Made by a program: the position numbers and the translations under genes | Assembly (NCBI RefSeq): GCF_001652725.1 | Contig: NZ_LWHJ01000029.1 | Span: forward strand, 1 to 64,000 | Source: Pedobacter psychrophilus | GTDB taxonomy: Bacteria > Bacteroidota > Bacteroidia > Sphingobacteriales > Sphingobacteriaceae | DNA: 64,000 bases | Direction of reading: 5' to 3' | The notes under the pieces: generated by a model | The model's input: the letters and a program-made list of their open reading frames with translations, nothing else | Databases searched by the model: none | Told to the model about the DNA's origin: nothing | Shown here: in pieces, positions 1 to 64,000 of the stretch | Layout of the letters: the number at the start of each line of letters is the position of its first letter | Position numbering within the stretch: position 1 is the stretch's first letter

Positions 1-1497
<1,497 letters not shown>

Positions 1498-1891
1498 ATT
1501 ATTTATTTAAGAGCGTTTGTTATATTATAGTTATTTAAGTTTTCTGATGTTTAGTAATTTTAGTTTGACTTGTAGTTTCATTTATTTCTACATAATGGAG
1601 AAAAATTTCTACATTATTATTAATCATCGCTTTTCCACAATTTAAAGCAAAGAGTGTTAATAACTTTTGAACATTAAATTTAATTAACATGATTTGAAAA
1701 AATATTTATTATTTCAACATGCAAAAACTAATATTAATTATAAGTTAATAACATAGTTTCAAATACTATCAGTCCATTTCCAACATCTTAATCAATTATA
1801 CGAAGGAGTAGTGGTAATGGTTATGATATTTTTTCACATGAGGTAACCAAAAGAAGCATTAAAAACTTAAAAGAAATGTTAAATTTGATAT
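1498..1891. other. Intergenic gap, no gene seen
   Basis: This is a 394-base AT-rich stretch between two divergently read genes. I see no RNA gene, no strong hairpin and no open frame of credible length. A TAAATTTG match at 1880-1887 fits the Bacteroidota -7 pattern but lies only 4 bases before the lutB start, so I do not call it a promoter. Confidence 0.5.
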
Positions 1892-3277
1892 ATGCTTAAC
1901 ACCTCGGAAAAGTTTGTAGAAATTTCTACCCAAAAATCTTTTGATATCCCACACAGATCAATTATTAACAATAATATAGGTAAATATGACGCTGCTGTAG
2001 ATAGAGGATTGAGTAGATTACAAAACCTGGAAAATGCTAAAAAGAAAGGTCATCAAACAAAATGGAAAGTGATGGAGAACCTTGATAAGCTTTTACCCGA
2101 ATTTGAAAGTAACTTTCAGAAAAAAGGAGGCAAGGTATTATGGGCTAATACTGTTGATGAAGCTAACCAAGAAATTCTAAACATACTTAAAAAGGTTAAT
2201 GCTAAAAGTGTTATAAAATCTAAATCTATGGTTACAGAAGAAATTCATTTAAATGAATTTCTTGAAAGTAATGGTATAGAATCTTTGGAATCTGATTTGG
2301 GGGAATACATAGTGCAATTATTGGGACAAAAGCCATATCATATTGTAACTCCGGCTATGCATTTAAGCAAAGAGGATATCGCAAAATTATTTAATGAAAA
2401 ATTTGGAACACCAGTTAATGCCTCTCCACAAGAACTTACTTTAAAAGCAAGAGAATTGCTGAGAGATAAATATCTTACTGCCGATGTTGGCATAACTGGG
2501 GCAAATTTTTTAATTGCAGATTGTGGAAGTATCGCAATTACAGAAAACGAAGGAAATGCTAGATTAACCACAACTTTTCCAAAAATTCATATTGCAATTG
2601 TTGGTATCGAAAAAATGATTCCCTCAATTACTGACTTAGATTTATTTTGGCCTATGCTTTCTACCCATGGAACCGGACAAAATTTAACTGTTTACAATAC
2701 TATTTTAAATGGGCCGAGACAGGCTAATGAAACAGACGGGCCAGAAGAGATGTATGTTATATTGTTAGATAACGGCAGAACAGAATTATTGGCCCAAAAA
2801 GAACAAAGACAAGGTTTATATTGCATAAGATGTGGAGCATGTTTAAATGGCTGCCCAATTTATAAGAATGTTGGCGGTCATGCATATGATACTACTTATA
2901 GCGGACCAATTGGTTCTATCATAACTCCGCATTTAAAAGGGATGAAAGAATTTAAACATTTAAGCTATGCTTCTAGCCTATGCGGAAAATGTAGCGAGGT
3001 TTGTCCTGTAAAAATTGATATCCACAAAATGCTTTTGCTAAATAGACGAGATTCTGTAGAGGAAGATTTAAGTACAAAGACAGAAAAAGCAGGTTGGTAT
3101 TTTTGGAAAAATGGAATGTTGAAAAGAAGCTTTATGGATCAATTTGGTGGGAATTTCAAAAACTTTATCCTTTCTAAATTTTTTAAGAAAACCTGGGGAG
3201 AACAAAGAAAACTTCCAAAAGTTGCTGTCAAATCCTTTAGTAAGCAATGGAAAAATAACCATAATCAAAAAGATTAA
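1892..3277 (+). CDS. lutB: LutB-type iron-sulfur protein of L-lactate oxidation
   Basis: The 461-residue protein matches the LutB/YkgF family, an electron-transfer subunit that with LutA and LutC oxidises L-lactate to pyruvate in the cytoplasm. A LUD (DUF162) domain covers roughly residues 60-300. A ferredoxin-like region follows, with C311, C314, C317 and C321 in a CxxCxxCxxxCP motif and C364, C367 and C371 in a second CxxCxxxCP motif, typical of two [4Fe-4S] clusters. Length agrees with the family (about 470). lutA and lutC are not next to it here; an unrelated SprT-like gene starts 7 bases downstream. Family assignment is firm; lactate as substrate is inferred from the family. Confidence 0.9.
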   Translation: MLNTSEKFVEISTQKSFDIPHRSIINNNIGKYDAAVDRGLSRLQNLENAKKKGHQTKWKVMENLDKLLPEFESNFQKKGGKVLWANTVDEANQEILNILKKVNAKSVIKSKSMVTEEIHLNEFLESNGIESLESDLGEYIVQLLGQKPYHIVTPAMHLSKEDIAKLFNEKFGTPVNASPQELTLKARELLRDKYLTADVGITGANFLIADCGSIAITENEGNARLTTTFPKIHIAIVGIEKMIPSITDLDLFWPMLSTHGTGQNLTVYNTILNGPRQANETDGPEEMYVILLDNGRTELLAQKEQRQGLYCIRCGACLNGCPIYKNVGGHAYDTTYSGPIGSIITPHLKGMKEFKHLSYASSLCGKCSEVCPVKIDIHKMLLLNRRDSVEEDLSTKTEKAGWYFWKNGMLKRSFMDQFGGNFKNFILSKFFKKTWGEQRKLPKVAVKSFSKQWKNNHNQKD

Positions 3278-3284
3278 TTTTTGC

Positions 3285-3908
3285 ATGGTTGATCAAAAAG
3301 TTCATATCCTTTCTAAATACATTCATATTGAAGCAGCACAATTAATTGCGAAATGGATTGATTTTTATCATTGCGATTTTAAAATCTCTAAAACAAGAAA
3401 TACAAAATTTGGAGATTATCGACCTCCGCAAAACGGAAACGGACATAAAATTTCTGTTAATCATAATCTAAACCAATATTCTTTTTTAGTGACTACAGTT
3501 CATGAGTTTGCTCATCTGGTTACTTGGAAAGAATTTACAAACAAAGCAAAACCTCATGGCTTAGAGTGGAAGACTAATTTTAAAAAAATGATGCAACCGT
3601 TTTTTGAATTTGAGGTTTTCCCAATGGATATAAAAAGAGCAATTGTTACCTATTTAGAAAACCCAGCGGCTTCTAGTTGTAGTGATCTAAATCTTTTTAG
3701 AGTTTTAAGTAGTTATGATAAAAAAGACCCCAATTTAATTCATGTAGATAAAATTATCGAAAACCAACAATTTGTAATGAAAAATGGACGTGTTTTTAAA
3801 AAGTTAAATAGGATTAGGAAACGATTTAGATGCGTTGAAGTAAAAACTGGATTGATATATCTTTTTAGTCCGATTGCTGAAGTCTATTTATATAATGAAG
3901 AAAATTAA
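3285..3908 (+). CDS. SprT-like zinc metallopeptidase-fold protein
   Basis: The 207-residue protein carries HEFAH at residues 73-77, the HExxH zinc motif of the SprT/Spartan-like family. The frame is open further upstream to 3144, but that would overlap most of the lutB end in another frame, so I take the ATG at 3285, which lies 7 bases after the lutB stop and starts MVDQKVHILSKYI. The family is widespread in Bacteroidota and usually annotated SprT-like; its substrate is not known. It ends one base short of the convergent alkyltransferase-like gene with no terminator hairpin visible between them. Confidence 0.85.
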   Translation: MVDQKVHILSKYIHIEAAQLIAKWIDFYHCDFKISKTRNTKFGDYRPPQNGNGHKISVNHNLNQYSFLVTTVHEFAHLVTWKEFTNKAKPHGLEWKTNFKKMMQPFFEFEVFPMDIKRAIVTYLENPAASSCSDLNLFRVLSSYDKKDPNLIHVDKIIENQQFVMKNGRVFKKLNRIRKRFRCVEVKTGLIYLFSPIAEVYLYNEEN

Positions 3909-3909
3909 A

Positions 3910-4251
3910 TTACTTATTCAAATCTAATTCTAGATTTGGGTCCCAATAATTATTCTTAAAATTTACAATTTTATCATCAACTACAGCAATTCCTTCGGCG
4001 GCTAAAAGTTCTTGCATTTTATTAGGCTCTTCAAAATGAAATTTCCCGGTTAAAAGTCCATTTCTATTCACTACTCTATGGGCTGGAATTTCAGGATTCA
4101 CACTCACAGCTCCATTCATTGCATAACCTACCATTCTTGAGGAGCTTTTTGAACCTAGATATTGAGCAATTGCACCATAAGATGTTACTTTTCCTTTTGG
4201 AATTAAGGCAACAACTTGATAAACTTGCTCATAAAAAGACGCCCTATCCAT
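3910..4251 (-). CDS. Alkyltransferase-like (ATL) DNA-repair protein lacking the active cysteine
   Basis: The 113-residue protein corresponds to the C-terminal DNA-binding domain of O6-alkylguanine-DNA alkyltransferase (MGMT/Ogt). The methyl-acceptor motif PCHRV is changed to PAHRV at residues 56-60, so Ala57 replaces the nucleophilic Cys. Known ATL proteins with this change bind O6-alkylguanine without repairing it and flag the lesion to nucleotide excision repair. It shares one base with the trmB stop (TAATG), so the two are probably co-transcribed and translationally coupled. The activity is inferred from the family. Confidence 0.9.
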   Translation of the reverse strand: MDRASFYEQVYQVVALIPKGKVTSYGAIAQYLGSKSSSRMVGYAMNGAVSVNPEIPAHRVVNRNGLLTGKFHFEEPNKMQELLAAEGIAVVDDKIVNFKNNYWDPNLELDLNK

Positions 4252-4898
4252 TAAAATTTAAACTTTAAATAATTGATGTTTTTACCTTTATTCAAATAAA
4301 TTCTTTCATAATGAGTTTTGATTGAAAGAACTTCATCATTAGGAAAATCTCTATAAACATCAGCCGTTTTTTCTAAAACATTTAAACCTAATTCCGCCAC
4401 TTTTTGTAAAGTATATTCATAAAAACCATCATTATCTGTTTTCAAATTTACTGCCCCACCATTTTTTAAAACGGTTTTATACTTATTCAAAAAAGTAAGA
4501 TTTGTCAATCTTTTTCTTTCTAGGGGACTTTGCGCTTGTGGATCTGGAAATGTGATCCAAATTTCATCAATCTCATCATCTGCAAAATAATCCATAATAT
4601 TTTGTATCTGAATTCTCAGAAATCCTACGTTTTCTACATTTTCATCCAGCGCCATTTTAGCACCAATCCATAATCTATTTCCTTTATAATCTATCCCAAC
4701 AAAATTTTTATTTGGATATTTTTTCGCCAGATTAACACTGTATTCACCTTTACCGCATGCTAGTTCTAAAACAATGGGATTATCGTTATTAAAAAAAGAT
4801 TTAGACCAATTACCTCTAAATTCTTTTCCCTCTTCTAATTGTTTAACATTCTTAAATGTACCAACTTCTATAAATCGTTGTAATTTTCTTTTAGCCAC
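4251..4898 (-). CDS. trmB: tRNA (guanine-N7-)-methyltransferase
   Basis: The 215-residue enzyme methylates G46 in the variable loop of tRNAs using S-adenosylmethionine. The SAM-binding motif is visible as ELACGKGEYS, and the family signature as FPDPQAQSPLERKRL. The start is GTG at 4898-4896; no ATG precedes the conserved N-terminus. A TATTTTTG promoter match lies 16 bases upstream, back to back with the promoter of the divergent GDP-fucose synthase. The ATL gene follows with a one-base stop/start overlap. Confidence 0.95.
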   Translation of the reverse strand: MAKRKLQRFIEVGTFKNVKQLEEGKEFRGNWSKSFFNNDNPIVLELACGKGEYSVNLAKKYPNKNFVGIDYKGNRLWIGAKMALDENVENVGFLRIQIQNIMDYFADDEIDEIWITFPDPQAQSPLERKRLTNLTFLNKYKTVLKNGGAVNLKTDNDGFYEYTLQKVAELGLNVLEKTADVYRDFPNDEVLSIKTHYERIYLNKGKNINYLKFKF

Positions 4899-4903
4899 TA
4901 ATA

Positions 4904-4936
4904 TTGTTTTTTTACAAAAATAGAATTTTATCTTTG
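4904..4936 (+). promoter_or_regulatory. Putative promoter of the GDP-fucose synthase gene
   Basis: TATCTTTG at 4929-4936 matches TAnnTTTG, and TTG at 4904-4906 lies 22 bases upstream as a -33 element. Transcription would begin near 4943, leaving an untranslated leader of only about 17 bases before the TTG start codon at 4960. Confidence 0.55.
4915..4922 (-). promoter_or_regulatory. Putative -7 element for trmB
   Basis: On the minus strand this reads TATTTTTG, a full match to the Bacteroidota -7 consensus TAnnTTTG, 16 bases before the GTG start of trmB. No clear -33 TTG is seen. It lies 6 bases from the opposite-strand element for the next gene. Confidence 0.5.
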
Positions 4937-4959
4937 ACGATATTTTTAAAAACGATCCA

Positions 4960-5889
4960 TTGGAAAAATCTTCAAAAATTTACGTTGCCGGCCATAACGG
5001 AATGGTAGGTTCTGCAATAATAAGAAAACTAGAAAAAGAAGGCTTCACAAATATCATAAAAAGAAGTTCTAAAGAATTAGACTTAAGAGACCAAGTTGCT
5101 GTAGCAAATTTTTTTGAAGAACAAAAGCCCGATTATGTTTTTTTAGCAGCAGCAAAAGTTGGTGGAATTGTAGCTAATAATACCTATAGAGCCGAATTCT
5201 TATTTGATAATTTACAAATCCAAAACAATATTATCCATCAATCTTATTTAAATAAAGTTAAAAAATTGATGTTTTTAGGTTCGAGCTGTATTTATCCAAA
5301 AATGGCGCCTCAACCTTTAAAAGAAGAGTATTTATTGACCGGATTATTAGAAGAAACGAACGAACCTTATGCCATCGCAAAAATTACGGGTATAAAAATG
5401 TGTGATGCTTATAGAGCGCAATACGGTTGCAATTATATATCGGCTATGCCAACTAATTTATATGGTTATAACGATAATTATCATCCTCAAAACTCTCATG
5501 TCTTACCTGCTTTAATAAGAAAATTTCATGAAGCAAAACAAAATAATGAGCCTCACGTAACCATTTGGGGCAGCGGAAGCCCAATGCGAGAGTTTTTATT
5601 TGCAGATGATTTAGCTGATGCCTGTTTTTATTTAATGCAAAATTACGATGAACCAAACTTAATTAACATTGGTACTGGAGAAGATTTAACCATTAAAGAC
5701 TTAGCGTTAATGATTAAAGATATTATAGGCTTTAAAGGAGATTTAGTTTTTGATAGCAGCAAACCAGACGGAACTCCACGTAAATTGATGGATGTTAGCA
5801 AACTACACAGCAAAGGATGGAAACACAAAGTTAATTTAAAAGAGGGAATTCAACTGGCTTACCAAGACTTTTTAAATAAGCATTCATAA
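4960..5889 (+). CDS. fcl: GDP-L-fucose synthase
   Basis: The 309-residue short-chain dehydrogenase converts GDP-4-keto-6-deoxymannose to GDP-L-fucose with NADPH, supplying fucose for surface polysaccharides. The nucleotide-binding motif GHNGMVG is at residues 11-17. The catalytic set is Ser at 108/109 (GSSC), Tyr137 and Lys141 (YAIAK). The start must be the TTG at 4960: the next Met is inside the glycine motif, and the frame upstream reaches a stop at 4921 without an ATG or GTG. The partner GDP-mannose dehydratase gene is not adjacent. Confidence 0.93.
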
Positions 5890-5950
5890 TCGCAAGAAAA
5901 ATAGGGCTTAATTTCTTTGGAATATTATGAACCGAAATTTAAATAAAAAA

Positions 5951-5977
5951 AAGCCTCGAAATTAAATTTCGAGGCTT
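5951..5977. terminator. Bidirectional terminator
   Basis: A perfect 13-bp stem (5951-5963 with 5965-5977, core AAGCCTCGAAATT) is flanked by an A-run on the left and T-rich bases on the right. It separates the plus-strand fcl from the convergent minus-strand membrane-protein operon. Confidence 0.85.
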
Positions 5978-5988
5978 TCTGGATAATA

Positions 5989-6459
5989 TTAATATGTTTC
6001 GCTTCCCGGAGGAATACCATAATCAATTTGTTTAGCTGGCTTAACTTTTTTCTTAGTCGAATTAATAAAACCAGTAGCCTTATCAATCCAGTTTACCAAT
6101 ACATTTTTATTAAAGCTCATAGAATTAACTGTTCTTTGAGATAATATAGAAACTAAAGATTTAACAATTATTCCTCTATTTCTTAATAATGTTTTATTCA
6201 ATAATAATGGTAAAAAAACGCGACCAAAATTAGTTACCCAATCTGCTTTAGTAGATGAAGTTGAATGAGTTGCTGCTCCACTATTGTGAGTTATTCCCAC
6301 CATTGAACCAATTCTTTTTAAAAATTTTAATGGTGATGTTAATGTATCTTTAATTGATTGAAATTTTTGTTTTATGACTAATTCATCATCAAGCTGTTTT
6401 AATTCTAAAAAAGCTATTCTTGTTTTTAAGTCTTGTAAGTTTTGAATTTGAGTCTCCAT
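5989..6459 (-). CDS. Hypothetical protein in the YtxH/holin-like operon
   Basis: I do not recognise a family for this 156-residue protein. The first 50 residues are charged and likely helical or coiled-coil (METQIQNLQDLKTRIAFLEL). A mildly hydrophobic stretch near residues 78-92 (FGRVFLPLLLNK) might touch the membrane. The C-terminus is basic. It starts two bases after the stop of the holin-like gene and is the last gene of the three-gene run with YtxH and the holin-like protein, so a role at the cell envelope or in stress is inferred from context only. Confidence 0.7.
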   Translation of the reverse strand: METQIQNLQDLKTRIAFLELKQLDDELVIKQKFQSIKDTLTSPLKFLKRIGSMVGITHNSGAATHSTSSTKADWVTNFGRVFLPLLLNKTLLRNRGIIVKSLVSILSQRTVNSMSFNKNVLVNWIDKATGFINSTKKKVKPAKQIDYGIPPGSETY

Positions 6460-6461
6460 TT

Positions 6462-6818
6462 TTAATCTTTTTTAGTAGAAAAAATACTTTTAACCAATGA
6501 GTTTGCTAATGGATTTGCAATCAAATTACCTTTTCCAAAAAATATAATTAATGCAATAATTAGATAGAATAAAGCAACTATAAAATATCCTGCAAAACTG
6601 CTATCTAAAACTGTACAAAGATAAATGCTACAACCAATACTTAAAAACACAAGAAAAAATAAACCAACAATTGCTAGCACCATTAAAGAAACCAAACTAC
6701 CAACTCCTGTTACTACTTTTTCTATAATGGTTAGTTTTTTTAACTCAACAGTAGTAGAAATATAATCTTTAATTTTTATAAAAAGCTCTGAAAAGCCTTT
6801 GTGGTCAGTATTTTCCAT
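6462..6818 (-). CDS. Holin-X-like (phage holin superfamily III) membrane protein
   Basis: The 118-residue protein has an amphipathic N-terminus (about 1-30) followed by two long membrane helices near residues 38-64 and 75-95, a layout matching the Actinobacterial Holin-X family (PF07332). In Bacteroidota these are chromosomal membrane proteins of unknown role and not lysis proteins; no phage gene is near. It lies 11 bases after the YtxH gene and 2 bases before the next gene, so the three form one operon. Confidence 0.75.
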   Translation of the reverse strand: MENTDHKGFSELFIKIKDYISTTVELKKLTIIEKVVTGVGSLVSLMVLAIVGLFFLVFLSIGCSIYLCTVLDSSFAGYFIVALFYLIIALIIFFGKGNLIANPLANSLVKSIFSTKKD

Positions 6819-6829
6819 TGGTAGGTAAA

Positions 6830-7105
6830 TTAGGCGTGTTCTACATCGTTATCAAGTTGATCAATATCTTCTTCAGCTACCTGAAGTTTTGATTTGATTT
6901 TACTCACAACTTTATCCTTAAATTCACTTAAATTATCAATTTCTTCAGCAGCTTTTTCTTTAATGCTATCTCCAAGATTTTTTAAAGAATCTGATAATTT
7001 ATCTCTTGTTTCTGAACCTTTTTCTGGCGCAAATAAAACTCCTAAAGCAGCTCCTGCAACCAATCCTGCCATTAATGCAATTAATGATTTTGAATTATTT
7101 TCCAT
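6830..7105 (-). CDS. YtxH domain general-stress protein
   Basis: The 91-residue protein has a glycine- and alanine-rich membrane helix at residues 8-26 followed by the YtxH signature [14 protein letters not shown] and a long charged helix. YtxH-domain proteins are associated with general stress in Bacillus; the mechanism is unknown. It is the first gene of a tight minus-strand operon with the holin-like and hypothetical proteins. Confidence 0.88.
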
Positions 7106-7194
7106 GTTTTTAATGTTTTAGATTAATAATAAAATTGTTTTTCGATTTTCATTAAGAAAATACCTTGCCAAAAAAAGCTAATATCATTTAAAAA

Positions 7195-8229
7195 TTACGC
7201 TGTATTTTCTAAGCGATGTTCTAATCTATCTTCAGCTGCTTTATCATTTTCATAAATATTAATAAGGTGCATAAACCAAACTAATAACAATGGTCCAAAT
7301 ACTAAACCAACAAACCCAAATAATGGCAAACCTATAATAACACCAATTACAGTAATAATTGGATGCGTATCCGCTAGCTTTTTATTAATTATAAATCTAA
7401 TTACATTATCAATATTAATGATAACAACTAATGTAAATACCAATAGAAAAGCACCTTGCCAGGTATCGCCGTTTAAAAACAAAAATAAAGTTGCTGGCAG
7501 TGTAACAACAGGTGCACCAATTACTGGCATAAATGATAAAAAGAATCCAATAACTCCCCAAAAAATTGCATCATCTAAGCCAACAATAAAAAAAGATAAC
7601 GTAACTAAAGATCCCTGTATAAAAGCAATTAAACCTTGACCTAATATGTTTGAGTATGTGGTGTTTTTAAGCTCTTTTGCAAATTGAATAGCGTGATGCT
7701 GTCTTAAAGGAGTATATTTTAATAAATTTTTTTCAAAAGCGGATGATTGTACAAACATAAAATAAAGTATGAAATACATTACTGTTATGGTTAAAAAAAC
7801 ACCTAATGCCCCGGTTAATAAAGAAGGGAATAAATCCTGTACAAAAGTTGAAAGCTTAGATAAATAATTATCTATTAAATTGGGCTGGTTTAATTTTAGT
7901 CCTACAAAATCATCTAATCTAGAAATCATAGCTTTAATAACAAACTGATCTTTCTTAAACATTGCCATTCTGTTAACTATCATATAGCTTAAAGAAAAGA
8001 AAGGAATGATGATAATTACAAAAGATATAAATAATACCGAAATTGCAGAAGCTACCTTACCTATCTTTTTCTTAAAATAAACATATAATGGTTTGCATAA
8101 TACATATAGAATTACAGCCCCTAAAAAAGCATTAAATAACTCTCTTAAGCTGTATAAAATAATTGCACCTAAAAAAATTAGTGCCACCAGCACTAAAATA
8201 TTCCTTTGTTTATATGTAAATACCGACAT
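7195..8229 (-). CDS. AI-2E family transporter (permease)
   Basis: This is a 344-residue membrane protein of the AI-2E transporter family (PF01594, YdiK/TqsA-like). About eight hydrophobic helices are seen, including a pair at the N-terminus (residues 12-45) and the family's glycine-rich motif PVIGAPVVTLPA near residue 235. The substrate is unknown; members include quorum-signal exporters and sodium/proton antiporters. A terminator upstream separates it from the sigma-factor operon. Confidence 0.88.
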   Translation of the reverse strand: MSVFTYKQRNILVLVALIFLGAIILYSLRELFNAFLGAVILYVLCKPLYVYFKKKIGKVASAISVLFISFVIIIIPFFSLSYMIVNRMAMFKKDQFVIKAMISRLDDFVGLKLNQPNLIDNYLSKLSTFVQDLFPSLLTGALGVFLTITVMYFILYFMFVQSSAFEKNLLKYTPLRQHHAIQFAKELKNTTYSNILGQGLIAFIQGSLVTLSFFIVGLDDAIFWGVIGFFLSFMPVIGAPVVTLPATLFLFLNGDTWQGAFLLVFTLVVIINIDNVIRFIINKKLADTHPIITVIGVIIGLPLFGFVGLVFGPLLLVWFMHLINIYENDKAAEDRLEHRLENTA

Positions 8230-8249
8230 TCAATTATAAAGTTGCATAA

Positions 8250-8274
8250 AAAAACCCGCAATAAGCGGTTTTTT
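8250..8274. terminator. Terminator after the sigma/anti-sigma operon
   Basis: A short GC stem (CCGC with GCGG, loop AATAA) lies between runs of A and T. Read on the minus strand it is followed by a run of T and fits termination of the anti-sigma operon before the AI-2E gene. Confidence 0.75.
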
Positions 8275-8356
8275 TATTTTACAAATTATCTTCCTTTCAC
8301 AAATAACATTATAAAATTTATATTATCAAATGAATAATTACATTAATAAAAGGTAT

Positions 8357-8869
8357 CTAAAAACTAGGCGATTTTTTTCTCATCAACTTATCCAAGAACA
8401 TCAATCCAACTATCATATCAAACATTAAAAATCCATAAAAAAATTTATTGATAAAACCATTTGAAATCTCTCCGCTAAAGCTTTTAAGATTTAATCCATT
8501 TTTAGGCATTATACTAAAAGGTGTAGAATTATTAATGCTCCAATCAATTTGATTAATCCCTACCATAATACAGGCTACCATCATCAAACCAAATAATCCT
8601 GCTATCAGATAGATAATTTTTTTATCCGTTTTGGCCTTCGCCGATAAAGGCTTTGCTTCCAAATAAATTTGATGCATTACTTTATTGGTAAAAACCATTG
8701 AGGGAGCATCTAATCCTATTAAATCAAAATCCGAATTAGCTGCTAAAAGCTCTTCATATTTGGCTTTAAAAACTAAATCAGTCCTAATTAATTGTTCAAC
8801 ATTGGTTCTTTCATCTTCGGAAGAAAGTCCATCAATATAGTCCCAAATCCTTAACTCTTCATCTTTCAT
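8357..8869 (-). CDS. Membrane anti-sigma factor-like protein
   Basis: The 170-residue protein begins with a cytoplasmic segment (WDYIDGLSSEDERTNVEQLI) resembling the zinc-free anti-sigma N-domains found beside ECF sigma factors, followed by membrane helices near residues 86-106 and 142-162. Its start overlaps the stop of the sigma gene by 4 bases (ATGA), as expected for a coupled sigma/anti-sigma pair. The regulatory role is inferred from position; the sequence itself is only weakly diagnostic. Confidence 0.7.
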   Translation of the reverse strand: MKDEELRIWDYIDGLSSEDERTNVEQLIRTDLVFKAKYEELLAANSDFDLIGLDAPSMVFTNKVMHQIYLEAKPLSAKAKTDKKIIYLIAGLFGLMMVACIMVGINQIDWSINNSTPFSIMPKNGLNLKSFSGEISNGFINKFFYGFLMFDMIVGLMFLDKLMRKKSPSF

Positions 8870-9444
8870 AATAACTCCTTTACTTCATTTTTTAAAAGGG
8901 TTTCTAATCTCTCTTTCAATTTATGCCTTGCTCTGTGCAATTTAACTTTTACCGTATTAGGTTCTAAATTCATTACAGTTGCGATTTCTTCTAAAGACTG
9001 CTCTCCTTGGTAAAATAGAGTAATAATTGCAGCATCATCTGGCAACAACATTCCAATTGCTTTGTTTAAATAAAAACTTCTAGATTTCTTCTCTACAGAA
9101 TATTCATCATAAGCACCTTTACTTTCCAGTTGGATTAAATTTGCTTCATCATCCAAAGAACTTGTTTCCAATTTCTTCTTTCGCAAATGCGTCATCGCAG
9201 TGTGATAGGTAATTGTATACAGCCATGTAGAAAATTTACTTTCTTTTTTATATTGCGATAATGACCTATAAGCTTTAACAAAAGTTTCTTGCGCAACTTC
9301 CTCCGCATCTTCTCTTTTTCTGGTAAAGCGCATAGCCAAACTAAAAACATAAGACTGATGTCTCTTAACCAAATCAGCATAAGCCGATTGATTACCGTTA
9401 AGTATCACATCTATAATTTCTAAATCAGAACTTTTATTTCGCAT
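8866..9444 (-). CDS. RNA polymerase ECF-type sigma-70 factor
   Basis: The 192-residue protein has sigma region 2 (AEEVAQETFVKAYRSL at about 47-62, followed by the FSTWLYTI motif) and sigma region 4 with a helix-turn-helix (LEEIATVMN, NTVKVKLHRARHKLKE). It lacks regions 1 and 3, so it is an ECF sigma factor of the RpoE/SigW type. It overlaps the membrane anti-sigma gene by 4 bases. The inducing signal is not evident from the window. Confidence 0.93.
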   Translation of the reverse strand: MRNKSSDLEIIDVILNGNQSAYADLVKRHQSYVFSLAMRFTRKREDAEEVAQETFVKAYRSLSQYKKESKFSTWLYTITYHTAMTHLRKKKLETSSLDDEANLIQLESKGAYDEYSVEKKSRSFYLNKAIGMLLPDDAAIITLFYQGEQSLEEIATVMNLEPNTVKVKLHRARHKLKERLETLLKNEVKELL

Positions 9445-9520
9445 TTATAGATACTTTGACTACTTACATTGAATACAGGTTACGATAGTTTATTAAAAAT
9501 AAATTATTAAAATTGAATTT

Positions 9521-9609
9521 GGGCGTTTTAACACGCTATACGTTATAGTTTTTTTGCTAATTGCGTAATGGTGAAAAGCAAAAAAAGCTGCCACTCCTAT
9601 CGTTAACGC
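9521..9609 (-). repeat. Dispersed intergenic repeat, copy 1
   Basis: Read on the minus strand it starts GCGTTAACGATAGGAGTGGC and ends GTTAAAACGCCC, with a TTTTTTTGC / GCAAAAAAA stem inside. It occupies most of the divergent gap between the sigma factor and the next gene. The same ends and internal stem recur at 12502, 19132, 27437 and 46455. Confidence 0.8.
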
Positions 9610-9730
9610 AATCTTCACATTAAAATATGCCCTTCAATAAATAAAATGAAACTTCTTGTAACCTAAATAAAATTGAGGTAGTCATAAACTGCAAAACAAC
9701 AAGAATTTTAAAATTTAATAATTTATTATC

Positions 9731-10084
9731 ATGAACGGACCAGAAATTTTAATACCCATCACATTTTTCATTTGCACATTTGCAGCAATTTTCGGACTAA
9801 GATACATGGCCAATAAAGAGCGTATGGCGATGATTGAAAAGGGAATAGATATTGGCTCTATTAAGGCACAACCCCAACCATATAAAAATTTAAAATGGGG
9901 ATTATTACTTATCGGCGCTGGCTTAGGTTTATTTTTGGCTTTTGTATTAGACCAAACTGTCTTTAAAATTGCAAGTGGTGTAAATCTGGATAAAAATGTT
10001 CCAATTTATTTTGCATTGATTGCCATTTTTGGTGGATTAGGTTTATTTATATCTTATCTGATAGAAAAGAAAGAAACTTTATAA
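9731..10084 (+). CDS. Small conserved membrane protein (DUF6249-like)
   Basis: The 117-residue protein has three predicted membrane helices (about residues 5-25, 55-73 and 90-110). Between the first two lies a short charged segment with the ERMAMIEKG motif that I associate with the Bacteroidota family DUF6249. No function is known. It stands alone between the sigma factor and a bidirectional terminator. Confidence 0.65.
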   Translation: MNGPEILIPITFFICTFAAIFGLRYMANKERMAMIEKGIDIGSIKAQPQPYKNLKWGLLLIGAGLGLFLAFVLDQTVFKIASGVNLDKNVPIYFALIAIFGGLGLFISYLIEKKETL

Positions 10085-10119
10085 CTGCTATCTATAAAGT
10101 TCAAAAATAAACATGCATA

Positions 10120-10146
10120 AAAAAACCCGCTAAAAGCGGGTTTTTT
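10120..10146. terminator. Bidirectional terminator
   Basis: A 7-bp perfect stem AACCCGC / GCGGGTT with a TAAAA loop (10124-10142) lies between A and T runs, separating the convergent DUF6249-like and CsbD genes. Confidence 0.88.
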
Positions 10147-10149
10147 TAT

Positions 10150-10335
10150 TTATAAACTTTTAAGCCAATCAACAACCTCATCTCTGGTTTTACCAGTTTT
10201 TTGTTGAACTTTTCCAACCATTTCGTCTTCTTGTCCTTCTGCGTATGTTAAATCGTCGTCAGTTAAATCTGCGTAAGCTTGTTTTGCTTTTCCTTTAACT
10301 TCATTCCATGCTCCTTTAAATTCTAACTTATCCAT
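10150..10335 (-). CDS. CsbD family stress protein
   Basis: The 61-residue hydrophilic protein has the CsbD layout: [34 protein letters not shown] followed by a short helix. CsbD proteins respond to general stress; their molecular function is not known. It is monocistronic with a terminator just downstream. Confidence 0.93.
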
Positions 10336-10411
10336 GATGTTTTATTTTTGGTATTTGTTAATAATTGTATTAATTATTGATAATAAACCAAGGATTGTGC
10401 CAAAGCAAAAT

Positions 10412-12319
10412 TTAAATCTTATTGTTTTTAATATCCTCAACTACAGTTGGATCCAATAAAGTCGAAGTGTCCCCGAGATTAGCAACATCTCCTTCAGCAA
10501 TTTTTCTTAAAATTCTACGCATTATTTTACCTGATCTTGTTTTAGGCAAACCTTTTACAAATTGGATTTTTTCTGGACGAGCTATAGCACCAATAATTCT
10601 GCTTACCGTCATTGAAATATCTTTACGAGTCAATTCTTCATCATCAGATTCTTTATTTAAGATTACGTAAGCATAAATTCCTTGTCCCTTAATTTCATGT
10701 GGGTAACCTACAACTGCAGATTCTACCACATCTGTAAACATATTTATAGCGTTTTCAACCTCGGCTGTGCCAATTCTATGTCCAGAAACATTGATTACAT
10801 CATCTACCCTACCCGTGATTCTGTAATAACCATCTTCATCCCTCATGCAACCATCACCTGTAAAGTATTTATTTTCATAAGTAGCAAAATAAGTTTGGCG
10901 ACAACGTTCATGGTCTCCATAGGTTGTACGCAACATTCCTGGCCAAGGGAAAGTGATACATAAATTTCCAGAAACTCCATTTCCTTTAATTTCATCTCCT
11001 TTTTCATCAACCAACATTAATTGTACGCCTGGCAAAGGTAAAGTTGCAAAGCAAGGTTTTGTTTTTATGATGTTTGCCAACGGAGAAATCATAATTCCGC
11101 CAGTTTCTGTTTGCCACCAAGTATCTACAATTGGGCATTTTCCTTTACCGATATTTTCATTGTACCAATTCCAAGCTTCTTCATTTATTGGTTCGCCTAC
11201 AGAACCTAAAACTTTTAAAGAAGAAAGGTCTTTATCTTTAACATAATCTAAACCAGATTGCATTAATGATCTAATAGCTGTTGGTGCGGTATATAAAACA
11301 TTCACTTTAAATTTATCTACAATGTCCCAAAACCGACCAGCATCTGGATAAGTGGGTACGCCTTCAAACATTAATGTGGTTGCACCTTGAGCTAATGGTC
11401 CGTATATAATGTAAGAATGTCCGGTTATCCAGCCAATATCTGCCGTACAGAAATAAACATCATTAGGTTGATATTGAAAAACATTTTGAAAAGTATAAGC
11501 AGTGTAAACCATATAACCAGCGGTTGTATGTACAACTCCTTTTGGTTTACCTGTAGAGCCCGATGTGTATAAAATGAACAACTCGTCTTCGGCATCCATT
11601 TCTTCTGCGGGACAATCTATTAAACCTAAAGTCTCAACTTTTTTAATCTCGTCTTCCCACCATTTATCCCTTCCTTTAATCATAGAAATTGGCGTTCTGG
11701 TTCTTGTTAAAACGATAACCGTTTTAACAGAGCAACATTGAACTAAGGCATCGTCAATTACATTTTTCAATGGAATATCTTTTGGACCTCTAAAACCACC
11801 GTCAGATGTGATTACCATTTCGCATTGGGCGTCATTTATCCTATCGGCGATTGATTGTGCTGAGAAACCTCCAAAAACAACCGAATGGATTGCGCCAATT
11901 CTGGCACAAGCTAAAACTGCTATAGCTAATTCTGGCACCATTGGCATATAAATACAAACTCGATCACCTTTTTTAACGCCATTGTTTTTTAAGACATTAG
12001 AAAAAAGACAAACTTTTTGATGCAGTTGTTTATAGGTTAAAACCCGATGATGTTCTGTTGGATCATTTGCTTCCCAAATGATAGCAGGTTGATCTGCTTT
12101 ATCTTTTAAGTGTCTATCTAAACAATTTTCTGTTATATTAAGCTTTGCGCCTTTAAACCATTCTATTTTTGGCTCCTTAAAATTCCAGTCTAGCACTTTA
12201 TCCCATTTCTTTTTCCATTGAAAATTTTCGGCTATTTCTGCCCAAAATTCTTCGGGTTTTTCTACACTTTTTTGATATGCAGCGTTATATTCTTCTATGG
12301 ATTTTATTTGAAAATTCAT
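10412..12319 (-). CDS. acs: Acetyl-CoA synthetase
   Basis: The 635-residue AMP-forming ligase makes acetyl-CoA from acetate, ATP and CoA. The phosphate-binding loop YTSGSTGKPKG, the adenylate motif DTWWQTETG and the C-terminal PKTRSGKIMRR motif are all present. Lys598 in the last motif is the conserved catalytic residue that is inactivated by acetylation in characterised enzymes. Length is normal (E. coli Acs 652). It is monocistronic; a dispersed repeat lies in its 5' gap with rpmB. Confidence 0.97.
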   Translation of the reverse strand: MNFQIKSIEEYNAAYQKSVEKPEEFWAEIAENFQWKKKWDKVLDWNFKEPKIEWFKGAKLNITENCLDRHLKDKADQPAIIWEANDPTEHHRVLTYKQLHQKVCLFSNVLKNNGVKKGDRVCIYMPMVPELAIAVLACARIGAIHSVVFGGFSAQSIADRINDAQCEMVITSDGGFRGPKDIPLKNVIDDALVQCCSVKTVIVLTRTRTPISMIKGRDKWWEDEIKKVETLGLIDCPAEEMDAEDELFILYTSGSTGKPKGVVHTTAGYMVYTAYTFQNVFQYQPNDVYFCTADIGWITGHSYIIYGPLAQGATTLMFEGVPTYPDAGRFWDIVDKFKVNVLYTAPTAIRSLMQSGLDYVKDKDLSSLKVLGSVGEPINEEAWNWYNENIGKGKCPIVDTWWQTETGGIMISPLANIIKTKPCFATLPLPGVQLMLVDEKGDEIKGNGVSGNLCITFPWPGMLRTTYGDHERCRQTYFATYENKYFTGDGCMRDEDGYYRITGRVDDVINVSGHRIGTAEVENAINMFTDVVESAVVGYPHEIKGQGIYAYVILNKESDDEELTRKDISMTVSRIIGAIARPEKIQFVKGLPKTRSGKIMRRILRKIAEGDVANLGDTSTLLDPTVVEDIKNNKI

Positions 12320-12501
12320 TTAAAATAAGTTTTTTGGTTTACGATGTTAAATTACGGGTTTTAAATTATTATGAAGAATTATATGTTAAAATGAATATTT
12401 TGAGGGTGATGTCGGAAACAAATGAAAGTGTTTTTGTTTTTGGTTATGAAAAATCTAAATGAATGCAAACAGAAGTAAAAGCACAATTTCTGTTATTAGC
12501 T

Positions 12502-12597
12502 GCGTTAGGGATAGGAGCGATATCCTTTTTTGTTTTTCACAAAAAAGATTTAGTGTATAGCCCGATCCGTCCGCTAGCTAGCGGACGGAGAACGCCC
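12502..12597 (+). repeat. Dispersed intergenic repeat, copy 2
   Basis: The copy starts GCGTTAGGGATAGGAGCG and ends GAACGCCC. It has a CTTTTTTG / CAAAAAAG stem and, near the 3' end, a 22-bp perfect palindrome at 12567-12588 with core GCTAGCTAGC. The 472-base gap between acs and rpmB contains little else; a small frame starting at 12462 runs through the repeat and is not credible as a gene. Confidence 0.8.
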
Positions 12598-12715
12598 AAA
12601 TTATTTTAATCTATTATTTTTTGGTCTACAAGTAAGAGTCTATTAACAAATTTTAAATATAATTTAATAGGTAAATTGAGCTAAAAATATTCCTTAACAT
12701 TTTTTTGAATTGATG

Positions 12716-12746
12716 TTGCTATTTCAAAAGTATTTTAGGATATTTG
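12716..12746 (+). promoter_or_regulatory. Possible promoter of the rpmB operon
   Basis: TTG at 12716-12718 and GATATTTG at 12739-12746 (one mismatch to TAnnTTTG) are separated by 20 bases and lie about 45 bases before rpmB. The match is imperfect, so this is tentative. Confidence 0.35.
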
Positions 12747-12791
12747 CAAACTCTTTGTGAAAAGGGGTTTAACAGAAACAACAAAACAGTC

Positions 12792-13025
12792 ATGTCAAGA
12801 ATTTGTGATTTAACAGGAAAGAAGACGTTAGTAGGTAACAGAGTATCTCACTCTAACATCAAAACGAAACGTAAATTTTACCCTAATCTTCAAATGAAGC
12901 GTTTTTACCTTCCCGAAGAAGACAGATGGATTACTTTAAAGGTATCAACATCGGCAATTAAAACCATCAATAAGATTGGTATCACCGAAGCAATAAACAG
13001 GTTCGTTTTAAAAGGAACTATTTAA
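12792..13025 (+). CDS. rpmB: Large ribosomal subunit protein bL28
   Basis: The 77-residue protein begins MSRICDLTGKKTLVGNRVSHS, the bL28 signature. The frame is open 16 codons further upstream, but the conserved family start is the ATG at 12792. It heads a run rpmB-rpmG-DUF4295-ftsY that recurs in Bacteroidota genomes. Confidence 0.97.
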   Translation: MSRICDLTGKKTLVGNRVSHSNIKTKRKFYPNLQMKRFYLPEEDRWITLKVSTSAIKTINKIGITEAINRFVLKGTI

Positions 13026-13049
13026 TTAAAAATATAAAACCCGAATATA

Positions 13050-13232
13050 ATGGCTAAGAAGGGAAACAGAGTTCAGGTAATTTTAGAGTGTACCGAACAT
13101 AAAGGAAGTGGAATGGCTGGAACATCTAGATACATTACCACTAAAAACCGTAAAAATACTCCTGAAAGATTAGAGGTTAAAAAATTTAACCCTGTTTTGA
13201 GAAAAGTTACTGTTCATAAAGAAATCAAATAA
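13050..13232 (+). CDS. rpmG: Large ribosomal subunit protein bL33
   Basis: The 60-residue protein has the bL33 pattern [14 protein letters not shown] and [18 protein letters not shown]. Only one cysteine remains (in LECTEH), so the four-cysteine zinc site found in some bL33 proteins is absent. It lies 24 bases after rpmB in one transcript. Confidence 0.97.
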
Positions 13233-13268
13233 TTGATTGCTAATTTATTAGCGTAAAAAATATTTAAC

Positions 13269-13442
13269 ATGGCAAAGAAAGTAGTTGCAACATTAAAAAC
13301 CGGTAAAGGTAAAGAGTACTCTAAAGTGATTACTATGGTAAGATCACCAAAAACTGGTGCTTATTCTTTTAAAGAAATGATTGCGCATAATGATCACATT
13401 AAAGATGCAATTGTAGTTGCTAAAGAAAGCGTTACAGAATAA
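13269..13442 (+). CDS. DUF4295 small basic protein
   Basis: A 57-residue protein starts MAKKVVATLKTGKGKEYSKV and ends VVAKESVTE. It is lysine-rich like a ribosomal protein and lies between rpmG and ftsY, 36 bases after rpmG, with a strong terminator just after it. I recognise the family as DUF4295, a Bacteroidota-restricted family always found in this neighbourhood. Size, charge and operon position suggest a ribosome-associated protein; this is inference. Confidence 0.85.
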   Translation: MAKKVVATLKTGKGKEYSKVITMVRSPKTGAYSFKEMIAHNDHIKDAIVVAKESVTE

Positions 13443-13460
13443 TTATATCTTGAAAATATT

Positions 13461-13495
13461 AAAGCCATCCTGAAAATTTAGGATGGCTTTTTTTG
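13461..13495 (+). terminator. Terminator of the rpmB-rpmG-DUF4295 operon
   Basis: A perfect 10-bp stem AAAGCCATCC / GGATGGCTTT with a 10-base loop is followed by a run of T. It lies 18 bases after the DUF4295 stop and just before ftsY, so ftsY needs its own promoter or readthrough. Confidence 0.9.
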
Positions 13496-13511
13496 TTTAA
13501 ATTTATCGCCC

Positions 13512-14474
13512 ATGGGATTATTTGATTTCTTTAAGAAAAAAGAAAATACGGTTGAAGAGCAAGTTTCTTTAGATAAAGGTTTAGAGAAAACAAAAGATAA
13601 TTTTTTTGCTAAAATAAGTAAGGCAGTTGTTGGTAAATCTACTGTTGATGATGAGGTACTAGATAATTTAGAAGAAATTTTGGTAACTTCTGATGTTGGT
13701 GTTTCCACGACCTTAAAAATTGTTGAACGCGTTCAAAACCGTGTTGCAAAAGACAAATACACCAATGTTTCTGAACTCAACAATATTTTAAGAGAAGAAG
13801 TTCAAGCTCTTTTAGAAGAAAACAACAGCACCAATTTTGAGCAAATGGATTATGGAAACCATAAACCTTATGTGATTATGGTGGTGGGTGTTAATGGCGT
13901 CGGCAAAACCACAACTATTGGTAAACTGGCTTACCAACTAAAACAAGCAGGACAAAAAGTGGTTATCGGCGCTGCTGATACTTTTAGAGCTGCAGCTGTA
14001 GAACAGATTCAACTTTGGGGAAAAAGAGCTGATGTAAGGGTTGTTTCGCAAGGAATGAATGCCGATCCTGCTTCTGTAGCTTTTGACACCATTCAATCTG
14101 CAGTTGCAAACAATGAAGATGTTGTAATTATTGATACGGCGGGGCGCTTACATAACAAAGTTGGTTTAATGAACGAGCTTTCTAAGATTAAAAAAGTGAT
14201 GGATAGAGTTGTACCCGGTGCACCTCATGAAATTTTATTGGTTTTAGATGCCTCTACCGGACAAAATGCAATTGAACAGTGTAAGCAATTTACTCAAGCA
14301 ACTGATGTAAATGCTTTGGCTTTGACCAAATTAGATGGTACAGCCAAAGGTGGTGTAGTAATCGGTATTTCTGATCAGTTTAAGATACCGGTTAAATATA
14401 TTGGGGTTGGAGAGAAAATGACTGACCTTCAGCTGTTTAATAAGAAAGAGTTTGTGGATAGTTTGTTTTCGTGA
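13512..14474 (+). CDS. ftsY: Signal recognition particle receptor FtsY
   Basis: The 320-residue SRP GTPase docks ribosome-nascent-chain complexes at the inner membrane. The G1 motif GVNGVGKTTT is at about residues 126-135; AADTFRAAAVEQ, DTAGR and TKLDGTAKGG follow. An acidic A domain is essentially missing and the N-terminus is a short amphipathic stretch (MGLFDFFKKK), as in many Bacteroidota. Its TGA stop is the first three bases of the first TGATTGCACAGAT unit of the repeat that follows. Confidence 0.96.
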   Translation: MGLFDFFKKKENTVEEQVSLDKGLEKTKDNFFAKISKAVVGKSTVDDEVLDNLEEILVTSDVGVSTTLKIVERVQNRVAKDKYTNVSELNNILREEVQALLEENNSTNFEQMDYGNHKPYVIMVVGVNGVGKTTTIGKLAYQLKQAGQKVVIGAADTFRAAAVEQIQLWGKRADVRVVSQGMNADPASVAFDTIQSAVANNEDVVIIDTAGRLHNKVGLMNELSKIKKVMDRVVPGAPHEILLVLDASTGQNAIEQCKQFTQATDVNALALTKLDGTAKGGVVIGISDQFKIPVKYIGVGEKMTDLQLFNKKEFVDSLFS

Positions 14475-14544
14475 TTGCACAGATCTAAATGATTTCACAG
14501 ATATTCTTTGTGATTTCACAGATTTATTAGATTATACAGATTAG
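14472..14544 (+). repeat. Tandem TGATTTCACAGAT units upstream of the GxxExxY gene
   Basis: Four related units begin at 14472, 14490, 14511 and about 14530, spaced 18-21 bases: TGATTGCACAGAT, TGATTTCACAGAT, TGATTTCACAGATT and GATTATACAGATT. The same unit occurs in inverse orientation after the GxxExxY gene, so the two arrays frame that gene as an imperfect inverted repeat. Confidence 0.85.
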
Positions 14545-14552
14545 TTTGATTT

Positions 14553-14927
14553 ATGGATACTGAGATATATGATGCTTTAACCCATAAAATTATTGGTTGT
14601 TGTTTTGAAGTTCATAGGGAATTAGGTCTTGGATTTTTAGAGAAGATTTATTCAAGAGCTTTAATTGAACAACTGACCATTGAGAATATAAAATTTGAAT
14701 GTGAGAAAGAGTTTAATGTATTTTTTAAAAATAAGTTGATTGGAAAGTTTAGATGTGACTTTTATATTGAAGAGAAAGTAATCTTAGAAATAAAATCAGT
14801 TACTGGAATTCAACCGCAATTATTTCAAACTCAATTAATATCATATCTAAAAGCAAGCAAAGTAAAAACAGGCCTATTAGTAAATTTTGGTAACGGTAGT
14901 TGTGATGTAAAACGGTTATCAGTATAG
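14553..14927 (+). CDS. GxxExxY protein, PD-(D/E)xK nuclease-like
   Basis: The 124-residue protein belongs to the GxxExxY family (PDDEXK_3): the naming motif is G27-F-L-E30-K-I-Y33. Asp69 (FRCDFYI) and E79-I-K81 (VILEIKSV) make a plausible PD-(D/E)xK metal site, and the central beta-strand/helix order fits. No function has been shown for the family to my knowledge. It is wedged between two core genes, ftsY and rimO, and framed by inverted TGATTTCACAGATT-type repeats, which suggests a mobile or once-mobile cassette. Confidence 0.88.
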   Translation: MDTEIYDALTHKIIGCCFEVHRELGLGFLEKIYSRALIEQLTIENIKFECEKEFNVFFKNKLIGKFRCDFYIEEKVILEIKSVTGIQPQLFQTQLISYLKASKVKTGLLVNFGNGSCDVKRLSV

Positions 14928-14936
14928 ATTAGATTC

Positions 14937-15003
14937 GTGATTATAATCACAAAAATAAGAAATCTGTGAAATCACCTTAATCGGTGTAATCACAAAAATA
15001 AGA
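14937..15003 (-). repeat. Inverted repeat units downstream of the GxxExxY gene
   Basis: The stretch holds AATCTGTGAAATCA (14961-14974) and AATCGGTGTAATCAC (14979-14993), the inverse of the units upstream of the gene, plus a direct 16-base repeat AATCACAAAAATAAGA (14945-14960 and 14988-15003) and a palindrome GTGATTATAATCAC at 14937. It ends 4 bases before the rimO start. Confidence 0.85.
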
Positions 15004-15007
15004 TAGA

Positions 15008-16339
15008 ATGAGAGTTAAAGATAAACAGATTAAGGAATTAGTTAAACCTCGTGTAAACGTAATCACACTTGGTTGTTCTAAAAATACCTATGATTCTGAA
15101 GTGTTGATGGGACAATTGCAGGGTAACAAAATCAATGTGGTTCATGAGGCAAATGATATTCGAAAAGATGATATCATTGTTATAAATACTTGTGGCTTTA
15201 TTGATAATGCAAAGCAAGAATCTATCGATACTATCTTACAATATAGTGATTTAAAGCAAGAAGGAAAAGTTGGAAAAGTTGTGGTTACCGGTTGTTTATC
15301 AGAACGTTACAAGCCTGAATTATCTGCAGAGATTACCAATGTAGACTCTTGGTTTGGCACAAATGATCTTCAAAACTTACTGAATTCGATTGGTGCAGAT
15401 TATAAGCATGAACTGATTGGAGAACGCTTATTAACTACGCCAACACACTCGGCTTATTTTAAAATTGCCGAAGGTTGCAACCGCCCTTGTTCATTTTGTG
15501 CAATTCCGTTAATGCGTGGAATGCATGTTTCTAGACCGATAGAAGATTTAGTAAAAGAAGCGAAGAACTTAGCAAAAAATGGAACCAAAGAACTGATTTT
15601 AATTGCACAGGATTTAACTTATTACGGTCTAGATTTATATAATCAACGTAAGCTTGGAGATTTAATGCGCAATCTGTCTGATGTGGAAGGTATTGAATGG
15701 ATCAGGTTACAATATGCTTATCCAAGTGGCTTCCCAATGGATATTTTAGATGTGATGAATGAACGTTCTAACATCTGCAAATATTTAGATATGCCCTTAC
15801 AACATATTTCTGATGATATGTTAAAGTCTATGCGACGTGGAACCACAAAACAAAAAACCATAGATTTAGTCAATAAAATTAGAGATAAAGTGCCAAATAT
15901 CGCCATGCGAACCACTTTAATTTGCGGTTACCCGGGCGAAACAGAATCAGATTTTGAAGAGATGAAAAATTGGGTTGAAGAAACTCGTTTTGATCGTTTA
16001 GGTTGCTTCACTTACTCTCACGAAGAAAAAACCCATGCTCATGATTTAGTTGACGATGTTCCTCAGGAGGTAAAAGAGCAACGTGTTGAAGATATTATGG
16101 AAATTCAACAAGCTATTTCTTTTGATTTAAACCAACAAAAAGTTGATAAAGTTTTTAAAGTTTTAATCGATAAAAAAGAAGGCGATTATTTTGTTGGACG
16201 TACCGAATTTGATTCTCCAGAAGTGGATAATGAAGTTTTAATTGATGCAAAAATCAATTATGCAACTTCAGGAACTTTTGTATACGCTAAAATTGACCGA
16301 GCAGAAGACTTTGATCTTTATGGTACAATTGTCAAATAA
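15008..16339 (+). CDS. rimO: Ribosomal protein uS12 methylthiotransferase
   Basis: The 443-residue radical-SAM enzyme adds a methylthio group to the conserved Asp of ribosomal protein uS12. The N-terminal cluster cysteines are C23, C62 and C96. The radical-SAM motif CNRPCSFC has C157, C161 and C164. A TRAM domain makes up the last 65 residues. Length and motifs separate it from MiaB. It lies directly behind the GxxExxY cassette; ftsY-rimO is presumably the ancestral order. Confidence 0.95.
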   Translation: MRVKDKQIKELVKPRVNVITLGCSKNTYDSEVLMGQLQGNKINVVHEANDIRKDDIIVINTCGFIDNAKQESIDTILQYSDLKQEGKVGKVVVTGCLSERYKPELSAEITNVDSWFGTNDLQNLLNSIGADYKHELIGERLLTTPTHSAYFKIAEGCNRPCSFCAIPLMRGMHVSRPIEDLVKEAKNLAKNGTKELILIAQDLTYYGLDLYNQRKLGDLMRNLSDVEGIEWIRLQYAYPSGFPMDILDVMNERSNICKYLDMPLQHISDDMLKSMRRGTTKQKTIDLVNKIRDKVPNIAMRTTLICGYPGETESDFEEMKNWVEETRFDRLGCFTYSHEEKTHAHDLVDDVPQEVKEQRVEDIMEIQQAISFDLNQQKVDKVFKVLIDKKEGDYFVGRTEFDSPEVDNEVLIDAKINYATSGTFVYAKIDRAEDFDLYGTIVK

Positions 16340-16372
16340 TTGATGTAAAAAACCTTAATTATGTTTTTTGGT

Positions 16373-16380
16373 TATTTTCG
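16373..16380 (+). promoter_or_regulatory. Possible -7 element for bshC
   Basis: TATTTTCG lies 6 bases before the bshC ATG and differs from TAnnTTTG at one position. The leuS gene on the other strand has the same octamer, TATTTTCG, before its start. Confidence 0.3.
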
Positions 16381-16386
16381 TAATTC

Positions 16387-17973
16387 ATGGATGCACAATA
16401 TATTGAATACGATGAAACTCGATGTTTTTCCTCAACGGTAAACAGATTATTAGCTAAAGATGAAAACATTAAACCTTTCATTAATCAATTTCCTGATTTA
16501 AAAAGTTTCAAAGACATTATTTCCGAAAGAAAATTCAATGGAAATAGAACTGAATTGGTTAATGTTTTAACAAGCCAATATCAAAATATAACTGCTTCTG
16601 ATTTAGTATATCAGCATATAGAATCTCTTAAGGCCGAAAATACTTTTACAATAACCACAGGTCATCAACTCAATATTTTTACTGGTCCGCTTTACTTTAT
16701 TTTCAAGATTGTTAGTGCTATAAATCTGGCTAAGGACTTAAAAATTGCTTTCCCTGATCAAAATTTTGTGCCTGTTTATTGGATGGCAACGGAAGATCAT
16801 GATTTTGAAGAAATTAATCATACCTATTTAGCTGGCAAAAAAATAGAATGGAAAAACAATAAGGCTGGCGCAACCGGCAGGCTGGCTACAAAAACCATTA
16901 TCCAAGCTTTAAATGATTATAAAGGTGTTTTGGGTATTTCAGAAAATGCAAAAAAACTTTCAGAAATTGTTTCTAAGGCTTACGCCGATGATAAGACGCT
17001 AGCAGAGGCTACATGTTATTTAGCAAATGAACTGTTTGGAGAGTATGGTTTAGTGATTATTGATGCTGACGATAAAACCTTGAAATCACAGTTTGCAGAG
17101 ATTATGGCGCAAGATATCATTCAACGAAACAGCTTTAAAAATATTGAAGAAAGCAGCAAGAAATTATCCGAGATTGATATTCATGCTCAAGTAAACCCTA
17201 GAGAAATTAACTTCTTTTACCTTACGGATGATTTGCGGGAACGCATTGTTTTTGAAGATGGAAAATATCAGGTTTTAAATACAGCTATTTCATTTAGCGA
17301 GGCAGAATTAAAAAAAGAAATCAAAGAAAATCCAGAAAGATTTAGTCCTAATGTGGTGATGCGTCCACTTTACCAGGAAGTGATTTTACCCAATTTAGCT
17401 TACATTGGCGGCGGTGGCGAGTTAGCTTATTGGTTGCAATTAAAATCTAATTTCGATTTTTACAAGGTTGATTTCCCTTTACTAATCCTAAGAAATTCGG
17501 CTATGATTGCAGATGAAAAATCTGTTGCTAAGCTTCATAAATTAACTTTGGCTTTCGCCGATGTTTTTAAAGCGACAGAAATCTTAAAAAAAGAATATGT
17601 TGATGCGCATTCAGAACATACTTTAAATTTAAAAGTCGAGTGGCAAGAACTTCAATCAATTTTTGAAAATTTAAAAACAAGAGCAGCCAAAATTGATCCC
17701 ACTTTAAAACCAAGTACTGAAGCTGTTGAAGCGAGATTAAAAAAAGCAATAGATAGTTTAGAAAAAAAGTTAATGCGAGCAGAAAAAAGGAACTTTTCTG
17801 AAGCTATGGACGATATTGAAAAGTTAAAAAGTCAACTATTTCCAGGCGGTGGTTTACAAGAAAGAAAGGAAAATTTTGGTTTATTTTATGTTAAATACGT
17901 TGAGGATTTTATCCCTGAACTTATTAAACATTTTAATCCCTTAGATTTTAAGTTTACTATTTTGTTTGATTAA
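16387..17973 (+). CDS. bshC: Bacillithiol synthase BshC (cysteine-adding enzyme)
   Basis: The 528-residue protein matches BshC, the last step of bacillithiol synthesis, in which cysteine is joined to GlcN-malate. Diagnostic stretches are TTGHQLNIFTGPLYFI near residue 95, VYWMATEDHDFEEINH near 135 and NVVMRPLYQEVILPN near 320, followed by a coiled-coil around residues 430-490. Length is typical. bshA and bshB are not in the window. It is followed after 22 bases by an Ldh-type dehydrogenase in the same direction. Confidence 0.95.
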   Translation: MDAQYIEYDETRCFSSTVNRLLAKDENIKPFINQFPDLKSFKDIISERKFNGNRTELVNVLTSQYQNITASDLVYQHIESLKAENTFTITTGHQLNIFTGPLYFIFKIVSAINLAKDLKIAFPDQNFVPVYWMATEDHDFEEINHTYLAGKKIEWKNNKAGATGRLATKTIIQALNDYKGVLGISENAKKLSEIVSKAYADDKTLAEATCYLANELFGEYGLVIIDADDKTLKSQFAEIMAQDIIQRNSFKNIEESSKKLSEIDIHAQVNPREINFFYLTDDLRERIVFEDGKYQVLNTAISFSEAELKKEIKENPERFSPNVVMRPLYQEVILPNLAYIGGGGELAYWLQLKSNFDFYKVDFPLLILRNSAMIADEKSVAKLHKLTLAFADVFKATEILKKEYVDAHSEHTLNLKVEWQELQSIFENLKTRAAKIDPTLKPSTEAVEARLKKAIDSLEKKLMRAEKRNFSEAMDDIEKLKSQLFPGGGLQERKENFGLFYVKYVEDFIPELIKHFNPLDFKFTILFD

Positions 17974-17995
17974 GTTATAAGTTTTAAGTTTAAAA

Positions 17996-19084
17996 ATGGA
18001 GTTTTATAATTTTTCAGAGCAAGTTTTAAGAGATTTTACTCAATCTGTTTTTGAAAAAATGGGTTGCTCTGAAATACATGCAATCTTGGCAACAGATGTT
18101 TTAATTAAAGCTGATTTACGCGGAATAGATTCTCATGGTGTTGCCAGATTAACAGGTTATGTTAGACTTTGGGAAAAAGGAAGAATTAATCCAAAGCCAA
18201 ATATTAAAATTGTTCATGAAACAGCGACAACTGCAACCGTAGATGGCGATGCAGGTTTAGGCTTGGTAGTCGCTCCTTTTGCGATGGATTTAGCCATTAA
18301 AAAAGCAAAAGAATTTGGATCGGGTTGGGTAGCCGTTAAAAACTCCAACCATTTTGGTATTGCGGGCTATCATGCATTAAAAGCTGTTGAAAACGATATG
18401 ATCGGCTACGCTTTGACCAATGCAAGCCCCTTGGTTGCGCCCACTTTTTCAAGCGAGCGCATGTTGGGGACAAACCCAATTTGCTATGCATTTCCTGCAG
18501 GAAAATTCCCTGCTGTTGTAGTAGATATGGCAACATCTACAGCTGCTAACGGTAAATTGGAAATAGCGCAACGTCAAGGTAAAAATGTACCCGAAGGTTG
18601 GATACAAGATAAAGATGGAAATGCTGCTTTGCATCCTGAAGATTTAAAAAACGGAGGTTCTCTCCTTCCGCTAGGCTCCGATAGAGAGCATGGTAGCCAC
18701 AAAGGTTTTGGATTAAGTGCTACGGTAGATATCCTTTCAGCAGTTTTATCAGGAGCAAGTTACGGGCCCTGGGCACCACCGTTTGTGGCATTTATGGATC
18801 CTCTACCTAATCAACCTGGTGAAGGTTTGGGTCATTTTTTGGGAGCGATGCGAGTAGATGGTTTTAGACCAATCGAAGATTTTAAAGCCAATATGGATAA
18901 TTGGATCCAACGTTTTAAGGATGCAAAACCTATAGATGAAAACCAAAAAGTAATTATACCCGGCGAGCCTGAACTACAAGCCGAACAAGACAGAAAAATC
19001 AATGGAATCCCATTGATAGATGCTGTGGTAAATGATTTGAATGAAATTGCCGAGAAATTGAATATAGCTAAATTAGCAATTTAG
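17996..19084 (+). CDS. Ldh_2 family malate/L-lactate-type dehydrogenase
   Basis: The 362-residue protein belongs to the type-2 malate/L-lactate dehydrogenase family (PF02615), which reduces 2-keto acids with NAD(P)H using a fold unrelated to classical LDH. Motifs include IDSHGVARLTGY near residue 42 with the conserved His, NSNHFGIAGYHA near 117, and GHFLGAMRVDGF near 280. The substrate cannot be read from the sequence. It is likely co-transcribed with bshC. Confidence 0.9.
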   Translation: MEFYNFSEQVLRDFTQSVFEKMGCSEIHAILATDVLIKADLRGIDSHGVARLTGYVRLWEKGRINPKPNIKIVHETATTATVDGDAGLGLVVAPFAMDLAIKKAKEFGSGWVAVKNSNHFGIAGYHALKAVENDMIGYALTNASPLVAPTFSSERMLGTNPICYAFPAGKFPAVVVDMATSTAANGKLEIAQRQGKNVPEGWIQDKDGNAALHPEDLKNGGSLLPLGSDREHGSHKGFGLSATVDILSAVLSGASYGPWAPPFVAFMDPLPNQPGEGLGHFLGAMRVDGFRPIEDFKANMDNWIQRFKDAKPIDENQKVIIPGEPELQAEQDRKINGIPLIDAVVNDLNEIAEKLNIAKLAI

Positions 19085-19131
19085 GAAAATTATCTTTTCG
19101 CCTAATTACAAATCCTATCTTTTTAATAGTT

Positions 19132-19216
19132 GCGTTAACGATTGTAGCGGCATCCTTTTTTTCTTTTTCAAAAAAAAGATATAGCGGAAATCCGCCAGCT
19201 GGCGGATAAAACGCCC
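19132..19216 (+). repeat. Dispersed intergenic repeat, copy 3
   Basis: The copy runs from GCGTTAACGATTGTAGCGGC to GGATAAAACGCCC. It contains a TTTTTTT / AAAAAAA stem, the block AAGATATAGCGG, and a 16-bp perfect palindrome TCCGCCAGCTGGCGGA at 19191-19206. It fills a quarter of the 335-base gap between the dehydrogenase and the next gene; the rest of that gap shows nothing I can name. Confidence 0.85.
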
Positions 19217-19419
19217 AAAATAATGATCCATCATGATTTCAATTTCTAGTTTTTCTTATTTTCTTCAATCAATTTTCTAATCTCTCAATACAATCTTACC
19301 TCATAATACATTCAGTTTTTTAATAAAAAATTTTCTAATGGCATGGTTGTTATAATATGATAAATGATTAAATCGAACATTTAATCAAAACCATTTATTT
19401 ACCTATAAAAAATATTATT

Positions 19420-20022
19420 ATGGCAGAAATTAAAATTGAAAAGAAAAGTCCTATATGGCCTTGGATATTAATCGGTCTGATTATCCTCGCAATTATTATT
19501 TATTTCTTCGTTTTCAAGGATAAAAATAATTCTCAAGTAGTCGCTAACAATGCTGACTCTACTATGGTGGATAGCACAAATTCCACAATGAACATAGATG
19601 CTGATGCAGTGACGTCTTACATTAATTTTATTAATGAAGATAGAGGTACTATGACTTTAAGCCACGAATACAGTCATGAAGCATTAACTAAACTAGCAAA
19701 TGCTACTGAGGCAATGTCGACTAAAACTGGTGTTGATGTTAAAGTTAACTTAGATGAGGTTAAGCAATTATCTGCTGATATTACTCAAAATCCTGATGCT
19801 ACAAATCATGCCGACATGATTAAGAAAGCTGCGGGAATTATTGCTTCAGCTTTAGGAACTATTCAAAAATCTAAATTTCCTGATTTAAGTTCTGATTGCG
19901 ATGACTTAATGAAGAATGCTAATGAGGTCGACGGGAATGATTTAGCTTTAGATCAAGAAAGCACCATTAAAAGCTTTTACAAAGATGCCTCTGATGTTTT
20001 GGAGAAAATGAATAAAATGTAG
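19420..20022 (+). CDS. Membrane-anchored hypothetical protein
   Basis: The 200-residue protein has one membrane helix at residues 12-31 (WPWILIGLIILAIIIYFFVF) and then a 165-residue hydrophilic, helix-rich extracytoplasmic part with acidic bias (ALTKLANATEAMSTKTGVDV). I do not recognise the family. It sits 22 bases before a PRC-barrel protein, and the pair resembles small stress-response operons in Sphingobacteriaceae; this is inference. Confidence 0.75.
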   Translation: MAEIKIEKKSPIWPWILIGLIILAIIIYFFVFKDKNNSQVVANNADSTMVDSTNSTMNIDADAVTSYINFINEDRGTMTLSHEYSHEALTKLANATEAMSTKTGVDVKVNLDEVKQLSADITQNPDATNHADMIKKAAGIIASALGTIQKSKFPDLSSDCDDLMKNANEVDGNDLALDQESTIKSFYKDASDVLEKMNKM

Positions 20023-20044
20023 AATCTATTTAAAGAAGAATATT

Positions 20045-20539
20045 ATGAAAAATGAAAATAAAGACCTTGTTTACTTACATGATTTATCAGGTTATAAGGT
20101 TGCAAAAGATTATCCAGATGTTAGAGATTGGGATGTACAAGATAATGATTTTAGAAAAATCGGAAAAGTTGATGCTTTATTAGTAAGTAAAATTGCTGAA
20201 AGAGTAGTTTATTTAGATGTTGAAGTTGATGAAAGTGTAATTGAAGAAGGACATGAAGTTTATGGAAAACCAACTGCAGAAGGTATTCATGAATTTTTAA
20301 ACAAGGATGGCGATGATCATTTAATAATCCCTATTGGATTGGTTAAGTTAGATGAAGAGAATAAAATTGTTCACGCTAGCCAAATCAATTACTCTACTTT
20401 TGTGAAAACCAGTAGATATAGTAAAGGCAATGATATTAGCAGAGATTATGAATTAGGTGTTTATAAAAATTATGTTCCTGATTATGATGATGCAAACGAT
20501 GGAGATGATTTTTATCGTCGTGATGCTTTTAATATTTAA
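20045..20539 (+). CDS. PRC-barrel domain protein
   Basis: The 164-residue acidic cytoplasmic protein contains a PRC-barrel-like domain (YKVAKDYPDVRDWDVQDND, then IGKVDALLVSKIAERVVYLDVEVDE). PRC-barrel proteins of this type are related to photosynthetic reaction centre subunit H and occur as stress proteins. It ends with an acidic tail. It is the second gene of a two-gene unit that closes with a terminator. Confidence 0.8.
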   Translation: MKNENKDLVYLHDLSGYKVAKDYPDVRDWDVQDNDFRKIGKVDALLVSKIAERVVYLDVEVDESVIEEGHEVYGKPTAEGIHEFLNKDGDDHLIIPIGLVKLDEENKIVHASQINYSTFVKTSRYSKGNDISRDYELGVYKNYVPDYDDANDGDDFYRRDAFNI

Positions 20540-20560
20540 TTAGATTTTTAAATAAATCAA

Positions 20561-20595
20561 AAAAACCTCTACAGATATTTTGCAGAGGCTTTTTT
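20561..20595. terminator. Bidirectional terminator
   Basis: An imperfect stem ACCTCT / AGAGGC with a 10-12 base loop is flanked by runs of A and T, between the convergent PRC-barrel and 2OG-oxygenase genes. Confidence 0.65.
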
Positions 20596-20614
20596 GATTT
20601 TAAACTCCTGTTAT

Positions 20615-21454
20615 TTATTCATCATTACTTCTTATAATTCCATTATAAATAAGTGGAGGAGTAATATTTTTTATCAATGATTTAAGGCGTTGCTTACCGG
20701 TTGATTTAAATGCTGTTTTATCAATATCGTTGTTTTTGCGTTCTTGAAAAAGTGTGTTGTGTTTAGCATTATGGTTGATCTCTGAAGAAGGTCTTCCATT
20801 AGAATAATAATACAATGCTAAGGATTTTCTACTTCTATCTTCCGGACAATTTAAAGCATCTGGATGACCGTGATAAGAAAAATCTGTGGTGGAAAAAATT
20901 GCTAACTTATTAAAAGTTGGTAAAATTTTCTTATCGCAATTTTCCATATTTTTATCCCAAAGCTCAAAAAAGCCTCCGTATTCTTCTTTCCAATCTTTGT
21001 TTAAATAAACCAAAACATTAATTCTACGGTCTAATTTTAGCTGGGGATGTTTATTAAAATCGGCATGAACTTTAAGTAAACCACCTCTTTTTATTTCATG
21101 TTGCCCACCTCCAAAAAAATAAGGGTCTCCTGTTAAAGGCTCTTCAATTCCTGTTAAAATCTGCAAAAAATTTAAGAAAGGTTCAGAATTTAAAAAATGC
21201 ATAAAGGATTTAGTCTCTTCACCAAAATCATTTTCGCCTTTACCTGCAAATTTAATTTGCTTTTGATCTTTATAAGAGATGCTATCTTTTTTTGATAAAT
21301 CGGGAAACTCTTCTAAGATTTTACTTAATAGATCTGGGTTAAAAAAATCATCGAAAGAAATACTAGGAAATGGACTTGCAGAAAGATAAGCTGCTTGATT
21401 TTGTTGAGCTAATTTTATTAAATCTTGATTCGCAGTATTTAAATATTTCGACAT
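20615..21454 (-). CDS. 2-oxoglutarate/Fe(II)-dependent oxygenase
   Basis: The 279-residue protein has the iron facial triad of the prolyl-4-hydroxylase-like superfamily: H130-A-D132 (KVHADFNKH) and a distal His at 195 or 197 (DFSYHGHPD), with a 2-oxoglutarate-binding basic residue in RSRKSLALYYYS near 207-210. The domain ends near residue 220; a basic tail follows. The target is unknown; related bacterial enzymes act on proteins or glycans. It is monocistronic. Confidence 0.85.
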   Translation of the reverse strand: MSKYLNTANQDLIKLAQQNQAAYLSASPFPSISFDDFFNPDLLSKILEEFPDLSKKDSISYKDQKQIKFAGKGENDFGEETKSFMHFLNSEPFLNFLQILTGIEEPLTGDPYFFGGGQHEIKRGGLLKVHADFNKHPQLKLDRRINVLVYLNKDWKEEYGGFFELWDKNMENCDKKILPTFNKLAIFSTTDFSYHGHPDALNCPEDRSRKSLALYYYSNGRPSSEINHNAKHNTLFQERKNNDIDKTAFKSTGKQRLKSLIKNITPPLIYNGIIRSNDE

Positions 21455-21543
21455 ATTAATTCCAGATTAGATATTTATTTATTAAATATAATCATTGGAA
21501 CTATAATCTCCACATTAAAGAAAAAAAATTCATGTTAAATAAT

Positions 21544-21572
21544 AAAAGCTTTCAATAAAATTGAAAGCTTTT
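21544..21572 (-). terminator. Terminator of tRNA-Ala
   Basis: A perfect 12-bp stem (AAAAGCTTTCAA with TTGAAAGCTTTT, loop of 5) lies 4 bases beyond the 3' end of the minus-strand tRNA. Confidence 0.85.
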
Positions 21573-21576
21573 AAGG

Positions 21577-21650
21577 TGGAGAATATCGGATTCGAACCGA
21601 TCACCTCTTCACTGCCAGCGAAGCGCTCTAGCCAAATGAGCTAATCCCCC
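21577..21650 (-). tRNA. tRNA-Ala (anticodon GGC)
   Basis: The 74-base cloverleaf on the minus strand has a 7-bp acceptor stem containing the G3-U70 pair that marks alanine tRNAs, a 5-bp anticodon stem with loop CTGGCAG (anticodon GGC), and the T-loop GGTTCGAATCC. A73 is the discriminator. CCA is not encoded (CCT follows). Confidence 0.95.
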
Positions 21651-21707
21651 TTTTTATAAGGATGCAAATATTGAAAAAATTAACGTCCTTATAAAATAAT
21701 TTAAGGT

Positions 21708-22793
21708 TTATTTATCCATAAAAGGATAATCTGTATAGCCTTTTTCTCCAGGAGTATAAAATGTATCCATATCTGGCTCATTTAATTTTGCTCCAGCTTT
21801 GTAACGTTCTAATAAATCTGGGTTTGCTAAATACGGACGACCAAATGCTATTAAATCCGCTGATTTATTTTCTAATGCTTCAGCAGCTTTTTTATCATCA
21901 AAATTACCGCAAAGTATTAATGTGCCTTCAAAATTCTCTCTGATATTTATTCTAACATTATCAGGAAGCTCTGTGGATCCCATTGCAGAATGGTCTAAAA
22001 GATGTATATAAACCAATCCTAACTTATTCAATTCTTTAGCTAAATAATCATAAGTTTCTTCCATTTCTGGATAAGCTCTCATATCATTAAATGCTCCGTT
22101 TGGAGACAACCTGATACCAACTTTTTCAGCGCCAATTGCTTCAATAGATTTTTCTACAATTTCCAATAAAAATTTAGACCTGTTATGAAGACTACCTCCA
22201 TATTCATCCTTACGATTATTGCTATTTGGATTCAAGAATTGCTCTACCAAATAACCATTAGCTCCATGAATTTCTACCCCATCAAACCCTGCTTCAACTG
22301 CTAATTTAGAAGCATTTACATATTCTTCAATTGCTTCATGAACCTCATTTGTAGACATTTCTTTAGGTAAATCGTTTTCCTTCATCCCCTCTTTATCTGT
22401 ATACATTTGCCCTTCTGCAATAATTGCAGATGGCGCTAATACCTCTGCTCCTTCTGGTAAATTAAGGTGATGAGCAATTCTGCCACAATGCATTAACTGC
22501 AAAAATATTTTTCCAGCTTTTTTATGAACTGCATCAGTTGTTAATTTCCATCCATCAACATGATGTTGGTTATACATTGCAGGAATGCGTGGGTAGCCCA
22601 AGCCATTTGCAGAAGGTGAAGTACCTTCTGTGATAATTAAACCTGCACTTGCTCTTTGTCCATAATACTCTGCCATTAATTCGTTTGGAATATTGTGTTC
22701 TACAGCTCTAGAACGAGTCATAGGAGCCATTACAGCTTTATTTTTTAATTCAATTTTACTTAATTGATAATTTTCGAAAAGTGGATTTGCCAT
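21708..22793 (-). CDS. Alkene reductase (Old Yellow Enzyme family)
   Basis: The 361-residue FMN-dependent TIM-barrel protein matches NemA-type Old Yellow Enzymes, which reduce electrophilic alkenes with NAD(P)H. Motifs include APMTRSRA near residue 23, the substrate-binding pair in EIHGANGYLVEQFLNP near 173-188, and FGRPYLANPDL near the C-terminus. The family serves detoxification of electrophiles; a physiological substrate cannot be named. Confidence 0.93.
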   Translation of the reverse strand: MANPLFENYQLSKIELKNKAVMAPMTRSRAVEHNIPNELMAEYYGQRASAGLIITEGTSPSANGLGYPRIPAMYNQHHVDGWKLTTDAVHKKAGKIFLQLMHCGRIAHHLNLPEGAEVLAPSAIIAEGQMYTDKEGMKENDLPKEMSTNEVHEAIEEYVNASKLAVEAGFDGVEIHGANGYLVEQFLNPNSNNRKDEYGGSLHNRSKFLLEIVEKSIEAIGAEKVGIRLSPNGAFNDMRAYPEMEETYDYLAKELNKLGLVYIHLLDHSAMGSTELPDNVRINIRENFEGTLILCGNFDDKKAAEALENKSADLIAFGRPYLANPDLLERYKAGAKLNEPDMDTFYTPGEKGYTDYPFMDK

Positions 22794-22918
22794 TATATTA
22801 GTTTAATGTTAAACAAATATTAGCAATTATGTTTCCAAAAACTATATCAATTAAAGAAATGACTTTTCTTAGTTAAAGAAAAAATTAGGATTAAAATCTT
22901 AAATCTACAGATTGATTA

Positions 22919-23365
22919 TTATTCCTCTAGGTATTTGTTTTCTAGTAAATAATTAATGGTACTTTTCAATTGTGATGCGTTTTCAAGATTATCTTCAATT
23001 TTTATTATTTGTTGATAATTAATGAAATTAGAACCGTTATGCACAACATTATCAGTTAATGTATTTAAAGATGCATCCAATATTTGTTGTTGATTTTTTT
23101 TAACCTTATTTAATAAATCAATTTTAAGCTCAGCAATTTCTTCACCTTCGGTCTCAAAAAATTTGACTACAAATCTTGTAACCTTATCTCCCTCTAAATT
23201 AATGGCGTTGGTTGTATATTTCCCAACCAATTTATCCTGACATTTAATTTGCTGATTGATAATGGTAATTTTTTTTGCCGAGTCGTTTGCGGTATTTAAC
23301 GAATAGCTTGCAAAGCCTACTTTATTAAAAAAAAGGAAAAAGAAAATGATAACAATGTTTTTCAT
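22919..23365 (-). CDS. Hypothetical exported protein
   Basis: The 148-residue protein has a signal peptide (MKNIVIIFFFLFFNKVGFAS, cleavage near residue 19-20) and a hydrophilic remainder rich in Asn and Lys. No family is recognised. It stands between the alkene reductase and leuS on the same strand, 68 bases after leuS start-side neighbours end, with no obvious operon partner. Confidence 0.65.
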   Translation of the reverse strand: MKNIVIIFFFLFFNKVGFASYSLNTANDSAKKITIINQQIKCQDKLVGKYTTNAINLEGDKVTRFVVKFFETEGEEIAELKIDLLNKVKKNQQQILDASLNTLTDNVVHNGSNFINYQQIIKIEDNLENASQLKSTINYLLENKYLEE

Positions 23366-23433
23366 AGAAAATAGATAGATATAAATCCTTGTACGAATTT
23401 AAACGGAAATAAGATACAGATTATTTCATTTTT

Positions 23434-26397
23434 TTATATCACAATATTAATAATCCTACCTTTAACAACAATCACCTTTTTAGGGTATTTCCCATCAAAA
23501 TATTTGATAATTGCCTCTTCTTTTAAAATGATTTCTTCTACTTCTTTTGGTTCTAAAGTTAAAGCTAAATTTATACTTGTCTTGGTTTTTCCGTTGATAG
23601 AAACCGGATAATTAAATTCATTTTCTATCAAATGATCTGGATTAAAAATCGGGAAAGGAGTGTAGGATAAAGTTCCTGCTTCGTTGCCTAATAATTGCCA
23701 AAGCTCCTCGCAAATATGTGGTGCATAAGGCGAAAGTATAATTACCAAATCTTGTAAGATTACTCTTTTATTTGATTTTAAATCTGTTAACTCATTAACG
23801 GCAATCATAAAACTAGAAACCGAAGTGTTGAAAGAAAAACGTTCTACATCATCTTCTACTTTTTTAATAATCTTATGCAAAGTTTTTAATTCTGCCTTTG
23901 TTGGTGCTTCATCAGAAACGGAGAAATTAAAGTTTTCATCATGAAATAATTTCCAGAATTTCCTTAAGAATTTAAAAACACCTTCAATTCCGTTGGTATT
24001 CCAAGGTTTACTTTGCTCTAACGGACCTAGAAACATTTCGTACATACGCAAAGTATCCGCACCATAACGTTCTACCAAATCGTCTGGACTAACCACATTA
24101 AATTTGGATTTAGACATTTTTTCGACCTCCGTACCACAAACATATCTGTGCTTGCTAATTGGAAATAAATTTTTCACCTCGGTACCTTCCATAAAAACGT
24201 GTTCTTTTTCTGGATTTAGGATAGACTTTTCGCCATCCTCAAAAATAAAAATAGCATCATTATATTCTGGTCGCCACTTTTTAAATGCCTCTGTGTCTAA
24301 GACATCGTTTTCAACCATATTAACATCAACATGTAAAGATAAAGTTCTGTAATTTTCCTTTAATCCATTAGATACAAAAGTATGGCTCGGTCTTCCATCA
24401 ACATCTAAAATCATGTAAACAAAATTACTCCTGCCTTGAATCATCCCTTGGTTAATCAGTTTTTTAAAAGGTTCTTCTTCGTTTACAAAACCTAAATCTT
24501 TCAAAAATTTATTCCAGAAACGGCTGTATAAAAGGTGTCCGGTTGCATGTTCGCTTCCGCCGATGTATAAATCAACATCTTTCCAATAAGCAATTTTATC
24601 ACTATCGGCGAAAGCCTGATTATTATTGGCATCCATATAACGGTACCAATACCAACTGCTTCCCGCCCAACCCGGCATGGTGCTCAATTCATATTCGTAA
24701 GCCTCCCCTAAATCCTCTCCAAAGGAGAGGACTTCAGAACCTATTTGCTCCCTCTCCTTTGGAGAGGGCTGGGGTGAGGCTTTATATTTCCAATCCTTCG
24801 CTCTTCCTAAAGGTGGTTCTCCGCTTTTTGTTGGTAAATATTTATCAACTTCTGGCAATAGTAAAGGCAATTCCTCCTCCTTAATTAGATAAGGTAACCC
24901 ATTCTTAAAATAAACCGGAACTGGTTCTCCCCAATATCTTTGTCGGCCAAAAATGGCATCACGCATACGGTAATTAATTTTACCGTAACCCACTCCTATT
25001 TCTTTTAATTTATTTACGATAGCTTCACTCGCTTCTTTATAACCCATCCCATCAACAATCCCAGAATTAATAAATTTTCCTTCTTTAGTTGGGTCGGCTT
25101 CCTTTTCAATTTTTTGCGAATCTAAAATTTGAAGAATTGGTAAATGGAATTTTTGAGCAAAAAGAAAATCTCGTTGGTCGCCCGATGGAACGCCCATTAC
25201 AGCACCAGTTCCATATCCTGCCAAAACATAATCTGCAATCCAAATCGGAATTTTATCACCGCTTAACGGATTTGAAGCATAACTACCAGTAAATGCTCCA
25301 GAAACAGTCTTCACATCAGACATTCTATCTAATTCCGATTTCTTTTTTGTGGCTAAAATGTAGTTTTCAATATCCTCTTTTTGCTCTTCAGTTGTTAAAG
25401 ACGCAACTAATTCATGTTCTGGAGCAATTACCAAAAACGAAACACCAAAAATGGTATCAACTCTTGTTGTAAAGACTTCAATGATAGCGTCTTTGTTCCT
25501 TGCTCCTTGCTCTTTGTTCTCAATTCCGAAGGAAACCATCGCTCCAACACTTTTCCCAATCCAGTTTCGCTGCATTTCTTTAAGCGGTTCTGGCCAATCA
25601 ATGTTGTTTAAACCTTGCAATAATCTTTCGGCGTAAGCAGAAATCCTCATGCTCCATTGCATCATTTTCTTTTGCTCCACTGGATGTCCGCCACGTTCGC
25701 TAAAACCATCCTTAACTTCATCGTTTGCTAAAACAGTTCCTAAAGCAGCACACCAATTAACCGTACTTTCCTTTAAAAAAGTTAAACGATATTTCAATAA
25801 TTCTGCTTGTTTTTCTTCAGCGTTCATATTGCTCCAATCACTTGGAAGCAGATTTAAAACATCCTCATCACAAACAGCATTAATTTCTGAAGAAGGAATG
25901 GCTTCTAACTTTGCAATTAAAGTAGAAATAGATTCGGCTTTATCAGTTTCTTTATTATACCAGCTATTAAAAAGCTGCATAAAAATCCATTGTGTCCATT
26001 TATAATATTCTGGAGAACTGGTACGCACTTCTTTACTCCAATCGAAAGAGAAACCTAAATTATCTAATTGTTCGCGGTATCTATTAATGTTAGTTTCGGT
26101 AGTTTTTGCGGGGTGTTGACCGGTTTGAATAGCATATTGTTCTGCCGGCAGACCGAAAGAATCATATCCCATTGGGTGCAAAACGTTAAAACCTTTTAAA
26201 CGTTTATAACGGGCAAAAATATCAGATGCAATGTATCCAAGTGGATGCCCAACATGCAAACCCGCACCACTTGGATAAGGAAACATATCCAACACAAAAT
26301 ATTTGGGCTTACTCGCATCCACATCCGCTTTAAAAGTTTCGTTCTCTGCCCAAAATTTTTGCCAGCTCTTTTCTATCTGCTTAAATTGATAATCCAT
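23434..26397 (-). CDS. leuS: Leucyl-tRNA synthetase with an in-frame repeat insertion
   Basis: The 987-residue class I synthetase charges tRNA-Leu. HVGH at residues 48-51 is the HIGH motif; KMSKS is at 760-764. The editing (CP1) domain lies between, and an anticodon-binding domain and C-terminal domain follow. Residues 540-566 (from ASPQPSPKE to LGEA) are encoded by an 80-bp palindromic repeat and have no counterpart in typical LeuRS. They fall in the loop just before the TMPGWAGSSWY block of the catalytic core. The frame and all catalytic motifs are intact, so the enzyme is presumably active and tolerates the insert. Confidence 0.95.
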   Translation of the reverse strand: MDYQFKQIEKSWQKFWAENETFKADVDASKPKYFVLDMFPYPSGAGLHVGHPLGYIASDIFARYKRLKGFNVLHPMGYDSFGLPAEQYAIQTGQHPAKTTETNINRYREQLDNLGFSFDWSKEVRTSSPEYYKWTQWIFMQLFNSWYNKETDKAESISTLIAKLEAIPSSEINAVCDEDVLNLLPSDWSNMNAEEKQAELLKYRLTFLKESTVNWCAALGTVLANDEVKDGFSERGGHPVEQKKMMQWSMRISAYAERLLQGLNNIDWPEPLKEMQRNWIGKSVGAMVSFGIENKEQGARNKDAIIEVFTTRVDTIFGVSFLVIAPEHELVASLTTEEQKEDIENYILATKKKSELDRMSDVKTVSGAFTGSYASNPLSGDKIPIWIADYVLAGYGTGAVMGVPSGDQRDFLFAQKFHLPILQILDSQKIEKEADPTKEGKFINSGIVDGMGYKEASEAIVNKLKEIGVGYGKINYRMRDAIFGRQRYWGEPVPVYFKNGLPYLIKEEELPLLLPEVDKYLPTKSGEPPLGRAKDWKYKASPQPSPKEREQIGSEVLSFGEDLGEAYEYELSTMPGWAGSSWYWYRYMDANNNQAFADSDKIAYWKDVDLYIGGSEHATGHLLYSRFWNKFLKDLGFVNEEEPFKKLINQGMIQGRSNFVYMILDVDGRPSHTFVSNGLKENYRTLSLHVDVNMVENDVLDTEAFKKWRPEYNDAIFIFEDGEKSILNPEKEHVFMEGTEVKNLFPISKHRYVCGTEVEKMSKSKFNVVSPDDLVERYGADTLRMYEMFLGPLEQSKPWNTNGIEGVFKFLRKFWKLFHDENFNFSVSDEAPTKAELKTLHKIIKKVEDDVERFSFNTSVSSFMIAVNELTDLKSNKRVILQDLVIILSPYAPHICEELWQLLGNEAGTLSYTPFPIFNPDHLIENEFNYPVSINGKTKTSINLALTLEPKEVEEIILKEEAIIKYFDGKYPKKVIVVKGRIINIVI
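24701..24780 (-). repeat. 80-bp palindromic repeat inserted in leuS
   Basis: The element has inverted ends (GCCTCCCC at 24701, GGGGTGAGGC at 24771-24780). It contains two internal palindromes, CCTCTCCAAAGGAGAGG and CCCTCTCCTTTGGAGAGGG. With one extra base it adds 27 codons and keeps the leuS frame. I recognise the core CCTCTCCTTTGGAGAGG as a common dispersed repeat of Bacteroidota genomes, normally intergenic. Confidence 0.88.
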
Positions 26398-26421
26398 CTG
26401 ATACCGTTTTTTTTCTTGGTG

Positions 26422-26429
26422 CGAAAATA
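26422..26429 (-). promoter_or_regulatory. Possible -7 element for leuS
   Basis: On the minus strand it reads TATTTTCG, one mismatch from TAnnTTTG, 25 bases before the leuS ATG. Confidence 0.3.
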
Positions 26430-26509
26430 AAAAATTTAAAACAGTGCTTGGCTTTAATTGGTAAATAATTACGTTTCTGATTTGTTATGCATTTAGATTT
26501 ATTTTTTTT

Positions 26510-26587
26510 GGGCGTTCGGGCGGGCTTTTTATTTATACTGCACAAGGCATTAGCCACAAGGCCGGTATCCATTTCAATCCCTAACGC
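26510..26587 (-). repeat. Dispersed intergenic repeat, copy 4 (variant core)
   Basis: On the minus strand it starts GCGTTAGGGATTGAAATGG and ends CGAACGCCC, sharing both ends with the other copies. The interior differs: it has the block CCTTGTGGCTAATGCCTTG in place of the T-run stem. It lies in the 355-base divergent gap between leuS and the lipoprotein gene, which otherwise holds only the two putative promoters. Confidence 0.7.
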
Positions 26588-26702
26588 AAAATGTGCTTTC
26601 TAATTAATTTTACCGATAAAAAAATGACGCTATTTAAATTCTACACCATAAAAGATTAGAGAATATTTAACTTAATGAATTTTAGAAAATCTTAACTGGC
26701 TT

Positions 26703-26710
26703 TATTTTTG
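26703..26710 (+). promoter_or_regulatory. Putative -7 element for the lipoprotein gene
   Basis: TATTTTTG is a full match to TAnnTTTG, 42 bases before the ATG at 26753. No convincing -33 element was seen. Confidence 0.45.
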
Positions 26711-26752
26711 ACTTTAAAACCTTAATTAACAAAAAATTTAAAATCACAAACA

Positions 26753-27244
26753 ATGAGAAATTTATTAAAATTAAAAAGCATATTATTTTTAGCTGCTATA
26801 GCTTTAGTGATAAGCTCTTGTTCTCCTAAAGCAGGCGGAATGGTGAGTAATAATGTATCAAAAGGAACAATATCTGGTACATGGGTAGTAAATAATGTAA
26901 GTTTAGAAGGATTTCCGCAAGGCTATGAAGTAAAGAATGTGTTCGATATTGCTCCATATCAAGACTTTAATGGCAGTACATGGAAACTTTACGGAGGTTA
27001 TGGCGGGATGATTACTTTAGCCAATGGAACTACACAAGAAATTTATTGGTCTTTAATAAATGATGGTATCAATCCGATTTTCCAATTCAAAAAAATTGGT
27101 ACTGATGAAAAAGCAAAAAATGTTGATGAAGGTTATCAATTGCAAATTGCTAGTGCTTCAAAAACCAACTTGACTTTAAAAACCCCATTTAAATTATTAA
27201 ATGGAAATATGGCTCATGTGGTTTACAATTTTACTCCACAGTAA
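26753..27244 (+). CDS. Lipocalin-like lipoprotein
   Basis: The 163-residue protein has a lipoprotein signal (LVISSC, Cys23 as the modified residue) followed by a beta-rich domain starting GTWVVNNVSLEGFPQGYEV. The pattern resembles lipocalin-like or META-type Bacteroidota lipoproteins. Ligand and role are unknown. It is monocistronic, with its own putative promoter and a strong terminator. Confidence 0.75.
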   Translation: MRNLLKLKSILFLAAIALVISSCSPKAGGMVSNNVSKGTISGTWVVNNVSLEGFPQGYEVKNVFDIAPYQDFNGSTWKLYGGYGGMITLANGTTQEIYWSLINDGINPIFQFKKIGTDEKAKNVDEGYQLQIASASKTNLTLKTPFKLLNGNMAHVVYNFTPQ

Positions 27245-27301
27245 GCAAATTGTCTGAATCTTGATTTACTTATTTTAGTATAATCATGATTATTAAAACA
27301 T

Positions 27302-27335
27302 AAAAAAAGACTGCTTAATTAAGCAGTCTTTTTTT
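27302..27335. terminator. Terminator after the lipoprotein gene
   Basis: A perfect 17-bp inverted repeat centred on TTAATTAA, with GACTGCTT arms and outer runs of A and T, lies 58 bases after the stop. Confidence 0.9.
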
Positions 27336-27436
27336 ATGTTATTTTAGAAATAAAGTAAACATTGTAAAGAATTCGAAACTGGCATTGAAATGCTGAAATT
27401 TTAGATAAAGTGTAAATTATTAGTAATTAAGATTTT

Positions 27437-27526
27437 GCGTTAAGGATAGGGACGGCATCCTTTTTTTGCCTCTTGCCATTAAGTAAATGCAAAAAAAGAT
27501 ATAGTGTATAGCCTGTTAAAACGCCC
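27437..27526 (+). repeat. Dispersed intergenic repeat, copy 5
   Basis: The copy runs from GCGTTAAGGATAGGGACGGC to GTTAAAACGCCC, with a TTTTTTTGC / GCAAAAAAA stem and the shared block AAGATATAGTGTATAGCC. It lacks the TCCGCC palindrome seen in copies 3 and 6. Confidence 0.85.
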
Positions 27527-27663
27527 TAATAAATAATTCAGGTAAATGATTAAATTTTAATATCTACCATTCAAAATAAAAAATTGCCCACATTTTTGAA
27601 AGTAAAAAAAGCATCATGACTTCATAATGCTCCAGTTTTTAAACTCGAATTATATAAAGGTAT

Positions 27664-27813
27664 TTATACAGGCTCTGATAAAAAATTTATGATGAAGGCA
27701 AAAACGGCTAATATCAATAAAATATGAATTAAAAATCCTGCACTAAAAATAAAAAATCCTAAAATCCAGCCAAGTATAAATGCGATTGCTAAGATATTTA
27801 ATATCAATCTCAT
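27664..27813 (-). CDS. Small membrane protein (lmo0937-like)
   Basis: A 49-residue frame from ATG at 27813 to TAA at 27664 encodes MRLILNILAIAFILGWILGF and then a second helix ending AFIINFLSEPV. Two membrane helices with a GWILGFF turn and IHILLILAV resemble the lmo0937/YqaE-sized mini membrane proteins often seen in Bacteroidota. It is short but has an organised two-helix pattern and lies between terminators, so I judge it real. Function unknown. Confidence 0.65.
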   Translation of the reverse strand: MRLILNILAIAFILGWILGFFIFSAGFLIHILLILAVFAFIINFLSEPV

Positions 27814-27872
27814 AACTCTCAATTTGTTTATTGGGGGTATGCAAAGGATATGCCACTTAAAAAAATTTAAAT

Positions 27873-27908
27873 AAAAAAAGGGGATAATTTATAATTATCC
27901 CCTTTTTT
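27873..27908 (-). terminator. Terminator of yceI
   Basis: A perfect 16-bp stem (AAAAAAGGGGATAATT and its complement, 3-base loop) lies 21 bases beyond the yceI stop on the minus strand. Confidence 0.9.
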
Positions 27909-27928
27909 AAAATGGTTAAAATGACTAA

Positions 27929-28516
27929 TTATTTTTTAGCTACCAAATTGATATTTAATTCAAATTCATCATCAATTGCTTTATCTCCAATACCTGCAAT
28001 GAAGTTTTTAGAACCATATTTTATGTCGTATTTAGTTCTATCAACCTTTACCCCAGAAGCTACTGCTACTATAAAACTACCTTTTTGTTGTACACTAGCA
28101 GGGAATGTAATCTTATTATTAATTCCTTTTATTGTTAAATTACCTGTGATATTTACTTTGTTAGCATCAATAGCTGTAACATTAGTAATCTGGAAATTTG
28201 ATGTAGGATTTTTTTCTACAGAGAAAAAATCTGGAGATTTAAGATGACCTAAAAGTTTCCCTCCGTTAGTAGCATCTAAATCTGTACAAGTCATTGTACT
28301 CATATCAATATTAAATGCTCCACCAACAAGTTTGCTTCCATTAGCACTTAAAGTTCCGTCAGCTAATTTAATTTCGCCTGTATGCTGTCCTGTAATTTTT
28401 TTGCCAATCCATTCAATTTTAGATTTGCTAACATCTACTGTATAAACATTTGCAGCAGGTTTAAAGGCAAAAAACAATCCTGTTATTGCCACTATTGATA
28501 AAACTATTTTTTTCAT
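27929..28516 (-). CDS. YceI family periplasmic lipid-binding protein
   Basis: The 195-residue protein has a signal peptide (MKKIVLSIVAITGLFFAFKP) and the YceI beta-barrel: VDVSKSKIEWIGKKITGQHTG at the start, LKSPDFFSVEKNPTS in the middle, VDRTKYDIKYGS near the end. YceI proteins bind isoprenoid or long-chain lipids in the periplasm. A perfect 26-bp palindrome overlaps its promoter, indicating tight regulation. Ligand unknown. Confidence 0.92.
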   Translation of the reverse strand: MKKIVLSIVAITGLFFAFKPAANVYTVDVSKSKIEWIGKKITGQHTGEIKLADGTLSANGSKLVGGAFNIDMSTMTCTDLDATNGGKLLGHLKSPDFFSVEKNPTSNFQITNVTAIDANKVNITGNLTIKGINNKITFPASVQQKGSFIVAVASGVKVDRTKYDIKYGSKNFIAGIGDKAIDDEFELNINLVAKK

Positions 28517-28535
28517 ATTTGTTATTTATTTATGT

Positions 28536-28574
28536 CAAAGATATAAAAAATATACATGTTTAAACATGTATATT
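28536..28574 (-). promoter_or_regulatory. yceI promoter with a 26-bp palindromic operator
   Basis: The -7 element reads TATCTTTG on the minus strand (28543-28536), 20 bases before the ATG. Immediately upstream, 28549-28574 is a perfect palindrome with half-site TATACATGTTT, placed between and over the -7/-33 region. This is the position of a repressor site. The length and symmetry suit a dimeric winged-helix regulator such as MarR; no regulator gene is adjacent. Confidence 0.7.
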
Positions 28575-28627
28575 CTATTTTGAGATTAGATTACCTTTTA
28601 TTGACAATCTATTATAATTGTTTAAAC

Positions 28628-29542
28628 TTAAATGGTAAAGCTACTTAAGTTAATAAATTCCTGTACACGACTTGAAATTTCCTTTTGCGAGAGATTTTTT
28701 ATTTTCTCTGTCCCAAACTTTTCTACACAAAAAGATGCTAACGCAGAGCCATAAATAATCGCATTTTTCATATTGGAAAAATTGATGGTCCCTACTTTCG
28801 CTAAATATCCGATAAACCCACCTGCAAAAGTATCACCAGCACCAGTTGGATCAAAAACATCTGCCAAAGGTAATGCTGGTGCAGAAAATATTTGATCTCC
28901 ATGAAATAATAGCGCACCGTGTTCGCCTTTTTTGATGATTAAATACTTTGGGCCCATGGTTAATATTTTTTTTGCTGCTTTTACCAAAGAATATTCGTTA
29001 GAAAGCTGTCTTGCTTCGGCATCGTTAATAGTTAAAACATCAACCATTTTAATAGTTGCCAATAAATCATCCATCGCAATATCCATCCAAAAATTCATCG
29101 TATCCATCACAATTAATTTCGGACGCTTTTTAATCCTGTTAATTACTGTTTGCTGTATTTGTGGAGTAAGATTACCTAGCATCAAAAACTCGCAATCTTG
29201 GTAAGATTCTGGAATAATTGGATCAAAGTTTTCCAAAACGTTTAACTCAGTTGTGATGGTATCACGGCTATTCATATCATTATGATATTTACCGGCCCAA
29301 AAAAAAGATTTTTCTCCTTCTTTAATTTGCAAACCTTCTACATCAATACCATGTTTGCCAAAATCTGCTATATCTTCTTTTTGAAAGTCATCACCTACTA
29401 CAGCAACAATTTTAGTTTTATCATAAAAATAAGAAGCGGCCAAACTAGCGTAAGTGGCTGCTCCGCCAACAATTTTATCAGTTTTACCAAAAGGTGTTTC
29501 AATTGCATCAAAGGCTACAGTGCCTATAACTACTAAGCTCAT
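28628..29542 (-). CDS. PfkB family sugar/nucleoside kinase
   Basis: The 304-residue protein is a ribokinase-fold kinase. The N-terminus shows GGAATYASLAASYF near residue 26, and the ATP/anion-hole motif DPTGAGDTFAGGF lies near residue 235 with the catalytic Asp. Substrate is not determined by the sequence; Bacteroidota members are annotated as sugar or adenosine kinases. It is monocistronic and reads away from tRNA-Asn. Confidence 0.9.
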   Translation of the reverse strand: MSLVVIGTVAFDAIETPFGKTDKIVGGAATYASLAASYFYDKTKIVAVVGDDFQKEDIADFGKHGIDVEGLQIKEGEKSFFWAGKYHNDMNSRDTITTELNVLENFDPIIPESYQDCEFLMLGNLTPQIQQTVINRIKKRPKLIVMDTMNFWMDIAMDDLLATIKMVDVLTINDAEARQLSNEYSLVKAAKKILTMGPKYLIIKKGEHGALLFHGDQIFSAPALPLADVFDPTGAGDTFAGGFIGYLAKVGTINFSNMKNAIIYGSALASFCVEKFGTEKIKNLSQKEISSRVQEFINLSSFTI

Positions 29543-29677
29543 AAATTTTTTTAAATTTTTTCTTTACAAATATTGCATAATTAATTTTAATTCCCGAATA
29601 TTGCACTCCCGAAAGGGGCAAAAGCTTTGAAAAAAGTGATTGTTAACCAGAAAGTGTTTCATAAAAACACCCGAAAT

Positions 29678-29751
29678 TCCTAAGTAGCTCAGCTGGTTAG
29701 AGCATCTGACTGTTAATCAGAGGGTCCCTGGTTCGAGCCCAGGCTTGGGAG
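29678..29751 (+). tRNA. tRNA-Asn (anticodon GTT)
   Basis: The 74-base cloverleaf has acceptor strand TCCTAAG pairing with CTTGGGA, a D-arm AGCTCAGCTGGTTAGAGC, anticodon loop CTGTTAA (anticodon GTT), T-arm CCTGGTTCGAGCCCAGG and discriminator G73. CCA is not encoded. It is intact, and it is the parent of the two tRNA fragments found downstream at 30073 and 30465. Confidence 0.96.
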
Positions 29752-29756
29752 CTTAA

Positions 29757-29790
29757 AAAACCCTTCAAACTACTGTTTGAGGGGTTTTGT
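29757..29790 (+). terminator. Terminator after tRNA-Asn, repeated in each cassette
   Basis: AAAACCCTTCAAAC (29757-29770) pairs with GTTTGAGGGGTTTT (29775-29788) across a TACT loop. The same hairpin recurs at 30147-30178 and 30539-30570 after each tRNA fragment. Confidence 0.85.
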
Positions 29791-29802
29791 GTTTTATGAG
29801 AT

Positions 29803-30105
29803 ATGTTCTATTTATATATTCTTTATTCTATTTCTTCCGACAAATATTATTTAGGGTATTCTGAGGATCCTGAAAGACGATTATTGGAACATAATAATAC
29901 TGGAAGAGTGACTTATACTTCTAAACATCGTCCTTGGATAATTAAGAAAGTGATAGAATTAAGTAGTAATCGGGCATTTGCCATGGAGGTGGAAAAAATA
30001 ATTAAAAAAGCTAAAAGCAGAGTTATTATCGAAAAAATAATAACCAATGCAAATTCTCTAGACGATATTAACCAGCTGGTTAGAGTCCCGACCCGTCGGG
30101 ATTAA
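29803..30105 (+). CDS. GIY-YIG nuclease domain protein whose C-terminus is tRNA-derived
   Basis: The 100-residue protein is a stand-alone GIY-YIG domain: YIL (5-7) and YLG (16-18) are the two name motifs, R25/R26 the conserved arginine position, and Glu64 in MEVEKIIKK the likely metal-binding glutamate. It resembles the UPF0213/YhbQ group. Residues 91-100 (QLVRVPTRRD) start exactly where tRNA-Asn homology starts at 30073, and the TAA stop at 30103 is the TAA of the tRNA anticodon loop (GTTAA). Nuclease activity is inferred from the domain. It is the intact member of the tandem array. Confidence 0.85.
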   Translation: MFYLYILYSISSDKYYLGYSEDPERRLLEHNNTGRVTYTSKHRPWIIKKVIELSSNRAFAMEVEKIIKKAKSRVIIEKIITNANSLDDINQLVRVPTRRD

Positions 30106-30140
30106 TCAGAGGGTCCCTGGTTCGAGCCCAGGCTTGGGAG
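30073..30140 (+). other. Partial tRNA-Asn copy 1 with a hairpin in place of the anticodon 5' strand
   Basis: 30073-30085 repeats CAGCTGGTTAGAG of the tRNA D-arm. 30086-30101 is the palindrome TCCCGACCCGTCGGGA, replacing 10 bases of the tRNA (CATCTGACTG). 30102-30140 repeats the tRNA from the anticodon loop to G73 without change. The 5' acceptor strand is missing, so it cannot be a functional tRNA. Confidence 0.9.
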
Positions 30141-30194
30141 CTTAAAAAAACCCTTCAAACTACTGTTTGGAGGGTTTTGTGTTTTATAAGATTT

Positions 30195-30497
30195 ATGTTC
30201 TATTTATATATTCTTTATTCTATTTCTTCCAACAAATATTATTTGGGGTATTCTGAGGATCCTGAAAGACGATTATTAGAACATAATAATAGTGAAAGAG
30301 TAACTTACACTTCTAAACATCGTCCTTGGATAATTTAGAAAGTGATAAAATTAGGCAGTAATCGGGCATTTGCCATAGAGGTGGAAAAAATAATTAAAAA
30401 AGCTAAAAGCAGAATTATTATCGAAAAAATAATAACCAATGCAAATTCTCTAGACGATATTAATCAGCTGGTTAGAGTCCCGACCCGTCGGGATTAA
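30195..30497 (+). pseudogene. Second GIY-YIG copy, inactivated by a nonsense codon
   Basis: This is a near-copy of the gene at 29803. Codon 48 (30336-30338) is TAG where the intact copy has AAG, in the stretch encoding RPWII. The frame is otherwise open to the same tRNA-derived stop at 30495. Several further substitutions (for example GSNRAFAIE) show that it has drifted since duplication. Confidence 0.88.
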
Positions 30498-30532
30498 TCA
30501 GAGGGTCCCTGGTTCGAGCCCAGGCTTGGGAG
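30465..30532 (+). other. Partial tRNA-Asn copy 2
   Basis: Same structure as the copy at 30073: D-arm piece (30465-30477), hairpin TCCCGACCCGTCGGGA (30478-30493), then the tRNA 3' part to G73 (30494-30532). All three tRNA 3' parts in the array agree base for base, although the coding parts between them have diverged. Confidence 0.9.
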
Positions 30533-30612
30533 CTAAAAAAAACCCTTCAAACTATTGTTTGGAGGGTTTTCTGATTTATAGGATTTATATTCCACATATA
30601 TATTCTTTATTC
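30533..30612 (+). pseudogene. Third, truncated GIY-YIG cassette
   Basis: After the second tRNA fragment the terminator hairpin and the first bases of the GIY-YIG gene recur, but ATG has become ATA and the similarity stops after TATTCTTTATTC near 30612. Only the 5' end of a third unit remains. Confidence 0.7.
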
Positions 30613-30630
30613 ATACTATACAATAAACCT

Positions 30631-31497
30631 TTACCCTTTAACCAGCTTCAGCACTTTTTTACCAGCAATCATGATAGGGATTGCTATTAACCCACCTATT
30701 AAACCGGCGGCAAATTCTTTTAAAATGGATATTAGGTTAGGCAAAATATGATGTAAAAATTCTATGTTATGCACAAAAATACCTCCGGCTACTAATACAA
30801 GGGCAATGGTACCCACAACCGATAATAGTTTTATAATGATAGGGAGCCCTTTAACTAAGACATGACCAAATGAGGCAATTATGCCTTTATCATCAGCGTG
30901 TTTTATTAATTTATATCCAGCATCATCCATACGTACAATAAGCGCTACCATACCATAAACCCCTATAGTTGCAATAATTGCCACTATAGAAACTGTTAAA
31001 ATTTGGGTGATTTGGCTACTCTCTATTACTGAACCCAAAGCAATAATTACAATTTCTATGGAAAGTATAAAATCAGTAATTATAGCAGCTTTTACTTTAG
31101 TTTTTTCTGCATCATTATCGTCTAATTTTAGCTCTATTATTGTTTCCTCTTTAGCCTTAGACCTATGAAAAAAGTATTCGATGATTTTTTCTACACCTTC
31201 ATAAGCTAAATAAAAACCTCCCATAATTAAAATCACTTTAATGGCAATTGGAAAAAAAGCTTGTAGAAGTAAGGCTACTGGAACAATAATTAGTTTATTA
31301 AGAAAGGAACCTTTTGTGATGGCCCATAAAACCGGAAGTTCTCTCGTTGCTAAAAAGCCGGTAGCCTTTTCGGCGTTAACAGCCAAATCATCACCCAATA
31401 TACCGGCGGTTTTACGAGTGGCAACCTTACTTGCTAAAGCCACATCATCCATTAAAACCGAAATATCATCTAAAACTGCAAAAAAACCCGAAGCCAT
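30631..31497 (-). CDS. DUF808 (YedI-like) inner-membrane protein
   Basis: The 288-residue protein matches DUF808/YedI: MASGFFAVLDDISVLMDDVA at the start, TRKTAGILGDDLAVNAEKA near residue 28, and about seven membrane helices up to the C-terminus. No function is established for the family. A -7 match TATATTTG lies 18 bases before the start. It is monocistronic and its 3' end borders the GIY-YIG array. Confidence 0.92.
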   Translation of the reverse strand: MASGFFAVLDDISVLMDDVALASKVATRKTAGILGDDLAVNAEKATGFLATRELPVLWAITKGSFLNKLIIVPVALLLQAFFPIAIKVILIMGGFYLAYEGVEKIIEYFFHRSKAKEETIIELKLDDNDAEKTKVKAAIITDFILSIEIVIIALGSVIESSQITQILTVSIVAIIATIGVYGMVALIVRMDDAGYKLIKHADDKGIIASFGHVLVKGLPIIIKLLSVVGTIALVLVAGGIFVHNIEFLHHILPNLISILKEFAAGLIGGLIAIPIMIAGKKVLKLVKG

Positions 31498-31514
31498 AAT
31501 TCTTTAATAAAGTA

Positions 31515-31522
31515 CAAATATA
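31515..31522 (-). promoter_or_regulatory. Putative -7 element for the DUF808 gene
   Basis: On the minus strand it reads TATATTTG, a full TAnnTTTG match, 18 bases before the ATG at 31497. No -33 element at proper distance was seen. Confidence 0.4.
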
Positions 31523-31546
31523 ATTATCACAAATTAATCGTAAAAA

Positions 31547-31576
31547 AAACCTTCAATCATAAATGATTGAAGGTTT
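31547..31576 (-). terminator. Terminator of the M20 amidohydrolase gene
   Basis: A perfect 14-bp stem (AAACCTTCAATCAT and its complement, 2-base loop) with a following T-run on the minus strand lies 21 bases beyond the stop at 31597. Confidence 0.88.
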
Positions 31577-31596
31577 AAATTCGGTTATGCTATAAA

Positions 31597-32904
31597 CTAC
31601 TTTGTTCCTCCATTCATATAATCTATCGTTAAATCCGCTAACGCTTTAACACCTAAGGTAAATCCGCTTTCGTCTATAAAAAAATCTGGTGTATGGTGCG
31701 AAGGTGCTTTTAATGGGTCTTTACCTTTTGGCATCCCACCTAAAAAGATAAAAAGTCCTGGCACTTTTTCTTGAAAGAAAGAAAAATCTTCTGCCCCAGT
31801 TACTGCTGGCCTTAGTAATACATTTTCTTTACCTGCAACAGCTTCTAAAGTAGGCAACATTTTAGCAGTTAAAACAGGGTCGTTAAAGGTAACTGGATAA
31901 TGAACGCTAAATGGAATTTTTACTTCTGCAGTTGCTCCTGCAGCTTCAGCTGTTTTGGTCACGATAGTTTTAATACGATCAATAAACATGTTCTCATCTT
32001 CTTTGCTAAGGTTACGTACCGTTCCCATCATCACTACTTCTTCTGGAATAATGTTAGACCTTAAACCTCCATGAATAGAACCAATAGTTACTACTCCTGC
32101 ATTTTCGGTTAAATTTAAATTTCTACTTACAATGGTTTGTAATGAGTTGATGATTTGTGCGGATACAACAATTGGATCTACTGATGACCAAGGATAAGCC
32201 CCATGCGCCTGAACTCCTTTTACCGTAATTTTCATATCGTTTACAGCTGCCATTGTGCCTCCAGGGCGATAAGTGATTTTTCCCACTTCGGTTTGAGAAT
32301 TAACATGCAAACCGAAAATAGCATCAACATGAGGGTTTTCCAATACACCTTCTTTTACCATCAATTCTGCTCCCCCTTCTTCTCCAAACGGAGGACCTTC
32401 TTCTGCTGGTTGAAATATAAATTTTACTGTTCCTTTTAAATCGCTTTTCATAGATGAAAGCACTTCTGCTACACCCATCAAAATTGCCATATGTGAATCA
32501 TGACCGCAGGCATGCATAGCGCCTACTTCTTGTCCATTAAATTGAGTTTTTACCTTAGACGCAAAAGGAATCGGAGTGCGCTCAACTACAGGCAATCCAT
32601 CCATATCTGCCCTTAATGCTACAACTGGGCCTGGTTTTCCTCCTTTTAAAATACCAACTACTCCTGTTTTAGCTACTCCGGTTTTCACCTCAATTCCTAA
32701 AGATTTTAAATGCTCTGCAATGATTTTAGAAGTGCGAAATTCCTGATTTCCTAATTCGGGGTGTTCGTGGAAATCTCTACGCCAATCGATAATTTTCTTT
32801 TCTATGGCATCTACTTTTTTAGAAACCTGGCTTTTTATTGCTTCGGTTTGTGAAAAGGAATTTAATGTAAAACAAATGAAGGATATCGTAATGATTAATT
32901 TCAT
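31597..32904 (-). CDS. Exported M20-family amidohydrolase
   Basis: The 435-residue protein has a signal peptide (MKLIITISFICFTLNSFSQ) and the M20D metallopeptidase pattern: RRDFHEHPELGNQE near residue 42, HACGHDSHMA near 131, FQPAEEGPP near 165 and TGAEDFSFF near 375, which carry the metal ligands and the general base. The family splits N-acyl amino acids (hippurate, IAA conjugates) or related amides. Export indicates action in the periplasm. The exact substrate is unknown. Confidence 0.9.
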   Translation of the reverse strand: MKLIITISFICFTLNSFSQTEAIKSQVSKKVDAIEKKIIDWRRDFHEHPELGNQEFRTSKIIAEHLKSLGIEVKTGVAKTGVVGILKGGKPGPVVALRADMDGLPVVERTPIPFASKVKTQFNGQEVGAMHACGHDSHMAILMGVAEVLSSMKSDLKGTVKFIFQPAEEGPPFGEEGGAELMVKEGVLENPHVDAIFGLHVNSQTEVGKITYRPGGTMAAVNDMKITVKGVQAHGAYPWSSVDPIVVSAQIINSLQTIVSRNLNLTENAGVVTIGSIHGGLRSNIIPEEVVMMGTVRNLSKEDENMFIDRIKTIVTKTAEAAGATAEVKIPFSVHYPVTFNDPVLTAKMLPTLEAVAGKENVLLRPAVTGAEDFSFFQEKVPGLFIFLGGMPKGKDPLKAPSHHTPDFFIDESGFTLGVKALADLTIDYMNGGTK

Positions 32905-32977
32905 ATTTAATAAAAATTTTAGTGATTAAATATATGTAAAATAATATGAGTTAGTAAATTATGAAATTGAAAATTGG

Positions 32978-33922
32978 TTACTTAAAAACAACCTCGGTAG
33001 CTCCATATCCAAATTTTTCTCTTTTGGCATCCATAAAAGTTTTTACTTGTGGGTGTTTGCTTATCATCTTATGGATTTGGTGTTGCAAGGTTCCATTTCC
33101 GGTGCCATGTATAAAAATAATTTTATCAAACTGATGCACTATTGCAGCGTCTAGCGCTTCTTGAAATTTTGCCAACTGAATGTCTAACATTTCTTGTTTG
33201 TTTAAGAAATGAAAATCATCTCGTAGTTTTTCAATATGTAAATCAATTTCTTTTGCCGGTTTTCCTACTTGCTTTTTCTCTTCTGATGGTTTAAAGAAGG
33301 CTTCCTTCAGTTTCTCAGCATCTATTTTAATAGTTGCTTCGTCCATTTTGAAAAGCCAACCATTCTCGCTTATAACTGGAATTTGAGTTTTACTACCTGC
33401 AAAATCTTTCGCTTTAAAGCTGATATCGAAAGTTAAAGGCTTTAATTGTGGTTTATCTTGTGATGTAAAATATAATGCTTGGAAATGGAATTGTGGCCAA
33501 ACATCCAATTCTGCTAAAGAAGCTGAATATATTTTAGATGATGAATTTGAAGAGATTTTATCTGCAAATTCTCCTTTAAATACTTGTTTTAGTGATGTTT
33601 TAAAAGTGGTTAAAATTTGATAAGAAGTTAGATTTACAAGGTAGAAATGAACTATTGAAGCTTTATTTTTATCGGTTATAGCGGATAGGAAAATACCTTT
33701 TTCAATAAAATCTTGCTCCTCTGTTATATTTTGCAAATCTGTTTTATTGCTTTCCGGATTGGTTTTATGTCCGTGAACTCTTGTTAAATTATTGATCATT
33801 ACCGGAATCTCGAAATCATCCTCGCCGGTTACGCCAACCATCTCTTCACTTATTATTTTAGTGATATATCCTTCACGTTTTTCATCTACAAAGCGCACAA
33901 ATTCTCCTAATTGATATTTCAT
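32978..33922 (-). CDS. Smr domain protein with DUF2027 N-terminus
   Basis: The 314-residue protein has a C-terminal Smr domain (EIDLHIEKL at about 225 and IFIHGTGNGTLQHQI near 271), as found at the end of MutS2. The N-terminal part matches DUF2027, a Bacteroidota family. Smr domains nick or bind branched or mismatched nucleic acids, or cleave mRNA at stalled ribosomes. The role here is unknown. It is monocistronic. Confidence 0.88.
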   Translation of the reverse strand: MKYQLGEFVRFVDEKREGYITKIISEEMVGVTGEDDFEIPVMINNLTRVHGHKTNPESNKTDLQNITEEQDFIEKGIFLSAITDKNKASIVHFYLVNLTSYQILTTFKTSLKQVFKGEFADKISSNSSSKIYSASLAELDVWPQFHFQALYFTSQDKPQLKPLTFDISFKAKDFAGSKTQIPVISENGWLFKMDEATIKIDAEKLKEAFFKPSEEKKQVGKPAKEIDLHIEKLRDDFHFLNKQEMLDIQLAKFQEALDAAIVHQFDKIIFIHGTGNGTLQHQIHKMISKHPQVKTFMDAKREKFGYGATEVVFK

Positions 33923-34000
33923 ATGGTAAAGATAAGGTGTTTATTTTACAAGTGTTTTCCATGAAATAGGTTTTGTTTAATAGCAAAGGCTTATTTTACT

Positions 34001-34079
34001 AAACCCGATTGGCAGTGGTATGCTTTTTTGTTGGGGGAAATGGAGGGAAAAAGCATTTAGCAGAAAGCGGGGCTATCCT
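34001..34079 (+). repeat. Possible repeat of a second palindromic type
   Basis: The segment opens AAACCCGATTGGCAGTGG and ends GAAAGCGGGGCTATCC, with a GCTTTTT / AAAAAGC stem at 34022-34054. The design (variable loop closed by a T/A stem, GC-rich ends) parallels the dispersed repeats elsewhere in the window, but the sequence differs and I see only one copy here. Confidence 0.4.
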
Positions 34080-34118
34080 AATTTTAAAACGAATGCCCTT
34101 GCTTTTCATAAAAACCTT

Positions 34119-36428
34119 TTAATCTTCTATTGGCAGTTCAAAATAAAATGTAGCGCCTTGGCCCATTTTGCTATCTACACCAATTTTTCCGTTGTGTTTA
34201 CGGATGATTTCTGAGGCAATGAATAAGCCAATACCAAATCCTGGAAAAGTCTTTTCGTTTTTGCCCTCTACCCTGTAAAAACGATCAAAAACCTTCTTCT
34301 TATCTTCTTCTCTTAATCCGATTCCTTTATCAGTTACTGCAACTTTAACATAATTGTTATCTATACAGGATTTTACACTAACATTTAATGAGTCTGGAGA
34401 ATATTTAACGGCATTGGTTAAAAAATTAATGAGCACTTGAGAAATGCTTTCCCTATCTGCAAAAACTTCTTTATCTGTTTCCTGGCAGAAAATGATTTGA
34501 TGATGTTGGTTAATATGTTGGATTTCTTGAATTACATCTTCTACCAATTCATTGATTGCAAATTTAGATTTCTTTAATAATAAACTGCCTGATTTAATTT
34601 TAGAGACATCTAACAGATCTGTAACTAATGTGGTAAGTGTAGTAACTTGTTTATTTAAGATGTTTAGAGCATTTATTAAAAAAGCATCCTCGCTATTCTG
34701 ATATTTATTTTTTAAAAGTTGTACATATCCTTTTACTGAAGTAATTGGAGTTCTAAGTTCATGACTAGCCATGCTTATGAAAAAATCTTTTTGCTGATCT
34801 AATTCTTTCATGTCGTGAATATCTGTACTGGTACCAACCCACATTTGAATTTTTCCATCATTATCTTTTAATGGTTTTGCCCTACTTAGCTGCCACCGAC
34901 TTTCTCCGTCTTCACGAATAAAACGATGCTCAAAAACAAAGTCACTACCTGTAGTTATGGAATTTGACCACAAACTCATATTTTGTGTTTGGTCTTCGTG
35001 ATGTACGATAGATATCCAACTATCATTTTCAAGAATACTTTCATCTAAACCTGTATAATTATAAACAGATTTATTAAAATAATTTAAAGTTCCATTAGCA
35101 TCTGCTGTCCACACAAATTGAGGCATTTCATTAGCCAATAATCTAAATTTTTCTTCTCTTTCTATTAAATCCTTCTTATACTTTTTTTCATCTGTAATGT
35201 CTTTAATTGTACCCATCATTTTTGATGGCTTATTATCATCATCGTAAAACATGGTACCATTTACTTCTATCCAGTGTATGGAACCATCCTCGTTATAAAT
35301 ACGACTCTCATAATTTAAGATTCCCGTTTCAATCACTTTTATATTAGCACTTTCCCGAATAGTTTCATCATCAGGATAGAGTAACTTTCCGATCATATCT
35401 TGGGATAATTGTTCTTTATTTTCAAAACCAAAAATCTGAGCATATCTATCATTAAATATTCCTGTATTTTCTTTTGAATCAAATTCCCAGATACCTAATT
35501 TACTTGAATCAATAACAACACTTAGTTTTTTTTCACTTTCAATAATTTTGTGTTTAGAAACCACTTGTGCAGTAACATCTGTTCCCATTGCAAAAATGCT
35601 TTTTACTTCACCATTTACATCTTTAATAGGCTGATATAGAAAATTTAAATAAACAACTTCTAAACCACCGTTTCTGGGTAATGAAACTGCCCTCTCATTT
35701 GCTTCAAATTTAATTCCAGTGGTATAAACTTGATTCATTATATCTTCTAAACCCTGTCCTTTTGCCTCTGGCAAACCTTCAAAAATTGGCTTATTTGATA
35801 TTTGATGTGCCTCCTTTCCCCAAAGCTCAAGCATCATATCATTAGCAATTTCCACAATAAAATTTTCACCTTTAAAAATGCACATTGCAACAGGTGTCTG
35901 CATTATATTCTCAAAATATTGTTGGTTTGCTTTCTGTAATTGCTTGCGGGCATAAACTTCTTTAGTGGTCTCTACACAGGTAGATAAAACTCCAGCAATA
36001 GAATCAGATTCATCAAAAATTGGACTGTAACTAAATGTCCAATAAACATCTTCTAAACGGTTGTTTCTAAAAATAGGGATTAGGTGATCTTCGCTCCAGG
36101 TTGCCTCTCCGGTGTTATAAACTTTACTTAACAATGGTTCAATTATATCCCAAGTCTCTGACCATGCCTCCTCTCCTTTTAGTCCTAAAATATGAGGATG
36201 CTTGCCTTCATTTCCTAAGCTAGGTCTAAATGCATCATTATAAAAACCTAATAAATCCTTCCCCCAAAAAATAAATCCAGGAAATTTAGAACTTAAAACA
36301 ATGCTTAAAGTTGTTCTTAAGCTTTGTGGCCAAGTTTCAGGCTTACCAATAGGAGTTTGGGACCAATCCCTTTCACGGATAAGCTTCCCCATTTCTCCAC
36401 CATTATTTAAAAATTTTAACTGATTCAT
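34119..36428 (-). CDS. Multi-PAS sensor histidine kinase
   Basis: The 769-residue protein has no membrane helix or signal peptide, so it is a cytoplasmic sensor. Four PAS-like domains fill about residues 15-535, several with PAC-type WIEVNGTMFYDDD or WQLSRAKPLKD ends. The HisKA dimer domain has the phosphorylated His556 in SHELRTPITSVKGY. The HATPase_c domain follows with N box (INFLTNAVKYSPDS), DKGIGL and GFGIGLFIA. No response regulator is adjacent, so the partner and signal are unknown. Confidence 0.93.
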   Translation of the reverse strand: MNQLKFLNNGGEMGKLIRERDWSQTPIGKPETWPQSLRTTLSIVLSSKFPGFIFWGKDLLGFYNDAFRPSLGNEGKHPHILGLKGEEAWSETWDIIEPLLSKVYNTGEATWSEDHLIPIFRNNRLEDVYWTFSYSPIFDESDSIAGVLSTCVETTKEVYARKQLQKANQQYFENIMQTPVAMCIFKGENFIVEIANDMMLELWGKEAHQISNKPIFEGLPEAKGQGLEDIMNQVYTTGIKFEANERAVSLPRNGGLEVVYLNFLYQPIKDVNGEVKSIFAMGTDVTAQVVSKHKIIESEKKLSVVIDSSKLGIWEFDSKENTGIFNDRYAQIFGFENKEQLSQDMIGKLLYPDDETIRESANIKVIETGILNYESRIYNEDGSIHWIEVNGTMFYDDDNKPSKMMGTIKDITDEKKYKKDLIEREEKFRLLANEMPQFVWTADANGTLNYFNKSVYNYTGLDESILENDSWISIVHHEDQTQNMSLWSNSITTGSDFVFEHRFIREDGESRWQLSRAKPLKDNDGKIQMWVGTSTDIHDMKELDQQKDFFISMASHELRTPITSVKGYVQLLKNKYQNSEDAFLINALNILNKQVTTLTTLVTDLLDVSKIKSGSLLLKKSKFAINELVEDVIQEIQHINQHHQIIFCQETDKEVFADRESISQVLINFLTNAVKYSPDSLNVSVKSCIDNNYVKVAVTDKGIGLREEDKKKVFDRFYRVEGKNEKTFPGFGIGLFIASEIIRKHNGKIGVDSKMGQGATFYFELPIED

Positions 36429-36667
36429 AAATATGCTTGAAACTTTTTAAATAGCTCTTAACAACATTCCTAAAAAGAGGATGACTCTTCTTTTATTGTT
36501 TTTAAATTTAGGCACTTATCGGGCTAAATTATAGTTTTTTTATTCCCTCATTAAGGTTACAAAAAATCTACCACTTCCATTAAAAATAGAAATACAAACT
36601 AAAAACGCTAAATCAAAAGGCAATTATTAAATATCTTGTCCTCAAAATTAAAATATTAGAAGAAAAA
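36429..36667. other. Intergenic gap before the threonine operon
   Basis: This AT-rich spacer separates the divergent histidine kinase gene from the threonine operon control region. I see no gene or convincing hairpin. Confidence 0.4.
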
Positions 36668-36698
36668 TTTGCATTTAAAATTTGAAAGCTTAGTTTTG
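36668..36698 (+). promoter_or_regulatory. Promoter of the threonine operon
   Basis: TTTG at 36668-36671 and TAGTTTTG at 36691-36698 are separated by 19 bases, an ideal Bacteroidota -33/-7 pair. Transcription would begin near 36705, about 15 bases before the leader peptide start. Confidence 0.7.
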
Positions 36699-36719
36699 GC
36701 AACAGAAATAATACAAGCA

Positions 36720-36770
36720 ATGATCTCAACAAACTCATACACTACAACAACCACAACGCATAAAGCGTAA
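36720..36770 (+). CDS. Threonine operon leader peptide
   Basis: A 16-residue frame reads MISTNSYTTTTTTHKA. Seven of 16 residues are Thr, six of them consecutive (codons 8-13: ACT ACA ACA ACC ACA ACG). It starts about 15 bases after the predicted transcription start, ends 27 bases before the attenuator hairpin, and lies directly ahead of thrA. This is the classical layout of transcription attenuation: ribosome stalling on Thr codons when charged tRNA-Thr is scarce prevents the terminator from forming. Confidence 0.85.
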   Translation: MISTNSYTTTTTTHKA

Positions 36771-36796
36771 GGGAGGTAGTATATGGTTTAAACATA

Positions 36797-36834
36797 CAAA
36801 GCGCCTTCCGAATATATCGGTAGGCGCTTTTTTT
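36797..36834 (+). terminator. Attenuator hairpin ahead of thrA
   Basis: AAAGCGCC (36798-36805) pairs with GGCGCTTT (36823-36830), with an inner CCG/CGG pair, and a run of T follows. It lies between the leader peptide and the thrA ATG at 36846, so it would stop transcription before the operon unless an upstream alternative pairing forms. The leader stop region GCATAAAGCGTAAGGGAGG holds GCG-containing segments that could compete with the stem; I could not fold it. Confidence 0.8.
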
Positions 36835-36845
36835 ATATAAACAAA

Positions 36846-39302
36846 ATGAAAATCTTAAAATTCGGGGGAACATCCGTAGGTTCCGTAGAATCGTTAAAAG
36901 CATTAAAACAAGTTGTAGAAAGCAACTTAGCGCAAAAGGAAAAAGTAATTGTAGTTGTTTCTGCCATGAGCGGTGTTACTAACATTTTGCTTAAAATGGC
37001 AGAAGAATCTGTTATAGGTATTGATTTTTCTTTGGCTTTATCCGATTTGGAGAAAAGACATTTTGCTGTGGTAAAAGAATTGGTGCCTTTGCAACAACAA
37101 AACCAAGTGATTACAAAACTTAAACTTTATTTCCAGGAGTTAGAAGATATTTTGCAAGGCATTTCTGCTTTGAAAGAACTGAGTGCCAAAACAAAAGATA
37201 TGGTTTTGAGTTTCGGAGAAAAATGTTCGGCTTTGATGATTAGCAGAATATTGAAAAACGAAGATCTTAATACGGAGTTTTTAGACGCTTCCTCCATTAT
37301 TAAAACCGATAGTAGTTTCGGAAATGCAAAAGTGGATTTTGAGCAAACCAATTTATTGGTGATTGATTATTTTAAGCAACATCAAAATGATTTGGTTGTG
37401 GCTACAGGCTTTATTTCTAGTGATAATCAAAAAAGGATAACTACTTTGGGGCGTGGAGGTAGTGATTATACTGCTGCAATTTTTGGTGCAGCTTTAAACG
37501 TTAGCCAAATAGAAATTTGGACAGATGTAAATGGTATGATGACCGCCGATCCAAGACGTGTTAAAAAAGCTTTTTCTATGGAAGAGCTTTCTTATACAGA
37601 AGCTATGGAGCTTTCTTTTTTTGGTGCGAAGGTGATTTATCCACCAACCATGATTCCCGCATTTTTAAAGAAAATCCCAATAGTTATCAAAAATACTTTT
37701 GAGCCAGATTTTGCCGGGACATTTATAAAACACGATCTAAAACCATCAAATACTACAATTAGGGGCATTTCTTCAGTTGATCATATCAGTATAATCAATA
37801 TTGAAGGAAGTGGAATGGTAGGAAAAGCTGGGTTTAGTGGCCGGTTATTTTCATTACTATCAAGAGAGCAAGTAAATGTAATTTTGATTACTCAATCTTC
37901 ATCTGAACATTCTATTACTTTTGCGGTAAATCCGGATGATGCCGTAAAAGCAAAAGTTTTAATTGAACAAGAATTTGAATTAGAACTTTTAGCGGGAAAG
38001 TTAGAACCTGTTAAAGTAGAAAATAACCTTTCTATTTTAGCCATAGTTGGCGAGAATATGAAGAAAACTCCAGGTATTTCTGGTAAGCTTTTTTATTCAT
38101 TAGGCAGAAATGGTGTTAATGTAGTTGCCATAGCACAAGGTTCATCAGAATACAATATTTCGGTAATTATTTACAATTCAGAATTATCTAAAGCATTAAA
38201 TGCCGTTCATGATGCTTTTTTTGCCGAATTGCAAAAAACCTTAAACGTTTTTATGGTTGGTGTAGGTAATATTGGGACAGAATTATTGAGCCAAATTAAT
38301 GGGCATAAAGACTTTTTGGCGAAGAAAAACCTCATTAACATCAAAATTTTGGGATTGTCAAACTCCAGAAAGATGTTGGTAGATGCAGATGGGATTGATT
38401 TATCAAAATGGCAAGAACGTTTAGAACAATCCTCGGCGAAAGCCAATTTAGAAGAATTTATTTTACAGATGAAGGCATTGAATTTGCCAAATTGTGTCTT
38501 TATTGATAACACAGCAAGTCCGTATCCTTCAAAATTTTATAAGCAAGCTTTTGAGGCTAATATTTCCGTAGTTACCTGTAATAAAATTGCAAACTCGGGT
38601 GATTACGCACAATTTGCCGATTTAAGAGAAACTGCTCAAAAGCATGGTGTCGATTTTTATTATGAAACCAATGTTGGAGCGGGTTTACCGATTATTAAAA
38701 CCTTAAATGATTTAATCATTAGTGGAGATAAAATTTCTAAGATTGAAGCCATACTTTCTGGTACCATTTCTTTCATCTTTAATAATTTTAAAGGAGATGC
38801 GAATTTTCATGATGTGGTAAAATTAGCACAGGAAAAAGGTTTTACAGAACCTGACCCAAGAGATGATTTAGGCGGAATCGATTTTATGCGTAAAATGTTA
38901 ATCTTAGCAAGAAACGCAGGTTTTGAATTAGAAGCAAGCGATGTAAAACTTGGGGCAATTATTCCGGAAGCCGCATCAAAAGCAGCAAGTGTAGATGATT
39001 TTTATAGCGAATTACAAAACGCAAATGAGTATTTTGAAAAACTTAAGAGCGATGCAGAAGCAGACGGAAAAATGTTACGATATATTGGTAAATTGGAAAA
39101 TGGAAAAGTAGAAATCAGCATGCAATCCGTTGATTCTAATCATCCTTTTTATGCATTATCAGGAAGTGATAATATCATAGCTTTTACCACAGATAGATAT
39201 AATGAAACGCAAATGGTGGTTAAAGGTCCTGGAGCTGGCGCAGCAGTAACTGCCGCTGGCGTTTTTGCAGATTTGGTAAAAGTGGGAGCTTCTAAAGCTT
39301 AA
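36846..39302 (+). CDS. thrA: Bifunctional aspartokinase / homoserine dehydrogenase
   Basis: The 818-residue fusion catalyses the first and third steps from aspartate to threonine. The aspartokinase starts MKILKFGGTSVGSVES and has GRGGSDYTAA near residue 200, followed by ACT regulatory domains (about 310-460). The homoserine dehydrogenase begins near residue 463 with FMVGVGNIGTELL, the NAD(P)-binding motif, and includes GAGLPIIKTLNDL near 617 and GTISFIFNNF near 641. Position behind a Thr leader and before thrB and thrC fixes its role. Confidence 0.97.
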   Translation: MKILKFGGTSVGSVESLKALKQVVESNLAQKEKVIVVVSAMSGVTNILLKMAEESVIGIDFSLALSDLEKRHFAVVKELVPLQQQNQVITKLKLYFQELEDILQGISALKELSAKTKDMVLSFGEKCSALMISRILKNEDLNTEFLDASSIIKTDSSFGNAKVDFEQTNLLVIDYFKQHQNDLVVATGFISSDNQKRITTLGRGGSDYTAAIFGAALNVSQIEIWTDVNGMMTADPRRVKKAFSMEELSYTEAMELSFFGAKVIYPPTMIPAFLKKIPIVIKNTFEPDFAGTFIKHDLKPSNTTIRGISSVDHISIINIEGSGMVGKAGFSGRLFSLLSREQVNVILITQSSSEHSITFAVNPDDAVKAKVLIEQEFELELLAGKLEPVKVENNLSILAIVGENMKKTPGISGKLFYSLGRNGVNVVAIAQGSSEYNISVIIYNSELSKALNAVHDAFFAELQKTLNVFMVGVGNIGTELLSQINGHKDFLAKKNLINIKILGLSNSRKMLVDADGIDLSKWQERLEQSSAKANLEEFILQMKALNLPNCVFIDNTASPYPSKFYKQAFEANISVVTCNKIANSGDYAQFADLRETAQKHGVDFYYETNVGAGLPIIKTLNDLIISGDKISKIEAILSGTISFIFNNFKGDANFHDVVKLAQEKGFTEPDPRDDLGGIDFMRKMLILARNAGFELEASDVKLGAIIPEAASKAASVDDFYSELQNANEYFEKLKSDAEADGKMLRYIGKLENGKVEISMQSVDSNHPFYALSGSDNIIAFTTDRYNETQMVVKGPGAGAAVTAAGVFADLVKVGASKA

Positions 39303-39360
39303 GGCTAAATGCTAAAAGCGAAAGGCTAAAAAAGTAATTTTAAAACACATAACAGGCAAG

Positions 39361-39384
39361 TCCTTCCGCCAATTGGCGGAAGGA
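39361..39384. repeat. 24-bp perfect palindrome between thrA and thrB
   Basis: 12 bases (TCCTTCCGCCAA) are followed by their exact complement. The core CCGCCAATTGGCGG resembles the TCCGCCAGCTGGCGGA palindrome inside dispersed repeat copies 3 and 6. It ends 15 bases before the thrB start and would form a stable hairpin in the operon mRNA. Confidence 0.85.
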
Positions 39385-39399
39385 TTTAGGATGAGGCTA

Positions 39400-40326
39400 A
39401 TGAAATCAATAAAAGTTTTTGCTCCGGCAACCGTTGCTAATGTGGTTTGCGGATTTGATATTTTAGGTTTTGCAGTAAACGAACCCGGTGATGAATTGGA
39501 GATGGAAATGATCGATACTCCAGGCGTTAACATTATTTCTATTGAAGGTGACGAGGGAAAATTACCTTTAGACCCATCAAAAAATACTGTGAGTGCCAGT
39601 ATTATCAGCTTATTAAAAAAATTAGGGCGTGAGGATGTTGGCTTTAACCTCAAATTGAAGAAGAAAATGCCAATGGGAAGCGGTTTAGGATCTAGCTCTG
39701 CAAGTGCAGTGGCGGGATTATTTGCGGCAAACGAATTATTAGGAAAACCATTAAGCAGATTAGAATTATTGCCTTTTGCAATGGAAGGGGAAGCTTTAGC
39801 TTGTGGACACGGACATGCTGATAACGTTGCTCCTGCCCTATTTGGAGGTTTTACTTTAATAAAAAGCTACGACCCTTTAGAAGTTATCCAACTTCCTGTT
39901 CCGAAATTATTTTGCGCTTTATTATACCCTCATGTAGATGTTCCCACTCGTGATGCAAGACAAATTATCCGTTCTAAGGTTTTATTGAAGGATGCCGTTA
40001 CCCAATGGGGAAATATTGCAGGTTTAGTAAGTTCGCTTTATACTCATGACTATGATTTACTAGGAAGATGTATGAAAGATGTAATCATTGAACCAATACG
40101 TTCTATTTTAATTCCAGAATTTGATAATATGAAAGAATTGGCAATGGGCAATGGGGCTTTAGGATTTGGGATTTCTGGCTCAGGTCCAACTGTTTTTTCA
40201 TTGTTTAAATCGAAAGAAAATGCCCGAAAATCTTTAGAAGAAATGCAAGCAATGCTTAATAAGTTAGGTATTGACAGTAATATATATTTATCAGAAATTA
40301 ACGAAAAAGGACCAGTTATTTTGTAG
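39400..40326 (+). CDS. thrB: Homoserine kinase
   Basis: The 308-residue GHMP kinase phosphorylates homoserine. The ATP motif PMGSGLGSSSAS is at about residues 91-102, and GISGSGPTVFSL is near the C-terminus. The start is set at ATG 39400 (MKSIKVFAPATVANV, the usual family beginning). ATG 39391 would add three residues, and the frame is open to a TTG inside the palindrome, which is unlikely. It is the second gene of the threonine operon. Confidence 0.95.
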   Translation: MKSIKVFAPATVANVVCGFDILGFAVNEPGDELEMEMIDTPGVNIISIEGDEGKLPLDPSKNTVSASIISLLKKLGREDVGFNLKLKKKMPMGSGLGSSSASAVAGLFAANELLGKPLSRLELLPFAMEGEALACGHGHADNVAPALFGGFTLIKSYDPLEVIQLPVPKLFCALLYPHVDVPTRDARQIIRSKVLLKDAVTQWGNIAGLVSSLYTHDYDLLGRCMKDVIIEPIRSILIPEFDNMKELAMGNGALGFGISGSGPTVFSLFKSKENARKSLEEMQAMLNKLGIDSNIYLSEINEKGPVIL

Positions 40327-40432
40327 GTTGTTAGGGATTAGATTGTTAGTTTGTTAGGTATTGCTAAATCGGAAACTGAACGAACTACTAGCCCAACCAA
40401 TTAACAAACAGACCACCAAACAAACTAATAAA
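40327..40432. other. Repetitive spacer between thrB and thrC
   Basis: The left half repeats GTTTGTTAG-like words (GATTGTTAGTTTGTTAGG) and the right half holds their inverse (CCAAACAAACTAATAA), so the spacer can form a long imperfect hairpin in the operon transcript. It is not a terminator by appearance, lacking a T-run. Confidence 0.5.
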
Positions 40433-41734
40433 ATGAAACTCTACTCTACTAATAATAAAAACTTATCTGTTGATTTTGAAACAGCGGTTTTTAATAGCTT
40501 ACCAGCTGATAAAGGTTTATATATGCCAACTTTTTTTCCTCAGATTGATAAAGAGGTGATGGCTAATTGGGATAGAAAATCTTTTCCAGAGATAGCTTTT
40601 GATATGGCTTATGCTTTATTAAAAGATGATATTTCTGCAGAAGATTTAAAAACAATTGTTGATGAAACTGTAAATTTTGAAGCTCCTTTACATCAATTAG
40701 AAAGAGATGTTTATATTCTAGAACTTTTTCATGGACCATCATTAGCTTTTAAAGATTTTGGTGGGAGATTTATGAGCCGTATTATGGCTCATTTCTTAAA
40801 AAAGGAGAAGAAAGAAATCCAAATTTTGGTAGCAACTTCGGGTGATACCGGCGGAGCAGTTGCTTTGGGATTTTTAAATATTCCGGGAATTAAGGTTACT
40901 ATTTTATATCCAAAAGGGAAAGTTAGTGCTACACAAGAATTACAGTTAACTACTAACGGAAATAATATTGAGGCTATTGCTATAGATGGCACTTTTGATG
41001 ATTGCCAAGCATTGGTAAAAACCGCATTTCATGATAAAGAATTGAATGAAAAGTTAAACTTAACATCTGCAAATTCTATAAATATCAGCAGATTGATTCC
41101 TCAAATGTTTTATTATGCAAATAGCTATGCAAGATTAAAAGATAACTATGAAAATATAATTTTTGTGACCCCAAGTGGAAATTTTGGAAATATTGCAGCA
41201 GGAATAATGGCCTACAAAATGGGTATTCCCATCACTAGGTTTATAGCTGCGACCAATAGCAATGATGTGGTTCCAGAATATTTAGAGACGGGAATCTATA
41301 AAGCTCGGCCTTCCATACAAACATTAGCCAATGCTATGGATGTAGGTAATCCAAGTAATTTTGTACGGGTTTTAGATATGTTTGATAACGATTTAGAACT
41401 GTTAAAAACAAAATTAACTGGATACTCTTATACTGATGAGGAAATTAAATCGGCCATTTATTATGTTTACAATACCCACAGTTATGTAATTTGCCCACAT
41501 ACTGCAACCGGTTGCTTAGCAGTAACCTCTGATAAATTATTAAACCCTGATCAAGAAAAAACAGCTTATGTTGTTTTGGCAACGGCGCACCCTTGTAAAT
41601 TCCCTGAAGTTTTTGAAGAATTAAGAATTCCTTTTGATGAGCCTGAACAAGTTGCACAGCTTTATAAAAAAGAGCATAAAAGTTTAGAAATGAAAAATAG
41701 TTTTGAGGATTTTAAGAAATATTTGATTGGATAA
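40433..41734 (+). CDS. thrC: Threonine synthase
   Basis: The 433-residue PLP enzyme converts phosphohomoserine to threonine. The PLP lysine is K107 in GPSLAFKDFGG; ATSGDTGGAVALGF and VTPSGNFGNIAAG are the phosphate- and substrate-binding blocks. The frame extends upstream to a TTG at 40361, but the family start MKLYSTNNKN at 40433 is preferred. It ends the threonine operon and converges on the toxin gene with 5 bases between stops. Confidence 0.96.
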   Translation: MKLYSTNNKNLSVDFETAVFNSLPADKGLYMPTFFPQIDKEVMANWDRKSFPEIAFDMAYALLKDDISAEDLKTIVDETVNFEAPLHQLERDVYILELFHGPSLAFKDFGGRFMSRIMAHFLKKEKKEIQILVATSGDTGGAVALGFLNIPGIKVTILYPKGKVSATQELQLTTNGNNIEAIAIDGTFDDCQALVKTAFHDKELNEKLNLTSANSINISRLIPQMFYYANSYARLKDNYENIIFVTPSGNFGNIAAGIMAYKMGIPITRFIAATNSNDVVPEYLETGIYKARPSIQTLANAMDVGNPSNFVRVLDMFDNDLELLKTKLTGYSYTDEEIKSAIYYVYNTHSYVICPHTATGCLAVTSDKLLNPDQEKTAYVVLATAHPCKFPEVFEELRIPFDEPEQVAQLYKKEHKSLEMKNSFEDFKKYLIG

Positions 41735-41739
41735 ATATT

Positions 41740-42093
41740 TCAAATATCCAAAATTAAAGAAATTGCTTTTTTAATTTCTTTCTCATATTTTTCTTCAAGT
41801 ACTCCTATTTTTTCTTTTAAACGAGAAAGATCAACGGCTTTAATTTGATCAATTACTATAGAGGAAGGTTTTTTTAGACCATTTGTTACAGATTCTTTAA
41901 CTGCAATTCTTAGCTCAGAAATCCCCCTTTTTTGAGAACTGATGGGACATACAATTGTAGAAATATGATTTAATTGATGAAGTAAGTCATTTTGAACTAT
42001 TAATACAGGGCGAATTTTACCTGGTTCTGTACCTAATCCAGGATTTAAATCAGCTATCCAAATTTCATACTTTTTAATAATCATCTTCATCAT
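41740..42093 (-). CDS. MazF/PemK-type mRNA interferase toxin
   Basis: The 117-residue protein has the PemK/MazF fold pattern: YEIWIADLNPGLGTEPGKIRPVLIVQND at residues 8-35, then STIVCPISS and SIVIDQIKAVDLSRL. Characterised relatives cut mRNA at short motifs. It overlaps the upstream antitoxin gene by 20 bases, the usual coupling for toxin-antitoxin pairs. Confidence 0.92.
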   Translation of the reverse strand: MMKMIIKKYEIWIADLNPGLGTEPGKIRPVLIVQNDLLHQLNHISTIVCPISSQKRGISELRIAVKESVTNGLKKPSSIVIDQIKAVDLSRLKEKIGVLEEKYEKEIKKAISLILDI

Positions 42094-42343
42094 CTAAAAA
42101 TTTAGCTAAATCTATTAATGAAGCTTCTTCAAACATTTTCATCTCAGCCCGTGTTTCTTTATCCTCCCTGATCAAATTAATTTCGTTTCTCAAATTTCTT
42201 TCCAGTTTTTTTCTTTGAATACTTTTAATAGCATCTGAAATCGCTGTTTTTATAAAAGCTGTTTTAGAAATTTTTACATCTTTGATAGAATCTTCCAATT
42301 CTTCAAAAAGCTCGTCGTCTATTTTTAATAATATACTTTTCAT
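42074..42343 (-). CDS. Antitoxin of the MazF pair (ribbon-helix-helix type)
   Basis: The 89-residue protein begins with a short strand and two helices (MKSILLKIDDELFEELED, then ISKTAFIKTAISDAI), a ribbon-helix-helix DNA-binding pattern. The acidic C-terminus (DLAKFLDDEDDY) would wrap the toxin. It precedes and overlaps the toxin by 20 bases. A palindrome over its promoter suggests autorepression. Confidence 0.85.
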   Translation of the reverse strand: MKSILLKIDDELFEELEDSIKDVKISKTAFIKTAISDAIKSIQRKKLERNLRNEINLIREDKETRAEMKMFEEASLIDLAKFLDDEDDY

Positions 42344-42357
42344 GATATATAATTTTA

Positions 42358-42373
42358 ATATACAAAAGTATAT
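42358..42373 (-). promoter_or_regulatory. Promoter/operator of the toxin-antitoxin pair
   Basis: On the minus strand TACTTTTG (42370-42363) is a full TAnnTTTG match 19 bases before the antitoxin ATG. It lies inside the inverted repeat ATATAC-AAAA-GTATAT (42358-42373), the expected place for antitoxin binding. Confidence 0.6.
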
Positions 42374-42415
42374 ATTTTTATATATATTTCAAAAATAGTC
42401 GATTATTTTTTTTGC

Positions 42416-42500
42416 AAGAGGGATGCGATGGCTTGGTACATTTTTGTTGGTGCATAATCACCAACTAAAATTACGGAACCCGAAAGCAGCCCGGCCCGTG
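42416..42500. repeat. Possible decayed palindromic repeat
   Basis: The segment GAGGGATGCGATGGCTTGG through GAAAGCAGCCCGGCCC contains a perfect 7-bp hairpin GTTGGTG / CACCAAC (42446-42465). The GGGAT...GCAGCCCG frame resembles dispersed repeats of the phylum. The match to other copies in this window is too weak to group it. Confidence 0.35.
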
Positions 42501-42550
42501 AATTGGATTTGTGTGTTGGAGAGGGACTTGCCCTTTATATTAAATTAAGT

Positions 42551-42979
42551 TTAAATTTTAACAACAGGAACAATGGCGGTAGTTAACCTACTTATGCAAG
42601 TTATTTTTCCTTTATCATTATAAAGTTTAATATCCCAAACATGAGTTTTACCGCCAATATGGATTGGCGTACATATCCCGGTCACAAAACCAGATTTTAC
42701 AGGGCGTAGGTGATTGGCGTTTACTTCTAAACCTACGCCCATTTTAAAGTTTGTATCCAAAACTAAATTACTGGCTACGCTACCTAAAGTTTCTGTTAAA
42801 ACCACCGAAGCGCCACCATGCAAAATGCCATAAGGCTGTCTGGTTCTATCATCAACTGGCATTATGGCTTTAATAAAATCATCACCAATTTCCGTAAACT
42901 CTATACCTAGCAACCCGCCAATATTATTTTTTGGGCGATTATTCAATTCTTCTAAATCGGGTTTTGTGAACCAGATCAT
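42551..42979 (-). CDS. PaaI-type hotdog-fold thioesterase
   Basis: The 142-residue protein has the PaaI/MenI hotdog pattern: IGGLLGIEFTEIGDDFIKA, then the active-site helix start YGILHGGASVVLTETLGS near residue 50, then a long strand set. Such enzymes hydrolyse acyl-CoAs; a DHNA-CoA thioesterase in menaquinone synthesis is possible, but no men gene is nearby. It overlaps the DinB-like gene by 4 bases (ATGA). Confidence 0.88.
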   Translation of the reverse strand: MIWFTKPDLEELNNRPKNNIGGLLGIEFTEIGDDFIKAIMPVDDRTRQPYGILHGGASVVLTETLGSVASNLVLDTNFKMGVGLEVNANHLRPVKSGFVTGICTPIHIGGKTHVWDIKLYNDKGKITCISRLTTAIVPVVKI

Positions 42980-43497
42980 TTTTTAAGATATAATTCTTTC
43001 ATCACATTAAAATGATGCTCGATATGACCATAAATGATAAACAATAACGCTCCGGCAGAAACTGTATTTCCACTTGCTGTTCCTTTTTTCTTCATATCTT
43101 CTTCAGATAATGATTTAAAGAAAAATAGATTTGCCTGACGTAACATTACTAATTCGTCCACCAGATCACTGTATGTATATTTATCTATTGAGGTATTTGC
43201 CACTATTAAGTCCTGATCAAAACTAGGTAATTCTGTTTGGTCATTTCTGGCAATGCGCATGGCTCGGTAAGTCATTACTCGTTCTGTATCAATTAAATGA
43301 GAAATCACTTCTTTAACAGTCCATTTTCCTTCTGCATAAGCAAAGTCATATTTCTTTTCTGGAATATCCGCTAAAAAATCATCTATGCCATTCAACTGAC
43401 TTTTTAGCCTTTTTAAAATAGGTTGATTGCCGGCAACCGCCAATTTAATATATCCTTCGTAAAATGGTGCGTATTCGTTACTTAATGGTTGGTACAT
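42976..43497 (-). CDS. DinB-like four-helix metal-binding protein
   Basis: The 173-residue protein belongs to the DinB_2 superfamily. His residues at about 87 (VISHLIDTERVM) and 160-164 (GHIEHHFNVM) fit the three-His metal site. The fold is shared by thiol-dependent S-transferases such as those using bacillithiol, which fits a BshC-bearing genome; that link is inference. It overlaps the thioesterase gene by 4 bases and the histidine kinase gene by 20 bases. Confidence 0.85.
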   Translation of the reverse strand: MYQPLSNEYAPFYEGYIKLAVAGNQPILKRLKSQLNGIDDFLADIPEKKYDFAYAEGKWTVKEVISHLIDTERVMTYRAMRIARNDQTELPSFDQDLIVANTSIDKYTYSDLVDELVMLRQANLFFFKSLSEEDMKKKGTASGNTVSAGALLFIIYGHIEHHFNVMKELYLKK

Positions 43498-44680
43498 AAT
43501 TTAAACTGCTTTTTATGATTATTCTAAAGGTTGTCCCTTTTCCAATTTCAGATTCTTTAACAAAAATTTGTCCGTTATGATAATTTTCTACAATTCTTTT
43601 TGTTAATGAAAGCCCAAGTCCCCAACCTCTTTTTCTGGTAGTAAAACCGGGTTGAAATACTGCCTCGAATTTTGATTTTGGAATTCCTTTGCCTGTATCT
43701 GTAATATCTACAAATATCTGTTCTTTTACTATATTTTCAATGATATTTACAGATATTTTTCCTTTACCATCAATTGCATTAACTGCATTTTTTAAAATAT
43801 TTTCTATTACCCAATCAAATAAAGGGATATTTATTAGTGCTTCTTGCTGTTCATCACCGGTAACGGTAAACTCTATTTTATCACTTACTCTTATGCTAAA
43901 ATAATCTACATAATCTTTTATGGTTTGATAAATAGGATGATTGGTTAAAATAGGCATAGAACCAATTTTAGAAAACCGATCGGCAACTATTTCTAACCTT
44001 CTTACATCATGCTCCATTTGGAGTATAAGAGGGTCTCTTTCTGCATTAAATTTATCCTTTAATAATTCTATCCAAGCCATTAAAGATGATATTGGTGTTC
44101 CTAGTTGATGCGCAGTTTCTTTAGCTAAACCAACCCAAACTTGGTTTTGTTCTGCTCTACGAGACGAATTAAATGTAGTGTAGGCTATTAATAAAAAGAA
44201 TGCTATAACAGAGAGTTGAACGTAGGGAAAAACTCGTAGTTGGCTTAATAAATCACTATCCTTATAATAAACATAATTTTTTTTACCATTCATTTCTATC
44301 ACAATAGCATCATGTTGAGATTTCATAATGCGTAATTGTCTTTGAAAATAACGAGGGTCGTATATTTTATCTTTTTCTATTTTATAATAAGTTTTGGTGG
44401 TATCTAATGCGGTGTAAACAGTAATTGAATCTTTATCGTCTGTTACAATGGCCGGAACTATCAGACTGTCTTTTACGGTAAAAAGATAGTTCATCATCTC
44501 ATCATTATCTGTAGCAAACAGTTTTTTTAAACTTTGGCTCCAAACCTCGGCCCTTGTACGCTCTGATTTTGATATCCCTTTAACCAAAAAATCAGTATAC
44601 CAAAGCGATGATGTTGCGATAATAATAGCAAAAAATAATAGTAGATATTTCCAGCGCTTTTTATGTTGGTATGGATTCAT
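43478..44680 (-). CDS. Membrane sensor histidine kinase
   Basis: The 400-residue kinase has a membrane helix at residues 10-30, an extracytoplasmic segment of about 115 residues, and a second helix near 152-168. The H-box is atypical, KETAHQLGTPISSLMAW, with no HELRTP. The ATPase domain shows NILKNAVNAIDGKG, DTGKGIPKS and GWGLGLSLTKRI. No response regulator adjoins it, so the output is unknown. It leads a three-gene overlap run with the DinB-like and thioesterase genes. Confidence 0.92.
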   Translation of the reverse strand: MNPYQHKKRWKYLLLFFAIIIATSSLWYTDFLVKGISKSERTRAEVWSQSLKKLFATDNDEMMNYLFTVKDSLIVPAIVTDDKDSITVYTALDTTKTYYKIEKDKIYDPRYFQRQLRIMKSQHDAIVIEMNGKKNYVYYKDSDLLSQLRVFPYVQLSVIAFFLLIAYTTFNSSRRAEQNQVWVGLAKETAHQLGTPISSLMAWIELLKDKFNAERDPLILQMEHDVRRLEIVADRFSKIGSMPILTNHPIYQTIKDYVDYFSIRVSDKIEFTVTGDEQQEALINIPLFDWVIENILKNAVNAIDGKGKISVNIIENIVKEQIFVDITDTGKGIPKSKFEAVFQPGFTTRKRGWGLGLSLTKRIVENYHNGQIFVKESEIGKGTTFRIIIKSSLNYVPTIK

Positions 44681-44862
44681 TTTTTGAATGCCTAATTAAA
44701 TACAGCAAGCTTAAATTAAGCTAATATTAAAATCTAGATAGGATTTGGTGAAATTCATTTTACTATCCCTTTAACGGATTTTAATAAAATATTTTACAAT
44801 TACAGTTAAAGAAAGAAATATATTAAGATCCTAATCCAGAAATACTACTCAAATAATAAAAA

Positions 44863-45768
44863 TTAATTCCCACCAATAATTACCGGATTTTTACCACTCC
44901 CCATAATAATGACTTTTGCGTTTGGTGATGTAGCAATTTCTTTCTGCGCTTTGATACTTTCGTATTGTAATTGTTTATCAGACAAGCCGGTAGATAATAT
45001 TTTTTGATAATCGGCAATACCTTGAGCTTCTACTCTTTTTCGCTCTGCCTCCTGTTTTTCTTTTTGAAGAACAAAGGTCATTTTTTGGGCATCTTGCTCT
45101 GCATTAATCTTAGATTCTATGGTTGCCTTTACTGATGCTGGCAGGGCAACATTTCTAATTAACAATTGTTGCAACTGCAACCCTCTTTTTGCAAAACTTA
45201 TTTCTATAGTTTTGTAAATTTTATTTTGAAACTCATCTCTTTTAGATGAATATAGTGCAACTGCGTCATAAGAAACGGCGTTATCTCTGATTGCTGTACG
45301 CGAAACCGGACGGACGATTTTGTCTAAATAATCTGTTCCTATTTCCTTTAAAATTCTGGGAGCTTCGTTACTTTTTACATTAAAAAGTACGGATAAATCA
45401 ATTACCACTTCCAAACCATCTGCTGTTAAAATTCTAATGGCATCATCTCCTTTAATTGTACCCTCTTCACGGTCTCCAGACATAGTATAGGTTTGTGTTC
45501 TAACATCAAATCCAGTTACTTCTACTAAAGGATTTACAAAGTTTAAACCACTGTATAATACATCATTATCTACTTTACCAAATAAAGTTTTCACACCCAC
45601 TTGCCCAGGTTCAATGGTTTTAAAACAAGATGTAAAAACACCTAATAAAATAAATATTGGGGCAATAACATATAAAATTTTTCCCACTTTATCCGCTTGT
45701 TCGTTTGGTTGTTTAACTAATACAAAGCCAATAATTAAAGCGATGATTCCGAGTATGATTAGTATCAT
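44863..45768 (-). CDS. SPFH/prohibitin family membrane protein
   Basis: The 301-residue protein has two N-terminal membrane helices (about 2-18 and 30-48) and then an SPFH (band 7) domain from IEPGQVGVKTLFGKV (residue 52) to about 215. A long coiled-coil (QDAQKMTFVLQKEKQEAERKRVEAQG) follows, then a short C-terminal tail. Prohibitin-like proteins form ring or cage assemblies at membranes and often regulate FtsH. It is the third gene of a rhodanese-DUF6358-SPFH run. Confidence 0.92.
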   Translation of the reverse strand: MILIILGIIALIIGFVLVKQPNEQADKVGKILYVIAPIFILLGVFTSCFKTIEPGQVGVKTLFGKVDNDVLYSGLNFVNPLVEVTGFDVRTQTYTMSGDREEGTIKGDDAIRILTADGLEVVIDLSVLFNVKSNEAPRILKEIGTDYLDKIVRPVSRTAIRDNAVSYDAVALYSSKRDEFQNKIYKTIEISFAKRGLQLQQLLIRNVALPASVKATIESKINAEQDAQKMTFVLQKEKQEAERKRVEAQGIADYQKILSTGLSDKQLQYESIKAQKEIATSPNAKVIIMGSGKNPVIIGGN

Positions 45769-45789
45769 TTTGTGTTTTTAAAAGAAGAG

Positions 45790-46017
45790 TTATTTCTTCT
45801 TTTTAGTTTTATTCTGCACTTTTAATTCTGCAATATACTTCATTTCTTTTTGCACAGCCTTGGTGTGCTTAATCTTATAGAATACAGTAAGTCCAAAAGC
45901 TGCAGCACATAAGATAACAATAAATAAGCTATCTGCTTTAAAGCTGTAATAACCTACAATTGCAGAAACTATAAGTAAAATATTAAGAATTGTACTAAAG
46001 ATGATGTGCTTACCCAT
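45790..46017 (-). CDS. Small two-helix membrane protein (DUF6358-like)
   Basis: The 75-residue protein has two membrane helices (about 6-24 and 29-46) and a basic C-terminus ending TKKKK. I associate it, with limited certainty, with the Sphingobacteriaceae family DUF6358. Its ATG shares one base with the rhodanese stop. Function unknown. Confidence 0.65.
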   Translation of the reverse strand: MGKHIIFSTILNILLIVSAIVGYYSFKADSLFIVILCAAAFGLTVFYKIKHTKAVQKEMKYIAELKVQNKTKKKK

Positions 46018-46331
46018 TAATAAACTTGAATACTATCATCTATTTCAGCCGCCCAAGCTAAAATTCCACCTTTTAAATTATAGAGATCGTTATATCCTAA
46101 ACTTTCTAACTGATTAACTGCTGCGGCACTTCTTGCACCACTTCTACATTGCATTACCACAGGCTTATCTTTAGAAATTTTATCCGCCTCAATCACAATT
46201 CCGGCTAATGGAATATTTTCTCCCTCAATATTAGACATTTCATATTCAAAAGGCTCACGTACATCTATCAATTGGAAATCTTTACCTTCCTCTTTCCATT
46301 GTTTTAGTTCTAAAACTGATATCTCTTTCAT
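46017..46331 (-). CDS. Single-domain rhodanese-like sulfurtransferase
   Basis: The 104-residue protein has a rhodanese domain with the active-site loop CRSGARSA; Cys62 is the persulfide carrier. IDVREPFEYEMSNIEG is the N-terminal signature. It may pass sulfur or act in thiol redox, but the partner is unknown. A -7 match lies 17 bases upstream and the gene heads the run that continues into DUF6358 and SPFH. Confidence 0.93.
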   Translation of the reverse strand: MKEISVLELKQWKEEGKDFQLIDVREPFEYEMSNIEGENIPLAGIVIEADKISKDKPVVMQCRSGARSAAAVNQLESLGYNDLYNLKGGILAWAAEIDDSIQVY

Positions 46332-46347
46332 GTTTAATTGTTTTTAT

Positions 46348-46355
46348 CAAAGGTA
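46348..46355 (-). promoter_or_regulatory. Putative -7 element for the rhodanese operon
   Basis: On the minus strand it reads TACCTTTG, a full TAnnTTTG match, 17 bases before the rhodanese ATG. Confidence 0.45.
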
Positions 46356-46454
46356 GAAAAAAAGAAATTTGTTAATAGGAAAGCATTGAGTATTATATTT
46401 TACTTACAATTAGGTTATATTTTTGAGGAAGAATTCAAAGTATATCATTCATGT

Positions 46455-46553
46455 GGGCGTTTTATCCGCCAGCTGGCGGACCACTATATCTTTTTTTGCT
46501 ATTTTGCAAATTGGATAGAAGCAAAAAAAGGATGCCGTTACTATCGTTAACGC
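46455..46553 (-). repeat. Dispersed intergenic repeat, copy 6
   Basis: On the minus strand it runs from GCGTTAACGATAGTAACGGC to AAAACGCCC. It holds a GCAAAAAAAG-closed stem, the block AAGATATAGTGG, and the palindrome TCCGCCAGCTGGCGGA at 46465-46480. It is the longest and best-preserved copy (99 bp). Confidence 0.88.
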
Positions 46554-46582
46554 ATCCTTTAAAGTTTAATATCAATTGTTAA

Positions 46583-48013
46583 TTAATTACCGGAAAGATA
46601 GCTTTTCGGAAGTTTAACCTTCATTATTTGATAATTACCATCTTTAAAAGTTTGGTAATAAAAATTTTCATTTTTACTATCGTAAACCATCGATCCTTGA
46701 GATTCTTCATCATTTATAATTTTACCCAAATTGATTGGATCGCTCCATTTTTTCCAGGTATCGTCTAACCTAACAGAATAATAAATATCCTCATTTCCAT
46801 AACTGCTTATCCCATTACTGATAAAAAATAAAGTTTTATCATCATCACATAAAAAAGGGAGCAATTCATTATTTGCAGAATTAACATTTTTGCCAAAATT
46901 TTGAAGGAGTGAATAAGTACCGTCATCTTTAATTTTAGCAGAATATAAATCCATACCTCCTTGAGAAATATCTGATTCTATGGCCATTACAATTATACTT
47001 CCATCTTTACTAGCTGTTAAATCCGCCACATTATCAAAGTTGTTATAGGCCACTATTTGTATAGGCTTTTCTTCTGTAAAGTTTTCGCCAGATTGTTTAT
47101 AAACGTTAAATCCTGTTTCGGAAGTTCCTTTTTTATAGTCTGCACTACCTGTTATAAATTTTGTATCGATAATTGCACCTATATAATTATGGTAAGGATT
47201 TTTATTTATACTTTCTGGTAATTGTGTCAAAGTTAGATTATTTGTATTTGAAATATCTAAATAGTTAATCTTAGATTTTTCATAACTATCGTTATACAAA
47301 CTTAAATAAAGCTTATTATCTCTTAATGCCTCTAAATGAAAATAATTTTTAGAGGTATAAACTGAAACCGGTTTATCTAGCTTTTCAAATTCTTGTCTTG
47401 TATTTACATCCGCAACAATTGGTATGTCAGAGTCTGAAATTCCTATTGCGTCTATTTGTTTATCACCCTCGGTCTTTTGAAAATTAAAAACTATTTTTAA
47501 AGCTTTAACATTTTCAAGGGGTTCTTGTAATTTGGCATATTCTATCCCTGGTTTATTATTAACATCCGATGCTTCATTAACTTTTCTTCTTTTTCTGCCA
47601 AAGTAATAAGTTCTTCCCTCTGCACCAGCTTTATGGAAAACACCCATATCATTATTCATGTAACTCATAGTGCTTCTATAAACTTCTTTATACTTGCCAT
47701 CACCAGTACCAGCCAAAACCTTTACAAAGCAACCAGTATTTAAATTTTCAAAAATGGCTATTTGTTTTACAGTTTGGGCTTTTTCAAACTCTACCTCAAT
47801 AAAATCATGACCATCTTGAGCGTTTTTAGGTGCCCATGCATTTGGACTATCCCCTCCTTGAGGAAAAACATCAGGTTTGCCAATTATTCTTCTAGAGCTA
47901 TACTGCTTTCCACCTAAATCTGAAGAGCTTTTGATTACTTTAGTAACCCATTGTACTTGCTGACCAAACGTAATCGCAGGAAATAAAAACAGTAGAATTA
48001 TAAACTTTTTCAT
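46583..48013 (-). CDS. Exported PD40/WD40-like beta-propeller protein
   Basis: The 476-residue protein has a signal peptide (MKKFIILLFLFPAITFGQQ). A discoidin-like region of about 150 residues follows (DGHDFIEVEFEKAQTVKQIAIFE), then PD40-type propeller repeats (ISQGGMDLYSAKIKDDG, GNEDIYYSVRLDDTWKKW). The propeller resembles those of OmpA-PD40 proteins, but no OmpA domain is present. It may bind the envelope or a glycan; the function is unknown. Confidence 0.78.
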   Translation of the reverse strand: MKKFIILLFLFPAITFGQQVQWVTKVIKSSSDLGGKQYSSRRIIGKPDVFPQGGDSPNAWAPKNAQDGHDFIEVEFEKAQTVKQIAIFENLNTGCFVKVLAGTGDGKYKEVYRSTMSYMNNDMGVFHKAGAEGRTYYFGRKRRKVNEASDVNNKPGIEYAKLQEPLENVKALKIVFNFQKTEGDKQIDAIGISDSDIPIVADVNTRQEFEKLDKPVSVYTSKNYFHLEALRDNKLYLSLYNDSYEKSKINYLDISNTNNLTLTQLPESINKNPYHNYIGAIIDTKFITGSADYKKGTSETGFNVYKQSGENFTEEKPIQIVAYNNFDNVADLTASKDGSIIVMAIESDISQGGMDLYSAKIKDDGTYSLLQNFGKNVNSANNELLPFLCDDDKTLFFISNGISSYGNEDIYYSVRLDDTWKKWSDPINLGKIINDEESQGSMVYDSKNENFYYQTFKDGNYQIMKVKLPKSYLSGN

Positions 48014-48035
48014 ATTTCTATTTTATAATTAATAA

Positions 48036-48066
48036 AAAACGGCTGCAACCTAGGTTGCAACCGTAC
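48036..48066 (-). terminator. Terminator of the PQQ-like propeller gene
   Basis: On the minus strand a hairpin with arms GGTTGCAACC-like (ACGG..GCAACC with GGTTGC..CCGT, one internal mismatch) is followed by six T. It lies about 30 bases beyond the stop at 48098. Confidence 0.8.
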
Positions 48067-48097
48067 CACAAACAATTGCTATACTTAGCAAAAGATC

Positions 48098-49930
48098 TTA
48101 GTTATTTACTTTTATTTTTTCTACTTTTTTATTTTTAAAGGCATATATATATTCGCCATCTTCAGAAATATCAATTCCATCTCCATAAACCGGGCTACCA
48201 CCTTTACCTTTAGACTCTACAGTTCCTTTTGTTTCGCCAGTTTCCATATTGATCCCATGTATGATGTTTTTACTATTTTTTTGGTTTCTTAAAAAGAAAT
48301 TCCCGTTTAATTCATACCAATAATCAATTCCAGATAGTTTATCGGTTGCATAATTTCTTTCCCCGCCTGCTTTTTTATAGCTGGCCAAACCTTTTTCTGA
48401 AATCACTACCACATTATCTCCGTAATCTACTACATCAAATGCTTTTCCAACCTTCGCATTTCCGTGTTTTACATCAAAAAGTTGTTTTCCAGAAGCGATA
48501 TCATAAGAATAAAACTCATCACCATCACCAATAAAAACTGTTTTATCATTATCAATGATCATATCAGTAATACGTTTATCAAATTTTTCTGATCGCCAAA
48601 CTGTTGTACCATCTTTATCATTTAAAGATAATAGACTATTTTTTTGTGCTACGTAATCCCAATAAATTTTATAAGTAACAGAGCTTGCCCCTAAAGATGC
48701 GTAAGCTGCTGAACCACCTTCTGTTGATATTTCTTGTACCTGTACTTTACCACCTACTTGTACTAAAATTCTATCTCCAGATTTGTAAATCTTTGGCATA
48801 GAATAAGCTCCTACAATTTTTTCTGAAGCCCAAAGAAGTTTACCTGTTGCTATATCATGCTTTTCAACATATTTAGTTCTGTTTCTTGTTGCGAAAATCA
48901 CTAAATAAACTGCATCTTCAGTAAACAGAGGGTCTGCGAGCATTCTATAAGTTTCTTTTCGTGTGCCACCACCACCAAAAGGTACTTTGGTAGTTTTACC
49001 TAAATCATTTTCATAGGCAACTTCCCACATTTTTTGCCCGCTATTGGCATTATAAACTTGTATTCCATCTAACCATAAAAAAACTTTATCTCCTTTTAAC
49101 CATAAATCTAGAACAGGTTTACGCGTTACCAATTCCTTTTCTACAGTTCCTCTAAAAGATGCATCCCAAATAATTTCACCGTTAGCGGCATTAACTTTTA
49201 ATAGTTGATTTTTAAATCCACTAATTAATGCACCCATAAAAGTTGGTTTATAATTTAGCATCACTATCTCATTCTTTGCTTTATCATATGTATATTCTGC
49301 TACAGCTCCTTTAATTAACTTAGTTTCCCAAACCTTTTCTCCAGTTTTCGCTTTAACCAAGTTCATCCCATCTTTTTGCGCTATTAAAAAAGCATCTAAT
49401 TCATCAATATATTTTATAGTCTCTAAATCTGATGTACTGCTTCCAAGCTCTCCTTTATCTTTAGGGATTAAATTTTGATAGTTTTCACTGTTCCAAAGTT
49501 CTTTACCAGTACCCATATCAATAACCGCAATCCTATCGGTTCCTAATTTTCTAGCATCAAATAGGAAAAGGTAACCGCCCTTACCGCCGTCTTTCCAAAT
49601 CGAATATTGATAATCACATTTATTGGTTTTATTGGTGGTAATATTTTTATAATCGCCCTCCCAAACCTGCTTTCCATCTCCATTTAATATGGAAGCCGAA
49701 TTTTCATCTGTTCCTAATACATAACTATCTCCTGAAGAGCCAGTTACAGCTAAAACGGTAGCTTTGTTTGAAAATTCTGATTCCCATACGGTTTTAAAAT
49801 TTCCAGACATTTTACTCCCTTTACCGGCCACCAGGCCTCCCATTTTTTCTTTTAGTTTACCAAATTGTGCATTGGCCGCAAACCCACCACTTATAAGCAG
49901 TAGAGATAACGCAATAATTTTTTTGTTCAT
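48098..49930 (-). CDS. Exported PQQ-like beta-propeller protein
   Basis: The 610-residue protein has a signal peptide (MNKKIIALSLLLISGGFAANAQ) and repeated propeller blades of the PQQ_2/quinoprotein type, for example NGDGKQVWEGDYK, GTGKELWNSENY, KTGEKVWETKLI, NSGQKMWEVAYE and DGTTVWRSEKFD. No PQQ-dehydrogenase active-site residues are evident, so it is probably a structural or binding propeller. The gene after it (46583) is another propeller protein. Role unknown. Confidence 0.88.
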   Translation of the reverse strand: MNKKIIALSLLLISGGFAANAQFGKLKEKMGGLVAGKGSKMSGNFKTVWESEFSNKATVLAVTGSSGDSYVLGTDENSASILNGDGKQVWEGDYKNITTNKTNKCDYQYSIWKDGGKGGYLFLFDARKLGTDRIAVIDMGTGKELWNSENYQNLIPKDKGELGSSTSDLETIKYIDELDAFLIAQKDGMNLVKAKTGEKVWETKLIKGAVAEYTYDKAKNEIVMLNYKPTFMGALISGFKNQLLKVNAANGEIIWDASFRGTVEKELVTRKPVLDLWLKGDKVFLWLDGIQVYNANSGQKMWEVAYENDLGKTTKVPFGGGGTRKETYRMLADPLFTEDAVYLVIFATRNRTKYVEKHDIATGKLLWASEKIVGAYSMPKIYKSGDRILVQVGGKVQVQEISTEGGSAAYASLGASSVTYKIYWDYVAQKNSLLSLNDKDGTTVWRSEKFDKRITDMIIDNDKTVFIGDGDEFYSYDIASGKQLFDVKHGNAKVGKAFDVVDYGDNVVVISEKGLASYKKAGGERNYATDKLSGIDYWYELNGNFFLRNQKNSKNIIHGINMETGETKGTVESKGKGGSPVYGDGIDISEDGEYIYAFKNKKVEKIKVNN

Positions 49931-49963
49931 GGTTTTTTTGTTTGTGTGATTGTTAAGTTGATT

Positions 49964-50344
49964 TTAAATTTCTATTGTTTGTCTTATCTTATATTTTTGT
50001 TGTTTTGGAAGTTTAAAGTTGAATTTGTAATTGAGTAGATAATCTGATAGAAATTCAAAGAAATCATTGTCTTTAATGTCAGAATCTACTTTAAAAAATG
50101 TTGCGATCTTTCCATTTTGAACTACAGAAATATCAGTAACTACATATCCTTTTATAGTTGGAAACTTTTTACTCATCTTTTTTAAGAATGCTTCACTCTT
50201 AAAAGCTGTCTCAATTTCTTTTCCTACTTCTTCTTGCACCTGCTCTTCTTCAGTTAAAATTTGTTTCTTCTGAGAGAAAGAATTAAAACTTACGAGCATA
50301 ATTGAAAAGATTAAAAATACTTTAGTGAAATTTTTTATGTTCAT
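49964..50344 (-). CDS. Small exported protein, possibly TonB-C-like
   Basis: The 126-residue protein has a signal peptide (MNIKNFTKVFLIFSIMLVSFNSFSQ), a helical charged part and a beta-rich C-terminus (VVQNGKIATFFKV, then FKLPKQQKYKIRQTIEI). The last part recalls TonB C-terminal-like domains, but this is weak. It lies 33 bases before the propeller gene in the same direction and may be co-transcribed. Confidence 0.6.
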   Translation of the reverse strand: MNIKNFTKVFLIFSIMLVSFNSFSQKKQILTEEEQVQEEVGKEIETAFKSEAFLKKMSKKFPTIKGYVVTDISVVQNGKIATFFKVDSDIKDNDFFEFLSDYLLNYKFNFKLPKQQKYKIRQTIEI

Positions 50345-50507
50345 GGTATAATTATTTTTAGTAAAAGTATAGATATAGGTAAATTAAAAAAATACGTAAA
50401 ACTGCGTATTTTTATATACCCATTAATACTGAGTAGCATCTGAAATTTGAAGGATATAAATTACCGGGATTTAACGTTCTTTGTACAATAATTGATAATA
50501 TCAAATA

Positions 50508-51620
50508 ATGAAAAAAATTACCGACTTTTTTTGGTTTTGCTCCGGAGCACATATAGAAACTTTAGTTAAAAACTCTACAGAGCACAATAAATATGTTGGC
50601 ATTGGTGCTACTATATTTTTTACAGCTTTATTCGCCTGTCTTTCTGGCGGATATGCCATGTATTTTGTTTTTTCTGGAAATCCGGTAGCTGTAGTTTTTG
50701 CTCTATTTTTTGGGTTGATTTGGGGTTTGGCAATTTTCAATATGGATAGATATATAGTTGCCAGCATTAAAAAAACAGGATCTACCAATCATCAAATTAT
50801 GCAGGCTTTACCTCGTATTTTGTTGGCAATTATGATCGGTATCATTATATCTCGCCCATTAGAGTTAAAGATTTTTGATAAGGAAATTCGCCAAAAATTA
50901 AAGACAAGTTATTTGAATGGGCAGCGTTCAAAAATTGATACTTTAAACAAAGCCTTCAATAATAAATACAGCTTAGAATTGGCTAAATACGGCGAATTAA
51001 GAGATGAAAAAGACTCTTTAGATAAGGATATTAACCGCTCAAGATATGTTTTAAATCAAGAAGTTTTTGGTGATAAAACCAATCAAACTAGCGGTATTAA
51101 TGGATACGGAACTTATGCCAAACAAAAAGAAGCAGTTGTAAACCAAAAAGTAGAAAGGCTTACCCAAGTGAGAAGTGATTTATCTCAGATGGATAAAATT
51201 TTAAGTACCAGAAAAGAAATTGAAGGTTTAAATAGCACCAAACTTTTTAATGAAACCCAATTAGATAGTTTAGTTAATATTGCAGGTTTTGCAGATAGAA
51301 ATTATGCATTAGGTCAGCTTTCTTTTAACCCTGACGGATCTAGGGATATTGATACTTATTTAGCCATAACTTTTATTTCTTTCCTATTTATATTATTAGA
51401 ATGCTTACCCGTTTTTGTTAAATTAATGAGCGATAAAGGCCCTTACGATATTGCTCTGCAAAACGTAGAAGCTGTTTCAATCTATAAAAGTGAAAAAGAT
51501 AAAGACCATAAGTTAATTGTAATTGATAATATATTAGAGACCAGAAATGATGTGGTAACTGATAAAAAGAAAATTCTATTAAAGCGAAAGAAAGATAAGG
51601 ATTTAGACCAGGAGATATAA
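50508..51620 (+). CDS. DUF4407 membrane protein
   Basis: The 370-residue protein has a DUF4407 layout: two membrane helices near residues 28-50 and 58-78, a third near 93-112, a long charged coiled-coil region of about 170 residues (120-290), a last helix near 285-305, and a basic tail (KKKILLKRKKDKD). No function is established for the family. It reads into a hairpin that terminates the opposite egtB-egtD operon. Confidence 0.85.
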   Translation: MKKITDFFWFCSGAHIETLVKNSTEHNKYVGIGATIFFTALFACLSGGYAMYFVFSGNPVAVVFALFFGLIWGLAIFNMDRYIVASIKKTGSTNHQIMQALPRILLAIMIGIIISRPLELKIFDKEIRQKLKTSYLNGQRSKIDTLNKAFNNKYSLELAKYGELRDEKDSLDKDINRSRYVLNQEVFGDKTNQTSGINGYGTYAKQKEAVVNQKVERLTQVRSDLSQMDKILSTRKEIEGLNSTKLFNETQLDSLVNIAGFADRNYALGQLSFNPDGSRDIDTYLAITFISFLFILLECLPVFVKLMSDKGPYDIALQNVEAVSIYKSEKDKDHKLIVIDNILETRNDVVTDKKKILLKRKKDKDLDQEI

Positions 51621-51651
51621 AAAAAGTGAGCCGTTATCACAACGCCTCACT
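51620..51651 (-). terminator. Terminator of the egtB-egtD operon
   Basis: On the minus strand AGTGAG and CGTT arms pair with AACG and CTCACT around a 5-base loop, with one unpaired base on each side, followed by a run of T. It lies about 110 bases after the egtD stop. Confidence 0.75.
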
Positions 51652-51762
51652 CATTTTAACTAAACCTAAACTATTGTATGATTATTCTGTACAAAGGAAT
51701 AACAATGCAAATGTATAATTGAGATATTCATTTTATGTTAAATTTCAATGAATAAATTATAT

Positions 51763-52704
51763 TTAATTGCATTCCCAAACAGCATCTAAAAACCAATTTT
51801 TGCTGTCAAAAAAATGTTTAACAGGTTTAAATCCAGCTTGTTTAGCCATTTCATCAGTTTCAGAAACACTATATTTTTGAGAAATCTCCATAAAAATAGG
51901 TTCATTTTCTTCAAATTCAATAAAATCTGCTTCGCCAATTCTTACTTTCTGTTTTTTTAAGCTTATTAAATAACTTTTACATGATCCGTTTAATGGATCA
52001 TAAGATGGATAATGCTCAAAATTATCAATATTAAAATTAGCTTCTAACTCTTTATTCATTCTACGCAATAAATTCAAATTAAAGTCTTTTGTAAAACCTT
52101 TCGAATCATTATACGCTGCTCTTACTACTCTTGGGTGTTTCTTTAGGTCTATCCCTACTAAAACTAAATCTGTTTTGCTTAAGCTTTGTCTTAAAGTTTT
52201 AGCAAACTCCCAAGCCTCAGAAACTGGCATATTGCCAATATTAGAGCCTAAAAAAAGTACAACTTTCCTTCTATTAGAAAATTGGCGGGTTTTCTCCAGC
52301 ATTTCAAAATATTCGCCGTTAAAACCTTGAATTTTTAAACCTTCAATTTCTTTAGGTAAATTATACTCTAAATTTTTAATGGTGTTGGTAGAAATATCTA
52401 TCGGGAAATAATTGAAATCTACTTTATCAGCAACTAATTGCCTTAATAAATGAGAAGATTTTGTAGCATCACCAGCGCCTAATTCAACTAAGTCGAAACC
52501 ATCAAAGCCATTTTTTAGGGTTTTGGCTAATTGTTCGGTTTGGTTTTCAAATATTTCCATCTCGCAATCGGTTGGATAATATTCTTCACTAGCCATAATT
52601 TGTTGAAACAGTTTATCACCAGCTTCATCATAAAAATATTTTGAGTGTAAATGCTTAGGTTCTGCATTTAGGCCTTCCAAAACCTCTTTTAAAAACTTAT
52701 TCAT
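51763..52704 (-). CDS. egtD: L-histidine N-alpha-methyltransferase
   Basis: The 313-residue SAM-dependent enzyme trimethylates histidine to hercynine, the first step of ergothioneine synthesis. The SAM motif is VELGAGDATKSSHLL, and KVVLFLGSNIGNM and DLVLVGIDLKK follow, typical of EgtD (DUF2260). The length matches. It lies 5 bases after the egtB stop in one operon. Confidence 0.95.
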   Translation of the reverse strand: MNKFLKEVLEGLNAEPKHLHSKYFYDEAGDKLFQQIMASEEYYPTDCEMEIFENQTEQLAKTLKNGFDGFDLVELGAGDATKSSHLLRQLVADKVDFNYFPIDISTNTIKNLEYNLPKEIEGLKIQGFNGEYFEMLEKTRQFSNRRKVVLFLGSNIGNMPVSEAWEFAKTLRQSLSKTDLVLVGIDLKKHPRVVRAAYNDSKGFTKDFNLNLLRRMNKELEANFNIDNFEHYPSYDPLNGSCKSYLISLKKQKVRIGEADFIEFEENEPIFMEISQKYSVSETDEMAKQAGFKPVKHFFDSKNWFLDAVWECN

Positions 52705-52709
52705 AGGTA

Positions 52710-53861
52710 TTATTTAGAAAGTCGTAATCCATTATAATGCCAACGTAAACCTGGGTAAAAAAAATTACGATAAGTTAACCTTTTGTGGTTTGGGGAAGTT
52801 GCAACGGAAGCTCCTCTCAATACTTTTTGACTTACCATAAACTTTCCATTGTACTCTCCAATTGCTCCAGGAGCTTTTGAAAAACCTGGATATGGCAAAT
52901 AAGAACTTTCTGTCCATTCCCAAAGTTTACCCCAATCTAATTTTTGGGCTGCAATTTCCCACTCAAATTCTGTTGGTAATCGCATTCCTTTCCAAGATGC
53001 AAAAGCAGCAGCTTCGTAAAAACTGATATGAGTTACTGCATCTTCTAGTTTTAAAGGTTTTAACCCTCCAGCTAAATCATATCGTAACCATTCTTCATCA
53101 ACAAAATGCCAATATAAAGGGGCCGTTATTTTATTTGTATTCACCCAATCCCAAGCTTCTGCATGCCAATGCTTAAAATCCTGATAGCCTTTATCTTCTA
53201 TAAATTCTAAATATTCTGCGTTGCTAACTAATGATGTTGAAATCTCAAAATCAGCTAAATAAACTTTATGTCGCCCTAATTCATTATCAAAACAAAAATC
53301 ATTTCCCTCATGCCCAATTTCATAAACACCTGCATCAACTTTTAGCCAAACTTGATCTTCAACTTTTAAATCTTGTTCAATATGTTCATCGGCGTAAGCT
53401 GGAAATAAAGGATTATGCCCTAGTATGTATTTGATATCGTATCGTAATAATTCTTGATGTTGCTGCTCATGATTTAAGCCTAAAATCAATAATTCTTTTA
53501 CACTTTCTTCTGGTTCTCTGCATAAAAAACTTTCCATCGCTTCATCAACATATGCCCTATATTTATACACATCTTCGACCGTTGGGCGACTTAAATTTCC
53601 TCTATCAGTTCTGATTACTCTTGCACCAACAGTTTCATAATAACTATTGAAAACGTAATTATAATTAGGGTCAAACTCTCGATAAGCAATAAGATTTGGT
53701 TTTAAAATAAAAGTCTCAAAAAACCAGGCTGTATGCCCTAAATGCCACTTAGGAGGACTAACATCTTCAATTGGCTGCACCACATAATCTTCTATTTGAA
53801 GAGGTTCGCAAATTGTTTCAGAAAATTTTCTTACAGATAGATAGTTGGATAACAGCGACAT
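52710..53861 (-). CDS. egtB: Hercynine oxygenase (sulfoxide synthase) EgtB
   Basis: The 383-residue non-haem iron enzyme couples a thiol to hercynine with O2. The N-terminal DinB domain carries the iron histidines, likely H43 (WHLGHTAWFFE) and H131/H135 (NHEQQHQEL). The C-terminal FGE-sulfatase-like domain contains GMRLPTEFEWEIAAQK and WEWTESSYLPYPGF. egtC and egtA are absent here, so cysteine as direct thiol donor is possible but not proven. A promoter match lies 22 bases upstream. Confidence 0.93.
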   Translation of the reverse strand: MSLLSNYLSVRKFSETICEPLQIEDYVVQPIEDVSPPKWHLGHTAWFFETFILKPNLIAYREFDPNYNYVFNSYYETVGARVIRTDRGNLSRPTVEDVYKYRAYVDEAMESFLCREPEESVKELLILGLNHEQQHQELLRYDIKYILGHNPLFPAYADEHIEQDLKVEDQVWLKVDAGVYEIGHEGNDFCFDNELGRHKVYLADFEISTSLVSNAEYLEFIEDKGYQDFKHWHAEAWDWVNTNKITAPLYWHFVDEEWLRYDLAGGLKPLKLEDAVTHISFYEAAAFASWKGMRLPTEFEWEIAAQKLDWGKLWEWTESSYLPYPGFSKAPGAIGEYNGKFMVSQKVLRGASVATSPNHKRLTYRNFFYPGLRWHYNGLRLSK

Positions 53862-53883
53862 TTTATGCTTTTTTTAACTTTAA

Positions 53884-53891
53884 CAAAAATA
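53884..53891 (-). promoter_or_regulatory. Putative -7 element for egtB-egtD
   Basis: On the minus strand it reads TATTTTTG, a full TAnnTTTG match, 22 bases before the egtB ATG. Confidence 0.45.
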
Positions 53892-53970
53892 ATGCCTTTA
53901 AGGTTTTGTGAATTTTTGATTAAAAATGCTGTAATTACAATGTCTTATTTTTATTGATTTTATGTCTACA

Positions 53971-54040
53971 ACAGGGATTAAAGTGACATCCCTTTTTTCT
54001 TTTTTTGCAAAACACTTATCCACTAGCTAACGGAATGCCC
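53971..54040 (+). repeat. Degenerate dispersed repeat, copy 7
   Basis: ACAGGGATTAAAGTGACATCC, a T-rich stem region, TATCCACTAGCTAACGGA and a final ATGCCC recall the order of blocks in copies 2 and 3, but both ends are mutated. It lies in the gap between egtB and ispF. Confidence 0.5.
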
Positions 54041-54075
54041 GATTAAAAGATAATTTTTAAAATGATTTAATGTGG

Positions 54076-54552
54076 TTATTTCTGTATTAAACAAACGGCA
54101 TAAGCTACAACGCCTTCCTCCCTACCAATAAAACCCATGGTTTCGTTAGTGGTAGCCTTTATAGAAATATCATCCTCATCAATTCCCATTGCTGCAGAAA
54201 TTTGCTTTTTCATTTCGGGTACATGAGGATTGATTTTTGGAGCTTCTAAACAAAGCATTGCATCAACATTATTGATAGAATAACCTTTTTCTGTAAGCAT
54301 TTTAACGCATTCTGTTAATAAAATTAAGCTGCTAATTCCTCTCCAACGCTCATCTGTATTTTTAAAATGATGACCGATATCCCTCAAATTTGCAGCTCCT
54401 AAAAGTGCGTCGCAGATAGCATGGACTAAAACATCGGCATCTGAATGACCAAAAGCGCCTTGATGATGGTCTAACAAAACTCCACCTAATACAAAAGGAT
54501 GTCCTTCCTTTAATTGATGAACATCAAATCCAAAACCTACTTTAATTTTCAT
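54076..54552 (-). CDS. ispF: 2-C-methyl-D-erythritol 2,4-cyclodiphosphate synthase
   Basis: The 158-residue enzyme of the MEP isoprenoid pathway cyclises CDP-ME-2P. The metal site residues D10 and H12 (FGFDVHQL) and the HSDADVLVHA block are present, as is ATTNETMGFIGREEGVVA near the C-terminus. Its ATG follows the porV TAA with no gap, so translation is probably coupled to porV. Confidence 0.96.
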   Translation of the reverse strand: MKIKVGFGFDVHQLKEGHPFVLGGVLLDHHQGAFGHSDADVLVHAICDALLGAANLRDIGHHFKNTDERWRGISSLILLTECVKMLTEKGYSINNVDAMLCLEAPKINPHVPEMKKQISAAMGIDEDDISIKATTNETMGFIGREEGVVAYAVCLIQK

Positions 54553-55716
54553 TTATCTACCTGATGAAGGTGAGGCAAAATTAAATAATAGAGAAAATCT
54601 AAGTGTATTTGCCAAAGGCGATTGTTGCTGATTTGCCAAAAGATAAGAGAAATTTAGATCTACTACGTTATACTTTAAGCCCAAACCCAAAGATAAATAT
54701 TGACGATTTCCTTTGTTAGGATTTTCATAAAAATAACCTGCCCTAATTGCAAACTGCTGGTTATACCAATATTCTAAACCTGTTGAAATGCTCACTTCTT
54801 GTAATTCTTCAGAAGAACCGCCAGGAGCATCAGAAAAGGAACCAAAAATACCTGCTGGTACGGAGCGGTTTGGGTCTTTGCCCGCAGTAATATTTCCATC
54901 TATATCTCTTGTAGGATTAGTAGGAACTAATAATTTGTTGAAATCTAAGGCAAAAGTAAAGTCATTAAATTCATCTGCATGTATGGTTGCAGCACCACCT
55001 AACCTCATATTTGTTGGTAAAAAATATTTTGGACCGCCATCTGTATAACTCATTTTTGTACCAATGTTAGAAATATCTAATCCCGCAGAAACGGTAGAGT
55101 TTTTACCAAAAAGTTGATTTTCTTTAGTATAAAATGCAGAAACATCTGCTGCTAAAGCAGTACCTGGTCTTGTTTGCTGATCAGAAAAAGTTGCACCGCC
55201 AGAGAGATTAGAATAAATAAACCTTAAAGCTGTCCCTAAAGAAAAGTTTTCACCAAAACTTCTTGCGTAAGTTCCATCTACAGCTAATTCATTTGGATTA
55301 AAGTCTCCTTGTTTAATTTGATTAACATCAACAAATTGTATATTTCCTAAAGAAAAATAACGTAAAGATCCGCCAATGGTACTTCTATCATCCAATTTAT
55401 AATATCCGTTTAAATAAGCTAAATTAATATCGGGAACTAACTTTTGTAACCAAGGGCTGTAGGATAATCCAAATCCATAAGGATCTTTCATAAATGCCAA
55501 TTTTGCCGGATTCCAATGTGTAGAGTTTGCATCCTGACTTATTGCTACTCCAACATCGCCCATAGCACCAGATCTGGCATCTGGAGTAATTAACAAAAAT
55601 GGTACTGCTGTAGTAATTGTATTTCCTTGTCTACCATCTGTTGATGCCTGTTGGGAAAAACTTTTATATCCAGTAAATAAAAGGGCAAATAATAAAGTGT
55701 ACCATTTAAATTTCAT
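54553..55716 (-). CDS. porV: Type IX secretion outer-membrane protein PorV
   Basis: The 387-residue protein has a signal peptide and the PorV/LptO pattern: VPFLLITPDARSGAMGDVGVA, then STHWNPAKLAFMKDPYGFG, and alternating strands to a final LRFSLLFNFA. PorV is a 14-stranded FadL-like barrel that shuttles type IX cargo from the SprA translocon to the PorU sortase. It follows porU by 39 bases. Confidence 0.94.
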   Translation of the reverse strand: MKFKWYTLLFALLFTGYKSFSQQASTDGRQGNTITTAVPFLLITPDARSGAMGDVGVAISQDANSTHWNPAKLAFMKDPYGFGLSYSPWLQKLVPDINLAYLNGYYKLDDRSTIGGSLRYFSLGNIQFVDVNQIKQGDFNPNELAVDGTYARSFGENFSLGTALRFIYSNLSGGATFSDQQTRPGTALAADVSAFYTKENQLFGKNSTVSAGLDISNIGTKMSYTDGGPKYFLPTNMRLGGAATIHADEFNDFTFALDFNKLLVPTNPTRDIDGNITAGKDPNRSVPAGIFGSFSDAPGGSSEELQEVSISTGLEYWYNQQFAIRAGYFYENPNKGNRQYLSLGLGLKYNVVDLNFSYLLANQQQSPLANTLRFSLLFNFASPSSGR

Positions 55717-55755
55717 ACAGTAAAATTAAAATTTTTATTAATAATTGTGTTAGGT

Positions 55756-58700
55756 TTATAACAAAACAAGCTTTTCAATTTTTTGAACAGTTTGACTCGA
55801 TAACGTAGAACGTACTTTTAGCTCATAAATGTATATGCCTCTGGCTAATTTTTCTCCATAATCATCTTTTCCATCCCAAAATATATCATTTATCCTGTTG
55901 CCTAATGAGTTGACCTGCTGATTTATTGTTTTAACCAATTTGCCAGAGACTGTTCTTATATTGACCTGAACTTGTAAATCCTCATTTGGATGATTATGCT
56001 CAAATTGGAAACTTGTTCTTGTAGTAAATGGATTAGGATAATTTAATACATGCGATAAAGCTAATTTTTCTGAAGGTTTAACCTCAAAGGTGATATTTTG
56101 TTCGGATGAATTATTAAAAACATCCCAAGCTTTAATTTTTAAACTATAAAATCCTGGCTCTAAATTGTTTAGATTATATTTAACTGAACCTTCTTGGTAA
56201 GAATCTAATTTGGCTTGATAAAACTGATTGAGGATAATGATCTTCTCATTTTTATCTGTTGTGCTTAAAGTCGCAACTATATCATGTCCAATTCCAATTC
56301 CAGTTGTATTTATTCCACTCTCATCGTTTAAATTGACTAACAAAATAGGATTAGTATTGGTAATTCCTCCAGAAACAAAATTTTCATCGTTCAAAAAGGT
56401 TTTAATTTCCGGACCTATTTTATCACTTTGATTATTTAAAGCAGATCCACCAACTAATAAATCTAAATTTGCCCCTTCTGCATCGGTAATATTATTTGAG
56501 GCATAAAAACTTGCCTTCCCTTTTCCAACCTGTAAATTAATATCCTTTGGAACAATAAAATCAAAATTAAAATCTCCGTTTGCAACAGTTACTTTCCCTT
56601 TATATATGATGTTTTTTTGAGTTTGGAAATTTTGGGCATAACTTCCATTTAACTGTTGATCTTGTCCTAAAGTGGTGATTGTTGTAGGCTTATCTAATAG
56701 TGTTGGATAAAGAAATCCGTTAAAAGTGTTTAATTTATTTCCTTGCTTATCTGCTACATAACCTTTCAAATTTATTTTTTTACCTGCTTTTAAAGTATCA
56801 GATAAATTATTCATCACCACTTTATTTGAAGGAAAAGGAAACAATGCAGTAGGATCTCCCAAGAGCGTGAAATTTCTTGAATTTATATTTAACCCGCCAA
56901 CATTGTTGTTTTTTGCAGCTTTAAATACTTCACCAAAAGTGACTTTATTATTTTGGTTTGCTGCATCAAACAAAGCCCTCAAAAAACTTTGGTTTAAATC
57001 AAAATTGTAGGATGCAAAAACAATTCTTGTAGTACTAAATATAGATGGAACGCCATTGTCTTTTTGTAATAAAGCCAACTCTCCTCCAGATACTATTTCA
57101 GGATCATCCCATCTGCTAAAAGAACAAGTTGCAGTAAATATAATGGGTAAATTATTATTGTTTTTCCAAGATTTAATATCATCTAAAGTTAAAACTCTTT
57201 CTGCAGCCCAGCCAGTTTCTCCCCCATGGCCTGTATAATTAATCAATAAGGCGCCATTATTTATTCTTTGGTTGATTGCGTCTCCAACTTCAGGATACCG
57301 ACTACCGCCAGCTAAGTTTTGCTGTTCATAGGCATCAAAATATATTTTATCTACATTAATATCTTTATATCTGGAATTTACTAAGGCTGCATTAGATTCT
57401 GCTTGGTTTAAATGCAGATTATTATCCTCATCATCTGCTACAATGGCAATTTGATTTCTCCAATCGCCAAAACTATTTATGCTGGCATAATTAATTAACT
57501 TATCAACTATATTTTTTGCTTCTTCAGTTGTTTTTACTGGAATTCTACCAACGGCAATATCTAGTAAACCTGGATTACTCACATAATCTTCAGGGAAAGT
57601 CCCTTCATCATCATCTAATAGAGCAAAATAATCATCAGATGTATAGCTTTGAGTTGGCGACAAAGAATTTTCTGATTGATAAGTCACTACAAAATTATTG
57701 TCTTTAAATTGGATACTCTTGTTATCAAAAGAACCTTTTCCAAAAATTAATAAATATTTGGGCGATAAACTTGAATTCCCTCCTGCTCTATCATAAAACA
57801 TTTTTACAAAATCTCTTATCGCGGTTGCATCTTTTTTACCTGAAGAAAATTCGTTATAAATCTGATCTGGAGTAACTATTTGATAAGAAATTCCTTGTGT
57901 TGATTTACGAAAATCGGCTAGTCTTTTAGCTTCATTTATAAAATTGTTTGGGCTAATAACTAATAAATCGGCAGAAGCCAAACCATGTAAATTTTGGTTA
58001 CTAACTTTGCCAATAAGCTTTGGTTCTTTAAAAGATGAGGGATTAAAAGCTACAAATTCTTTTAGGAAATCGGTTTTTGTAATAAAATTAACTGTGTTAG
58101 ATTGAGATAAATAAGAAGATTGATTTGGATTTTGAGCATCGGTAATATCCCAGATTCTTAAATTAGTACCGCTATTATTAATATTGAACTGACTGATATT
58201 TCCGTTTCCAACACTTTTTAAATCCCTAAATCTTAAAAACCCATTATTGATAGCTAAAGTTCTCCTATAATTAATTTCTAGATAGTCTAACCAAGCATTA
58301 CTTGCAGCATTTGGTTTATTATAAGTAATACCAATTTTAATATTGTTTCCAGTAACGCTATTTAAGGATGCTGTTTGAGTAACTAAGTTTGCGAAATCCG
58401 TTTCAAAAGTTAAAGGCAAAGCCGATGATGATAAATTGTATAAATTTTGCCCATTTAAAGTGATAGCTGCTGATGTACTTATATTTGAACGTATAGCCAT
58501 ATTGGCTTTTACAAATGTTGGCGAATTATTAACCAATCCAATTAAATCAAAATCAAAAGATTGGTTTGGCGTAAACTCAAAATTTTCTCCGTACCAGTTT
58601 CTTCCGGATTTTATGGTAGAAGTAATTAGCGAATAAGTGTCTTTTTCATAAAGTTGATGATCATTAAAACTATTGCTTAAATAATTCGGAACATCTGTTA

Positions 58701-59592
58701 AATTATTAATATTGATTCTTTTTCCTGCACCTAAATCAACATTTATATAATAGTAAGAACTATCAGTATAAACATTATTTTGATGTTCGAAATATTGATT
58801 TGCATTGTTCGCTTTCCATGTTGTATTTCCTGGAGCATAAAACAAAACGTAATCACTATTGTCAAATTTATTATCGACTTCGCCAAAAACCTCAATAGCA
58901 TTTTCTTGTAAGTCATCAATTCTATTTAAAGCATTTGGCTGAGGCAACATAGCTCCTCCATTACCATAAACTCTTATGTTTTTTGGATTTATGGTATTAA
59001 CATCGATACCAAGGCTTTTTAAAAAATCAGAGCTAATTCTATAAATTCCTTCGTCTTTTACCCCTATTTTATACCAGTTTCCTGAAGCTAAAACCGAATT
59101 GGCTTTATAATTTCTTAATACTTTTGGGGTAATTGCATTTTCTTTAACAGGATTTATTTCTAATTGGTAGGTGTTAATTTTCTTCAATCCATCATTCGTT
59201 TTAATAATTGGTAAAAAGCTAATTAATACAAATAATTGGTTATTTTCTTTGACCGTATAATATTCTAATTGAATATTTTCTTTAATTTTTTCATTGATAT
59301 TTGATGAAACCGGGAAAATTGCCGCTGAAAGTGAATTAATTTTTATGTTAACGTTATTATTTTTTGAAGCGACAGGAACTTTTAAATAAACTGTTGGGAG
59401 GTTACCGAATTTTTCAGGATTATAGCGTGGAAAATCAATTTGAGCGATATGGATAGGTAAATTTTGTTTTAAAACCGTATCAGAAACCCAATCAATATTT
59501 TTTATTTCTATACTATTTTGTGCAAAAAGTGGTTTACAAAAACATATATAAATTAAAGAAGTGATAAATACCTTATATACAATGCTTTTCAA
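55756..59592 (-). CDS. porU: Type IX secretion sortase PorU (C25 cysteine peptidase)
   Basis: The 1278-residue exported protein has a signal peptide (ending LFAQ) and a gingipain-like C25 peptidase domain. The catalytic His789 lies in INYTGHGGETGW and Cys823 in TATCSFSRWDD. The last 85 residues are a type IX C-terminal domain (NYPNPFTTRTSFQFEHN to KLVLL). PorU removes such domains from cargo and links it to the surface. The start is TTG at 59592; no in-frame ATG or GTG exists upstream, and it gives a normal signal peptide. It heads porU-porV-ispF. Confidence 0.95.
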   Translation of the reverse strand: MKSIVYKVFITSLIYICFCKPLFAQNSIEIKNIDWVSDTVLKQNLPIHIAQIDFPRYNPEKFGNLPTVYLKVPVASKNNNVNIKINSLSAAIFPVSSNINEKIKENIQLEYYTVKENNQLFVLISFLPIIKTNDGLKKINTYQLEINPVKENAITPKVLRNYKANSVLASGNWYKIGVKDEGIYRISSDFLKSLGIDVNTINPKNIRVYGNGGAMLPQPNALNRIDDLQENAIEVFGEVDNKFDNSDYVLFYAPGNTTWKANNANQYFEHQNNVYTDSSYYYINVDLGAGKRININNLTDVPNYLSNSFNDHQLYEKDTYSLITSTIKSGRNWYGENFEFTPNQSFDFDLIGLVNNSPTFVKANMAIRSNISTSAAITLNGQNLYNLSSSALPLTFETDFANLVTQTASLNSVTGNNIKIGITYNKPNAASNAWLDYLEINYRRTLAINNGFLRFRDLKSVGNGNISQFNINNSGTNLRIWDITDAQNPNQSSYLSQSNTVNFITKTDFLKEFVAFNPSSFKEPKLIGKVSNQNLHGLASADLLVISPNNFINEAKRLADFRKSTQGISYQIVTPDQIYNEFSSGKKDATAIRDFVKMFYDRAGGNSSLSPKYLLIFGKGSFDNKSIQFKDNNFVVTYQSENSLSPTQSYTSDDYFALLDDDEGTFPEDYVSNPGLLDIAVGRIPVKTTEEAKNIVDKLINYASINSFGDWRNQIAIVADDEDNNLHLNQAESNAALVNSRYKDINVDKIYFDAYEQQNLAGGSRYPEVGDAINQRINNGALLINYTGHGGETGWAAERVLTLDDIKSWKNNNNLPIIFTATCSFSRWDDPEIVSGGELALLQKDNGVPSIFSTTRIVFASYNFDLNQSFLRALFDAANQNNKVTFGEVFKAAKNNNVGGLNINSRNFTLLGDPTALFPFPSNKVVMNNLSDTLKAGKKINLKGYVADKQGNKLNTFNGFLYPTLLDKPTTITTLGQDQQLNGSYAQNFQTQKNIIYKGKVTVANGDFNFDFIVPKDINLQVGKGKASFYASNNITDAEGANLDLLVGGSALNNQSDKIGPEIKTFLNDENFVSGGITNTNPILLVNLNDESGINTTGIGIGHDIVATLSTTDKNEKIIILNQFYQAKLDSYQEGSVKYNLNNLEPGFYSLKIKAWDVFNNSSEQNITFEVKPSEKLALSHVLNYPNPFTTRTSFQFEHNHPNEDLQVQVNIRTVSGKLVKTINQQVNSLGNRINDIFWDGKDDYGEKLARGIYIYELKVRSTLSSQTVQKIEKLVLL

Positions 59593-59695
59593 AATAAAAT
59601 AAATATTTATATTTAACGTAACTATTGAACGATAAAAATCGTTTTAATAACTAAATATTAAAGATATTGATAAAAGCACAATTTATATTAATCAG

Positions 59696-59730
59696 TTTGA
59701 TTAATCATAATTAAATTATTTTTAGCTTTG
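59696..59730 (+). promoter_or_regulatory. Putative promoter of gldJ
   Basis: TAGCTTTG at 59723-59730 is a full TAnnTTTG match, 17 bases before the gldJ ATG. TTTG at 59696-59699 lies 23 bases upstream, at the long end of the usual spacing. It is divergent from porU. Confidence 0.5.
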
Positions 59731-59747
59731 AAAACACAATAAAACGC

Positions 59748-61403
59748 ATGAGAAAATTAATTTTACCAGCACTAACGCTATTATTTGCATTTTCTGTCTT
59801 ATTATCATCTTGCGGTGGTAAAGCAGGAAAAAATGCTGCTTCTGGCAAAACCAATGTTGCTTATAATGCAAAAAGACCTGGTTCTTTACAAGTCCCTAAA
59901 AAAGTAAAGCCAACCCCAGGTCCTGGATTGGTTCATATTGAAGGAGGTACTTTTGTAATGGGCGGTTCAAGTATAGATGATATCGGTTTTGATTATGCCG
60001 CACCAAAAAGAAGAGTTACTGTTGCAACTTTTTATATGGATGAAACGGAAGTTGCCAATGTTGATTGGTTAGAATATTTAAATTGGATAAATGAAGTGCC
60101 ACAAGATCCAAGATGGTACTACGAAGCTTTGCCAGACACTTTAGTATGGAGAAGCCCTTTAGCTTATAACGAACCTTACGTAAATAATTATTTAAGACAT
60201 CCTGCTTATCAGGATTATCCTGTTGTTGGTGTTACTTGGGAACAAGCTGTTGCTTATAGTGACTGGAGAACAAATGTTGTTAACGAGAACATTTTGAGAA
60301 ACAAAGGCATTATGAGTGATTGGAAAACTTACACAACTGCCAAATCTGGCGGAACAGGTAAAGGTGCTCCAAAACAAGGAACCGGCGTTGAAACAAGTAC
60401 AGAACCTTTTTCTTTAGATTTATATTTGAACGGACAATACCAAGATAAAGGTAAAGGTGCTGAAAAAGTGAACAACGGAACTGCTGCTCCTGGTGGCGCA
60501 AAAGGCAAAGCGGGTACAGAAAAAAGATTTGCAAAAATTGAAGATGGTGTTTTTACTCCAGGTAGATATCGTTTGCCAACGGAAGCCGAATGGGAATATG
60601 CTGCAATGGCTTTAATTGGAACTGGCGGAAATAATATTATAAATAATAGTAAAGTATATCCTTGGTACGGTTTAGGAATAAGATCTCCAAAGAAAAGTAC
60701 TCGTGGTTTAATTTACGCCAATTTTAAAAGAGGTGCTGGAGATAATATGGGTGTAGCTGGATACTTAAATGATGGCGCCGATATTACTGCTTCAGTTAAA
60801 GCTTATATGCCAAATGATTTTGGATTATATAATATGGCTGGCAATGTTAGTGAATGGGTTTTAGATACTTACAGACAATTATCTTTTGATAAAGTAGAAG
60901 ATTTTAGTCCTTTTAGAGGTAATGATTTCGAAAATAATGAATACGATACTAGCGGTAAAATTCTTACTTTAGGTAAAAGCAATGTTCCAAAGAAAGTAAA
61001 CGCTACATCTGGTAAAAAGGATTCTTATGAAAAACAAGCTAATAAATATGGCAATGTTAAAGAATTAAGTCCTAGTACGCCTGATGAAATTGATACCACA
61101 AAAATGCCTATGTTAAAACCAACCTTTGAAGCAGATCAAAGGGGAGCTTTAGATAAACAGAACCTAGATTTATATGGTAAAATAACATTAGTTAACGATA
61201 GATCTAAAGTTTATAAAGGAGGTTCCTGGAATGATAGGGCTTATTGGTTAAATCCTGGTACAAGAAGATATCAAGACGAAGGTCAATCTTCTTCTGAAAT
61301 TGGTTTTAGATGTGCAATGAGTAGCGTTGGTGATCCTCAAATTAATAAGAAAAGTACTCCACAATTTAAACAACCAAAATCTAGGGTTGGATTCAAGAAA
61401 TAA
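59748..61403 (+). CDS. gldJ: Gliding/T9SS lipoprotein GldJ
   Basis: The 551-residue lipoprotein (LLSSC, Cys22) has a formylglycine-generating-enzyme (FGE-sulfatase) domain: VHIEGGTFVMGGSSIDD near residue 63, YRLPTEAEWEYAA near 275, NMAGNVSEWVLDTYRQ near 362 and VYKGGSWNDRAYW near 490. In Flavobacterium, GldJ is needed for gliding and for stability of the T9SS motor. Divergent placement beside porU-porV supports this identity over GldK. Motility itself cannot be inferred. Confidence 0.9.
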   Translation: MRKLILPALTLLFAFSVLLSSCGGKAGKNAASGKTNVAYNAKRPGSLQVPKKVKPTPGPGLVHIEGGTFVMGGSSIDDIGFDYAAPKRRVTVATFYMDETEVANVDWLEYLNWINEVPQDPRWYYEALPDTLVWRSPLAYNEPYVNNYLRHPAYQDYPVVGVTWEQAVAYSDWRTNVVNENILRNKGIMSDWKTYTTAKSGGTGKGAPKQGTGVETSTEPFSLDLYLNGQYQDKGKGAEKVNNGTAAPGGAKGKAGTEKRFAKIEDGVFTPGRYRLPTEAEWEYAAMALIGTGGNNIINNSKVYPWYGLGIRSPKKSTRGLIYANFKRGAGDNMGVAGYLNDGADITASVKAYMPNDFGLYNMAGNVSEWVLDTYRQLSFDKVEDFSPFRGNDFENNEYDTSGKILTLGKSNVPKKVNATSGKKDSYEKQANKYGNVKELSPSTPDEIDTTKMPMLKPTFEADQRGALDKQNLDLYGKITLVNDRSKVYKGGSWNDRAYWLNPGTRRYQDEGQSSSEIGFRCAMSSVGDPQINKKSTPQFKQPKSRVGFKK

Positions 61404-61424
61404 TAATAATAATATTCTAAAATA

Positions 61425-61462
61425 AAAAAACCCAGATTGGAAATTTCAATCTGGGTTTTTTT
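61425..61462. terminator. Bidirectional terminator
   Basis: A perfect 14-bp stem (AAAAACCCAGATTG and its complement, 7-base loop), flanked by A and T runs, separates the convergent gldJ and dacB. Confidence 0.92.
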
Positions 61463-61480
61463 AGGATTTATTATTTTGAA

Positions 61481-62812
61481 TTAATAATTATCATAAATAT
61501 TCTTTAAAATTCTTTCTACCTCACCTTTTATTTCTTTAGAAGGGCTTACAAAACCATTATTCATAAAAGAGAAAATATACTTTTTACCAGACTTACCAAT
61601 TAAATATCCGCTTAAGTTGTAATTGTTAGATAAACTACCAGATTTAGCATAAACGTAGGGTAAATCGCTATCTAAAAACATGTTTTTGAGTGTTCCTCTT
61701 TTTCCACCAGCAGGTAATAAATTAAATAAACGCTCGTCATTATTTAATTTATCTTTTATCTTTTGCAGCACCAAAACCATATCATTTGGAGTAAAAAGAT
61801 TCAACCTTGATAACCCTGAACCATCTACCCATTGAATCCTTTCAGGCATATCATTAAATAAAGTTTTAGACGCTCTAGCAATAATACTATCAGTATTCAT
61901 AACCATTTTATTTGCTGCTGCACAATTCAACAATAATTCTTCTGCCATAAAATTATCACTTTGCTGTAATAGCTGTTTGTATAAACTATCGGACAATGTA
62001 TTATAAGTAATCAAGGCACTTTTTGGAACTTTTCTCCAATTTAAAGTAGTTACAGGTTTGATAACAGAACCGGTTGCTAATAATGTGTCAGATAATAAAT
62101 TTTCTATTAAATTTTTATTTAAAACCAAAGGCAAATTTTGCTCATAATTAGGGCTTACAGATAATGGTATAATCCAATTGTTATTATTTAGGTTTCTTTT
62201 AACTGTTTTAACTTTGTTAGAAGTAGTCAATTCATTTAGATACAAACCAGGTAAATCAGGAGAATATTTTAATTCACCTAAATTATTAGCATTTATATTT
62301 ATACTATTCCCATAGATTGGCATATCGTTAATTTCAGTTTGATAATAATCATTAAAATCATCCCAACTCCATCCTTTACCATATTTTTCTCCTTGATAAC
62401 GCCCATTTACTAAATAAATATTTTTTCCAGAATTTCTAATAAAGTCGAAGGATTTTTGAGTTTTAAATTTTGGATGTAAAAAAGAAGCATCGGCCATTGG
62501 CCATAAAATCAAAGAATCATTTCTAAGAATATATTCAAATGATGGGATAGAATCTCCCAACATGTTTAAAGCGGTAAAAAATGTAAAAAGTTTAGTATTT
62601 GATGCCGCGGTAAAATAAAGATTTGCATTTTTCTGATACATCATTTTATCAGAATCTGCTTCTTTTATGGCAAAACCAATATGGTGATTATTATTTATAG
62701 GAGAATTTTCAATGAGAGATGCGATATTTTGATAGGGCTTTATCACAGTTTTTTGAACTGTACATGCTGAAAAAAGAAAAAAAGAAAATGCCAATAGAAA
62801 AAAACCTTTCAT
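61481..62812 (-). CDS. dacB: D-alanyl-D-alanine carboxypeptidase/endopeptidase (PBP4-type)
   Basis: The 443-residue lipoprotein (FSAC, Cys17) belongs to peptidase S13. The SxxK motif is S71-N-T-K74 (TAASNTKLF), SxN is SDN in QQSDNFMAEE, and the KTG-box is KSG in YAKSGSLSNN. These enzymes trim or cut peptidoglycan stem peptides. Identity as DacB rests on motifs and overall layout; the protein is rather divergent. Confidence 0.88.
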   Translation of the reverse strand: MKGFFLLAFSFFLFSACTVQKTVIKPYQNIASLIENSPINNNHHIGFAIKEADSDKMMYQKNANLYFTAASNTKLFTFFTALNMLGDSIPSFEYILRNDSLILWPMADASFLHPKFKTQKSFDFIRNSGKNIYLVNGRYQGEKYGKGWSWDDFNDYYQTEINDMPIYGNSININANNLGELKYSPDLPGLYLNELTTSNKVKTVKRNLNNNNWIIPLSVSPNYEQNLPLVLNKNLIENLLSDTLLATGSVIKPVTTLNWRKVPKSALITYNTLSDSLYKQLLQQSDNFMAEELLLNCAAANKMVMNTDSIIARASKTLFNDMPERIQWVDGSGLSRLNLFTPNDMVLVLQKIKDKLNNDERLFNLLPAGGKRGTLKNMFLDSDLPYVYAKSGSLSNNYNLSGYLIGKSGKKYIFSFMNNGFVSPSKEIKGEVERILKNIYDNY

Positions 62813-62908
62813 AAATGTATAATTAAACTTGCAAATTAGTAAATTGTATCAAGCTATTTAGTTTAAATAATTTTAAACTTTTTAAAAAAAATATAGCTAT
62901 AAACCAGC

Positions 62909-64000
62909 ATGTTAAGCAACTTTCTAAAAATAATTATAGGATTGCTATTAGGCATCTGCACATTAATTGAGCCAGTTTTTTCTCAAAATACTTTTGAATT
63001 TATAGGGAAAAGAACTAGACAGCAAATTAGTTTTAAAGCTGTAAGAGGTTTGGTGATATTGCCTATGTATATTAATAATAAAGGACCCTATAATTTTATT
63101 TTAGATACTGGTGTAGGTATTACAGTTATTACTGATCCTTTATTAAAAGATTCTTTAAACTTAAAATACCTAAGAAAAATAGACTTAAGTGGATTAGGTG
63201 ATCAGATAGAATTGACGGCTTATACAACTCCGTTTTTAAATTTTAGAATTGCATCTACAGAGGCCAAAAGTTGTGCTGCAGCTATATTAGACAAAGATAT
63301 TTTGAATTTATCTAGTTACGCAGGTATGAAAATTCATGGATTAATTGGTTATGATTTTTTTAAAAGCTTTAAAATAAGGATAAATTACAGTACTCAATTA
63401 TTAAAAATATACCAAAATACATTACCTAGATTAATAGCTAAAGGGAATAAAATTGATATACAGATTGAAGGGAATAAACCTTATGTCAATGTTTTAGTCA
63501 ACGTTCCAAATCATCAAAAACTACCTTTAAAAATGTTAATTGATACCGGTAGTGGCAATCCTATTTCTTTAGAAACTTATCAAAAAAGTGCCTTCCCACT
63601 TCCTGATAATTTTGTGATTTCAAATCTTGGTGTAGGGTTAAGTGGTAACATTAGGGGTTTTAAGGGCAGGATTGATCAACTTAAAATTGGTAAATTTTAT
63701 ATGGATAGCATAATCGCGGCTTTTCCATACTATGAAGATATAGGAGCTAAAATAACCAGCGTAGAAAGAAATGGAAGTATTGGCAATACTTTATTAAAAA
63801 AATTTGATGTTCTTTTTGATTATTCAAATAGTTGTATGTACTTAAAAGAAACTACTTCATTAAAAGAGGCATTTGAATATGATATGAGTGGAATGGAAAT
63901 AGCTGCTAGTGGAAAAAATTTTGATGAATTTTTTGTTACAAGAATAGAGCGTGGTTCGCCAGCAGATGAATTGGGAGTACAAATTGGCGATCAATTATTA
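62909..64000 (+). CDS. Exported aspartyl protease with PDZ domain, 3' end outside window
   Basis: From ATG at 62909 the frame stays open for 364 codons to the window edge. A signal peptide ends near VFSQ (residue 25). Two retropepsin-like halves follow, with FILDTGVGITVIT near residue 67 and MLIDTGSGNPISL near 210, each carrying the catalytic Asp-Thr-Gly. A PDZ domain begins near residue 335 (FFVTRIERGSPADELGVQIGDQLL). This two-domain layout is common in Bacteroidota. Its substrate is unknown. Confidence 0.88.
   Translation, partial: MLSNFLKIIIGLLLGICTLIEPVFSQNTFEFIGKRTRQQISFKAVRGLVILPMYINNKGPYNFILDTGVGITVITDPLLKDSLNLKYLRKIDLSGLGDQIELTAYTTPFLNFRIASTEAKSCAAAILDKDILNLSSYAGMKIHGLIGYDFFKSFKIRINYSTQLLKIYQNTLPRLIAKGNKIDIQIEGNKPYVNVLVNVPNHQKLPLKMLIDTGSGNPISLETYQKSAFPLPDNFVISNLGVGLSGNIRGFKGRIDQLKIGKFYMDSIIAAFPYYEDIGAKITSVERNGSIGNTLLKKFDVLFDYSNSCMYLKETTSLKEAFEYDMSGMEIAASGKNFDEFFVTRIERGSPADELGVQIGDQLL

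Follow-up and report, generated by a model that had tools for sequence, protein, structure and literature searches.

Why should a run of small nuclease genes stand directly behind an intact tRNA gene, each gene joined to a piece of that same tRNA? This question is raised by one locus in the 64,000-nucleotide stretch of Pedobacter psychrophilus DNA analysed here (the window). A sequence-only reading had described an intact tRNA-Asn followed by two full units of 389 and 392 bp and a truncated third. This layout was confirmed by ARAGORN, Rfam and the repeat spacing, the 3' tRNA pieces being 389 and 392 bp apart. The order of parts given for a full unit also held: terminator-like stem, GIY-YIG gene, tRNA D-arm piece, hairpin, and the tRNA from the anticodon to the 3' end. 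The features are as follows.

29678..29752, + strand: intact tRNA-Asn (GTT), the anchor of the array (ARAGORN; Rfam tRNA, 66.9 bits)
29757..29788, + strand: terminator-like stem, unit 1
29803..30105, + strand: single-domain GIY-YIG nuclease ORF, unit 1, intact (PF01541, E 5.5e-13)
30073..30085, + strand: tRNA-Asn D-arm piece, unit 1, equal to tRNA positions 13-25 (same place in locus L024)
30086..30101, + strand: hairpin TCCCGACCCGTCGGGA, unit 1, replacing tRNA positions 26-35
30102..30141, + strand: tRNA-Asn 3' piece, unit 1, positions 36-75, equal to the intact tRNA
30147..30178, + strand: terminator-like stem, unit 2
30195..30497, + strand: GIY-YIG gene, unit 2, with TAG at codon 48 (30336-30338)
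30464..30477, + strand: tRNA-Asn D-arm piece, unit 2
30478..30493, + strand: hairpin TCCCGACCCGTCGGGA, second copy, unit 2
30494..30533, + strand: tRNA-Asn 3' piece, second, positions 36-75
30539..30570, + strand: terminator-like stem, unit 3
30587..30615, + strand: start of a third GIY-YIG gene, a remnant with ATG changed to ATA, then truncated (by eye)

The hairpin occupies the place of the 5' half of the anticodon arm (ten tRNA bases, 26-35) and follows a D-arm piece of 13-14 nt; there is one hairpin per unit, and the units are direct repeats. In shuffled windows, matches to TCCCGACCCGTCGGGA with up to 3 mismatches are expected at a mean of 0.01. The 40-nt 3' piece is the same in the intact tRNA and in both fragments, as had been claimed. 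Unit 2 is 93% identical to unit 1 over the 300-nt repeat and does carry the TAG at codon 48 reported for it, and unit 3, by eye, has ATA for the lost start and ceases to resemble the other units after ~30 bp. The dN/dS ratio is 0.34 between the window units (6 synonymous, 8 other changes) and 0.11-0.12 between the units of another locus, L117, values that fit purifying selection. The end of the unit 1 ORF is encoded by the D-arm and hairpin bases. Throughout the Asn family (window 30073-30105, L082-L090), the protein C-terminus, often LAQLVRV, is the translated tRNA-Asn D-arm.

We consider it probable that the array consists of successive, decaying local copies of a minimal selfish element. 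This element, which resembles the REPtrons described below, would combine one single-domain GIY-YIG gene with a short hairpin and have its anchor at a tRNA gene. The unit 1 protein falls within the GIY-YIG nuclease superfamily by its PF01541 match. Residues Y5, Y16, G18, R26, H30 and E64 are invariant in 16 relatives, and presumably include catalytic residues of GIY-YIG enzymes. The protein is most like UPF0213 and SLX1-type nucleases, with UPF0213 proteins (1zg2, 1ywl) and then SLX1 (7cq2) as the closest solved structures; in profile comparisons, SLX1 was matched with an E of 1.9e-7 and the I-TevI domain more weakly (E 0.005). Neither UPF0213 nor SLX1-type nucleases are known to act as enzymes of mobile elements. 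The search for Y1_Tnp gave no match up to E 10, which sets the protein apart from the HUH/Y1 enzymes (RAYTs) of REPtrons, and the sole NCBIfam match was a sub-threshold one to a group I intron endonuclease. Three other identities were rejected: an anti-phage defence system, as PADLOC gave no match up to E 1; a phage origin, as no relative turned up among viral contigs with the query used (138 stretches fitted a pattern and none was confirmed); and a known RNA family, as only tRNA reached the Rfam gathering score.

An explanation as a single local duplication is ruled out by recurrence in the same genome, in the genus and in other phyla. The 4.0 Mb genome of the window contains eight PF01541 matches, two of them in the Asn array. 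At tRNA-Met, the intact tRNA is followed by two tandem GIY-YIG genes, and after each gene comes a tRNA-Met piece broken by a TCCGCC-type palindrome. At tRNA-Arg, one gene with a stop lies between a palindrome-bearing 5' tRNA-Arg piece and the intact tRNA-Arg. A further gene (L002) is found without a tRNA, among TGTCATTGCGAG-type repeats, and the remaining two matches lie in long ORFs (619 and 460 aa). In 13 of the 18 genomes of the genus, a relative of the window protein was detected at E 0.001, in 30 loci that we grouped into 24 distinct places; a tRNA or tRNA piece is present at 21 of the 24, and the tRNAs with an element are Asn, Met, Val, Leu(taa), Leu(gag), Gly, Ala, Ser and two Arg. The other three places are L016 and L032 (the latter near a contig end), which gave no match in the tRNA library, and L033, whose gene sits among GTCACTCTGAGCGGAGTCGAAG-type repeats. 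The TGTCATTGCGAG- and GTCACTCTGAGCGGAGTCGAAG-type repeats around L002 and L033, in the same genus and with no tRNA there, look like the CGTC-tagged REPs discussed below.

To compare occupied and empty tRNA-Asn sites, as the sequence-only reading had proposed, we used the neighbouring gene, which we take to be PfkB-like. An ortholog with at least 76% identity is present in 16 of the 18 genus genomes, with tRNA-Asn beside it in all 16. We scored the site from the sequence that follows the tRNA, with the single match to the anticodon arm in each locus retrieved as a second guide; 3 genomes are occupied and 13 empty, the empty sites being those of other species rather than of strains. The hairpins of the three occupants lie in the anticodon arm, in the T-loop and on the T-stem/acceptor side, respectively, and their GIY proteins fall in two clades. 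Elsewhere in the genus, two tRNA-Val genes of genome G001 are followed by an array of eight GIY ORFs that are identical over the 85 codons compared; the order of decay seen in the window is therefore not general. The G001 array (L062 12101-17600) also contains 132-bp units without a gene, and an insertion-sequence-like gene inside one unit. Right after a tRNA-Leu(gag), L034 (1145-1420) has about four and a half units of 45 bp that contain only the T-arm, a palindrome and the acceptor end, and in L019 (1774-1847, genome G002) the second tRNA-Gly copy, 3' of the GIY gene, has a perfect palindrome (27 nt) for its anticodon arm.

Scanning with four query proteins, the window protein and three relatives, yielded 326 relatives, of which the best make up 79 distinct loci; the counts that follow apply to that subgroup. 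An intact tRNA lies within 700 bp in 67 of the 79, a tRNA piece in 63, and one or the other in 76, against 1.05% at random positions (taken in 320 kb of G001). A [TC][TC]CCG...CGG hairpin lies within the same distance in 63 of the 79, against 0.4% at random positions and 0.44% in shuffled neighbourhoods. Three loci (L107, L122, L130) have no tRNA or piece, and 16 have no hairpin. The hosts of the relatives include many Bacteroidota, and also Balneolota, Alphaproteobacteria, Smithella, Chloroflexi, Neomarinimicrobiota and Portnoybacteria.

Protein clades follow tRNA identity on our tree, which has 93 rows, 89 of them labelled with 21 tRNA kinds: tRNA identity requires 30 changes, compared to a mean of 56.3 and a minimum of 49 in 1000 shuffles. 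Note that the tree is built on few columns and that host relatedness adds to the effect. Some labels may also be wrong, as they were assigned from best matches that are short (L143, labelled Phe, has tRNA-Met as its neighbour). The tRNA pieces in turn follow the host tRNA in those loci where this can be judged by an ungapped count, pieces with a second hairpin being left out. In L011, L098 and L103, they differ from their own tRNA by 0-1 bases and from the tRNAs of other hosts by at least 1, 11 and 4 bases, respectively; for L082, L083 and L085, the tRNAs of other hosts are equally close. The preservation of the tRNA parts put forward in the sequence-only reading is thus upheld where it can be assessed, in that the pieces equal the local tRNA. 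Upstream of the intact tRNA in L088, L084, L090 and L108 there are arrays in which 5' pieces of tRNA-Asn (positions 1-25), each with a hairpin, recur every ~80-110 bp.

The hairpin, a minor detail in that reading, is by our comparisons the most conserved non-coding part. With its letters left unconstrained, interior tRNA junctions yielded 106 distinct hairpins with arms of at least 6, in 55 of the 79 best loci of the 326 relatives; they start with TCCCG (83), CCCCG (11) or TTCCG (3), and the other 9 are variants of the same core. A hairpin junction can be classified in 55 of the 79 loci and not in the other 24; 48 of the 55 have one in the anticodon arm and 16 in the T-loop, and 3 have junctions solely elsewhere. 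We then examined covariation in 19 Asn junctions (15 distinct) with a 16-nt hairpin, arms of at least 5, directly before position 36; rows without such a hairpin are left out of this set, and most of the stem pairing is therefore given by choice. The outer five pairs are invariant. The two inner pairs show double-sided changes in 8 and 5 of the 15 rows, respectively, and stay paired throughout. None of 500 shuffles reached the covariation score, and pairing fell below 50% when the partner was slid. In these chosen Asn rows, the alignment indicates that the hairpin is conserved as a structure, with compensatory change. In the predicted fold of the window chimera, the D-arm bases also pair with the retained 3' strand of the anticodon arm. 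High-copy spread of the window hairpin was rejected, TCCCGACNNGTCGGGA being restricted to this array in its genome. The shorter pattern TCCCGAT..ATCGGGA has 0-28 copies per genus genome (the reversed control has 0 in 18/18); none of 20 solo TCCCGAT regions examined held a called tRNA, and some of the hairpins are terminator-like. In L174, L175, L177 and L178, TCCCGATAGCTATCGGGA is embedded in simple tandem repeats of another kind (GTTAG/CTAAC type) that are distant from tRNAs.

Evidence of mobility also comes from six small proteobacterial genomes, several from rumen, which hold 16 relatives of the L147 protein. A tRNA lies within 300 bp upstream of 14 of the 16 (Lys, Met, Ala, Val, His, Gly, Ser, Gln, Pro). 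In the 12 copies inspected, the element starts directly after the CCA of the called tRNA (8 copies), after the CCA of a 3' tRNA piece (3) or in the T-loop (1). L147 and L151 agree without mismatch over 380 bp, from the last seven bases of the tRNA onwards, and this run stands behind tRNA-Lys(ctt) in one genome and behind tRNA-Lys(ttt) in the other. In the first genome, tRNA-Lys(ttt) is intact and empty, with flanks that match on both sides. In the second (G019), tRNA-Lys(ctt) has no element after its CCA and the downstream flank is common; this tRNA is split over two contig ends, where ARAGORN calls none, and since its 5' part is broken we do not count it as a clean empty site. The tRNA-Lys(ctt) pieces of L308 and L326 (G019) stop at these two contig ends, and another array may be hidden there. 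For L182, L186 and L188, the piece downstream stems from the same tRNA and starts in the T-loop, which we infer is what a ~20-bp duplication up to CCA would leave. Together with the genus tRNA-Asn locus, these orthologous occupied and empty sites bear out the core of the sequence-only reading, a tRNA-associated, nuclease-linked mobile element; as a whole, that reading is upheld in part. The order of decay is not general, and the rebuilding of the tRNA on insertion may not be required: where an empty and an occupied site can be compared most clearly, the element directly adjoins the CCA and could have entered without any break in the tRNA.

How such an element would move can be framed with the help of SegB, a GIY-YIG homing endonuclease of phage T6 that cuts inside tRNA genes and drives a tandem tRNA-segB amplification requiring both nuclease activity and recombination (PMC13096335). 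Given the structure-specific SLX1 relatives and the cutting and amplification by SegB, we propose structure-directed nicking followed by recombination. The element would enter at the 3' side of tRNA genes and leave an intact tRNA. The nuclease would most likely nick tRNA-derived or hairpin DNA, directed by structure, and repair by recombination with neighbouring copies would then result in insertion, tandem growth and deletion, in a presumed order of steps. The extra tRNA pieces would represent the duplicated target, with the hairpin in the anticodon arm or T-loop serving both as the recognition mark of the enzyme and as the change that stops the extra copy from acting as a tRNA. Counting against this scheme, a nuclease that cuts intact tRNA genes should harm its host.

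The same enzyme type, placed between inverted CGTC-type REP hairpins, would also be a probable mover of that REP superfamily, which is described as one whose members "apparently lack a dedicated transposase" (PMC3733652). We sought PF01541 in 240 genomes of the class of G018, taken to be Alphaproteobacteria, and sampled flanks at 110 loci, 30 of them supplied by that search itself and 80 drawn from its best matches, some being skipped; 108 were kept after two long ORFs were dropped. A GTC-tagged hairpin lies within 200 bp on some side in 38 of the 108 and on both sides in 26; the two hairpins are in opposite orientation in 25 of these 26, with the tags outward in 23. Such hairpins were found in 2 of 203 control windows 600-800 bp away and in 5 of 540 shuffled flanks. 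A tRNA lies within 300 bp in 10 of the 108 loci, and both features, REP (limit 200 bp) and tRNA (limit 300 bp), are absent from 60. The CGTC-REP pattern is present in 92 of the 240 genomes (4 occurrences in all for the reversed control). Without phylogeny correction, its count correlates modestly with that of PF01541 (Spearman 0.44; 0.36 after genome size) and hardly with that of Y1 transposases (0.14, p 0.026; 0.09 after genome size, p 0.17). A GIY-YIG gene has a Y1 transposase domain within ~1 kb of it at G190:C1:604030-604955. The tagged proteobacterial hairpins have the CGTC/TGTC tag, the 8-9 bp stem and often the CCA tail of CGTC-REPs; the window hairpin has no CGTC/TGTC tag and no CCA tail, its flanks being GAG and TTA, and its link to CGTC-REPs therefore rests on the shared enzyme type and the similar stem. 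Tentatively, as a possibility rather than a probability, we suggest that CGTC-tagged REPs, whose mover has been missing, are moved by single-domain GIY-YIG nucleases. The tRNA arrays and the CGTC-REPs would then both arise from one hairpin-directed transposition pathway, independent of HUH, DDE, tyrosine and serine recombinases; tRNA genes, which can fold into hairpins ending in CCA, would be the original target and the CCA-tailed REP a stripped-down mimic.

Set against known systems, the element is of a real, widespread and apparently undescribed kind, which behaves like a REPtron or a freestanding homing gene and is a proven member of neither group; in the open-access literature, preprints excluded, no title or abstract was found that links GIY-YIG genes to bacterial tRNA pieces or REPs. 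REPtrons (RAYT/TnpA-REP with GTAG-tagged REPs) likewise have a small nuclease gene between inverted palindromic repeats, an arrangement seen here in 25/108 proteobacterial loci and not in the window with its direct repeats of one hairpin each, and solitary repeat copies elsewhere. RAYTs are HUH/Y1 tyrosine transposases whereas the enzyme here is a PF01541 GIY-YIG protein, and where REPtrons have GTAG, the tags here are CGTC-type or, at tRNAs, missing. It resembles the CGTC-REPs (PMC3733652) in that proteobacterial hairpins beside GIY-YIG genes have a GTC tag, a stem and often a CCA tail, and differs from them in that the window hairpin is untagged. As in SegB, a GIY-YIG gene lies beside tRNA genes and tRNA and gene grow in tandem (PMC13096335); SegB, however, is a phage protein, while the present genes are on bacterial chromosomes, encode a single domain of ~80-100 residues and form clades tied to tRNA identity. 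The tRNA pieces are moreover interrupted by hairpins, and "hairpin" and "palindrom" are absent from the SegB main text (PMC13096335). Use of the tRNA 3' side, with the intact tRNA upstream and a 3' piece downstream, recalls the tRNA integrative elements moved by tyrosine recombinases, from which the window units differ by lacking a recombinase gene of either the tyrosine or the serine type: a unit measures 389-392 bp in all, and its one ORF is that of PF01541. The anticodon loop and T-loop are classic crossover places of tRNA-site integrative elements. If our reading is correct, these would be among the smallest autonomous mobile elements (~390 bp, one gene, 80-100 residues), located at essential tRNA genes in several phyla. 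They would account for the tRNA pieces with hairpins seen in genomes of Bacteroidota and would extend the chemistries of transposition by a GIY-YIG route linked to hairpins. What moves CGTC-tagged REPs, a question left open in print in 2013, would become directly testable with one small enzyme and one hairpin.

Other explanations were weighed against this minimal, REPtron-like element. An unlikely one is a freestanding homing gene of SegB type, which would cut an element-free tRNA gene and be copied in by homologous recombination, the hairpin merely destroying the site in spare copies. SegB is itself a GIY-YIG enzyme that cuts within tRNA genes and drives tandem growth, and the complement (GTTCSAWTY) of its motif RAWTSGAAC can be read as a T-loop (PMC13096335). 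T-loop hairpins in 16 of the 55 classifiable loci (of the best 79 of 326), the proteobacterial tRNA pieces that start in the T-loop (L182, L186, L188) and the weak I-TevI domain match (E 0.005) all agree with homing. However, spare tRNA copies are masked by hairpins, yet an intact tRNA remains within 700 bp in 67 of the 79 best loci of 326, which suggests that a target site in the tRNA would not be removed. An identical element at two tRNA-Lys genes would in addition require non-allelic insertion, though these tRNAs are alike, and a stem kept both in sequence and through compensatory change is not needed for mere site destruction. We regard as less likely still a passive scenario: the tRNA locus is duplicated in tandem, the spare copy is entered by dispersed palindromes, and a domesticated GIY-YIG gene simply hitchhikes. 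Solo TCCCGAT palindromes outside tRNA loci and the existence of gene-less units are in its favor; it does not readily explain the association in 76 of 79 loci (best of 326) over many tRNA kinds, the pairing of clades with tRNAs, the same element at two tRNA genes, or the oppositely oriented REPs around the gene in 25 of the 108 sampled loci.

It is improbable that the hairpin-tRNA pieces are functional RNAs, whether transcribed decoys, antitoxin RNA of a type III-like toxin-antitoxin system or a defence against tRNA-cutting enzymes. Short tandem tRNA-hairpin repeats do occur upstream of the gene in L034 and L017, pieces match the local tRNA in some loci, and the Val chimera has a predicted folding energy below that of its shuffles (z -3.39, DNA parameters); the window chimera, by contrast, does not fold unusually (z -1.05), its units decay, PADLOC found no match and mobility better suits the occupied and empty sites. 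Finally, an assembly artefact or collapsed repeats is hardly credible: tandem arrays are hard to assemble and many of the loci come from draft or metagenome assemblies, but copies differ within several arrays, and the same pattern occurs in G001 and G008, both assembled into one contig.
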